A DNA stretch of 35,600 bases from a virus, in the IMG/VR virus record IMGVR_UViG_3300025889_000047, positions 1 to 35,600 of that record. One strand, 5' to 3'. Every line of letters begins with the position of its first letter. The stretch's first letter is position 1. Position numbers and translations under genes: made by a program. Positions 1 through 35,600 of the stretch are shown here, in pieces. A model generated the notes under the pieces. It worked only from the letters and a program-made list of their open reading frames with translations. It had not been told where the DNA came from and did no database searches.

Positions 1-127
1 ATATAGCAGTCGGGTGGGGTGACCATTCTCTTGTTGGATATCTCACAAGCTACACAGAGACTGATCCCGTTTATACTGCTTCCTCTTGGAACACCACTAC
101 GAATAACTCTAGTAACTGGGATACTGC
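1..127. repeat. Terminal overlap copy 1 (circular joint)
   Basis: Bases 1-127 are identical to 35474-35600. The tail-fibre reading frame continues from the right end into the left end without a break, so the two copies are the same locus seen twice. An exact 127-base overlap is what a de Bruijn assembler run with k=127 leaves on a circular contig (inference). It is unlikely to be a real T7-style direct terminal repeat because it lies inside a coding region. Confidence 0.9.
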
Positions 128-545
128 TTTTGGGTGGGGAAACCATGCTACAGCGGGTTACTTAGATTCTGGTGATATAGGAGTCACAGTACAGGGCTAC
201 GATGTAGCTACTGCAAAAATAGATGAAGCCAACACTTGGACTTTAGAGCAGTCTTTTAAAGAAGTATCTGAAACACAGTACAGCTTAACAGGAACAGTAA
301 TTGATCCAGCAAATGGAACCTTACAGTATAAAACATTAGGTTCAAATACCACATTCACTGAATCATTGGCAGACGGTCAAGCTGTCACACTCATGATTGA
401 CGATGGTACTGCGTACACGATTACATGGCCCACTATTACATGGGTTGGTGGATCAGCACCAACATTGCCTACCTCAGGGTATGCAGTTATCGAGTTATGG
501 CAGATCAACTCTGTTCTTTATGGCGCACACATAGGTGATGCGTAA
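1..545 (+). CDS. Tail fibre protein, C-terminal part (continues from 34336-35473)
   Basis: This is the C-terminal third of the fibre that begins at 34336; the first whole codon here is at base 3 and the stop TAA is at 543-545. Joined across the circular overlap the gene has 1683 bases, or 560 residues. The part here holds two of three WG repeats (NWDIAVGWGDHSLVGYL and NWDTAFGWGNHATAGYL), a repeat type common in phage and bacterial fibre proteins. A beta-rich tip domain of about 115 residues follows. The tip is probably what touches the host receptor. The stop overlaps the next gene in a TAATG junction, so the downstream gene is probably translated by coupling. Confidence 0.88.
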   Translation, partial: IAVGWGDHSLVGYLTSYTETDPVYTASSWNTTTNNSSNWDTAFGWGNHATAGYLDSGDIGVTVQGYDVATAKIDEANTWTLEQSFKEVSETQYSLTGTVIDPANGTLQYKTLGSNTTFTESLADGQAVTLMIDDGTAYTITWPTITWVGGSAPTLPTSGYAVIELWQINSVLYGAHIGDA

Positions 546-1240
546 TGTTTACAGGGCATAAACTAAGAAGAACCACAGGGAACGGCGGTGAACTTAGTTT
601 TAACTTTGAGTTCTTAGCCACTAACGTACAAACAAACAATACCGCCACTAGAACTTTTTCTGCTAACGGTTTGGGAACTGTGCATCCAGAAAGGATGATT
701 GTCGTATCCATTACTTGGGGTGCTACCGCTTCTCGTACACTTAATAGTGCAAGTATCAACGGAGTTTCAGCTACTATTGTTGCCGACCTTAGCGCAACAC
801 AAGGTGGAACAGCGATTGTGTATGCAAAAGTTCCAACTGGAACCAGCGGGGATTATGTTTTTAGCTTTAGTGGTACAACAACCGCTGCAAGAATAGCCAA
901 ATACGCTTTCAATACTACAGCAACAACAGCACTAGATTCTGGAACGGCATCCAACCCTGTTACCACTACCACCCTAACAACGGCAGATATAGAGTGTACA
1001 ACAGGCGGAGTTGTTATTGCAGTTAGGTTTGGCGGTGGATCTGCTACTTGCATTGGAACGTGGTCTGGTACTGATTCCGTTGTAGAAACTGCGGATGCTG
1101 TTACCGAAAGTGATATGTTATGGCATGGGTATGTTCTTACAAGTGAGGACAGTACAACCAACGACTTCACTACAACAGCAAGTTCGTCTACAGCAACACC
1201 AACAATGTCTTGCGCCTCTTTTGAATATACGGTGATTTGA
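545..1240 (+). CDS. Virion-associated beta-rich protein, function unknown
   Basis: A 231-residue protein dominated by Thr, Ser, Ala, Gly and Val with alternating hydrophobic residues, as in all-beta phage adhesins or fibre-associated proteins. No catalytic motif or signal peptide is visible. The ATG at 545 overlaps the fibre stop (TAATG) and an AGGTGA ribosome site lies a few bases upstream, inside the fibre gene. It sits between the fibre and a DUF4376-like gene, so a role as a second receptor-binding or fibre-tip protein is likely (inference from position and composition). The stop TGA at 1238-1240 overlaps the next start. Confidence 0.7.
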   Translation: MFTGHKLRRTTGNGGELSFNFEFLATNVQTNNTATRTFSANGLGTVHPERMIVVSITWGATASRTLNSASINGVSATIVADLSATQGGTAIVYAKVPTGTSGDYVFSFSGTTTAARIAKYAFNTTATTALDSGTASNPVTTTTLTTADIECTTGGVVIAVRFGGGSATCIGTWSGTDSVVETADAVTESDMLWHGYVLTSEDSTTNDFTTTASSSTATPTMSCASFEYTVI

Positions 1241-1749
1241 TGAAAATTTGCAAAGCATTACAGGACGGAACTTTTGCGCCCTATTCATTTGGTGAATTAA
1301 AAGCAGACCACCCACACACAAGTTTTCCTCGCAGTTGGCTTGACGGAACAAACACGGTTGGCTTGGCTGATTATGGTGTCTATCCATATGTTGTTCAGGA
1401 TGACCCAGTATTTGATCCGTACACAGAGACTGTAGTGGATGGCGATCTTATTGAAAGTAGTGGGAGTATTATTCAACAACGAATTATAGTGCCGCTTTCT
1501 GGTGATGAACTGGTAGCAGCGCAAGAAGTCAAAAGGCAGGTGGATAAACTGGCTGGGGTGGAGTTTGAAGGGATCATGTGTTCTGCCACTGCTGAGGATA
1601 TGTGGGGGCTGTCAGCCATTAGAGAATGGATAGTATCTGGGCAAACTGCTAACTTTAAATTTGAGAACGGCAACACGTTGGCGATCACCCCAGAAAACTA
1701 CGCAGCTTTCCAGGCTGTATGGATTCCGTTTAGGGCGAGTTTCTTCTAA
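1240..1749 (+). CDS. DUF4376-like / tail-fibre-assembly-like protein
   Basis: A 169-residue protein. The ATG at 1240 shares its first base with the upstream stop; a TTG one codon earlier is open but is the poorer choice. The C-terminal 60 residues (FEGIMCSATAEDMWGLSAI, then a Phe/Asn-rich stretch ending in a WIPFR motif) look like the DUF4376 domain found next to phage fibre genes. The middle has the 'PYTE' and 'RIIVPLSGDEL' style of fibre-assembly chaperones. I infer that it helps fold or attach the fibre encoded just upstream. Family assignment is from memory of the motif pattern, not from a search. Confidence 0.6.
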   Translation: MKICKALQDGTFAPYSFGELKADHPHTSFPRSWLDGTNTVGLADYGVYPYVVQDDPVFDPYTETVVDGDLIESSGSIIQQRIIVPLSGDELVAAQEVKRQVDKLAGVEFEGIMCSATAEDMWGLSAIREWIVSGQTANFKFENGNTLAITPENYAAFQAVWIPFRASFF

Positions 1750-2027
1750 TGAGCAGCGCAGCTTGTGGTCCAGCGTGGATGCCAAGGTGGTTAAGACAAA
1801 AGTTATTTGGTTGGTTCTTTGAGGCATCCTGTATAAAGCATGACGATGGTTATCGTAAGGGTGGATCAGAGCTTCGCAGGCTGGAATGCGATTGGAAGTT
1901 TTTGATGGCTATGCTGCGTGATACTTTTAATGGGCCAACTACAAAGATTCCTCTAAAACTTGCAGTTGCTATTTCGTTTTTTATTGCTGTCCGTGTTGGC
2001 GGGCCACTATCTTTTAATTATAAGTAG
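1749..2027 (+). CDS. Phospholipase A2-like small protein
   Basis: A 92-residue protein starting in a TAATG overlap with the gene upstream. The N-terminal half carries ACGPAWMPRWLR, then CIKHDDGY at about residues 28-35 and a later Cys-Asp. His-Asp next to Cys followed by a Tyr is the core of secreted and parvoviral phospholipase A2 domains (C-x-x-H-D-x-x-Y). The C-terminus has a hydrophobic stretch (about residues 67-85) that could touch a membrane. If active it would cleave phospholipids during entry or lysis; this is inference from the motif. It is too short for a full sPLA2 but similar in size to compact phage and bacterial versions. Confidence 0.55.
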   Translation: MSSAACGPAWMPRWLRQKLFGWFFEASCIKHDDGYRKGGSELRRLECDWKFLMAMLRDTFNGPTTKIPLKLAVAISFFIAVRVGGPLSFNYK

Positions 2028-2037
2028 GGAGAAACAA

Positions 2038-2289
2038 GTGGAACAAGAATTATTTAATTGGTTAGTTGCTGGGATTAGTGGTTTGCTTGGTTTCTTTCTT
2101 CGTGTCATGTGGGGTGCTGTAACAGACTTACAGAAAGCAGACGAAGAGATAGTTAAAAAAGTAAATCAGATTGAGGTTATTGTTGCTGGTAACTATCTAA
2201 CAAGAGAAGATTTTAATAAGTTCATGGAACGGCTTTATAATAAGCTAGAAACTATTGAAATTAAATTAGACCACAAGGCAGACAAATGA
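2038..2289 (+). CDS. Membrane-anchored coiled-coil small protein
   Basis: An 83-residue protein read from a GTG at 2038; an AGGGAGA ribosome site at 2027-2033 fixes this start, although the frame is open further upstream within the previous gene. Residues 5-30 are hydrophobic (a single membrane segment), and the remainder is a charged helix with heptad-like spacing (EEIVKKVNQIEVIV, LETIEIKLDHK). Such N-in membrane-helix proteins in phages are often holin or antiholin partners or spanin-like, but no specific family is recognised. The last four bases overlap the next gene (ATGA). Confidence 0.65.
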   Translation: MEQELFNWLVAGISGLLGFFLRVMWGAVTDLQKADEEIVKKVNQIEVIVAGNYLTREDFNKFMERLYNKLETIEIKLDHKADK

Positions 2290-2933
2290 CATACCTAGAT
2301 TTAGTTAATAATGTCTTAAAGCGGCTTAGAGAACGTCCTGTTGGTACTATAAACGAATCGCGGTACTCAACTCTGATTGGTGTTATTATCAATGATGCCA
2401 AAGAAGTTGTTGAGAACGCATGGGGTTGGTCTGCCCTTCGTACAACACTTAGTGCTACAACAGAATCCGGCGTGTTTAACTATGTGCTTACAGGATCACA
2501 AAACAAAATTACTATTCTGGATGTGTTGAATGATACGGATGATGTGTTTCTTCGTTATCTGCCAGCACACGAAATGACACAGTACTACCTTATAGGTACT
2601 CCACAAACAGGATCCCCAATACACTACAGCTTTAATGGTGTTGATGTGAATGGAGATACACAAGTTGACATCTATCCAAAACCTGATGGTGCTTATAATC
2701 TTAGGTTTAACTGTATTCTTCGTAATGACGATCTTGTAGCTGATGCTGATACTTTGGTTATTCCAGCAAGACCTGTAGAGCTTCTTGCTTATGCTATCGC
2801 GGTAGAAGAGCGTGGAGAAGATGGTGGTATTAATCCAGCCAGTGCATACGCAAGAGCTAAGAATTCCTTAGATGATGCCATTGCTTTAGATGCAACTAAG
2901 CATCCAGAGGAGACATTGTTTTATGAAGTCTAA
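2286..2933 (+). CDS. Head-tail adaptor / tail tubular protein A-like
   Basis: A 215-residue protein that opens with a helical segment (YLDLVNNVLKRLRERPVG) and continues with the pattern seen in podoviral adaptor or tail tubular A proteins: INDAKEVVENAWGWSALR, a central beta region, and a C-terminal helix near EERGEDGG. In T7-like virions this protein forms the dodecameric ring under the portal. It lies directly upstream of a small protein and the large nozzle-like gene, the usual neighbourhood. The start overlaps the previous stop by four bases. The assignment rests on these motifs and on gene order. Confidence 0.62.
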   Translation: MTYLDLVNNVLKRLRERPVGTINESRYSTLIGVIINDAKEVVENAWGWSALRTTLSATTESGVFNYVLTGSQNKITILDVLNDTDDVFLRYLPAHEMTQYYLIGTPQTGSPIHYSFNGVDVNGDTQVDIYPKPDGAYNLRFNCILRNDDLVADADTLVIPARPVELLAYAIAVEERGEDGGINPASAYARAKNSLDDAIALDATKHPEETLFYEV

Positions 2934-3258
2934 GACGGTATTGGTTGAAAGCCTAGAAACAACGTGGACAACCCTTTATACAGTGCCAGACAACACAAGA
3001 GTAAAATGGGTTATGGCTTTTGCCAGTAACGGTACTGGATCAACTATTAATGATGTGGGAATACGCATTGTAAACAGTGATACCATTACTGTTGTTGGTG
3101 CTAAATCTCTTACTTCTAGTGATTATATATTGTTTGGACAAGCAGGCATTTATGTAATGCTTGAGCCTGGATATGTCATTCAAGGACAGGCTGGTTCTGC
3201 TGGTGTATCTTGTATTTTAACCCTTGAAGAAACTGGTTATATCGTGAGTACATCGTAA
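2923..3258 (+). CDS. Small virion protein, beta-sandwich-like
   Basis: A 111-residue protein starting MKSKTVLVES at 2923, inside the end of the adaptor gene. The frame is open 11 codons further up, but the ATG at 2923 has an AGAGGAGA ribosome site at about the right distance. The sequence is beta-rich with a Gly/Val pattern (YVMLEPGYVIQGQAGSAG), a style common in short proteins encoded next to tail tube or decoration genes. No enzyme motif is present. The stop TAA overlaps the next ATG at 3258, so translation is likely coupled to the nozzle gene. Confidence 0.65.
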   Translation: MKSKTVLVESLETTWTTLYTVPDNTRVKWVMAFASNGTGSTINDVGIRIVNSDTITVVGAKSLTSSDYILFGQAGIYVMLEPGYVIQGQAGSAGVSCILTLEETGYIVSTS

Positions 3259-4820
3259 TGTCTAAAGAACTTAGAACAGCATCTTTAGTAGCACCTGCAT
3301 TTCTTGGGTTAAACACACAAGAATCTAGTGTTGCCAACGATCCAAGATTTGCCCTTGAAGCAAACAACTGTGTTATCGACGAGTATGGAAGGCTTGGTGC
3401 AAGAAAGGGTTGGTTTTATCGTACTACTTCTGGTGGTACTGGGGTTGGGCTTAAGGGAGTTGCACCTTTCCTTGCTATAGACGGAGTAAATACTGTCCTG
3501 TCTTGGTCTGATGATACTTTTTACAAAGGAACCACAGCACTAAGCAGCTTGACAGTAACCACTAGTGATACAGTATCTGATGGCAACTGGCAGTCTGCTG
3601 TACTAAATGATCGTTGTTATTTCTTTCAGATTGGTTATAAGCCCCTATACTATACAAACGAAACAACAACGGATGAATTTAAAAGTATAGATCAACATAC
3701 AGACTACACCGGTACAGCACCAAATGCAAACATCGTTATGTCTGCTTATGGTCGTCTATGGGCTGCTGATACAACAACAAACAAAACAACTGTTTACTTC
3801 TCTGATTTATTGAATGGTGCTAAGTGGGGAACTGGTAGTGCTGGTTCCATTAACATTGCTGGTATCCTTTCAAAAGGATCGGACCAGATTACTGGGCTTG
3901 GTGCACACAATGGTTACTTGATTGTATTTTGTAAGGACAACATTATTATCTTTGAGGACACTGATTCGTTCCAAGGAAGTTTTGATGTAAACACTCTTCG
4001 TTTAGTTGAGGTAATTGATGGTGTTGGTTGCATTGCTAGAGACTCTATACAAAGTATTGGTTCTGATATTCTGTTCTTGTCTGCCACGGGCTTAAGAAGT
4101 CTTGGCAGAACTATTCAAGAAAAGTCTGCACCAATGTCAGATATTACGAAGAACATTCGTGATACATTTGTTAATACGGTAACAAGAGAAACAGACAAAG
4201 ACCTTATTAAATCTGTTTACTTTCCAGAACAAGCATTCTATTTATTGTATCTTCCTAGTGCTGGATTGTCTTATGTATTTGATACTCGTGGTAAACTAGA
4301 AGATACGTCTCTTCGTGTAACTATTTGGCCTGAACAAACACATACAAATTTTGCATACGATAAGACTGATAATGTTCTATACTTAGCACAGACAGATGGG
4401 GTAGCAGAGTACGGCTTGTACACGGATAATGAAGAACCATACTTGATGCGGTACTTTACAAACCATTTTAATTTTGATATGCCAAACATTATCAAGATTG
4501 TTAAAAGGGCTGCTATCACTGCTATTGGTTCATCGTCACAAGAGCTTACACTAAAGATCGGATACGACTATACCACAAACTATTTTAGCTTTCCTTTTAC
4601 ACTTGCTGGTTTGTCTGTCTCTGAGTACGGCATAGCAGAGTATGGTGATAATGCAGATACAATTGCAGAATATAACTCTGGGATTGCACTAGACCGCGTT
4701 GATTCTTCTGTAGCGGGTGCTGGAGACATTATTCAGATTGGCATCGAGACTATGATTAGTGGTGCTCAGATGAGCGTACAAAAACTAGACGTTTATGCAA
4801 AACAAGGTAGGGTTATTTAA
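3258..4820 (+). CDS. Tail nozzle / tubular protein B-like structural protein
   Basis: A 520-residue protein. The N-terminus has a motif widespread in podoviral tail genes: APAFLGLNTQES, an ALEANNCVIDEYGRLGARKGW region at about residues 33-53, followed by many short beta repeats typical of a propeller (NGYLIVFCKDNIIIFEDTDS, SDILFLSATGLRSL). In T7 the equivalent protein gp12 forms the hexameric tail nozzle; P22-like phages use stabilising proteins of similar style. Size is smaller than T7 gp12 (about 790 residues). Position after the adaptor supports the role. The exact ortholog cannot be fixed by eye. Confidence 0.65.
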   Translation: MSKELRTASLVAPAFLGLNTQESSVANDPRFALEANNCVIDEYGRLGARKGWFYRTTSGGTGVGLKGVAPFLAIDGVNTVLSWSDDTFYKGTTALSSLTVTTSDTVSDGNWQSAVLNDRCYFFQIGYKPLYYTNETTTDEFKSIDQHTDYTGTAPNANIVMSAYGRLWAADTTTNKTTVYFSDLLNGAKWGTGSAGSINIAGILSKGSDQITGLGAHNGYLIVFCKDNIIIFEDTDSFQGSFDVNTLRLVEVIDGVGCIARDSIQSIGSDILFLSATGLRSLGRTIQEKSAPMSDITKNIRDTFVNTVTRETDKDLIKSVYFPEQAFYLLYLPSAGLSYVFDTRGKLEDTSLRVTIWPEQTHTNFAYDKTDNVLYLAQTDGVAEYGLYTDNEEPYLMRYFTNHFNFDMPNIIKIVKRAAITAIGSSSQELTLKIGYDYTTNYFSFPFTLAGLSVSEYGIAEYGDNADTIAEYNSGIALDRVDSSVAGAGDIIQIGIETMISGAQMSVQKLDVYAKQGRVI

Positions 4821-4822
4821 CC

Positions 4823-5509
4823 ATGACTGATTACTCAAAGACAACAAACTTTGCATCAAAAGATGCTTTAGCCAGTGGCAATGCAAACAAAATTGTAAAG
4901 GGCACTGAGATTGATGATGAGTTTACCGCAATACAAACAGCTATTGCAACTAAAGCAAACTCAATAAGCCCAACACTAACAGGCACACCACTGTCACCAA
5001 CTGCTGCTCCTGGCACTAATACAACACAGATTGCTACTACTGCTTTTGTTACTGCTGCTGATGTTGCCTCTGCGAGTATTATCACTGCTGCTTACGAGGC
5101 TGCTGATGATGTGCTATCTGATAGACTAACAACAGCAGAGGGCGAGATTGATACTCTTCAAACGGAGTCCTTGGACTACGAAGGTAGGGTATCTGTTCTT
5201 GAAGGTTTTTTTACTGGCAACTCTTTATTAGGAAATAATGGTTATTATATACTACCAGATGGTTTAACAGTGCAGTGGGGTAGAATAACTGGCATTGGAA
5301 CTTTTACAACAGCAACTGTAACTTTTAACATAACTTTTCCAAACGCTGTCTATGCAGTTTTCTGTAGTGAATATGACGGTGAAGAGTATAACAACTCTAC
5401 TGGTGCTGGTCTATATGTGAAGAACAATTCTTGGACTACTTCTGGTTGTGTTCTAGTAAACGATGCTGGAGATAGGGCAGGTGCTTTCTGGTTAGCAATA
5501 GGTAAATAA
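4823..5509 (+). CDS. Short tail fibre / appendage protein with gp53-like C-terminal domain
   Basis: A 228-residue protein. The N-terminal part (DEFTAIQTAIATKAN, then a 'PTLTGTPLSPTAAPGTNTTQ' type linker) matches the attachment segment of many phage fibres. Residues 95-130 form a short coiled coil (LSDRLTTAEGEIDTLQ). The C-terminal domain reads NGYYILPDGLTVQWGRI followed by FPNAVYAVF, the signature of the gp53-like tail-fibre tip domain. I infer a trimeric appendage, a second receptor-binding element separate from the long fibre at 34336/545. It starts three bases after the nozzle stop. Confidence 0.72.
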   Translation: MTDYSKTTNFASKDALASGNANKIVKGTEIDDEFTAIQTAIATKANSISPTLTGTPLSPTAAPGTNTTQIATTAFVTAADVASASIITAAYEAADDVLSDRLTTAEGEIDTLQTESLDYEGRVSVLEGFFTGNSLLGNNGYYILPDGLTVQWGRITGIGTFTTATVTFNITFPNAVYAVFCSEYDGEEYNNSTGAGLYVKNNSWTTSGCVLVNDAGDRAGAFWLAIGK

Positions 5510-5510
5510 A

Positions 5511-5936
5511 ATGCAGATTACTAAACTACCTAATCACGAAATAGATGCTGTCTGGTTTCAAATAAAGGAGTATGTAGAGGGTGCTGCAAAGTATACCTAT
5601 GGTAGATTTACTGCAAACGATATTAAGAATGGTTTAAAAAGAAATCTAAACCAACAGCTTTGGATTGCACACGAAGACAATACAATATACGGCTTTGTTG
5701 TTACTGAGCCACTTGATTACCCACAGCTAAGGTCAATGATAATGCACTTTACTGGTGGATTTGATTTGCACTTATGGAAAGACGACATGATACAAACAAT
5801 ACAAAAGTTTTCCTACACCATTGGTTGTGACATTATTGAGTCACTTGGCCGTGGTGGTTGGGGAAAAGTATTTAAAGACGATGGCTTTCAGTCTCGTTTT
5901 ATGTTTTATGAATTGCCTGTACAGGAGATATACTAA
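5511..5936 (+). CDS. GNAT-fold-like protein (internal virion protein A type)
   Basis: A 141-residue protein with the outline of an acetyltransferase-fold domain: LWIAHEDNTIYGFVV (beta strands), a central helix, and RGGWGKVFKDDGFQSRFMFYEL at the C-terminus, which resembles the acetyl-CoA loop and last strand of GNAT enzymes. In T7-like phages a protein with this position is called internal virion protein A (gp13-like). Whether it acetylates anything is not known from the sequence. An AGGTAA ribosome site precedes the ATG; the stop overlaps the next gene (TAATG). Confidence 0.55.
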   Translation: MQITKLPNHEIDAVWFQIKEYVEGAAKYTYGRFTANDIKNGLKRNLNQQLWIAHEDNTIYGFVVTEPLDYPQLRSMIMHFTGGFDLHLWKDDMIQTIQKFSYTIGCDIIESLGRGGWGKVFKDDGFQSRFMFYELPVQEIY

Positions 5937-6778
5937 TGGGTGGTGGTGGTGGAAAAGGTGGTGGTGGAGGTTCTGCTAAACCAATGCCGGGCGCACAATT
6001 TCAGCCCTATACTTATCGTAGCATTGCTGGAAGTACACAGCTAAAGCAAAACGGGCTTGGATATAATTTTTCACAACAGCTTGATCCTGCGTTACAAGAA
6101 CTATATAGCACAGGGCTCTCACAAGCACAACCTTTACTAAGTAGTTACTTAGAAGGTGCAAGTCGAGAGTTGCCAGCTTTTGGTTTTGATAAAACAATTG
6201 ACCAAGCAACACAGGAATACTTTGCACAACAACAAGCTGCTCTTGATCCTGTTTTTGCACAGCAACGTCAGAAGCTACAGTCTGATCTATTTGGATCAGG
6301 TCGTATGGGGCTTATGCTTGCTGGTGAGACTGCTGGTGCAGGTGCTGGTGGAATGGTACAACCAGATGCGTTTGGTTTAAGTAGAGGCCAGTCACAAGCA
6401 CTGCAAGAAGCCTATGCTAGTTCTCGTGCCTCTGCTGTTAGCGAACAACAACAAGCGTTTAATCAAGCACAGCAACAATACACATTGAACCAAGCAACAC
6501 AACAACAACAGCTTGCTAACCTATTAGCTGGCTATCAAGGTGCATTTGGAACCACTGGTTCTGTACTTGGTCTTGAGCAGGGTCTTGTTACTGGTGCTGC
6601 TGAACGTGAAGCAATGATAAGACAAGCTGCTGCTGCTTCTGCAAATGCTGGTGCTAATCTTGCTGGTGGTGGTGGTGGTGGCAAGGGGTCTGGAATAATG
6701 GATCTTGCTGTTGCCGGTGCTAAAGCTTATGCTGCATATCAAACAAACGGCGCTTCAACTGCCGTCACGGGTCGTTAA
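5936..6778 (+). CDS. Candidate ejection protein, Gly-rich N-terminus and Gln/Ala-rich helix
   Basis: A 280-residue protein starting MGGGGGKGGGGG, with a strong GGAG ribosome site. Residues 45-140 and 140-230 are helical and rich in Gln and Ala (QQAFNQAQQQYTLNQATQQQ); a second Gly run and a short hydrophobic helix (IMDLAVAGAKAYAAY) close the protein. No catalytic site is seen. It is the first of three consecutive large genes between the tail genes and the holin, the place of T7 gp14-gp15-gp16, and is probably the smallest internal core or ejection protein (inference). Confidence 0.62.
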   Translation: MGGGGGKGGGGGSAKPMPGAQFQPYTYRSIAGSTQLKQNGLGYNFSQQLDPALQELYSTGLSQAQPLLSSYLEGASRELPAFGFDKTIDQATQEYFAQQQAALDPVFAQQRQKLQSDLFGSGRMGLMLAGETAGAGAGGMVQPDAFGLSRGQSQALQEAYASSRASAVSEQQQAFNQAQQQYTLNQATQQQQLANLLAGYQGAFGTTGSVLGLEQGLVTGAAEREAMIRQAAAASANAGANLAGGGGGGKGSGIMDLAVAGAKAYAAYQTNGASTAVTGR

Positions 6779-6812
6779 CATTTAACTATGATATGATTGG
6801 AGTAATACGATA

Positions 6813-7832
6813 ATGGCTGGAATGATTAGAAGTATTTTTGGGCCAACTACAGAAGAGCTTAGGGCTAAAAGATTAAAAAGATCGCAAGACCTTTTGGAAA
6901 GTACTTTTAACACAAGAAATTTTGAGCAAAGACAGACACAACAGGCTGGTACTCTGCTTGGCCTTGGTGCTGCTTTTTTAAAAAATAAATACTCTGGCGA
7001 TCCAGAAATGGAAAAGGCGCAGCAAGCAGAAGCACAACAAACTGCACTTAACGAAAGACTCGCCAATGTTGACAGGCCGGATGATCCTCGTCGTTTTATG
7101 ATTTTAGCAGATGCAGCAAAAGAGGTTGGAGACCAAGAAGGGTATACCAAATATATAAACTTAGCTGCTAATTATGAACAACTTGCAGAACGTCGCAGAC
7201 AGCAATACAGGGATGAACAGATCAAGGGGGCAGATGAACTTTCTGATGAACTTGATATGCGCGATAAAGGAGTTGCTTTATCAACAATTTTTGATAAAGA
7301 TATTTCAGAAGAAGAAAGAAATAAAGCATTACAAAATTTTTATCAGGTTGGTGGTACAGCTAATGACCTGTATGCTTATCAACAAATTGGTGAAAATCTT
7401 TCAAAGGGCAGTCAAGGAATAACCAAACGCCAAGAAGCTATAACAGATAAATTTGTGTCTGGCCTTACTAATGCATTTGATCCTATAGAGTATTATCAAA
7501 GTTTTAAATCTGTTTACGGTGATGATTTTGTAGTGCCAGAGTCTTTCTTAGATCAATTTAAAACTGACGAAAATAATACTAATGACAATGGTGGTAACGG
7601 TGGTAATGGTGATAATACACAAAAAGAAGGATCCGCTGGCGAACTTGGTATTAGCCAGTTTAAACTTCCAAAGTTAAATTTACCAGACTACTGGGAGTGG
7701 TATTCTTCTACTGGCAAGAAAGAATTAGAAAAACCAAAAGATCCAAATGAACTTGGTATTAGCCAGTTTAAACTTCCAGATTTAAACTTTACAACTTATA
7801 AAGATTTATATAAAAATACAAACGGAAAGTAA
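6813..7832 (+). CDS. Candidate internal core / ejection protein with C-terminal repeat
   Basis: A 339-residue, highly charged and mostly helical protein (FGPTTEELRAKRLKRSQD, EEERNKALQNFYQ). An Asn/Gly/Asp-rich linker at about residues 250-272 leads to two copies of the motif ELGISQFKLP at residues 277-286 and 313-322, each followed by a Leu-Asn and Tyr-rich tail. The second position in the ejection-protein block suggests a gp15-like role in DNA delivery. The paired motif could be a docking site for the 1270-residue protein or the portal (inference). No enzyme motif is visible. Confidence 0.6.
   Translation: MAGMIRSIFGPTTEELRAKRLKRSQDLLESTFNTRNFEQRQTQQAGTLLGLGAAFLKNKYSGDPEMEKAQQAEAQQTALNERLANVDRPDDPRRFMILADAAKEVGDQEGYTKYINLAANYEQLAERRRQQYRDEQIKGADELSDELDMRDKGVALSTIFDKDISEEERNKALQNFYQVGGTANDLYAYQQIGENLSKGSQGITKRQEAITDKFVSGLTNAFDPIEYYQSFKSVYGDDFVVPESFLDQFKTDENNTNDNGGNGGNGDNTQKEGSAGELGISQFKLPKLNLPDYWEWYSSTGKKELEKPKDPNELGISQFKLPDLNFTTYKDLYKNTNGK
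7641..7778 (+). repeat. Exact 30-base direct repeat within an ejection-protein gene
   Basis: The same 30 bases occur at 7641-7670 and 7749-7778, 108 bases apart and in frame, coding ELGISQFKLP twice. The flanking codons have diverged while the 30-mer is perfect at all third positions, which suggests a recent duplication, gene conversion, or nucleotide-level constraint. Confidence 0.9.
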
Positions 7833-7862
7833 GGTAAATAGATTTTTAAATAGGAAATTGTA

Positions 7863-10800
7863 ATGGCGATAGGCGATGTTTATGTAAGTCAAAAAAATGG
7901 ACTTAGTTATGAACAAATTGGTGAGGATCGATTTAAATTAATTGAAGATCAACCAAAACAATCAGCACAACAAACAGGACAACAACAACAACCAACAGAC
8001 GCTGAAGAAATTACCGCTGGTGAGTTTGCTGGTGGTCTTGCTGCTGACATTGGTATTTCTGCTGCTGGTAATATAGCTGGGGCCGCTCTGGCCCCCTATA
8101 CTTTTGGCTTGTCTTACCCTGTCCTTTCGTTTGCTTCTGGTGTTGCTGGGGATTTAACGTCACAAGAGATAGAAGGAAAAGACGAATACTCTTGGGGCAG
8201 AGCTATTGTTGGTGGTTTTGCTAATATGCTACCTGGAGCAAAGGCAGTAAAGAATGCAGAAAAAGCAGCAGCTAAGGCTGGTAAAGTTCTTTCTCGTGGA
8301 GAAAAGATTGCTATCTCTGCTGGCGCACAAGCCAAACGTGGTGCTGCTGTTGGTGGATCACAACAAGCTGCTATTGCTGTTATTGATGAAGGACGCGCCC
8401 CAACCCCTGAAGAATTGGCAAAAGGTGCTTTTTTAGGCGGTGCTTTTGGTGGTATTTTTGGTGCTGGTACTCAGGGAGTTATGAATAAGATTGGTGGTAA
8501 GACACCAAAACAAATTGATCGTTTAGTTGTAAACAATGAGATTACTGGGGATGACATTGCAAGAAGTACATCCTTTAAAGAAGTACCGACGATTGACGAA
8601 AGACTTAAAGCCGAGAACATTGTTTTGGGCGTAAAGAAAAAAGTTGAACAGGAAGACAACATTCAACTATTAAATATTCTAAGTTTAGCAGATGATGACC
8701 TAACGCCATTTCAAAAAGTTGTAAATGCTATTAGTCCTAAAAAGGTACTAACTAGGGAAGTAGCGGATAGGATTTTCTATGGTAATGAAGAGCAAAGGTC
8801 TCTTATTGTTTTAGCAAGCAGACTAGACAAGTCTGTAACAGATCAAATTGGAGAAAACCAACAGCTTAGAAATGCTGCTGACTATGCACTTAGAACTGGA
8901 GAAATACCAGAACAAATAGCTGGTACTAGACTTGCTGGTGATTTAAAAACTTTTATTGATACCAGTAGGAAAATTGAAGTGCGGGGTTTGTATGCGCTTG
9001 AGAACTACAAGTTTTCTAATCTATCTGCAAAGGAACAAAAATCACATATTAAAAAACTTAAGTCTCACATTGAAGAAGGTGAGGGCATATATACAGCCAC
9101 TCGCTATCGTTCATTTGATGATTTTGATTTTAAGTTTGATCCTAAACTTAGAAAAGAAGCTGTTGAAGAGTTGACACAAGGCTATTTAGAAAAAAGCAAG
9201 AAAACTAGTCAAGAAGCACTAAATAGAAAAGCTGTAATTGAAGCAGATACTCAATCAATTATTGCAAAACTTCGTGATCCTAATCTTCCAAAAGAGGAAG
9301 TTGCTGAACTAACCAAGCTATTAAAAAAAATTAACAAGGAAAAAGTTTCTGGTACAAAAGCAATAACCGAAAAAAGAGCAAGGGAACTTGCTACAAAAGA
9401 CATAAACAGATATGTCAGTACGTCTGCTGCTGCTAGGAAGGCTGGTGGAATGTTATCTTATACTCCAACTGGCAAAAGGTTTGAATTCAAAACTGATCCA
9501 AGCCCTGCTGTTAAAAGATTTCTTGGTGAGATAACTGAACCCGGTGAGATTATAAGAGGAACACTTGAATCACAATCAAGAATTATTCTTAATAACATTA
9601 ACGATATTAACATTGCAAAAGGAATGTTAAAAGCTGGTCTTGGTATAAGGCCACAACCTGGACAGCTTATTGATGAAACAAACTTTACAAAACTTAAACT
9701 AAAAGGTGATGTTGATACAGGTGTCTATGTTCCTAATCATGTGCAACTTGCTATTTCTCAAACATACCTTTCTGGTGTAAACAAAGAACTAGACAATGTT
9801 GTTGCACAGAGTGCTGACGATATTTATCGTACTCTGGTTTCTTCGTCTAAAGCAGTTAAAGTATTGATGAACCCACCATCATACTTTACAAACGCCTTTG
9901 GTGCTATTGCAACACTTGCTGCTCAGGGTATTAATCCTTTTTCTAGGGCTGCTTGGAAAGGGATGAAACTTGCCAGCTCTGAATTTCAGAGTGTTGAAAA
10001 GTTAATTGGTGGAAGTGACAGCATATCTCGTGTTAAGTTTAATAGTGACTATGTTGACATGGTTAAGTATGGTTTGTCTTCTGGTAACGTAATTGCCTCT
10101 GACATTATTAAAGGCGTTGATAAAGGGTGGTTTAGTGGTAAGGCACAGAAAATTCTTGATCCGCTTGGTAAAGCATATCAAGTTACTGATGTTGGTTTCC
10201 GCTATGCTGTATGGCAAAAGAACATATCAACAATAAACAAGTTTTATCCCTTAATGAAAGAGCAGGATGTTAAAAAACTTGCAGCAAAAATTACAAACGA
10301 TACTTATCAAAACTATGAAATGCAAAACCCTGCTATTCGTTTAGCAACTCGTTATGGTGTTATGCCACAGTTTGTAATCTTTACAACAGAGCTTATTCGT
10401 AACCTGCATAACCAAGCAAAGTTTGCTGGTCAAATGATGAAGGGAACTTTTGGTGAGGGTCTTGGTGCATATGGTGAAAAGAATGTAAATGCAATGCGTA
10501 TTGAGGGTGCTAAAAGACTGGCTGCCCTTACTACTGTAATTGTAGGTGCAGAAACAGCTAGACAAACTATCAATGCAAATAACGAAGTAACTCCTGAAAA
10601 AGAACAGGCTCTTCGTGAGACTATTGTTGCGCCTTGGGATAAACAGAAGTCCTTGTTGTTTACTAAAGACAAAGAGACTGGTGAGTATTACTACCAGAAT
10701 ATGTCTTACTTGATACCGCATACTATTGTTTCTGAGGCTATTAATGCTGGTGTATCAGATCAACCACTAAGCAATCTTACTTCTATGGTTGCAGATAACT

Positions 10801-11675
10801 TCCTTGGTGAAGGTAACTTTATTGTTCAATCTGCAATGAGAGCTGTTAATGGGTTTGATAAAAACGGCAAAGAAATCACACGTGCAGAAAAACAAAGTGC
10901 TGAATACTATATGGATAAGATGACATTCTTTATTGATGAAGCATTCAAGCCCGGCTTTGCAAGGGAATACGAAAAACTTATTGATGCCATTGGTGAAGCA
11001 CCTGATCAAACTACAAAGTCTGTTATTCAAAGACAGTTTGGTATTCGTTTAAACAAGATGGACATTGACAAGTCTGCAACATTTAAGATTAAGAACACTG
11101 CACAAAGAGCTAACCTAGAAAAGTCTAAGTATACATCTGCTGTTAAGTATAAAAACATTGATGCAAATGAAAGGCAGCGTTTGTACAACGAAGTTAATAC
11201 AACAAACAAAGCAATCAAACAAGAGCTGTTACAGCATTATAAAAACTTAAGGGTTCTTGGTTACTCTGAAAATGATGCAATGCAAAAGATGAAAGACTCT
11301 GGTGTATCAAGCAAGGATATCTTAAATCTTTCAAAAGGAGTAATAACAGATGTTGAGTTTGATGTACAAGAAGGAGATGGTTACTCAGAATTAACAGGAA
11401 CCAAAGAAGAAAAACTAGCCAGCATTAAAGACCTGTATAAAACAGATCCACTGCTTGCAAAAAAATACCTCAAGAAATTAAAAACTGAAATAAAAGAAAG
11501 TGGACTTAACATTACAGCAAAACAAAAGATGTTTAAAAACATGAGTATCAGTGATAGGGCAGACTACATCATGCAATATCCAAACGAGTTCAAAGAGCTG
11601 CGTAGTAAAGAGTTAATTACTAAAGATCTTATGGCTGAACTTCGTTCTCGTAGGTTCATTATACCAAAGGACTGA
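7863..11675 (+). CDS. Giant internal virion / DNA ejection protein
   Basis: A 1270-residue protein, the largest gene here and close in size to T7 gp16 (1318 residues). Residues about 50-105 form Gly/Ala-rich hydrophobic stretches that could enter a membrane (GEFAGGLAADIGISAAGNIA, YPVLSFASGVAG). The rest is long charged helix, with a membrane-like patch near YFTNAFGAIATLAAQGINPF. I do not see the E-S motif of a lytic transglycosylase at the N-terminus, so the peptidoglycan-cutting function of gp16 seems absent or moved elsewhere. By position it would extend the tail channel through the envelope during infection. An AGGAAA ribosome site precedes the start. Confidence 0.68.
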   Translation: MAIGDVYVSQKNGLSYEQIGEDRFKLIEDQPKQSAQQTGQQQQPTDAEEITAGEFAGGLAADIGISAAGNIAGAALAPYTFGLSYPVLSFASGVAGDLTSQEIEGKDEYSWGRAIVGGFANMLPGAKAVKNAEKAAAKAGKVLSRGEKIAISAGAQAKRGAAVGGSQQAAIAVIDEGRAPTPEELAKGAFLGGAFGGIFGAGTQGVMNKIGGKTPKQIDRLVVNNEITGDDIARSTSFKEVPTIDERLKAENIVLGVKKKVEQEDNIQLLNILSLADDDLTPFQKVVNAISPKKVLTREVADRIFYGNEEQRSLIVLASRLDKSVTDQIGENQQLRNAADYALRTGEIPEQIAGTRLAGDLKTFIDTSRKIEVRGLYALENYKFSNLSAKEQKSHIKKLKSHIEEGEGIYTATRYRSFDDFDFKFDPKLRKEAVEELTQGYLEKSKKTSQEALNRKAVIEADTQSIIAKLRDPNLPKEEVAELTKLLKKINKEKVSGTKAITEKRARELATKDINRYVSTSAAARKAGGMLSYTPTGKRFEFKTDPSPAVKRFLGEITEPGEIIRGTLESQSRIILNNINDINIAKGMLKAGLGIRPQPGQLIDETNFTKLKLKGDVDTGVYVPNHVQLAISQTYLSGVNKELDNVVAQSADDIYRTLVSSSKAVKVLMNPPSYFTNAFGAIATLAAQGINPFSRAAWKGMKLASSEFQSVEKLIGGSDSISRVKFNSDYVDMVKYGLSSGNVIASDIIKGVDKGWFSGKAQKILDPLGKAYQVTDVGFRYAVWQKNISTINKFYPLMKEQDVKKLAAKITNDTYQNYEMQNPAIRLATRYGVMPQFVIFTTELIRNLHNQAKFAGQMMKGTFGEGLGAYGEKNVNAMRIEGAKRLAALTTVIVGAETARQTINANNEVTPEKEQALRETIVAPWDKQKSLLFTKDKETGEYYYQNMSYLIPHTIVSEAINAGVSDQPLSNLTSMVADNFLGEGNFIVQSAMRAVNGFDKNGKEITRAEKQSAEYYMDKMTFFIDEAFKPGFAREYEKLIDAIGEAPDQTTKSVIQRQFGIRLNKMDIDKSATFKIKNTAQRANLEKSKYTSAVKYKNIDANERQRLYNEVNTTNKAIKQELLQHYKNLRVLGYSENDAMQKMKDSGVSSKDILNLSKGVITDVEFDVQEGDGYSELTGTKEEKLASIKDLYKTDPLLAKKYLKKLKTEIKESGLNITAKQKMFKNMSISDRADYIMQYPNEFKELRSKELITKDLMAELRSRRFIIPKD
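8079..8095 (+). other. GC-rich hairpin inside the ejection-protein gene
   Basis: GGGGCC and GGCCCC flank a five-base loop, a very stable stem in otherwise AT-rich coding sequence. No T-run follows on either strand, so it is not an intrinsic terminator. It may simply reflect Gly-Ala-Ala-Leu-Ala codons. Confidence 0.5.
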
Positions 11676-11678
11676 TCA

Positions 11679-12083
11679 ATGTTAAATCTAATTGGAACAC
11701 TTGTTGGGCCTGTTTCTAGTATCCTTGATAAGTTCATAGAAGACAAGGATCAGAGAAACAAACTGGCACATGAGATAGCAACACTTGCAGAGAATCAAGC
11801 ACATGAGATCTCACTGGCCCAGGTTGACGTAAACAAAGAAGAAGCCAAAAGCCCGTCACTATTTGTTAGTGGTTGGCGACCTTCTATTGGCTGGATATGT
11901 AGTGCCTCTATGGGCTACCATTTCGTCCTACAGCCGTTTATTGTGTTTATTGCTGCTATGTATGGGACACCAATAGAAAACCTACCAGAGTTTGATATGA
12001 GCAGTCTTATGACTATACTGCTTGGTATGCTTGGGCTTGGTGGTTTAAGAACATACGAAAAACAGAAGGGTTTAACTAAATGA
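11679..12083 (+). CDS. Holin, 3TM (GTA-type) family
   Basis: A 134-residue protein with an amphipathic N-terminal half (ILDKFIEDKDQRNKLAHEIA) and the conserved junction SPSLFVSGWRPSIGWIC, followed by hydrophobic segments at about residues 66-95 and 108-124. This is the pattern of the 3TM holin family (gene-transfer-agent type), where the 'WRP' turn precedes the first membrane span. It would assemble in the inner membrane and time release of the endolysin encoded far away at 27852. It follows the ejection gene by three bases and overlaps the next gene by four (ATGA). Confidence 0.85.
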   Translation: MLNLIGTLVGPVSSILDKFIEDKDQRNKLAHEIATLAENQAHEISLAQVDVNKEEAKSPSLFVSGWRPSIGWICSASMGYHFVLQPFIVFIAAMYGTPIENLPEFDMSSLMTILLGMLGLGGLRTYEKQKGLTK

Positions 12084-12364
12084 AGAAAGACTCAAGACTG
12101 GAACGCGCAGGGGTATCAGGTTATAACAAACCAAAGCGTACACCAAGTCACCCTAAGAAGTCCCATGTTGTAGTTGCCAAAGAGGGCGAACAGGTTAAGA
12201 CTATTCGCTTTGGTGAGCAGGGAGCTAAGACTGCTGGTAAACCTAAAGTAGGTGAGTCAGAAGAAATGAAAAAGAAACGTGCATCATTCAAAGCAAGACA
12301 CGGTAAGAACATTGCAAAGGGTAAGATGAGTGCAGCCTATTGGGCTGATAAGGCTAAGTGGTGA
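12080..12364 (+). CDS. DUF6321-like small basic protein
   Basis: A 94-residue, strongly basic protein with motifs of a small phage family I recall as DUF6321: [20 protein letters not shown], then [17 protein letters not shown], and a C-terminal [20 protein letters not shown]. Relatives are frequent in marine phages next to late genes; their function is unknown. The charge suggests nucleic-acid binding. A GAAGGG ribosome site and a four-base overlap with the holin stop support the start. Confidence 0.72.
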
Positions 12365-12368
12365 TAAC

Positions 12369-12509
12369 ATGCCACTAAAGAAAGGTAGCTCAAAGAAAGC
12401 AATCTCAGAAAACATCAGTAAGGAAATAAAAGCAGGGAAACCGCAGAAGCAAGCTATTGCTATTGCACTATCAAAAGCAGGGAAGACCAAGAAAAACAAA
12501 AAGAAATAA
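12369..12509 (+). CDS. DUF6496-like tiny basic protein
   Basis: A 46-residue gene just downstream of the preceding one, with a GGTGAT ribosome site. It reads [20 protein letters not shown] and continues with [20 protein letters not shown] before a Lys-rich tail. This is the core of a very common tiny phage protein (I recall it as DUF6496), usually paired with the gene upstream. Function unknown; nucleic-acid binding is plausible from the lysines. It is the last gene of the rightward unit and ends five bases before the terminator stem. Confidence 0.78.
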
Positions 12510-12513
12510 AAAA

Positions 12514-12540
12514 AGGGGGCTGCAATGGCCCCCTAGTTTT
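12514..12540. terminator. Bidirectional intrinsic terminator between converging units
   Basis: A seven-base stem AGGGGGC (12514-12520) and GCCCCCT (12528-12534) encloses a seven-base loop. On the + strand it is followed by AGTTTTT; on the - strand by a run of T from the A-tract at 12508-12514. The rightward structural genes end at 12509 and the leftward reductase ends at 12540, so this hairpin stops transcription from both sides. Confidence 0.92.
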
Positions 12541-14585
12541 TATATCTCGCACTGTCCTCCTGTACAAGCTAGTGTTTGTGTACCCTCGGTTTGGTCTGTG
12601 GTTTCATTGATATTCCAGTCAATCTCTGTTGGCATCTTCTGCAACAACTCCTCATAACGTTCCTTCGTAATCTTTTCATATGGTGGTTGCACATAAGAGT
12701 GATCCAAATAGGGTAAGAAAGATACACCACTAACTTCATCAAAGTTATTGTACAACCAATTGCCAATCTCAAGGAACTCGTTGTCATTATAGTACACAGT
12801 AATGGATGGCTTGTGTTCACACCAATGCTCTTGGTAAATAGACCACAGCTTAAGCTGATCCATACCAGTTTGATCTGAAGACATTACAGAACCTTCTGGT
12901 GCTTTCTGTGGGAAGCTAAACACTGCCGTAGTTGGGCTTGTAACGTCTACTTCCCACGGTACACCAGCATTACTTAATACCTGACACAATGGATCACGCA
13001 TATCAGCACGTACCCTACGGATATAGTAATCACTGTATCGTCCATGAATACCACTGGCAGAGTTTACAAGCTGGGATACAGTACCAGAAGGTTTAACACA
13101 AGTAATAGCGGTAGACTGGTTGATACCAAGTTTCTCAGCCCACTCTTTGTTTGTATCAACAGCTACTTGACGTAGTATTTTTAGAATATCAGAAAGATCT
13201 TCAACCTCTTCCTCATCGTCTTCATCATACTCTTCACCTAAGAAACAATCCCAAGTGTTGTCTATGCTAAGGTAGTCATAATAGTCGCCACCAAGCAGAT
13301 ACTGTTTGTCTGGCGCGTAGTATTGTTCTTCTTCAAATGCGTTGCATCGGGCATTCCAAGCAACAGCAGCATCAATCTTCCCAGACATAATAGGATTGTC
13401 CAATATCCCAGTCAGTGATACACCAAGCAATGCTTCTTCTTCTGTGTTCTTTTTCCATACTGATCTGAGATACCTAAAGTCAACCAGTGTGCTTTGAAGT
13501 GTACCAAGAATAGTAGCAATACGAACCTTACGCTTTAGTGATGTAATGGTATCGTCTGCACGAACAACAACCTCAGACAGATTACAAAACTGATTAGGAC
13601 GAAGAATAATCTCAGAGCATGGGTTAGTACCAAACTCATGGTCTGTGTCCCTACGTCCATTCTTTGCTGCTTGTTTCTTGCTGGCTACCCTACTAAAGAT
13701 ACCACGCTCTCCAGACTTGGATTCATACAGAGAAACCCACTCACTTAGGAAAGCATTAAAGTCAGGCTTCTCAGTGTAACAAGCAGAGTTATTTGCAAGG
13801 CCACGCTGGGGTTCTTCATCCCACCACTGCCCATGCTTTGCTCTACGGATTCTATCGTCTGAAAGGTTAGAGAGTGAGATCAGGGCAGACCTACGTACAC
13901 CACCAACTACTACGATCTGTGCAATCTTACAACAAATATCATGGCATTCAATGCTGTTTAGTTTACGCTTTGCTGCCTTCTTGAATACAGAGACAGTATA
14001 GTTAAACAGATCAACCAATGGCTCAGGTCCACTTGCTCTACCACCAAAAGTTTTAAGTGTTGCTCCTGCTGGGCGTATCTTTGAGATGTCCCAAGATGGA
14101 ACTTGACCACTATACAATAATGAGATCAGTTCACGATAAGCCTTGGCCCATCCAATCTTGCTGTCTGCCACTACGATTGTAGTATCAGTATCATGAAACT
14201 TCTCAGCAACATCAGGCAACTTCTGTATGTACTGACGTTCAACACTGAACCCTACACCAGTACCACACATCAAGACGTACATCATCTCATCAAATGCTTT
14301 AGGGTGATCTATGGCTAAGTAGGAACAGTTAAACCCAGCTACGTTATCACGATCAAGGGCTTCTCCTGCTGTCATCATTGCCCTCATACTTGGCATGACT
14401 TCTAAATCCAAGATAGCTTCTTTTAGCTCTTGAAATTCTTTCTCGTACTTGTTGTCAGTACGCTTACTAAAGAAGTTGATATAACGTGCTACAGTTTCTT
14501 CCCACGTTTCTCTTCGTTGTTGTTCTGGTAGATACCTTGCGTACCTTGATTTATGGATATACGACTCATATAAACCCATTTCCAT
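12540..14585 (-). CDS. nrdJ: Class II (adenosylcobalamin-dependent) ribonucleotide reductase
   Basis: A 681-residue reductase that turns ribonucleotides into deoxyribonucleotides for phage DNA synthesis, using a B12-generated radical. It resembles the monomeric Lactobacillus leichmannii type. Visible catalytic residues: Cys87 in FNCSYL, Cys323 and Glu325 in NPCSEI (radical Cys and general base), Cys334 in QFCNLSE exactly 11 residues on, and the C-terminal CTGGQC pair (Cys674, Cys679) that re-reduces the site. KPSGTVSQL at 498-506 is also typical. A stretch at about 402-463, ending in a run of Asp and Glu, looks like extra sequence relative to the compact enzyme. GGAGAAAG lies before the ATG. 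It is the last gene of the leftward unit. Confidence 0.93.
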   Translation of the reverse strand: MEMGLYESYIHKSRYARYLPEQQRRETWEETVARYINFFSKRTDNKYEKEFQELKEAILDLEVMPSMRAMMTAGEALDRDNVAGFNCSYLAIDHPKAFDEMMYVLMCGTGVGFSVERQYIQKLPDVAEKFHDTDTTIVVADSKIGWAKAYRELISLLYSGQVPSWDISKIRPAGATLKTFGGRASGPEPLVDLFNYTVSVFKKAAKRKLNSIECHDICCKIAQIVVVGGVRRSALISLSNLSDDRIRRAKHGQWWDEEPQRGLANNSACYTEKPDFNAFLSEWVSLYESKSGERGIFSRVASKKQAAKNGRRDTDHEFGTNPCSEIILRPNQFCNLSEVVVRADDTITSLKRKVRIATILGTLQSTLVDFRYLRSVWKKNTEEEALLGVSLTGILDNPIMSGKIDAAVAWNARCNAFEEEQYYAPDKQYLLGGDYYDYLSIDNTWDCFLGEEYDEDDEEEVEDLSDILKILRQVAVDTNKEWAEKLGINQSTAITCVKPSGTVSQLVNSASGIHGRYSDYYIRRVRADMRDPLCQVLSNAGVPWEVDVTSPTTAVFSFPQKAPEGSVMSSDQTGMDQLKLWSIYQEHWCEHKPSITVYYNDNEFLEIGNWLYNNFDEVSGVSFLPYLDHSYVQPPYEKITKERYEELLQKMPTEIDWNINETTDQTEGTQTLACTGGQCEI

Positions 14586-14833
14586 TATTCTTTCTCCAAT
14601 ACGTTATAAACAATAAAAAACCCAAACAGTACGAACTGTACTAAGAAACATTCTACTTCTACACCTTCTTCTAGTTCTGATTCGTCAATAAAGAAAGTGG
14701 TAAACCCAATGTAAGGCAACCAGAAGCCAAACAATGGTAGACCAAATAACAAAATTCTTCCAGATTCTTTGCTAAAAGATAGTGGATTAAGTGTTGGTGT
14801 CAGTCCACATTCAGCCATAAATACTATTTGCAT
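14585..14833 (-). CDS. Small two-span membrane protein
   Basis: An 82-residue protein with two hydrophobic segments, about residues 27-48 (RILLFGLPLFGFWLPYIGF) and 62-77 (FLVQFVLFGFFIVY), separated by an acidic loop (ESELEEGVEVE). No family is recognised. An AAAGGAAA ribosome site precedes the ATG; the start lies inside the end of the metallophosphoesterase gene and the stop overlaps the reductase start (TAATG), so all three are one operon. Such small membrane proteins in phage replication blocks may anchor replication or alter the host membrane (inference). Confidence 0.7.
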   Translation of the reverse strand: MQIVFMAECGLTPTLNPLSFSKESGRILLFGLPLFGFWLPYIGFTTFFIDESELEEGVEVECFLVQFVLFGFFIVYNVLEKE

Positions 14834-15606
14834 TTTATTTTCCTTTTGTTATCTGAATACTTGTCTTTAAGGAACCTTAACGAAACAGGCATCTCATCAA
14901 AGCTGCCGTTATCTACCTCGTGCAGCATCCAGATACCAGACCAGTTATTGTTTCCTTGATGTCCTAGATAGCCTTCACTGTGCTGATAGAATATCCCAGC
15001 AAAGATACCAGTGATAGCTGTCCCATCACCTCTCCTACTAAACGCTATGTCTCTGTCCTGTACATGGCCCATAACACAGCTCATGTGCTTCTTAGTAATC
15101 ATAGCCCTAGCACTTGATACAGGACGGCCCATTACACCAGACGTAAAGAAATGAGAGAACCCTACACCACCAATAATTACAGGCTCTAGGTAGTCAAACA
15201 CTTCCCAATCAGATAGATTAAGATCGTTGTAGCCAATCACATCTTCTAAGATGGCATCGGCATTTACAGCACGTTCTATCCGTTGTTCATGGTTTCCAAG
15301 TAGAAACACCATTCTAGGATTCCACAACCTCTTCTTGTTGCGTTTTAATCTGCTGATCTCTTTCTTAATTGGTGCAAGAAACAAGTCCATTGCAGTATTA
15401 CCAGACTTAATATCCTTACTGTATCTACGTCCTTCAAAGTCCTTCTTCCCTTTATCGTAACTACTAAGTGAAGGCATGTCCCAGAAGTCACCAAGATTTA
15501 CAATCACATCTGGTTTCTTATCTACGATATACCTTGCAGCCCACTCAAGATGTTCTGTTGGTACATCATCCTTAACCTGACAATCAGGTATCACTGCTAT
15601 CTTCAT
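14824..15606 (-). CDS. Calcineurin-like metallophosphoesterase
   Basis: A 260-residue protein beginning MKIAVIPDCQ at 15606, with a clear GGAGG ribosome site; the open frame extends 26 codons further up without support. Metal-binding motifs appear in order: D-x-Q near residue 8 (usually D-x-H), GDFWD, GNHE, and a later MGHVQ. This is the two-metal phosphoesterase fold (Mre11, phosphatases and cyclic-nucleotide esterases). The substrate is unknown; phage homologs lie in replication blocks and may process DNA ends or nucleotides (inference). The Gln in place of the first His is a small deviation. It overlaps the endonuclease gene by 23 bases. Confidence 0.83.
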   Translation of the reverse strand: MKIAVIPDCQVKDDVPTEHLEWAARYIVDKKPDVIVNLGDFWDMPSLSSYDKGKKDFEGRRYSKDIKSGNTAMDLFLAPIKKEISRLKRNKKRLWNPRMVFLLGNHEQRIERAVNADAILEDVIGYNDLNLSDWEVFDYLEPVIIGGVGFSHFFTSGVMGRPVSSARAMITKKHMSCVMGHVQDRDIAFSRRGDGTAITGIFAGIFYQHSEGYLGHQGNNNWSGIWMLHEVDNGSFDEMPVSLRFLKDKYSDNKRKIKCK

Positions 15607-15997
15607 GCTTCCTCCGGCTTTCCAAATAGTTATCAAGCTGTTTATCTTGATACACAGTGAAGTGTTTGATCCCTTCTTTCTCACACCACTGTCCCATTGT
15701 TAGTTTACTTCCCTTTCGTACCTTCTTGTTTGGATCAGAAAGTACAAACACCAACTCATAGTCTGGCAAGCTGTCTCGTATTGACTTGTACTTAAGTGTG
15801 TCACCTGGACGAAAGAAACCCTTACACTCAATCAACACATCATCAATAACAAAGTCAGGTTTATAATTACGTTTCATTACATAGGGTAAAGAAAACGGTT
15901 CATACTGATAGCCCTTGCCAGAATTGTTTGAAGCAAACTTAGCCTCAAGGCTGCTCCTGTACCTGCTGTTTTTTAGAGTCTTCTTTCTGATTGGCAT
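15584..15997 (-). CDS. Endonuclease I (T7 gp3-like Holliday-junction resolvase)
   Basis: A 137-residue nuclease starting MPIRKKTLKNSRYRSSLEAK at 15997, a length close to T7 endonuclease I (149). The catalytic set of this PD-(D/E)xK enzyme is visible: Glu near residue 18 in SSLEAKFA, then PDFVIDDVLIECKG with the Asp, Glu and Lys of the active site. It cuts branched DNA such as Holliday junctions and helps degrade host DNA and resolve concatemers before packaging. The start lies within the exonuclease gene and has only a weak ribosome site, so coupling to upstream translation is likely. The longer open frame upstream is not supported. Confidence 0.87.
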   Translation of the reverse strand: MPIRKKTLKNSRYRSSLEAKFASNNSGKGYQYEPFSLPYVMKRNYKPDFVIDDVLIECKGFFRPGDTLKYKSIRDSLPDYELVFVLSDPNKKVRKGSKLTMGQWCEKEGIKHFTVYQDKQLDNYLESRRKHEDSSDT

Positions 15998-16697
15998 TAT
16001 GAAAGTCCATTGGCATTGTTCTATTTCGTTGAAGCATCCATAGTAGGTGGCTGTTCTCAACAGCCCTTTGGAAGCCATCCTCCCCAAACTCTTTAATGTA
16101 GATATCAATAATGGTGTTATCCCAATCTTCTCTTGGCGTACTGTCCAAAAGTTTCTCAGCTTTTCTTGGGCCAATGCCATTGATCCCAATAATGTTGTCA
16201 ATCTTGTCGCCAGTCAACATCTGCGTGTAGAAAAACCTAGTACCTGATTCTTCCGTTACCTCTTTCCACTCCTTCTTTACGTAGTTATAGTGAATTCCAG
16301 GAACCATTAGCAGGTCTTTATCAATGGTTGCTATGACAGTATCTTCAGTCTGCGATAAAGACAGTGCATCGTCAGCTTCCATCCCATCAACAACTTGTGC
16401 GCTGTATTGCTTTATTAGATAAGCCCTAACATTTTCGTAGTGATAGGGTTTCTTTGCGCCTGATCTGTTTTCCTTGTAATCACTCCTAATCTTATGTCTA
16501 AAGTTGTTTTTACCAGTTAGAAATATCTTATAGGATTCACATTGCGTATCCTTGATAATCCCATTTACAAACAACTTACAACTATGTAGCGTAAACGAAT
16601 CAGGGTCGGCCGAAACCAACCCTGTTTTCTTGTCTGTCTTTTGGCAAGCAAACCCTATCCGATAAACAATAGGGTCGCCATCAATCAGAAGTTTCAT
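15945..16697 (-). CDS. 5'-3' exonuclease (T7 gp6-like, FEN/PIN fold)
   Basis: A 250-residue protein starting MKLLIDGDPIVYRIGFACQ at 16697. Acidic metal ligands appear in order: the N-terminal D-G-D, the loop VDGMEADDALSL, IATIDKDLL, then the DNA-binding helix-three-turn-helix GDKIDNIIGINGIGPRKAEK. It removes RNA primers and degrades DNA from 5' ends. The C-terminal tail is Gln/Lys-rich and low in complexity. The GGTGA ribosome site of this gene lies within or directly beside the right (R') box of the attC-like site immediately upstream, so cassette insertion occurred right at its translation start. It overlaps the endonuclease gene by 53 bases. Confidence 0.9.
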   Translation of the reverse strand: MKLLIDGDPIVYRIGFACQKTDKKTGLVSADPDSFTLHSCKLFVNGIIKDTQCESYKIFLTGKNNFRHKIRSDYKENRSGAKKPYHYENVRAYLIKQYSAQVVDGMEADDALSLSQTEDTVIATIDKDLLMVPGIHYNYVKKEWKEVTEESGTRFFYTQMLTGDKIDNIIGINGIGPRKAEKLLDSTPREDWDNTIIDIYIKEFGEDGFQRAVENSHLLWMLQRNRTMPMDFHNANQKEDSKKQQVQEQP

Positions 16698-16704
16698 AGT
16701 TTCA

Positions 16705-16776
16705 CCAATAACAAATCGTGTAAGTCGCTCTGCTCGGACTGCGACGCGCAGCCACTTCACAGGGCAGTTATAACGC
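16705..16776 (-). other. Integron attC-like recombination site
   Basis: Read on the - strand, the site starts with R'' GCGTTATAAC (16776-16767), a five-base spacer, then L'' TGTgAAGTgGC (16761-16751), a variable loop with its own small hairpin CTGCG/CGCAG, L' GCgACTTACA (16728-16719), a six-base spacer and R' GTTATTG (16712-16706). L'' and L' pair over nine bases with one mismatch and one unpaired G in L''. The 5- and 6-base spacers, the extrahelical base in L'' and the orientation (3' of the gene) match known attC sites such as that of aadA. R' departs from the GTTRRRY consensus after GTT, and R'' from RYYYAAC. Confidence 0.7.
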
Positions 16777-16972
16777 TATTGCGCTAGTCGCCCCCTCGTA
16801 CTTCACACAGAACTTAGGGTTAATCGAAAAACCATCCTGGTCAACTAACCAGCCCTCTGGGATTACAATGCTGCCCTTTCCGGTAAATCCGCAAACTTTA
16901 AATACTCGGTTCTCGCCTATAATTTTTGCGTAATCGCCTAGCTTAAACTCCATTGCTCACCTCGCGTTATAA
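16712..16972 (-). mobile_element. Candidate integron gene cassette (261 bases)
   Basis: The unit runs on the - strand from TTATAACGC (16972 downward) through a ribosome site, the 61-residue gene and the attC-like site to the G of R' at 16712. In a cassette the recombination point is G/TT, and the 5' end of a cassette completes its own R' when it circularises. Here G plus TTATAACGC gives GTTATAACGC, the exact reverse complement of R'' GCGTTATAAC. That explains the inverted repeats (16767-16776 and 16964-16973) flanking the gene. Size, tight packing and single ORF fit a cassette. No integrase gene is present, so insertion by a host integron integrase at a secondary site is inferred. Confidence 0.68.
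16768..16953 (-). CDS. Cassette-borne 61-aa protein, SH3/KOW-like
   Basis: A 61-residue protein, MEFKLGDYAKIIGENRVFKV at the start, with alternating short strands and glycines like small SH3 or KOW barrels; no catalytic motif. GAGGTG lies seven bases before the ATG. The stop TAA is inside the R'' box of the attC-like site, as is usual in integron cassettes. Base composition looks more GC-rich than the neighbouring replication genes. Integron cassettes often code small proteins of unknown role, including antidefence and toxin-antitoxin functions; nothing here identifies which. It is co-oriented with the replication operon and would be transcribed with it. Confidence 0.75.
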   Translation of the reverse strand: MEFKLGDYAKIIGENRVFKVCGFTGKGSIVIPEGWLVDQDGFSINPKFCVKYEGATSAIAL

Positions 16973-17003
16973 CAACAGCAATCAGTTCGCTGCGAAGAGT
17001 CTT

Positions 17004-17162
17004 TTAGTCGCTAATCTTGATCGCATCAGCGTAGTAAAAACTTTCATACTGAGCGTCCTCCGAAAACTCAGGAGCCTTTGCTTCTGCTTCCTCTGCGCTG
17101 TCGGCTTCCACGTCTACATAATCAACATATTTATAGGTTAGCTTTACTCTATATATAGCCAT
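17004..17162 (-). CDS. Small acidic protein, function unknown
   Basis: A 52-residue gene. It reads MAIYRVKLTYKYVDYVDVEA, then SAEEAEAKAPEFSEDAQYE and ends in a short Tyr-rich tail. The shape (beta hairpin, acidic Ala/Glu helix, strand) is common in small phage proteins of unknown role. A GAGGTG ribosome site lies about nine bases before the ATG. It follows the 45-residue gene by five bases and precedes the cassette by 31 bases. Codons look GC-richer than in the polymerase gene, so this short stretch may be a region that gains accessory genes. Confidence 0.72.
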   Translation of the reverse strand: MAIYRVKLTYKYVDYVDVEADSAEEAEAKAPEFSEDAQYESFYYADAIKISD

Positions 17163-17167
17163 GCGAA

Positions 17168-17305
17168 TTACACCTCTTCACCTAAAATTATCTTTCCCAT
17201 AATATGACTAACTGGCTGATCGTATTCATTCCACACACCTAAGCTCAACATCTTCATTATCCTATAGTACGTAGTGTTATCTTTAATGTGGGCATCCTTG
17301 CCCAT
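17168..17305 (-). CDS. Small 45-aa protein, function unknown
   Basis: An open frame that reads MGKDAHIKDNTTYYRIMKML and continues to GKIILGEEV. It begins seven bases after the SSB stop and ends five bases before the next small gene, so it fills the gap exactly. There is no clear ribosome site before this ATG; re-initiation after the SSB stop would be needed. A later ATG (MKMLSL) has AGGA close upstream and is an alternative start. No family is recognised. Confidence 0.5.
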   Translation of the reverse strand: MGKDAHIKDNTTYYRIMKMLSLGVWNEYDQPVSHIMGKIILGEEV

Positions 17306-17312
17306 AAGTTAA

Positions 17313-17951
17313 TTAAAATGGGATGTCATCATCAAACTCTTCGTGCGCCTCTGACTTCACCTCCTTGAGTGTAGGTTTACTTGACTCTGTAATACGCTTC
17401 TCATGAATGTACTTAGCCAACCCAAACAGAGACTTGATTGCAGGGCTATCGCTGTCATCAGCACCAGCAGAACAGTGATCAGTAAAAGAGGACTTGCCAA
17501 CTGAATCACGATACTTAGCTGGGATGGGAGCGATACTAACAATCTCATCGTACAACTTATCTTGTACTTGTTTGTTTTTAACCACAACAAAACAAGGCAT
17601 ATTCAACACAGAGTCCCAATCAGCTACATCATCTTCTTCTGCTGTTGTATTGAATGCCTTGTAGTATTCAAGCTCCTTGCCAAGTCCAGACATAGTACGA
17701 AAGATATTGAATGGCTTAGTCCACATAATACGTGGTACTTCTTTACCATCAATGGTAACTGGGTTATCTAAGATCTCAATACAGAGTGAGACCTGTTGAC
17801 ATGGTGGCTTCTCTTCACCTGCATAGTTACGCTCTTGCAAACCAAGATCAGCTACATAAAGCAGTCGTCCTTCGTGCTCACCAGGTTTTAAGTTTGCGTA
17901 TTCAGACTTGGTGCTTCCAACTTCTTGACTCATTTTTCTTTCAAAAGCCAT
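17313..17951 (-). CDS. Single-stranded DNA-binding protein (gp2.5-like)
   Basis: A 212-residue protein with an OB-like middle (GRLLYVADLGLQERNYAGEE, then QQVSLCIEILDN) and the typical flexible acidic tail ending EEFDDDIPF. That tail is the classic docking site for polymerase and helicase in bacterial and T7 SSBs. It would coat single strands at the replication fork. AAGGAG lies upstream of the ATG at 17951, and the polymerase stop lies 12 bases before its start codon. Length is near T7 gp2.5 (232). A central insertion with SSFTDHCSAGADDSDSP is not diagnostic of any subfamily. Confidence 0.83.
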   Translation of the reverse strand: MAFERKMSQEVGSTKSEYANLKPGEHEGRLLYVADLGLQERNYAGEEKPPCQQVSLCIEILDNPVTIDGKEVPRIMWTKPFNIFRTMSGLGKELEYYKAFNTTAEEDDVADWDSVLNMPCFVVVKNKQVQDKLYDEIVSIAPIPAKYRDSVGKSSFTDHCSAGADDSDSPAIKSLFGLAKYIHEKRITESSKPTLKEVKSEAHEEFDDDIPF

Positions 17952-17963
17952 GTGGCAATCTCC

Positions 17964-19814
17964 TTAGTGGATTTCAGAATAATCTTTAGCGAATTTTATA
18001 TCACACTCTAGTTCACGGTTTAAGTGTAACAACGTATTGACTTTTTGTATAGACCTATTCAATAACTCCTTTATATCATTTTGTTTTGTTTCGTGCAGTT
18101 CTAAGATTACTTCGTCGTGAAACTGTGCTGTAAGCTGAGGTCTTTCCTGAATGATATAGGCAACCCACATATCAAAACAGAAAGTACCAGTGCCTTGATT
18201 TAACGTACTGAATTTGTCCTTATCAGTTTTAAGATGGTAGTATATCTTTGATACAGGATTCCATAGCCACAGCTTTCCGTCTATGTTTCTTACTCCTACA
18301 TTATTCGCTATCTCCTTTAGCGACCAGTTACGATCCCAGTATGCCTTGTGTATTCTTTTAGCACCATGCTCACTGATGTCCAGTTGACGCGATAAGGTAG
18401 TTATCCCAGCACCATAAGTACAAGCATAGTTTCCACCCTTGTATATGTGTCTGATCCTAACCACTTCTTCTGGTTGGATGCCATCCTTGTAATCTGCAAC
18501 CTCCTGTTCAGTTAAAGCATTGGCAGACAATGCAAGGTCAAGGTGTGGATCAAAGTCTGGTGTCATCATCTCCTTAACGTACTCTGGGTCGTAGTCCCAC
18601 ATGTAATGCTGTTTGGTACGATCCTCAAGGGATGCCATGTCTGAACCACAAAGAACATAATCATCATTGCGTACTGTAAGTAGTGATCTTATCTCAGCAC
18701 CATACGGCTTACGGCTTGATGGGATGTTCACACAGACAGCATGTTTAAACCTGAGTGTATTGGTTAATCCCTGTATCTCAGCCTTTACATATCCGTCTGA
18801 GTCTACGTTATCAAGGAACCCTTTTACCAATCCTATTCTATGCTTAACTACAGTCATAGTCTCAAGGTGAGATAGCTCTGGATGTTTCTTAACCAGCTTA
18901 GACACAGACTCACACAGCGATCCATCACTACCCTTAATTTGTGGGATAGCCTTTTTTGTTTCTTTGGCAAACTTAAATGTCTGGGGCTTCCAGCCAAGTG
19001 ATTCTAACCAAGACTTAATTTGCTGAACACTACCAGGATTTGGTGGCTCTTTACCAACTGCTGTTATGATGGTCTCGTCTGTATCAAATAGTACACCGGC
19101 TTCATCAGTTATGTTCTTCCAACGCTCACCAGTAACAGACAAAGAACCATCAATCTTGTATGGCTTTGATGGTCTCTTATTCTTTTTGGTTATAGGAACA
19201 CTTGGCATTACAACTGAAAGTGCTTCAACTGATTCTTGATAGGACTGTTCTAGTTGAGACAGTAATGACTTAGCCTTCTCAACATCCAACTTCCACTTAG
19301 ACTTCTCTTGAAGCGCAGCACACTTCATCTTAAGTGACAGGTACTTGATAATCCTATCATGATTCTCATCGTTGTATAGTTTTGTAAGATAGGATAGCAG
19401 GTCTTCCCACAAAACAGCGTTAATCTTAACGTCCTCAACACAGCGTCTACAATACTCACCAGTTGTCAGGTTCTCCCAATCATCAATCTTTGGCTTCTTA
19501 ATTCCAAACCTTTCACCCCATGCTTCAAGGCCATGCTTGGGTAGCTCTGGGTAGACGTACCAAGATAAAGCAAGGGTGTCTATGATCCTAGCTTGTATTT
19601 TGATTTTAAGGATTCTAGCCAGAACAGGAGCATCATAACGGGCAAAGTTATGCCCAATAATATTATCGTCAGGGCTAAGACCGGAAAGAAAACTACGCAT
19701 ATCATCATATAGGGTGTGCACTTCAATGTGTCCATCGTCTTTCTGTACAGCCATGCAGTGAATCTTTGTTGCATCTATCCCATCCGTTTCTATGTCAATC
19801 ACATAATCAGACAT
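17964..19814 (-). CDS. DNA polymerase I-type (family A) with 3'-5' exonuclease
   Basis: A 616-residue replicase starting MSDYVIDIETDG at 19814, inside the previous gene; another ATG five codons upstream is possible. The 3'-5' exonuclease has D7-x-E9 and GHNFARYD at 54-61. Polymerase motif A is SDMASLEDR (D392, E397), motif B RHIYKGGNYACTYG (K459, Y463, Y467) and motif C FHDEV (H566-D567-E568). The residue equivalent to E. coli Phe762 is Tyr463, as in T7 and many lytic marine phages. There is no 5'-3' exonuclease domain; that activity is encoded separately at 15945. The third exonuclease motif region (YCRRCVEDV) has an unusual Tyr-to-Asp spacing. Confidence 0.94.
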   Translation of the reverse strand: MSDYVIDIETDGIDATKIHCMAVQKDDGHIEVHTLYDDMRSFLSGLSPDDNIIGHNFARYDAPVLARILKIKIQARIIDTLALSWYVYPELPKHGLEAWGERFGIKKPKIDDWENLTTGEYCRRCVEDVKINAVLWEDLLSYLTKLYNDENHDRIIKYLSLKMKCAALQEKSKWKLDVEKAKSLLSQLEQSYQESVEALSVVMPSVPITKKNKRPSKPYKIDGSLSVTGERWKNITDEAGVLFDTDETIITAVGKEPPNPGSVQQIKSWLESLGWKPQTFKFAKETKKAIPQIKGSDGSLCESVSKLVKKHPELSHLETMTVVKHRIGLVKGFLDNVDSDGYVKAEIQGLTNTLRFKHAVCVNIPSSRKPYGAEIRSLLTVRNDDYVLCGSDMASLEDRTKQHYMWDYDPEYVKEMMTPDFDPHLDLALSANALTEQEVADYKDGIQPEEVVRIRHIYKGGNYACTYGAGITTLSRQLDISEHGAKRIHKAYWDRNWSLKEIANNVGVRNIDGKLWLWNPVSKIYYHLKTDKDKFSTLNQGTGTFCFDMWVAYIIQERPQLTAQFHDEVILELHETKQNDIKELLNRSIQKVNTLLHLNRELECDIKFAKDYSEIH

Positions 19815-20094
19815 TGCTTTTATCTTCATGTAACAGTTGATACTTATACAGACCATTGGAAACGTATGTTCTTTCCACTGTTCTACTACCAAATTTTTTC
19901 TTTCTTAAGTTTCTTATCATAGCACTAGTGCTACTAGCACTTTTCATTCCAGCACAAAACATTATTTCTTCAACGCTCATTGGTGGTTTTCCTTCCATGA
20001 ACTCACGGACTCTTTCAAAACCTTTTGATAGCCTATCTTGATCTCTTTCTGGCTGGTAATCTGCGCCATCAAAATTATATAGTTTATCTTTCAT
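19807..20094 (-). CDS. Small winged-helix-like protein
   Basis: A 95-residue basic protein starting MKDKLYNFDGADY at 20094; an ATG two codons earlier is open, but AGAGGGG is better spaced for 20094, which also overlaps the helicase stop (ATGA). Residues 40-80 (MSVEEIMFCAGMKSASSTSA, then NLRKKKFGSRTVERT) look like a helix-turn-helix followed by a basic wing. It may bind DNA at the fork or act as a regulator (inference). It sits between the helicase and polymerase genes, overlaps the polymerase start by eight bases, and would be produced with them. Confidence 0.65.
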   Translation of the reverse strand: MKDKLYNFDGADYQPERDQDRLSKGFERVREFMEGKPPMSVEEIMFCAGMKSASSTSAMIRNLRKKKFGSRTVERTYVSNGLYKYQLLHEDKSNV

Positions 20095-21755
20095 TGCCAT
20101 CCCCTCTTAGGTTCAAGGTAAGTTACAGTTGGTTCATCAAAGAACACATCGCAATTGTATGTCTGTCCGTACTCACGATCAAACAACATATAAAACTGTG
20201 ACATGTTCTTTTCTTCTTGTGGGCAGTCATCTGTTCTATCACGACTAATCCCATGACCATAGTGAAACCATTTCTCCATAGCACGTGACCCGGTAAACTC
20301 ACTACTCAATACCTTAGCCCCAGATTCGTGTGGTTTAGAACCTTTTGGTTTTGGGTTTACATGGGAATAACAGAATAGAGTAATAGGATAAGACTGAACC
20401 AGGTCAGCCATGTCCGTTGCTATCTCATTCAGTTTATCGTTTGCCTCTGACGAAGAATAACGTGATATCAGTGCTGTGAGTGGATCAAGAATAAAGATAT
20501 TGATGCCATCAAGCAAGTGCATTTCCTGTATTGCTGTTCTAATATCGCCCCAATCCCTACTTGCACCACGATCATAGAACCGCACCATTCCGTTCATGGA
20601 CAACAACGTACTTCTCAATAGCTCATCATCATACACCTTGTCAGGTCTAGTGAAGTCTACCTTAGCGTGTTTACTTGCCAGTTTCTTAGCTGTCCTGACT
20701 GGGCTGTTCTCAAGGTCAAACATACCAACCCTGACTTTCTCGTTAAAGATCAGGTGGTGAACCAGTTGATGCTGGTGATCTGTCTTACCAATCTTTGGTG
20801 CTGCACCTACACAATGAATGGTGTGGGGTCTTATACCAAAACAAGCCCTAGTTACAGTAGGCCAAGGAAATGGGATACCCATCTGCGGGCGTTCCATAGC
20901 CTTTTCTATTACGTCTACTACGTCAACAACCTCGCCCATTCGTACAGGCTGTGCATTCCAAACAGCTAGGTCAAACAACTCTGCACTACGACCAGCCACC
21001 AGCATATCACTGGCATCCTTGAGTGGTAGAGTAACAGCCTTAGCGGTTGGGAAAATCTTAATGCAGTCCCTCAGTGCTTTCTGTCCTGCTTGATCCATGT
21101 CAAAACAAAGTATGATCTCATCAAAATTATTTAGGTACTTACGATTGTTAATCAAGTCACTAGCTGCACCCTGTGCGCCTCTGGTAAGGGACACAACCGC
21201 TGGTGTGTACTTGCTGTACTTTGCTGGTCTGTTCTCAATGATGGATTGAAACAGGGACATAGCATCTAGTCTACCCTCAGTGATAAACAACTTCTTACCA
21301 CTGCTAGTTAGGTGTGAACCCCATAGATCTATGTCTCCCTTACGATCTCCTATTGCACTAAATCCCTTTTCTAAGGCATCTCGTACCTCGTATCCTACGA
21401 TCTCTCCATTACGAGTATCAGGATAGTAATGCTTAATTATCTTCCCAGTTTCTTCTGAGTGTTCAACCTTTACTGAGAAGTGTTCTACTGTGTCCTTGCT
21501 CAGTTTACGATCTACGATCTCAGAACTTTGTAAGCTCTTGATCTTATTAATATTCATCTTAGTTTCCTGTCTAACCATAGGAACAACTACTGAACTGTAT
21601 GGTTTTGGATTCCCATTGATATCAGATGCATTGTAGTACTTTCCACAAGCAAAACAGTAGCCATCTTCTGTTCCATCGTCTTGAAGAAACACTTGTATTC
21701 CGTCACTACTACCACACTCACATGACAATCTCTTATTTAAACACTTGCCACCCAT
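20091..21755 (-). CDS. Primase-helicase (T7 gp4-like)
   Basis: A 554-residue fused primase and replicative helicase, close to T7 gp4 (566). The zinc-binding N-terminus has CECG at 12-15 and CFACG at 34-38. The Toprim primase core shows ITEGRLDAM (Glu160) and LCFDMDQAG (Asp219, Asp221). The RecA-like helicase has Walker A GAAPKIGKT at 317-325, Walker B IFILDPL (Asp424), and a SHVNPKP switch near 464-470. It unwinds DNA and makes RNA primers at the fork. GGAG precedes the ATG; the start overlaps the upstream stop (TAATG). The HQHQ after Walker A is unusual for the family. Confidence 0.93.
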   Translation of the reverse strand: MGGKCLNKRLSCECGSSDGIQVFLQDDGTEDGYCFACGKYYNASDINGNPKPYSSVVVPMVRQETKMNINKIKSLQSSEIVDRKLSKDTVEHFSVKVEHSEETGKIIKHYYPDTRNGEIVGYEVRDALEKGFSAIGDRKGDIDLWGSHLTSSGKKLFITEGRLDAMSLFQSIIENRPAKYSKYTPAVVSLTRGAQGAASDLINNRKYLNNFDEIILCFDMDQAGQKALRDCIKIFPTAKAVTLPLKDASDMLVAGRSAELFDLAVWNAQPVRMGEVVDVVDVIEKAMERPQMGIPFPWPTVTRACFGIRPHTIHCVGAAPKIGKTDHQHQLVHHLIFNEKVRVGMFDLENSPVRTAKKLASKHAKVDFTRPDKVYDDELLRSTLLSMNGMVRFYDRGASRDWGDIRTAIQEMHLLDGINIFILDPLTALISRYSSSEANDKLNEIATDMADLVQSYPITLFCYSHVNPKPKGSKPHESGAKVLSSEFTGSRAMEKWFHYGHGISRDRTDDCPQEEKNMSQFYMLFDREYGQTYNCDVFFDEPTVTYLEPKRGWQ

Positions 21756-21967
21756 TAGTGTAGCTCCTGCTCAGACTGTTCTTTGTAACGAAGAAAAGAT
21801 GCCATTTGTTCCAGGTAGTGTTCTTCCATCTTGGCATTCAGTTTGTTTCTGAACTGATCATAACCACTTAGTTTGATATAATTCATGATATCAGAAAACA
21901 AATACGCTTCTTCCATCTCTGCTGTGAAGTCCTGTACTACATTGTATTCGTCTATTAGATCTTTCAT
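21755..21967 (-). CDS. Small acidic helical protein, function unknown
   Basis: A 70-residue protein starting MKDLIDEYNVVQDF at 21967 with a strong AAGGAG ribosome site; the 15 codons upstream lack support. It is acidic, helical and has a Met/Glu-rich C-terminus (KMEEHYLEQMASFLRYKEQ). No family is recognised. It is the first gene of the leftward replication block, directly before the primase-helicase (TAATG overlap), and faces the rightward promoter at 22077 across a short divergent control region. Confidence 0.7.
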   Translation of the reverse strand: MKDLIDEYNVVQDFTAEMEEAYLFSDIMNYIKLSGYDQFRNKLNAKMEEHYLEQMASFLRYKEQSEQELH

Positions 21968-22048
21968 TTCGTAATCTCCTTGTTTGTTGTTCTGTGTACA
22001 ATGGTAATACAAAAGACAATGAAAGTTATAGATTCTTTCGTTATAAGG

Positions 22049-22072
22049 AACGAAGAAATAGTAACGAAGAAA
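22049..22072. promoter_or_regulatory. Tandem AACGAAGAAA sites in the divergent control region
   Basis: AACGAAGAAA occurs at 22049-22058 and 22063-22072, 14 bases apart. On the - strand they read TTTCTTCGTT and stand directly upstream of two TATAAC hexamers, each with TTCGTT at 17-18 bases, so they could be part of a leftward promoter for the replication block or an operator. They end five bases before the -35 box of the rightward promoter. Confidence 0.45.
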
Positions 22073-22076
22073 ATGC

Positions 22077-22105
22077 TTGACAGGTTTTTAGGCTGTGGAT
22101 ATAAT
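22077..22105 (+). promoter_or_regulatory. Consensus sigma-70 promoter (rightward, DUF3310 gene)
   Basis: TTGACA at 22077-22082, a 17-base spacer and TATAAT at 22100-22105 form a perfect sigma-70 consensus. It faces the DUF3310 gene at 22203 and leaves an A-rich leader of about 90 bases, in which a small hairpin (TAAGA/TCTTA, loop TTAT) precedes the start. It is the only rightward promoter inside the leftward module. Confidence 0.88.
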
Positions 22106-22202
22106 GCTTTTAAGAAAGAGCCAATAAGATATAAGAAAGAAACAATAAGAAACAAACAACTTCCTAGAAACTTCTAAGATTATTCTTAATAAGGCCATAG
22201 CT

Positions 22203-22415
22203 ATGTCTAAAGCAAGTAGCAAACAGGAAGGTGGTGATCATTATAAAGAGATGGCTATACAACCAATAGAGTATATCCAAGCAAACAGTTTGGACTACCT
22301 GGAAGGGAATGTAATTAAGTACGTCTCAAGACATAAGTCAAAGAATGGTGCAGAAGATATTAAGAAAGCAATACATTACTGCCAACTGATACTAGAATAT
22401 CAGTACAAGGATTAA
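22203..22415 (+). CDS. DUF3310 protein (gp1.7 nucleotide-kinase-like)
   Basis: A 70-residue protein matching the DUF3310 core: GGDHYKEMAIQPIEYIQAN, then LEGNVIKYVSRHKSKNGAED and a terminal helix. The same domain is found in T7 gp1.7, a nucleotide kinase, and in many small phage proteins; here only the core domain is present. It is the single rightward gene between 12,540 and 27,175, has its own consensus promoter, and converges on the zinc-protein gene at 22441. It may be made immediately after infection (inference). Confidence 0.85.
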   Translation: MSKASSKQEGGDHYKEMAIQPIEYIQANSLDYLEGNVIKYVSRHKSKNGAEDIKKAIHYCQLILEYQYKD

Positions 22416-22435
22416 GGTACTCTTCCATTACCCAT

Positions 22436-22451
22436 AATTACTAAAGTAATT
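22436..22451. repeat. 16-base near-palindrome between converging small genes
   Basis: AATTACT and AGTAATT flank a two-base centre between the DUF3310 stop (22415) and the last codons of the zinc-protein gene. No T-run follows, so it is not a typical intrinsic terminator; it may slow both polymerases or bind a protein. Confidence 0.4.
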
Positions 22452-22596
22452 CGTTACAAATAACTGCACTCTTGTTAATCACCACAATACAGTCAGTACA
22501 CATATCAAGATACTCCTCAGACTTAGGATGGTCTGTGGGGTACTTGAGTGTTACCTCGTAATTACTTAATTCTGAATCACAAACACAACATTTCAT
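22441..22596 (-). CDS. Small zinc-ribbon-like protein
   Basis: A 51-residue gene: MKCCVCDSELSNYEVTLKYP, a short charged loop, then YLDMCTDCIVVINKS. The two C-x-x-C pairs (CCVC and CTDC) make a likely zinc knuckle. Tiny proteins of this kind are common in marine and enteric phages; function unknown. The ribosome site (GAGA) is weak. It is read after a promoter-plus-terminator element (22608-22702), so its expression may depend on read-through of that hairpin. Confidence 0.72.
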   Translation of the reverse strand: MKCCVCDSELSNYEVTLKYPTDHPKSEEYLDMCTDCIVVINKSAVICNELL

Positions 22597-22607
22597 AATC
22601 TAATCTC

Positions 22608-22638
22608 AAAAAAAAACCCCTTCCATTTCTGGTTGGGG
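22608..22638 (-). terminator. Intrinsic terminator / attenuator, leftward
   Basis: On the - strand CCCC-AA-CCA pairs with TGG-AA-GGGG around a four-base loop (22617-22638), followed directly by nine T (22608-22616). It follows a leftward promoter by only about 30 bases and precedes the zinc-protein gene, so it may end a short RNA or act as an attenuator for 22441-22596 as well as stop the upstream operon. Confidence 0.82.
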
Positions 22639-22667
22639 CTAATGAGTATATACCTATGGGAGATACT
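22608..22667 (-). ncRNA. Candidate ~60-nt small RNA or attenuated leader
   Basis: A start near 22667 (seven bases past the -10 box at 22674-22679) and the terminator at 22608 would give an RNA of about 60 nucleotides. It contains no ORF. Only the promoter and terminator are seen; expression is inference. Confidence 0.35.
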
Positions 22668-22679
22668 GGGTTAAGTATC
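22662..22679. promoter_or_regulatory. Operator-like dyad over a leftward -10 box
   Basis: GATACT (22662-22667) and AGTATC (22674-22679) form a perfect six-base inverted repeat with a six-base centre. The second arm is the -10 box of the leftward promoter, so a dimeric repressor here would block it. The MarR-like protein at 23264 is a candidate binder (inference). Confidence 0.5.
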
Positions 22680-22702
22680 AACCGTTGCTTCTGTTCTGTC
22701 AA
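22674..22702 (-). promoter_or_regulatory. Leftward sigma-70-like promoter
   Basis: On the - strand TTGACA (22702-22697) is followed after 17 bases by GATACT (22679-22674; four of six consensus positions). The -35 box lies inside the stop region of the 52-residue gene upstream. Confidence 0.62.
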
Positions 22703-22857
22703 GTGTTTTTGTTCATAACCTTATATCTTATGTACTTGTTTACCATCTGAGCCGATACGAATGCTATGTAATGCAGCTCTTCTGGTATCTCATATAGAAT
22801 TACACATTCATTTGGACTCCATTTAGTGTGATCTAAGTTACCTTTACCTTCAATCAT
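22699..22857 (-). CDS. Small 52-aa protein, function unknown
   Basis: An open frame: MIEGKGNLDHTKWSPNECVI, then a helix-like LYEIPEELHYIAFVSAQMVN and a basic end. GAAGGA lies upstream at a usable distance. The 11 bases ATGATTGAAGG at this start also occur 22 bases upstream, where they lead to an immediate stop, so the start region looks duplicated. No family is recognised. It lies between a hairpin after mazG and the promoter at 22674. Confidence 0.65.
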   Translation of the reverse strand: MIEGKGNLDHTKWSPNECVILYEIPEELHYIAFVSAQMVNKYIRYKVMNKNT

Positions 22858-22917
22858 AGTATTATGTTCCTTCAATCATGCTATTCTGTCCCCCTGAGAG
22901 GCTCTGTATTGCGTTCT

Positions 22918-22957
22918 AACAGGCTTTAGCATGTTACCCTATGCTACCCTACCTGTT
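22918..22957 (-). other. Nested hairpin after the MazG gene
   Basis: Read leftward, AACAGG/CCTGTT (outer arms, 22957-22952 and 22923-22918) encloses TAGCAT/ATGCTA (22946-22941 and 22932-22927) with an eight-base loop. It begins at the MazG stop codon. There is no T-run, so an RNA processing site, stabiliser or protein site is more likely than a terminator. Confidence 0.5.
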
Positions 22958-23267
22958 ATGGTATAGGCTGGTTTAGATCAGACTCTTTAATGAAGATACC
23001 ATCAACCATTCTTCCCCTACGATCTTTGATATCAAGGTACGCAACCAATAGACATTGCTCCAATGAGATATCGTTGCGTTCTAAGATATTAATCAACACT
23101 ACCATAATGTCCCCAATGTCGTCCTTTATATCCTGTCCTTTACAGATAGAGTCTGATAGTTCTCCTACCTCCTGTACCAGTTTTAGACACTGGTCTTTAT
23201 CCGTTGAACCGTCCACCAGGTTTCTATCGTGGTGCCAGGTTCTGATTTTGTCTATTAGAATACTCAT
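22956..23267 (-). CDS. mazG: MazG-like nucleotide pyrophosphohydrolase
   Basis: A 103-residue, single-domain MazG-type enzyme that hydrolyses nucleoside triphosphates (or ppGpp-type alarmones) to monophosphates. The metal-binding helices are visible: CLKLVQEVGELSDSICKG (E-x-x-E) and KDDIGDIMVVLINI (D-x-x-D pattern). Single-domain phage MazG is thought to shift the host nucleotide pool or stress signalling toward phage growth. It overlaps the MarR-like gene by four bases (ATGA) and has only a weak ribosome site, so it depends on coupled translation. Confidence 0.87.
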   Translation of the reverse strand: MSILIDKIRTWHHDRNLVDGSTDKDQCLKLVQEVGELSDSICKGQDIKDDIGDIMVVLINILERNDISLEQCLLVAYLDIKDRRGRMVDGIFIKESDLNQPIP

Positions 23268-23530
23268 TTAAAAATACCCATGCCTTTTTCAGTTAAAACG
23301 AACAGTGCTGTTTTTGTTGCTTGGCCTGCTTTCTCTACCTTGTACTTCTTTTCTACTAGTCCTTTCTCAATGAGCGTATTCGCTGCTCTACTTACTGATG
23401 GGTCATCTGTCTCCATCAACCTTGCCAAGTCAGCACGATACATTGGCCCCTCGTACAAGCTAACGATAACGCCAGCTTGAAGAAGGGACAGTGCATAGCC
23501 CCGCATGTTTAATAGTATGTCAAGTTTCAT
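23264..23530 (-). CDS. MarR-like winged-helix regulator
   Basis: An 88-residue protein starting MKLDILLNMRGYALSLLQ at 23530 with a strong AAGGAG site; the longer open frame upstream is inside the next gene. The DNA-binding domain is clear: YRADLARLMETDDPSVSRAA (helix-turn-helix), NTLIEKGLVEKKYKVEKAGQ (recognition helix and wing) and a terminal strand (ALFVLTEKGMGIF). It lacks the long dimerisation helices of full MarR proteins. Being in the early leftward unit with nearby dyads (22662-22679) it may repress or time phage promoters (inference). Confidence 0.8.
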   Translation of the reverse strand: MKLDILLNMRGYALSLLQAGVIVSLYEGPMYRADLARLMETDDPSVSRAANTLIEKGLVEKKYKVEKAGQATKTALFVLTEKGMGIFK

Positions 23531-23540
23531 TTTTATCTCC

Positions 23541-23753
23541 TTATAGCGTTCTAAGTTTTCTATTATAGCCTTCCACGTAGGCATCAAGCATATCTAGATA
23601 CGGTACACCCGCATCAACACAAGCCTTCATTGCTAGTCTTTTCTTTGACCATGCCAGGTCCTTCTCATTCTGTGTTTTTGCAGCAGCCATTAGATGGCTG
23701 GTATGTTCTAGCAGATTAAGTGCCCTTTCCTGTTCGGTTTTTTGGTTGTTCAT
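23541..23753 (-). CDS. Small helical protein, function unknown
   Basis: A 70-residue protein starting MNNQKTEQERALNLLEHTSH at 23753 with a GGAG-type site; the open frame further up overlaps the next gene and lacks a ribosome site. It is helical throughout and ends in a conserved-looking ACVDAGVPYLDMLDAYVEGY segment. No family is recognised. It lies in a compact run of early genes and overlaps the previous stop by four bases. Confidence 0.65.
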   Translation of the reverse strand: MNNQKTEQERALNLLEHTSHLMAAAKTQNEKDLAWSKKRLAMKACVDAGVPYLDMLDAYVEGYNRKLRTL

Positions 23754-23920
23754 TTTATACACTCCGGTTTTTGGTTTTTGTAATCGGGCCAGTGGCCAGC
23801 GCATACCATGTTCTGATAGTGCATGGCCTCACGTTGTTCCTCGTATGTGTCCTGCGATGAGCACCAAGCGACAGAGGCTATCAGTGCCAGGGCAATCAGT
23901 ATTTTTGATTCGATAGTCAT
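23750..23920 (-). CDS. Small exported or membrane-anchored protein
   Basis: A 56-residue protein starting MTIESKILIALALIASVAWC at 23920; GAGGAAG is well placed, although a start 11 codons upstream (TAATG overlap with the next gene) is possible. A hydrophobic segment at residues 7-19 ends in a Cys, like a short signal or lipoprotein anchor with an unusual Trp before the Cys. The remainder has two further Cys (MVCAGHWPDYKNQKPEC). Similar 'WPDYKNQKP-C' tails occur in many phage proteins of unknown function. Confidence 0.65.
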   Translation of the reverse strand: MTIESKILIALALIASVAWCSSQDTYEEQREAMHYQNMVCAGHWPDYKNQKPECIK

Positions 23921-23952
23921 AATTCTTCCTCGCTTGTCTCTATCCTGTCTCA

Positions 23953-24279
23953 TTAGTCTCTGTTCTGTCCTTCTATCTCAGGATAGTAGGTCTCACAAAT
24001 CTCCCTCAGTGCGTCTTCGCTTTCTGTATACAGTACATTACGAAGAATCTCAGCCAGCCGTGTTTCTTTTTCTGGATTGTATATCTCTTCTAGTGTCTGA
24101 TCTGCACCCAGTGCATAAACCATCGCGGGAAAAGCCTCCTCAAGCAAGTCTGTGTTCTTTTGATAGTACATCTGTACCAGCTCATCCTTTAGCTGGTCAC
24201 CCAGTGCCATGTACTCCCCATCCCATTTACAGTGTGCCCATCCATAGGCATGGTTTGCTATTTGATAATCCGTTTTCAT
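23953..24279 (-). CDS. Acidic early protein, function unknown
   Basis: A 108-residue acidic protein (MKTDYQIANHAYGWAHCKWD start; LEEIYNPEKETRLAEILRN and a Glu-rich tail). It is likely helical, with no metal or nucleotide motif. GGGGGTGA lies five bases before the ATG, an exceptionally strong ribosome site. The stop overlaps the possible longer start of the next gene (TAATG). Small acidic early proteins in phages often bind and inhibit host enzymes or mimic DNA, but no evidence picks a target here. Confidence 0.68.
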   Translation of the reverse strand: MKTDYQIANHAYGWAHCKWDGEYMALGDQLKDELVQMYYQKNTDLLEEAFPAMVYALGADQTLEEIYNPEKETRLAEILRNVLYTESEDALREICETYYPEIEGQNRD

Positions 24280-24485
24280 TATTTCACCCCCACAATCAAA
24301 CCGTCTTCCATTGTTACTTTAGCGAAAAATTCGCGCCCCTGTCCGGTTATATGTGGGCGATTTGATCCAAACATCGTTCCGTTTCTGACATATTCAGGGC
24401 CAAACAAACTGGTTTCAATATACTCTAAAGGTTGCCCGATGTTTTCTTTCAGTACTTTTTTGCTTGGGTAGTTAAAAATAATCAT
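24279..24485 (-). CDS. Small early protein, function unknown
   Basis: A 68-residue protein starting MIIFNYPSKKVLKENIGQPL at 24485. The frame is open to a GTG five codons earlier, but the ATG is preferred. It ends in a Gly-rich beta-like part (FGSNRPHITGQGREFFAKVT). No family is recognised with confidence. The sequence just before the ATG (GAGAATCTACGCC) resembles the leaders of the genes at 24786 and 25506. It overlaps the next gene by one base. Confidence 0.6.
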   Translation of the reverse strand: MIIFNYPSKKVLKENIGQPLEYIETSLFGPEYVRNGTMFGSNRPHITGQGREFFAKVTMEDGLIVGVK

Positions 24486-24522
24486 GGCGTAGATTCTCAC
24501 TTGCTTTGGTTAAATTGAAGTC

Positions 24523-24786
24523 TCAGTTTACTCCGTAGACCTTACCGTTTGCCTTTACTGACAAGATAGTGTCCACGTTTATATGCCTGTATGCTTGTTT
24601 CTGTACGTCACGGAAAACAACAAGGTTTGGTACGTGTTCACTTGTTGCTATGTTTCCTTTTGTTCCTTTGTGTACACCAAAACGGCCATTCATTTTGCGG
24701 ATGCTCCCGTCTTTCTTTATAAAAGTAATGGTAACAAAGCGGCTTTGTGATAATCCGATAAGAATTTGTGCTGTCATGTTTTTCAT
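24523..24786 (-). CDS. Small early protein with phage-wide KDG-NGR-type motif
   Basis: An 87-residue basic protein starting MKNMTAQILIGLSQSRF at 24786 (an ATG three codons on is an alternative). The core SFIKKDGS-like stretch (TFIKKDGSIRKMNGRFGVHK) followed by NLVVFRDVQKQAYRHINVDT recurs in small phage and plasmid proteins and looks like a compact all-beta fold. Function unknown. Its leader and first codons nearly match those of the gene at 25506. It is separated from that gene by three bases. Confidence 0.65.
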   Translation of the reverse strand: MKNMTAQILIGLSQSRFVTITFIKKDGSIRKMNGRFGVHKGTKGNIATSEHVPNLVVFRDVQKQAYRHINVDTILSVKANGKVYGVN

Positions 24787-24789
24787 AGT

Positions 24790-25506
24790 TTAGATTCCCT
24801 TGTTTGCCATAAAAACAGCGGTAGCAAAACCTCTTGGTGTTGCCGACCGGATGTTTTTTGTCTTCATTGATTTACCGCCTAGTTTTCTAAATTGTTGAGA
24901 TGTACCGAAAGAATCACACTCAACCGGCTTTTTCTCTGGCATTACAAAACCCCCACCAGTCCATAGGCACGTTTTCTTACTGTATCCATCGCGCTGTGGA
25001 ATGTACTCAGGCCATTGTGGGTGTGCTGCCTGCCATTCTGGAATGTAACCGCCATATTCAAAGGGGTGAAAAGAGTGGTTCGGTTTACGCCATAGTGTAG
25101 CCAAGCGAGAAACGGGGTTTTCTATAAAGTATGGGACCCTCAAATTGTCAAAAAGCTCCCCACACCATTCGGCATAGCGTGCGGCCTTGGTTTGAAAATC
25201 TGGATCTGCTTCTGCTTTCTTTGCAAAGTGTTTAGCACCGCTTACAGCTAAGTCAGTACACACTGGAAAGGCCATTGCAAAAACGACCTCTTGATTATTA
25301 AAGGCATCACCAAGGGCGCACAAAGTTTCATAGTTATGCAAATCCGCATGAATAAAATTGATCGTCCCGCCACTGTCAAAGGTAATCGTTTTGAAATCGT
25401 CACCCTCCTCATGCTGTATGTCATAACACCAGCAGGTATAGCCAGCTTCAGCCCAAGGTTTGACGGCCTCTCCGGTGTAATCGTAAAGTGAAATTATGTT
25501 TTTCAT
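24790..25506 (-). CDS. Cytosine-5 DNA methyltransferase-like protein
   Basis: A 238-residue protein with the order of motifs of a C5-cytosine methyltransferase in reduced form: motif I-like SLYDYTGEAVKPWAEAGYTC and a following YDI, motif IV-like FPVCTDLAVSG (Cys83 in place of the P-C dipeptide), and motif VI-like IENPVSRL (Glu129). No target-recognition domain is obvious, and the usual Pro before the catalytic Cys is Val. It may methylate or otherwise modify cytosine or a nucleotide, or be an inactive relative; phage homologs are often annotated as methyltransferases. GAGGA precedes the ATG. Confidence 0.6.
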   Translation of the reverse strand: MKNIISLYDYTGEAVKPWAEAGYTCWCYDIQHEEGDDFKTITFDSGGTINFIHADLHNYETLCALGDAFNNQEVVFAMAFPVCTDLAVSGAKHFAKKAEADPDFQTKAARYAEWCGELFDNLRVPYFIENPVSRLATLWRKPNHSFHPFEYGGYIPEWQAAHPQWPEYIPQRDGYSKKTCLWTGGGFVMPEKKPVECDSFGTSQQFRKLGGKSMKTKNIRSATPRGFATAVFMANKGI

Positions 25507-25556
25507 AGTATAGATCCTCGTTTTGTGTGGTTAAGTCTAATACTTATAGTATGGTA

Positions 25557-26219
25557 CTACAAGGTGATGCTTGCAATTATTTTGTATTGCTTTGCGATCT
25601 TCTTTCCATGTGCTGGATAAGCAATGATCTTTGCCCCCTTGTCCCAGCATGCGCGACAGTCGCCACACTTTCCTTCTCTCTCGTATGCTTGGCAAACGGT
25701 CATTCCATCCTTTGCAGAATCCGCGCTCTCGATAATTGTGCTGGTGGTCTGGCCCGCTATTGTCTCTCCGGTGATTGAGTCACTAGACTTGCGAACAACA
25801 ACATTGGGCAAGGCTTCCATTTGTGCCAAGATTCCAGCAAACTTTTGGAATTTGTACATTCTAGTAGGGAGCCAATGTTTAACCAACGGTGTCGCTTTCA
25901 TTACCGCTAATATCTTTTTTGCTAAGTCTAAGCTGTACAGATCACCAGAATCAAACCAACGAAAATAGCGGTCATTGTCCAGCTCTTTGATCATGGTCGC
26001 TGTCCAGTCTGTATGCTTCCAATCCTCGCGATTGTGCTGCCTAGGTGCTTTCACATTAGGGAATCTGTAATTTCCCGTAGTTGCGTAGCATCCTGAACAA
26101 GCTGCTACCAGCTCGCCATTCTCCCCAATGGATCCGGGGCAAGTATCTAAGGCTTGAAGTGACCACGAGCGGCACGGCATTTTAGAGGCTTTGCTAAACT
26201 TTGGGCTTGCTGTTTTCAT
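25557..26219 (-). CDS. Gene product 88 (gp88) family protein, Cys-rich
   Basis: A 220-residue protein starting MKTASPKFSKASKMPCRSWS at 26219 with a TGAGGA site. It matches the phage gp88 family (CPGSIGENGELVAACSGCYA followed by GNYRFPNV). Cysteines cluster at 16, 27, 41, 44 and again at 176, 185, 188, 191 (C-x9-C-x2-C-x2-C), the pattern of an iron-sulfur or zinc site, and the middle (RWFDSGDLYSLDLAKKILAV) resembles a barrel-type segment. A redox or radical enzyme is a reasonable guess but not shown. It is adjacent to the methyltransferase-like gene. Confidence 0.72.
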   Translation of the reverse strand: MKTASPKFSKASKMPCRSWSLQALDTCPGSIGENGELVAACSGCYATTGNYRFPNVKAPRQHNREDWKHTDWTATMIKELDNDRYFRWFDSGDLYSLDLAKKILAVMKATPLVKHWLPTRMYKFQKFAGILAQMEALPNVVVRKSSDSITGETIAGQTTSTIIESADSAKDGMTVCQAYEREGKCGDCRACWDKGAKIIAYPAHGKKIAKQYKIIASITL

Positions 26220-26244
26220 GGTGTCTGTCCTCAATCAGTTTATT

Positions 26245-26580
26245 TTAGTATCCAAGCCAAACGAGTACCGCTTTAGCTTGGTAAGTTTCTTTGCGTCCAA
26301 GGTCGGCATAGAATTCTTTTAGGTCGGTTATTCCATGATCCCTTAGCTCTTTAATAGCCCGCTTGTGGGTAATCGTAGTACCTTGTGCACTTTCGTAGTA
26401 TGTCATAGAGTCGGGAGTCTCTTGAACCTCGCGGCTTACTACTTTTAAGCCCCTATAGCCTTGCGACCTCAAAGTCGTTTGCTCACACTCTTTTTCCTCT
26501 TCAACCTCGCCTTTAATATAGCTACCAAAGAGAACCTCTTGATCACCTTCGATTGTACCAATTAGCTCGTAATATTTCAT
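26245..26580 (-). CDS. First early protein, function unknown
   Basis: A 111-residue protein, MKYYELIGTIEGDQEVLFGS at the start, with a charged helical middle (KGEVEEEKECEQTTLRSQG) and ending in a basic-helical part (RAIKELRDHGITDLKEFYAD). AAGGTGA precedes the ATG. It is the first gene after the strong leftward promoter at 26617-26644, a place where phages put proteins made at once to alter the host. No family is recognised. Confidence 0.68.
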   Translation of the reverse strand: MKYYELIGTIEGDQEVLFGSYIKGEVEEEKECEQTTLRSQGYRGLKVVSREVQETPDSMTYYESAQGTTITHKRAIKELRDHGITDLKEFYADLGRKETYQAKAVLVWLGY

Positions 26581-26616
26581 AATGTCACCTTCATTGATTG
26601 ATTGATTGATGTGGTC

Positions 26617-26644
26617 AGTATAAGGCAGTTGGGATTGGTGTCAA
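26617..26644 (-). promoter_or_regulatory. Strong leftward early promoter with repeated CTATTGA sites
   Basis: On the - strand TTGACA (26644-26639), a 16-base spacer and TATACT (26622-26617) drive the early genes. CTATTGA occurs at the -35 box (26647-26641) and again 24 bases upstream (26671-26665), as paired operator or activator sites would. A tandem ATTG repeat lies in the leader before the ATG at 26580. Confidence 0.85.
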
Positions 26645-26791
26645 TAGTTTTAATATAATCCCTATCAATAGTGCCCATAACTTTCATGAATAGTGGGTGG
26701 GATGTTTCTATATAGTAGTGCAGCAACAATGCAATGGGGAACAAGTAATAGATCAATGGGGAACCAACCCTAACCCTTCCACTTACTACCT

Positions 26792-26810
26792 GGTAATGAG
26801 AATCATTAGC
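26792..26810. promoter_or_regulatory. Fur-box-like operator
   Basis: GGTAATGAGAATCATTAGC matches the classic 19-base Fur box (GATAATGATAATCATTATC) at 16 of 19 positions, with the perfect dyad TAATGA-GAA-TCATTA at its core. It also fits the Vibrio-type pattern AATGANAATNATTNTCATT with one mismatch when read two bases further right (26795-26813). Whether host Fur binds it is unknown. Confidence 0.45.
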
Positions 26811-26815
26811 ATTAC

Positions 26816-26856
26816 TTATAAATTTTATTTATAAATCTATTTAGATTATTTATAAA
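26816..26856. repeat. AT-rich TTATAAA repeats (possible unwinding element)
   Basis: TTATAAA occurs at 26816, 26829 and 26850 (the first two as TTATAAAT) within a stretch holding a single internal C and G. One copy forms the palindrome ATTTATAAAT. Directly followed by the G-rich tract. Confidence 0.7.
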
Positions 26857-26878
26857 GGGACGGGGAGGGGGAATTGGG
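26857..26878 (+). other. G-quadruplex motif
   Basis: Four runs of three or more G (GGG, GGGG, GGGGG, GGG) are separated by loops of 2, 1 and 4 bases. This is a canonical G-quadruplex pattern on the + strand in an otherwise AT-rich region. Confidence 0.7.
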
Positions 26879-26990
26879 CTGGCGATTTGTAGTAGTACCA
26901 CCCTAGATACAAAAAAGAGTGAATTTGAAAAAGCCCCAATCTTTCCATATTTAATTTAACGAGTAAGTGACGAAAGAAGGTATAAGGAAA

Positions 26991-27046
26991 CCCTGTCCAA
27001 GTGTATGTTTATATTATATATTTTTGTAAAAAACAACACGACAGGG
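26991..27046. repeat. Long imperfect inverted repeat, 56 bases
   Basis: CCCTGTC (26991-26997) and GACAGGG (27040-27046) are perfect arms; inside them GTGT pairs with ACAC and GTTT with AAAC, leaving an AT-rich loop. About 15 pairs with small bulges could form a cruciform or RNA hairpin. Confidence 0.72.
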
Positions 27047-27074
27047 AAAATCACAGCAGAATCTAAACAGCCTG

Positions 27075-27119
27075 CTCACGTAGTGAGACAGTTTTTAAAC
27101 AGTTTGATCGCTACGCGAT
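27075..27119. repeat. Twin hairpins with complementary loops
   Basis: CTCAC-GTA-GTGAG (27075-27087) and ATCGC-TAC-GCGAT (27107-27119) are perfect five-base stems. Their loops plus closing bases (CGTAG and CTACG) are complementary. A T5 run follows the first at a distance of four bases, so it could act as a weak rightward terminator. Confidence 0.6.
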
Positions 27120-27174
27120 AGTATATCTAGTACCAAAAGAACTGTATTGGTCATATTATTATTCGTTAAAACTA

Positions 27175-27203
27175 TTGATTTTTGTCTAAAAATATGATAT
27201 AAT
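27175..27203 (+). promoter_or_regulatory. Rightward promoter of the packaging/structural operon
   Basis: TTGATT (27175-27180), a 17-base spacer and TATAAT (27198-27203), with an extended -10 TG at 27195-27196. Predicted start near 27210, giving a 160-base leader before the small terminase gene. Confidence 0.85.
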
Positions 27204-27212
27204 ATTACTATC

Positions 27213-27281
27213 CTTAGAAGTTACTAAGATGAGTAACAAGTATAAATATATAACACACTAGACATTACTTAGTAAGCTAAG
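27213..27281 (+). promoter_or_regulatory. Structured leader with CTTAG...CTAAG dyads
   Basis: CTTAG-N6-CTAAG (27213-27228) and CTTAG-N4-CTAAG (27268-27281) lie just after the predicted start. The first overlaps GTTACT-N6-AGTAAC (27220-27237), so the two hairpins exclude each other in RNA. A ten-codon reading frame (MSNKYKYITH) starts at 27230 between them. Confidence 0.5.
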
Positions 27282-27369
27282 GGATCTTCCTAGATATGAT
27301 AGACAGCAAAGCTATGCCTGTTTATTTTGTAGAATCATAGTCTCTCCGTTAAGGGTAAAGAGTATCAGA

Positions 27370-27855
27370 ATGTCCGAGAATCCAGTTGAGAAAGAAGAGA
27401 CCACTTTAAAAGAAAAAGTGGAAGAACGAAAAAATAGTACAGAAGCAAAGGAACAGCGATTGAGGAAGAGGGGCAGAGGAAGGCCCAAGAAAACTGAGAT
27501 TACTAAACGCAAGAAGCCTGGAACAATAGGTAGACCCACTGGTGATGCTGATGCAATCAGGGAATACAAAGCAAGGCTCTTAGCTTCCCCTAAGTCAAGA
27601 ATGGTTCTTGACTCAATTCTTAATGCTGCTTTGGATGATGAACATAAGAATCAAGCAGCAGCATGGAAACTACTTGTTGATCGTCTAATGCCTCTTTCGT
27701 ACTTTGATAAAGACAAAGCAGGAACAGGAAAAGCTAGTGTTAATATTACAATCACTGGGGTGGGTGGTGAGATAGAGACCATAGGAACAGGAGAACCTGA
27801 ACCGATTGAAGGGGACTACATTAGCCTAATGCCAGGTGATGAGGAGACAGAGTGA
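27370..27855 (+). CDS. Small terminase subunit-like protein with AT-hook
   Basis: A 161-residue protein placed where the small terminase belongs, two genes before the large subunit. Its N-terminus is charged and disordered, followed by an AT-hook (RKRGRGRPKKTEITK, residues 32-46) and a second GRP at 54-56; the C-terminal half has the helices of small terminases (DAIREYKARLLASPKSRMV, AWKLLVDRLMPLSYF). It would recognise phage DNA for packaging. AT-hooks grip the minor groove of AT-rich DNA, which fits the AT-rich control region just upstream (inference). The stop overlaps the lysozyme GTG start. Confidence 0.72.
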   Translation: MSENPVEKEETTLKEKVEERKNSTEAKEQRLRKRGRGRPKKTEITKRKKPGTIGRPTGDADAIREYKARLLASPKSRMVLDSILNAALDDEHKNQAAAWKLLVDRLMPLSYFDKDKAGTGKASVNITITGVGGEIETIGTGEPEPIEGDYISLMPGDEETE

Positions 27856-28667
27856 ACATAAAAGATATCCTAAATAATCCACGGAACTATATTCCTTCGT
27901 TTGTTAAACCAAACAACTTAGAAGAAAATGCAGTTGCATCTTTGTTTCAGAATGCACTACAAAAAGAACAAACAAAAACTGAACAAACCAAGCAAACACC
28001 AACAAAAACTGAACAAACCAAGCAAACACCAACAACAAATAAAAAAAGGGTGTTGTATGGTAATGATGCAATCAATGCAGTAGAAAAACTTGAGGGTAGA
28101 AAACTAAGCCCTATAGAAAAGCGTGTTGTTGTTCTTGAGGGATTTGTTCCTGAGACATATTTAGATACGAAAGGGATCCCTACTTTTGGTGTAGGTCAAA
28201 CAGGAGAGTGGGCTAACAAGAGTTTTGGTGAGTCTTTTAAGCACCATGAAGATCTAACAAGAAAACTAATCAAAGATTACGATAAGCTACCAGAAGAACT
28301 AAAAGCAGAACTTGTGCAATCTGCTTATCGTGGTGATCTTGGTGGTAGTCCAAAGACAAGGCTCTTGTTTAACGAGGGTAAGTACGAAGAAGCTGCTAAA
28401 GAGTTTCTTAATAACAAAGAATACAAAGCAAAGGATACACCACAAAGCATTAAGGATCGTATGTTTGCTGTAGCACAAGCTATGAAAAGCTATGGTTCAG
28501 AGAACAATGATACAGATATGCCAAGTATGGATCAGTATGTTGTACAAGAAGGTGACACCCTGTACAGTATATCAAAAAAGCTAGGTAAAACTGTTGCTGA
28601 AATTGTTGATACAAATGAGATCACAAACCCAGATCAAATTAAACCAGGCGAGAGTTTGTTAATTTGA
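27852..28667 (+). CDS. Endolysin: T4-type lysozyme with C-terminal LysM
   Basis: A 271-residue protein read from a GTG at 27852 (GAGGAG about five bases upstream; four-base overlap with the terminase stop). Residues 1-35 precede a repeated Thr/Gln/Lys linker (KTEQTKQTPT twice, 41-60). The catalytic domain shows VVVLEGFVPETYLDTKGIPT followed by FGVG: Glu96, Asp105 and Thr111 are the T4-lysozyme triad. Residues 228-271 are a LysM fold (YVVQEGDTLYSISKKLG) that binds peptidoglycan. It would cut the cell wall once the holin opens. Wall-binding LysM on a lysozyme is uncommon for phages of Gram-negative hosts. Confidence 0.87.
   Translation: MNIKDILNNPRNYIPSFVKPNNLEENAVASLFQNALQKEQTKTEQTKQTPTKTEQTKQTPTTNKKRVLYGNDAINAVEKLEGRKLSPIEKRVVVLEGFVPETYLDTKGIPTFGVGQTGEWANKSFGESFKHHEDLTRKLIKDYDKLPEELKAELVQSAYRGDLGGSPKTRLLFNEGKYEEAAKEFLNNKEYKAKDTPQSIKDRMFAVAQAMKSYGSENNDTDMPSMDQYVVQEGDTLYSISKKLGKTVAEIVDTNEITNPDQIKPGESLLI
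27971..28030 (+). repeat. Perfect 30-base tandem repeat in the endolysin linker
   Basis: Two identical 30-base units (27971-28000 and 28001-28030) code the ten-residue linker repeat. Perfect identity suggests recent slippage; copy number may vary between isolates. Confidence 0.93.
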
Positions 28668-29920
28668 GTACTGACCTAAGCATCAAGCTACTACCCTGGC
28701 AACAAGAAGTCTGGGACAGCAAAGCAAGGTTTAAAGTTGTAGCTGCCGGACGAAGAACTGGTAAATCCAGACTGGCTGCTTATCAACTTATCTTCTATGC
28801 CTTGCAGGTTAAGTCTGGTCATGTGTTCTATGTTGCCCCTACACAGGGACAGGCTAGAGATATTATGTGGCAGACCCTACTTGAGGTAGGACACCCAGTT
28901 GTTAAGAGCAGTCACATTAACAATCTACAAATCACCCTGATTAACGGTGCTACTATTTCGTTAAAAGGGGCAGACAGACCAGAGACAATGCGGGGTGTGT
29001 CTCTGAAGTTCTTGGTCATGGATGAATATGCAGACATGAAACCAAGCGTCTGGGAACAAATCCTAAGACCTGCACTGGCTGACCAGAAAGGTTCAGCTAT
29101 GTTTATTGGTACACCAATGGGTCGTAACCACTTCTATGATCTGTATCAATATGCCTGTATGGGCGAAGATACAACCCATCAAGGATGGCATTTTACTTCG
29201 TATGATAACCCAATGCTTGATCCAGAAGAGATCAACATGGCAAAACAATCCATGTCGTCTTTTGCTTTTCGTCAAGAATTTATGGCTTCCTTTGAGGCTA
29301 TGGGTTCTGAGATCTTTAAAGAGGAATGGGTTAGTGTTGATGACAAAGCACCGGAAGAGGGTGATTACTACATCGCCATTGACATGGCTGGTTTTGATGA
29401 TGCAACCAAGAGAACAAGAACAAGTAGGCTAGACAATACATCAATTGCTGTTGTAAAGGTTGGCACTAGTGGTTGGTACGTAGATAACATTATCTATGGG
29501 CGCTGGACTTTTGAACAAACAGCAGAAAAGATATTTGGTGCAGTGGCTAAGTATGATCCTATTGCAGTAGGTATTGAGAAAGGTATTTCAAGACAGGCAA
29601 TCATGTCGCCTCTGACTGATATGATGAAGAAGCGTGGTAAGTTCTTTCGTGTGGAAGAGCTAACACATGGTAACAAAAAGAAGGTTGACCGTATTGTTGC
29701 TGCTTTGCAAGGGAGATTTGAACACGGGATGATTACAATTAACAAAGCAGACTGGAACACAGAGTTCCTAGATCAATTGTTTCAATTCCCAAACCCACAA
29801 GTACATGATGACTTAGTTGATTCTCTTGCCTACATAGACCAGTTGGCTAAGGTAGCCTACAACTATGAATTTGAGGGAGAAGATACCTACGAAGTTTTTG
29901 ATGAAGTAGCTGGTTATTGA
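28664..29920 (+). CDS. Terminase large subunit
   Basis: A 418-residue packaging motor. ATPase: LLPWQQEVW adenine-binding motif, Walker A AGRRTGKS at 28-35, Walker B FLVMDEYAD at 116-123 (Asp120, Glu121). Nuclease: YYIAIDMAGFDD (Asp240) and HDDLVDSLAY (381-390). It pumps DNA into the capsid and cuts the concatemer. The start is TTG at 28664, overlapping the lysozyme stop; the first ATG is too late because it would lose the Walker A region. It is shorter than T7 gp19 (586) and more like terminases of compact marine phages. Confidence 0.92.
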   Translation: MSTDLSIKLLPWQQEVWDSKARFKVVAAGRRTGKSRLAAYQLIFYALQVKSGHVFYVAPTQGQARDIMWQTLLEVGHPVVKSSHINNLQITLINGATISLKGADRPETMRGVSLKFLVMDEYADMKPSVWEQILRPALADQKGSAMFIGTPMGRNHFYDLYQYACMGEDTTHQGWHFTSYDNPMLDPEEINMAKQSMSSFAFRQEFMASFEAMGSEIFKEEWVSVDDKAPEEGDYYIAIDMAGFDDATKRTRTSRLDNTSIAVVKVGTSGWYVDNIIYGRWTFEQTAEKIFGAVAKYDPIAVGIEKGISRQAIMSPLTDMMKKRGKFFRVEELTHGNKKKVDRIVAALQGRFEHGMITINKADWNTEFLDQLFQFPNPQVHDDLVDSLAYIDQLAKVAYNYEFEGEDTYEVFDEVAGY

Positions 29921-29959
29921 TTAAAACAGAGTTAAATCAGATAAGTTTAAGGTAGAATA

Positions 29960-31936
29960 ATGAGTAAAGATTACAGCACAAAAACAACACCCGAAGCATG
30001 GATCATGGATAAATGTGAGGGCTGGAGAGACCATTTCCAGACAAACTATGCTGGACGCTTTGACGAATACTATCGTATATGGCGTGGGATCTGGGATCAA
30101 AGCGATTCTATGCGTTTGTCTGAGCGTTCTAAACTTATTTCCCCCGCTACACAGCAGGCCGTTGAGTCTTCCGTTGCTGAGATAGAGGAGGCTACTTTTG
30201 GTCGTGGTAACTTCTTTGATATCCGTGATGATTTACAAGACCCAAACAAGGGTGACGTATCTTTTCTTAAGAAACAACTTACAGAAGACATGGCTTTTGC
30301 CAAGACTCGCAGTTCTGTAGCTGAGTGTTTGATTAATGCTGCTGTATTTGGTACTGGTATTGGTGAGCTTATGTTGGATGAGGTAATAGAACTCGTCCCA
30401 GCAACACAAGAGATGCCAGACCAGCAAATGCAAGCCGTTGGTGTAATAAAAAAGGACAGGGTTCTAGTACGTCTTGACCCTGTTATGCCACAAAATTTCC
30501 TGATTGATCCTCTTGCTACTAATATTGATGATGCTCTTGGTGTAGCAATTGACAAAATGGTTCCAGAGCATGTTATTCGTCAAGGAATTGACAGTGGTAT
30601 TTACCTAGACGTTGACTTTGATTGTATACCGTCTGACCCAGAGCTAGAGGATGCAAGTAAAATAAGCAATGTTTACGAAGCAGGGATGGTACGTCTAACT
30701 AAATATTTTGGTTTAGTCCCAACAGAGCTGCTTAAAGACCCTATTGTTATTCGTGAGACAGAATACGAAGAGGGGGAAGAAGAAGAAGAATCAATAACAA
30801 TTGATATCTTGGAAGAGGGAGACCTTGAAAAAAGCTATGTAGAAGTAATTGCTGTTATTGCAAATGGATCAACAATCCTTAAATTAGAAAAGAATCCCTA
30901 CATGAAACAGGATCGCCCTGTTGTAGCCTTTTCGTGGGATGTTGTTCCTTCTCGTTTCTGGGGTCGTGGTGTTTGTGAGAAGGCATACAACAGCCAGAAA
31001 GCACTTGATACAGAACTTCGTGCTAGGGTTGATGCTCTTGCCCTGACTGTACACCCAATGATGGCTATTGACGCTTCTCGTATGCCTCGTGGTGCTAAGT
31101 TAGACATACGCCCTGGTAAAACATTCCTTACAAATGGAAACCCCTCTGAGATCCTGCAACCATTTAAGTTTGGTTCTTTGGATCAGGTGACATTCAGCCA
31201 GGCACAACAGCTACAAATGATGGTGCAACAGTCAACTGGTGCTATTGACTCTGCTGGTATCCCTGCATCCATTAATGGAGAGGGCACTGCTGCTGGAATC
31301 TCAATGGGTTTGAGTGCAATCATCAAACGACACAAGCGCACTCTGATTAACTTCCAAGAGAACTTTTTAATTCCATTCGTAGAAAAGGCAGCTTGTCGTT
31401 ATATGCAGTTTGTACCTGAACTGTACCCTGTTAAAGACTATAAGTTTGTAGCAACCAGTTCTCTTGGCATTATTGCTCGTGAATATGAGACTACACAGCT
31501 TGTTCAACTATTGCAAACTATGCAACAGGGCACTCCAATGTACTCAATGCTTGTCATGGCTGTCATTGACAACATGGCTATCTCTAATCGTGAAGAGATC
31601 CTTGCAGCAATTCAACAAGAACAACAGCCAGATCCACAGGCACAGCAGTTGCAACAAGCACAAACACAATTGCAGATGGAATCTGCTATGGCACAGCTTG
31701 AAAATATTAAAGCACAAACTGCTGAGATTGTTAGTCGTGTACAACAAAACAATGTTGAGACACAACTACTGCCAATTGAAGAAGAGACTCGTCGTATTTC
31801 TGCCATGTCTAATAACATGCCAATGGATGAGTTTAAGAAGTTGGTTGAATACGCCAAGCTACAATTAAAAGAAAAGGAAATCGATGTAAAGGAAAATATG
31901 GTTGAGATGCAGATGAGAAAAACTAGTGATAACTAA
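29960..31936 (+). CDS. Portal protein
   Basis: A 658-residue protein of T7-like portal type: early YAGRFDEYYRIWRGIWDQ, then FGRGNFFDIRDD, PQNFLIDPLA, a crown-side Gln-rich C-terminus (QQPDPQAQQLQQAQTQLQME), and WDVVPSRFWGRGVCEKA in the clip region. It forms the dodecameric ring through which DNA enters and leaves. Length is larger than T7 gp8 (536), chiefly from the long Gln-rich coiled tail. AAGGTAG lies upstream of the ATG, after a 39-base gap from the terminase. Confidence 0.9.
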   Translation: MSKDYSTKTTPEAWIMDKCEGWRDHFQTNYAGRFDEYYRIWRGIWDQSDSMRLSERSKLISPATQQAVESSVAEIEEATFGRGNFFDIRDDLQDPNKGDVSFLKKQLTEDMAFAKTRSSVAECLINAAVFGTGIGELMLDEVIELVPATQEMPDQQMQAVGVIKKDRVLVRLDPVMPQNFLIDPLATNIDDALGVAIDKMVPEHVIRQGIDSGIYLDVDFDCIPSDPELEDASKISNVYEAGMVRLTKYFGLVPTELLKDPIVIRETEYEEGEEEEESITIDILEEGDLEKSYVEVIAVIANGSTILKLEKNPYMKQDRPVVAFSWDVVPSRFWGRGVCEKAYNSQKALDTELRARVDALALTVHPMMAIDASRMPRGAKLDIRPGKTFLTNGNPSEILQPFKFGSLDQVTFSQAQQLQMMVQQSTGAIDSAGIPASINGEGTAAGISMGLSAIIKRHKRTLINFQENFLIPFVEKAACRYMQFVPELYPVKDYKFVATSSLGIIAREYETTQLVQLLQTMQQGTPMYSMLVMAVIDNMAISNREEILAAIQQEQQPDPQAQQLQQAQTQLQMESAMAQLENIKAQTAEIVSRVQQNNVETQLLPIEEETRRISAMSNNMPMDEFKKLVEYAKLQLKEKEIDVKENMVEMQMRKTSDN

Positions 31937-31948
31937 CAGTTATGCTAA

Positions 31949-31977
31949 TTGACATACCTATTCATTTGTGTTATAAT
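31949..31977 (+). promoter_or_regulatory. Perfect sigma-70 promoter before the capsid genes
   Basis: TTGACA (31949-31954), 17 bases, TATAAT (31972-31977). It adds transcription for the two small genes, scaffold and capsid genes. With a start near 31984 the first gene (ATG 31991) has a leader of only about seven bases. Confidence 0.9.
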
Positions 31978-31990
31978 ATGAGAGTAGATA

Positions 31991-32239
31991 ATGGATGTTG
32001 AAAAATATTACGAGAACTATATTGACCTGTTCCAACAAGAAGGTTGGATGCAGTTGCTCGATGAACTAAAAGAATTTTCTGATTCAATCAAAATAGAAAG
32101 CCTTAGTGATGCTAGGGATCTCCATCTGGCCCAAGGAAGATTGGATGTGCTTCGCATGGTCTTGTCTTGGGAGGACTCAATCAAAAATAGTTATGTCCTT
32201 TTTTTACAGGAGGAAACAAGCAATGAGACGTTTGTTTGA
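31991..32239 (+). CDS. Small helical protein, function unknown
   Basis: An 82-residue protein, MDVEKYYENYIDLFQQEGWM, followed by ELKEFSDSIKIESLSDARDL and a terminal helix. This style (three helices, 'F--EGW--L') is frequent in podoviruses between portal and scaffold; role unknown. It starts about seven bases after the predicted start site of the promoter at 31949, so it may be translated near-leaderless or only from longer transcripts. It overlaps the next gene by 17 bases. Confidence 0.72.
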   Translation: MDVEKYYENYIDLFQQEGWMQLLDELKEFSDSIKIESLSDARDLHLAQGRLDVLRMVLSWEDSIKNSYVLFLQEETSNETFV

Positions 32240-32429
32240 TTTTCTCTGTGAGAAGGGCCACAAGGAAGAACAGTATACTGATTCAGAAGTAAGGGAATCA
32301 ATCTGTTCAAAATGTGGCTCAAACAATAAGCGGATAATCTCAGGAACATCCTTTAAGCTAGATCATACCTTTCCAGGGGCTAATATGAAATGGGTAAGGG
32401 ATCATGAAAGAGCCGCTAAAAAACACTAA
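32223..32429 (+). CDS. Zinc-ribbon (FmdB-like) protein
   Basis: A 68-residue protein starting MRRLFDFLCEKGHKEEQYTD at 32223 after a clear GGAGG site; the frame upstream belongs to the previous gene. It has C-x-x-G-H, then CSKCGSNNKRIISGTSFKLD and a KWVRDHERAA tail. The Cys/His set is that of an FmdB-like zinc ribbon, common in phages before the scaffold gene. The C-terminal 'DHTFPGANMKWVRDHE' part is conserved in these proteins. Function unknown; probably binds nucleic acid or a virion protein. Confidence 0.8.
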   Translation: MRRLFDFLCEKGHKEEQYTDSEVRESICSKCGSNNKRIISGTSFKLDHTFPGANMKWVRDHERAAKKH

Positions 32430-32472
32430 CCACAATCTTCACAATGCTTTTAAAGTACGGAGAATTTATTAA

Positions 32473-33291
32473 ATGACTAGAATCGTAGACCCTCTTGATA
32501 ACCAAGAATTTGACTTGCAAGATGGCGAAGAGTTTGTTAACCCATTTGACGAAGTGACCGAAGAAGCAACAAGTGATGTTGATAACTTCTCAGAAGAACA
32601 AGAATCTGTAAAAGATGACTTTCCCGATAAGTACAAAGGGAAGTCTCTTGAGGAAGTGGTGCGTATGCACCAAGAAGCAGAAAGACTTGTTGGTCGCCAA
32701 AGCTCAGAGGTTGGAGAACTACGCAAAGCAGTTGATGACTTGCTCAAGGTGAAGCTCGACGAAAGTAAAAGTGGTAAAGAAGTAGAAGATCAAGAGGAAG
32801 ATTTTGATTTTTATGAGAATCCTAAAGAGGCTGTAAACCGTTCTGTAGAGAACAGTGCAACAATTAAGCAAATGAAGGAGCTCCTTGCTAAACAACATCA
32901 AGCTGAGATCCTGAAAACTTTGGAGACAAAACACCCAGACTTTATGGAGATTGCACAAAGTGCAAACTTTATTGACTGGGTAAGTAAGTCTCAAGTTCGC
33001 ACCGAACTACTACAACGTGCTGACAAATACGATCTGAATGCCGCTATGGAACTGCTGGACAATTGGAAAGAAATCAAAGGTGCAGTAGAGAAAGCCAATA
33101 GTGTTAATCAAGAAGATCGTAAGTTACAGCGTAAAGCGGCCAGCACTGGTGGGAGAGGTTCTTCTGAGCCTGTTTCTCGTAAAGTCTATCGTCGTACTGA
33201 TCTAGTTAATTTAATGAAGAACAACCCTCAAAAGTATATGGCTAATATCGACGAATATCAAAAAGCCTATGCAGAAAAGAGGGTTAAATAA
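32473..33291 (+). CDS. Capsid assembly scaffolding protein
   Basis: A 272-residue, highly charged, almost all-helical protein, acidic at the start (NPFDEVTEEATSDVDNFSEE), with a helix near KGKSLEEVVRMHQEAERLVG and a basic C-terminus (RKVYRRTDLVNLMKNNPQKY) that would bind the capsid protein. This is the scaffold pattern of T7 gp9 (307 residues) and lies immediately upstream of the capsid gene. It guides procapsid assembly and leaves before DNA packaging. GGAGA precedes the ATG. Confidence 0.85.
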   Translation: MTRIVDPLDNQEFDLQDGEEFVNPFDEVTEEATSDVDNFSEEQESVKDDFPDKYKGKSLEEVVRMHQEAERLVGRQSSEVGELRKAVDDLLKVKLDESKSGKEVEDQEEDFDFYENPKEAVNRSVENSATIKQMKELLAKQHQAEILKTLETKHPDFMEIAQSANFIDWVSKSQVRTELLQRADKYDLNAAMELLDNWKEIKGAVEKANSVNQEDRKLQRKAASTGGRGSSEPVSRKVYRRTDLVNLMKNNPQKYMANIDEYQKAYAEKRVK

Positions 33292-33316
33292 TCCAAACTT
33301 TTAAAGGTATTTAATC

Positions 33317-34255
33317 ATGGCACTTGGTACTGACCACGTAACAAACACAACCGCAGCTTCATTCATTCCAGAAATCTGGTCTGATGAAATTGTTGCTGCA
33401 TACCAGCGCAACCTTGTACTGGCTAACCTTGTAAACAAAATGTCCCACGTTGGTAAGAAGGGTGATACCATTCATATCCCCAAACCTACCCGTGGCTCTG
33501 CTTCTGCTAAGTCTGCTTCATCTCAGGTTACACTGATTGCTGCTACTGAGTCTGAAGTATCTGTTTCAATCAACAAACACTACGAGTATTCTCGTTTGAT
33601 TGAAGACATTACTGACGTACAAGCACAACCTTCTTTGCGTCAATTCTATACTCAAGATGCTGGCTATGCCTTGGCTAAACAAGTTGATGATGACCTGTTT
33701 ACTTTGGGCAAGTCTTTGGGTGATGGTGATGGTTCTGACTGGACTCACAGCAATGTGTTCTACATTGATGCTGCGAACGGTTTGGCAGCCTATGCTGTTG
33801 ACACTGTAGCCACTACTGATCTGTTTACTGATCTGGCATTCCGTGATGCAGTACAACAGTTGGATGATGCTGACGTACCTATGGACAACCGCTTTATCGT
33901 TGTTCCTCCGTCCGTTCGTAATACCATCATGGGTATTGATCGCTACAACAGCCGCGACTTTGTTGATGGCCGTGGTGTAATGAATGGTCAGATTGGTACT
34001 CTGTATGGCGTAGACGTTTACGTTTCAAGCAACTGTCCAATCATTGAAACCGCTGCTGATAACGCTGCTGGTGGAGATGTAAAAGGTGCTATCTTCGGCC
34101 ATAAAGACGCTTTTGTTTTGGCAGAGCAATTGGGTGTTCGTACCCAAACTCAGTACAAGCAAGAGTATCTGGGTGACCTGATGACTGCTGATACTTTGTA
34201 TGGCGTACAGGTTCTGCGTCCTGAGTCTGCCATTGTAATTGCCGTAAACGGCTAA
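33317..34255 (+). CDS. Major capsid protein (HK97-fold)
   Basis: A 312-residue shell protein with the usual landmarks: FIPEIWSDEIVAAYQRNLVL at the N-terminal arm, KKGDTIHIPKPTRGSASAK, HYEYSRLIEDI, FIVVPPSVRNTIMG, and QEYLGDLMTADTLYGVQVLR at the C-terminus. Codons shift here toward CGT, CTG and other forms typical of highly expressed genes, unlike most of the genome. AAAGGT lies before the ATG. It is made in hundreds of copies per particle, which fits the extra promoter at 31949. Confidence 0.92.
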   Translation: MALGTDHVTNTTAASFIPEIWSDEIVAAYQRNLVLANLVNKMSHVGKKGDTIHIPKPTRGSASAKSASSQVTLIAATESEVSVSINKHYEYSRLIEDITDVQAQPSLRQFYTQDAGYALAKQVDDDLFTLGKSLGDGDGSDWTHSNVFYIDAANGLAAYAVDTVATTDLFTDLAFRDAVQQLDDADVPMDNRFIVVPPSVRNTIMGIDRYNSRDFVDGRGVMNGQIGTLYGVDVYVSSNCPIIETAADNAAGGDVKGAIFGHKDAFVLAEQLGVRTQTQYKQEYLGDLMTADTLYGVQVLRPESAIVIAVNG

Positions 34256-34335
34256 TCTATAATACTACGGGGGAAAGCCTTTTAGGTGAGTACCCTGTTT
34301 TTACATTTAAAAGATTACAATGTGCAGGTGTATAA

Positions 34336-35600
34336 ATGGCAATATATCGTGGTGATGGTGGTGCTGGTGATGCTACAAATGACATTACCATTAACCAAAT
34401 TACTGAGTTAAGTTCAGACGCACAAGCTGCTGCTATTGCTGCTGCAAGTTCTGCTACATCTGCTTCTACATCTGCTAGTGCCGCAAGCACTTCTGCCACT
34501 AATGCAGCAACCTCTGCCACTACTGCTGGTACATCCGCTACCAATGCTGCTTCTTCTGCTTCTTCTGCTTCTGCCTCTGCAAGCAATGCAAGTACAAGTG
34601 AAACTAATGCCGCAGCTTCTGAAACCGCTGCTGCTGCGAGTGAAGCTGCTGCCGCTTTAAGCGAAACTGCTGCTGCTGCTTCTGAAACCAATGCTGCTAG
34701 TTCTGCCTCTTCAGCTAGTACCTCAGCAAGCACAGCGACTACTCAAGCAACTAATGCCGCAACTTCAGCAACGAATGCAGCAAACTCTGCTAGTGCTGCT
34801 TCTACTTCTGAAACAAATGCAGCTACCTCAGAAACCAATGCAGCTACATCTGAGACAAATGCTGCCTCTAGTGCTACTAGTGCATCAAACGATGCAGCAA
34901 CAGCCACTACAAAAGCATCAGAGGCTTCTACAAGCGCATCTAATGCTGCTACCTCAGAAACCAATGCTGCTGCTTCAGAGTCTGCGGCTGCAACATCTGC
35001 TACAAATGCAAGTACATCTGAGACCAACGCTGCTGCCTCTGAGACAGCCGCTGCTAGTTCTGCTAGTGCTGCTGCTACATCAGAATCAAACGCAGCTACA
35101 AGTGCATCTGGAGCCTCTACGAGTGCTTCTAACGCTGCTACCTCTGCAAGCAATGCAGCAACCTCTGAAACAAACGCAGCTACAAGCGAAACAAACGCTG
35201 CTGCAAGTGCTAGTGCTGCTGCTTCTAGTGCGGCTGATGCTGCTACAAGTGCTAGTGCCTTCCTTGCATCAGAAGCCTATACAATTACAAACACAGACAC
35301 AACTAACTGGGATACAGCATACGGCTGGGGTGATCATTCTCTTGTTGGATATCTGACCTCTGAGACATCGCATACGGATGTTGTTGTAGACGGCGATTTC
35401 ATTTCTAACGGTATTCTCAAGCGCACCGCTGCGGGCGTGTACGGTATCGTTACCGATAACTCAACTAACTGGGATATAGCAGTCGGGTGGGGTGACCATT
35501 CTCTTGTTGGATATCTCACAAGCTACACAGAGACTGATCCCGTTTATACTGCTTCCTCTTGGAACACCACTACGAATAACTCTAGTAACTGGGATACTGC
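34336..35600 (+). CDS. Tail fibre protein, N-terminal part (continues at 1-545)
   Basis: The start ATG at 34336 follows an AGGTG site. About 30 N-terminal residues (MAIYRGDGGAGDATNDITIN) likely bind the tail. Residues about 32-311 are almost only Ala, Ser, Thr, Asn and Glu in short repeats such as SETNAATSETNAA, like the lambda Stf fibre-repeat region, and probably form a long trimeric stalk. The first WG repeat (NWDTAYGWGDHSLVGYL) follows. The frame runs through the joint; together with 1-545 it gives 560 residues. Antisense open frames in this stretch are shadows of the Ala-rich code. Confidence 0.88.
   Translation, partial: MAIYRGDGGAGDATNDITINQITELSSDAQAAAIAAASSATSASTSASAASTSATNAATSATTAGTSATNAASSASSASASASNASTSETNAAASETAAAASEAAAALSETAAAASETNAASSASSASTSASTATTQATNAATSATNAANSASAASTSETNAATSETNAATSETNAASSATSASNDAATATTKASEASTSASNAATSETNAAASESAAATSATNASTSETNAAASETAAASSASAAATSESNAATSASGASTSASNAATSASNAATSETNAATSETNAAASASAAASSAADAATSASAFLASEAYTITNTDTTNWDTAYGWGDHSLVGYLTSETSHTDVVVDGDFISNGILKRTAAGVYGIVTDNSTNWDIAVGWGDHSLVGYLTSYTETDPVYTASSWNTTTNNSSNWDT
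35474..35600. repeat. Terminal overlap copy 2 (circular joint)
   Basis: Identical to bases 1-127; see the first copy. Confidence 0.9.

Follow-up and report, generated by a model that had tools for sequence, protein, structure and literature searches.

A putative lone integron gene cassette, with its attC site, upstream of the exonuclease gene of a tailed phage

The window (the whole stretch of DNA that was analysed, 35,600 bases, which is the entire viral record) belongs to a tailed phage, as indicated by its terminase, portal, and major head genes. A replication block runs leftward, with genes for a B12-dependent ribonucleotide reductase, a metallophosphoesterase, a 5′-3′ exonuclease, a family A DNA polymerase, and a primase/helicase. 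These identities, at the level of PHROG and Pfam, bear out the phage replication operon in which an earlier note, made from the sequence alone, had placed an integron-type gene cassette. Gene cassettes are mobile gene units, normally moved by bacterial integrons. A lytic phage is suggested, and no integrase, repressor, or integron integrase occurs among the ORFs searched (a subset of all ORFs). TIGR02249, the integron integrase family, has no match in the record, itself possibly a fragment. The record contains neither a complete integron (an intI gene with an attI site) nor a CALIN (at least two attC sites close together); a single attC is present in the window. The features at the locus are the following (positions in the window).

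15945-16697, minus strand: 5′-3′ exonuclease gene (PHROG 107, E 2.9e-59), downstream of the unit; 85-87% identity in close relatives.
16701-17312, minus strand: 612-bp stretch missing from ten close relatives, with the putative cassette, a 52-aa ORF (17004-17162), and a 45-aa ORF (17168-17305).
16703-16776, plus strand: predicted attC, canonical top strand (from our own profile, a covariance model, and the boxes and spacers), with R″ CACCAATAAC, spacer AAATC, L″ GTG[T]AAGT, a variable loop, L′ ACTTCAC, spacer AGGGCA, and R′ GTTATAACGC.
16712-16972, no strand assigned: putative cassette unit of 261 bp, with predicted crossovers at 16711/16712 and 16972/16973 (AA/C on the plus strand, G/TT on the minus strand).
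16721, plus strand: candidate first extrahelical base, the T of L″ (GTG[T]AAGT pairs with ACTTCAC); the predicted minus-strand fold leaves the facing A unpaired.
16767-16776, plus strand: R′ box of the attC, containing its core site G/TTATAACGC; it matches the reverse complement of 16964-16973 perfectly.
16768-16953, minus strand: gene for a 61-aa protein (ORF list), which runs in the direction of the phage operon and opposite to the attC.
16964-16973, plus strand: GCGTTATAAC, at the unit's other end and presumed to be the R″ half of the attC in its circular form; G/TTATAACGC on the minus strand, complementary to R′ at 10 of 10 positions.
17313-17951, minus strand: 212-aa phage gene (PHROG 862, function unknown), upstream of the unit; in relatives the exonuclease gene is directly next to it.

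Read on the minus strand, the parts listed in the earlier note are all present: the 61-codon ORF, GCGTTATAAC, a 5-base spacer, paired L boxes, a 6-base spacer, and GTTATTG. The ORF is bracketed on that strand by the exact inverted repeat GTTATAACGC/GCGTTATAAC. As the note also stated, the two 10-mers are exact reverse complements and define a circle-like unit of 261 bp bounded at G/TT (minus strand), with a start complementary to R″ (16767-16776/16964-16973). The R″ and R′ boxes pair as ATAAC/GTTAT in situ, and with all 10 pairs in the circular form. The L boxes pair as GTG[T]AAGT/ACTTCAC, with spacers of 5 and 6 bases and the extrahelical base in L″; a second register of the L boxes is possible, the extra base being then on the other arm. 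The unpaired G described in L″ by the earlier note agrees with one of these two registers, but the lowest-energy fold of the minus strand leaves instead an A unpaired in the 3′ arm, which is complementary to T16721 of the plus-strand L″. The minus strand (the bottom strand if the attC is on the plus strand) folds in situ as an attC-like hairpin, which explains the foldable site seen there in the first reading. The folding energy of the site in situ is not unusual.

An attC profile in the style of HattCI, covering spacers, L boxes, R boxes, and pairing, was trained on 29 known integron sites (class 1 plasmid integrons, a Vibrio phage array, and Shewanella arrays). With this profile, positions 16703-16776 of the plus strand score 44.1 bits in situ and 54.7 bits as the reconstituted circular form; the 29 real attC sites, left out in turn, score 26-64 bits. 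The best of 1000 shuffled windows gives 40.0 bits and none reaches 44.1 (Gumbel P 8e-4). There is no match of at least 36 bits in 716,830 bases (0.72 Mb) of other viral contigs, a background formed by the contigs with chance matches to a 16-mer. The attC clusters of phages TJE1 and H101, which have been studied by experiment and are both outside the training set, are recovered at 39-52 bits. A covariance model of the same kind of sites reports the window site on the plus strand, with nothing on the minus strand, at 14.1 bits (E 0.26); run with identical settings and filters off, it gives the TJE1 sites 16-20 bits, a little above the window site. This match appears supportive but modest and is not decisive. 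The same model gives 16.8 bits, above the attC, to a hairpin TAACAAG..GTTA at 22455-22483; it has no L boxes and was taken as a false positive. A search of Rfam found nothing.

The pairing architecture alone is weak evidence, with 239 matches in 400 shuffled windows. Architecture together with a circularisation signature of at least 10 bp is absent from all 400 shuffles; other sequence, 582 kb in total, has it only in known class 1 attC sites. The profile score, the shuffled windows, and the circle signature speak for a real attC site, as first proposed; judged by sequence, the element of the window would be such a site, and its recombination is predicted. With the architecture so frequent by chance and a folding energy in situ that is not unusual, the locus might be read without any integron element, as an ordinary phage gene whose flanking inverted repeat and hairpin arose by chance (such as a terminator or a small repeat resembling a transposon), and the sole clear protein homologue is indeed an ordinary phage gene. 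This reading is nevertheless very improbable: two independent signals coincide, the profile score (P 8e-4) and the exact 10-mer GCGTTATAAC, of which 0.034 copies are expected per shuffled window; the partner of the 10-mer is <200 bp away in the right orientation; and there is neither a target duplication at the 10-mers nor a T-run terminator. A transposon with 10-bp ends was rejected on the same absence of a target duplication, and the conserved attC reaches outside those ends.

The profile also separates the two strands. In the 35 known attC sites (the 29 left-out training sites and 6 independent ones), the true strand always beats the other, by 15-46 bits. In the window, the plus strand beats the minus strand by 19 bits in situ (44.1 vs. 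25.1) and by 21 bits in the circular form (54.7 vs. 33.6). When the 1497 AAC sites of the window are ranked by spacer and L″, the plus reading comes 1st and the minus reading 363rd; the conserved attC sequence (the AAC-AA spacer, the L box, and the spacer before GTT) is on the plus strand. Since all the known sites favor their true strand, the predicted canonical attC is assigned to the plus strand. The minus strand, to which the attC had been attributed with the usual gene-then-attC order, is not supported for the site itself. A pairing-only test with the minus strand as top strand was set aside as blind to strand; the sequence profile reversed its strand call.

An ordinary minus-strand cassette, with the gene in sense, the top strand of the attC on the minus strand, and a normal bottom-strand insertion at G/TT, is a rather unlikely reading. 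It agrees with how the gene is laid out, its stop codon falling in the R box; the register TGT[G]AAGT/ACTTACA puts the extrahelical base at the canonical place, and the circular minus reading (33.6 bits) is over the 95th percentile of shuffled windows (30.7). In situ, on the other hand, the 25.1 bits of the minus strand fall among the shuffled windows (median best 22.8), 19 bits below the plus strand; none of the 35 known attC sites prefers the wrong strand, and the covariance model is silent on the minus strand.

A plus-strand attC makes the 61-aa gene antisense and puts the junctions at the R″ side, and both together would imply an inverted, top-strand insertion. To the right of 16973, no attC 5′ half is found (score −3.2, rank 251 of 1497), so that the circle was apparently opened at R″ and not, as in an ordinary insertion, at R′. 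Cassette genes usually, though not obligatorily, have the same sense as their attC and their stop near R″. The Vibrio phage array contains two annotated antisense genes besides the transposase.

Alignment to the window holds on either side of the locus in the ten closest relatives examined, none of which has the unit. This agrees with the proposal that it would be missing from related phages. In these relatives, the 212-aa gene and the exonuclease gene are only a few bases apart; the window has 612 extra bases (16701-17312). The clean 261-bp junction expected upstream of the exonuclease is not confirmed: the relatives lack the 612 bp instead, and no exact empty site was found. That site, expected on the plus strand as CACCAATAACAACAGC (with the empty junction ...CACCAATAACAACAGCAATCAG...), is 25 bases long as predicted and is present in no contig searched; a search with a 16-mer was too short and returned chance matches. 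From these alignments, the unit is a lineage-specific difference, and most simply a gain. Because the relatives are without 612 bp and not 261, the cassette may have come with neighboring DNA, and the neighboring 340 bp are likewise foreign to the relatives. No homologues of the 45- and 52-aa ORFs were found in the loci compared. These two ORFs were rejected as further cassettes, there being no attC 5′ half there; the 52-aa ORF (17004-17162) has a weak match to a DpnD/PcfM-like family (Pfam E 0.0027). A second cassette holding the exonuclease was also discarded, since the exonuclease is conserved in place in the relatives.

In a more distant clade, the 212-aa gene and the exonuclease gene have a tRNA-Arg (TCT) gene at their junction. 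This junction (window 16701-17312; loci L019, L020, L022, L023, L025, and L026) thus occurs with a few bases, with 612 bp, or with the tRNA-Arg gene, and it appears to gather extra sequence. Elsewhere in the replication block, a 97-aa ORF (19807-20100) lies between the DNA polymerase and primase/helicase genes; a stretch at ~19816-20093 is missing in close relatives, a second lineage-specific small-gene difference.

The foreign character of the adjoining 340 bp also agrees with a remnant of a plus-strand array, in which the attC would end a lost cassette and the body of the unit would start a second cassette, its own attC having been deleted after R″; illegitimate recombination, and not an integrase, would then have acted. 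In an array, the normal order is indeed a plus-strand attC, then G/TTATAACGC, then a matching R″. However, such a remnant is distinctly unlikely, because without an attC 5′ half after 16973 the array would need to have been cut exactly at R″, and the left flank runs directly into the conserved exonuclease gene. No bacterial array with this cassette was found in a genome scan (with short exact peptide patterns only), in plasmids, or in phages; the matches in plasmid DNA are short and due to chance.

The anatomy of the 61-aa gene is compact, with the start just inside the boundary, the stop in the R box, and no room for a promoter. A ribosome-binding site GAGGTGAG follows G/TTATAACGC, and the TAA stop is inside the R box, within GCGTTATAAC as read on the minus strand. 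The protein belongs to no Pfam or PHROG family, and its AlphaFold model is unusable (mean pLDDT 45.6). The sole clear homologue is a protein of 65 aa (66% identity) encoded by an ordinary gene (4986-5183 in locus L002) of a viral contig of 42.9 kb that has no attC near this gene (best profile score 17.9); the cargo may therefore come from a phage. A 20-residue match in a Clostridia MAG, from the genome scan, was treated as uninformative. Between the gene and its homologue, dN is 0.28 and dS is saturated, as under purifying selection, which argues for a real, conserved protein.

A genuine integron gene cassette, present in the phage as one copy without integrase, with the attC on the plus strand, the gene antisense to it, and the whole inserted inverted, is the probable reading of the locus. 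It would accommodate the observed attC signature and its strand, the 10-bp circle signature, the conservation of the gene, and the absence in relatives. A circular cassette with a perfect 10-bp R″/R′ pair would have recombined with a site that contains GTT and precedes the phage exonuclease gene, presumably through an integron integrase in the host cell. The crossover would have taken place in the R″ box (AA/C on the plus strand, G/TT on the minus strand), probably via the folded top strand. Inserted inverted, the cassette would bring its gene in sense with the phage early operon, where expression could rely on phage transcription and on the gene's own ribosome-binding site. More tentatively, and with somewhat less than even confidence, we propose this whole course: a host integrase, an inverted top-strand insertion at the R″ box, and a gene silent in its array that is now cotranscribed with the phage early genes. 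Normally, recombination goes through the bottom strand far more often than through the top strand. The gene anatomy, which looks like that of the sense gene of an ordinary minus-strand cassette, would count against the inverted insertion and keeps the version of the earlier note alive. The cassette reading has further points against it: the modest covariance score, exceeded by that of the hairpin at 22455-22483; the missing exact empty site; no bacterial array with this cassette in the searches; and a sole clear homologue that is an ordinary phage gene. Recombination of the top strand shifts the crossover to the R″ box (Bouvier et al., PMC2727003), and for that reason an inverted, top-strand insertion would be the simplest account of crossovers at R″.

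If this is true, single insertions into phages occur and survive, single cassettes may be an overlooked route of gene gain in phages, and the window offers a natural case of the inverted top-strand attC insertion mainly known from laboratory assays. With a search for one attC and, at the opposite end of the unit, a perfect reverse complement of the R box, the frequency of lone cassettes could be measured.

The attC of the window resembles that of the class 1 aadA-type cassettes (TAACAATTCGTTCAAGCCG..CGGCTTAACTC..GTTA, compared with TAACAAATCGTGTAAGTCG..CCACTTCACAG..GTTA), with a match between TAACAAATCGTGTAAGTCG and TAACAATTCGTTCAAGCCG clear by eye. Both have spacers of 5 and 6 bases and one extrahelical base at the same place; the loops are different and the cargoes unrelated, the window being without a resistance gene. 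Single cassettes at secondary or attG sites outside integrons are described in bacteria and plasmids (Loot et al. 2024, as presented in PMC12901181 and PMC12444791), and cassettes at secondary sites outside integrons were reported earlier (Recchia and Hall 1995, as cited in PMC10127599). As far as these accounts go, they have in common with the window that a lone cassette, away from any integron, occupies a short target with GTT; the targets described there are bacterial or plasmid and involve the R′ box, whereas in the window the target is a phage and the junction is at the R″ box.

Clusters of attC sites without integrase (CALINs) are known in the virulent phages TJE1, H101/PH101, and P12002L (Qi et al. 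2023, PMC9892861). As in the window, the attC sites are there in a phage genome without an integrase. A phage had to have two or more attC sites within 3 kb to be listed in that survey (PMC9892861), so that lone cassettes were invisible to it. Its phage CALINs therefore have at least two attC sites by rule, whereas the cassette of the window has one attC and one gene, inverted and inside the replication operon. The carriage of cassettes by phages, considered rare in the earlier note, was thus already reported, including in virulent phages (PMC9892861); what would be new is the single, inverted cassette in a phage replication operon.
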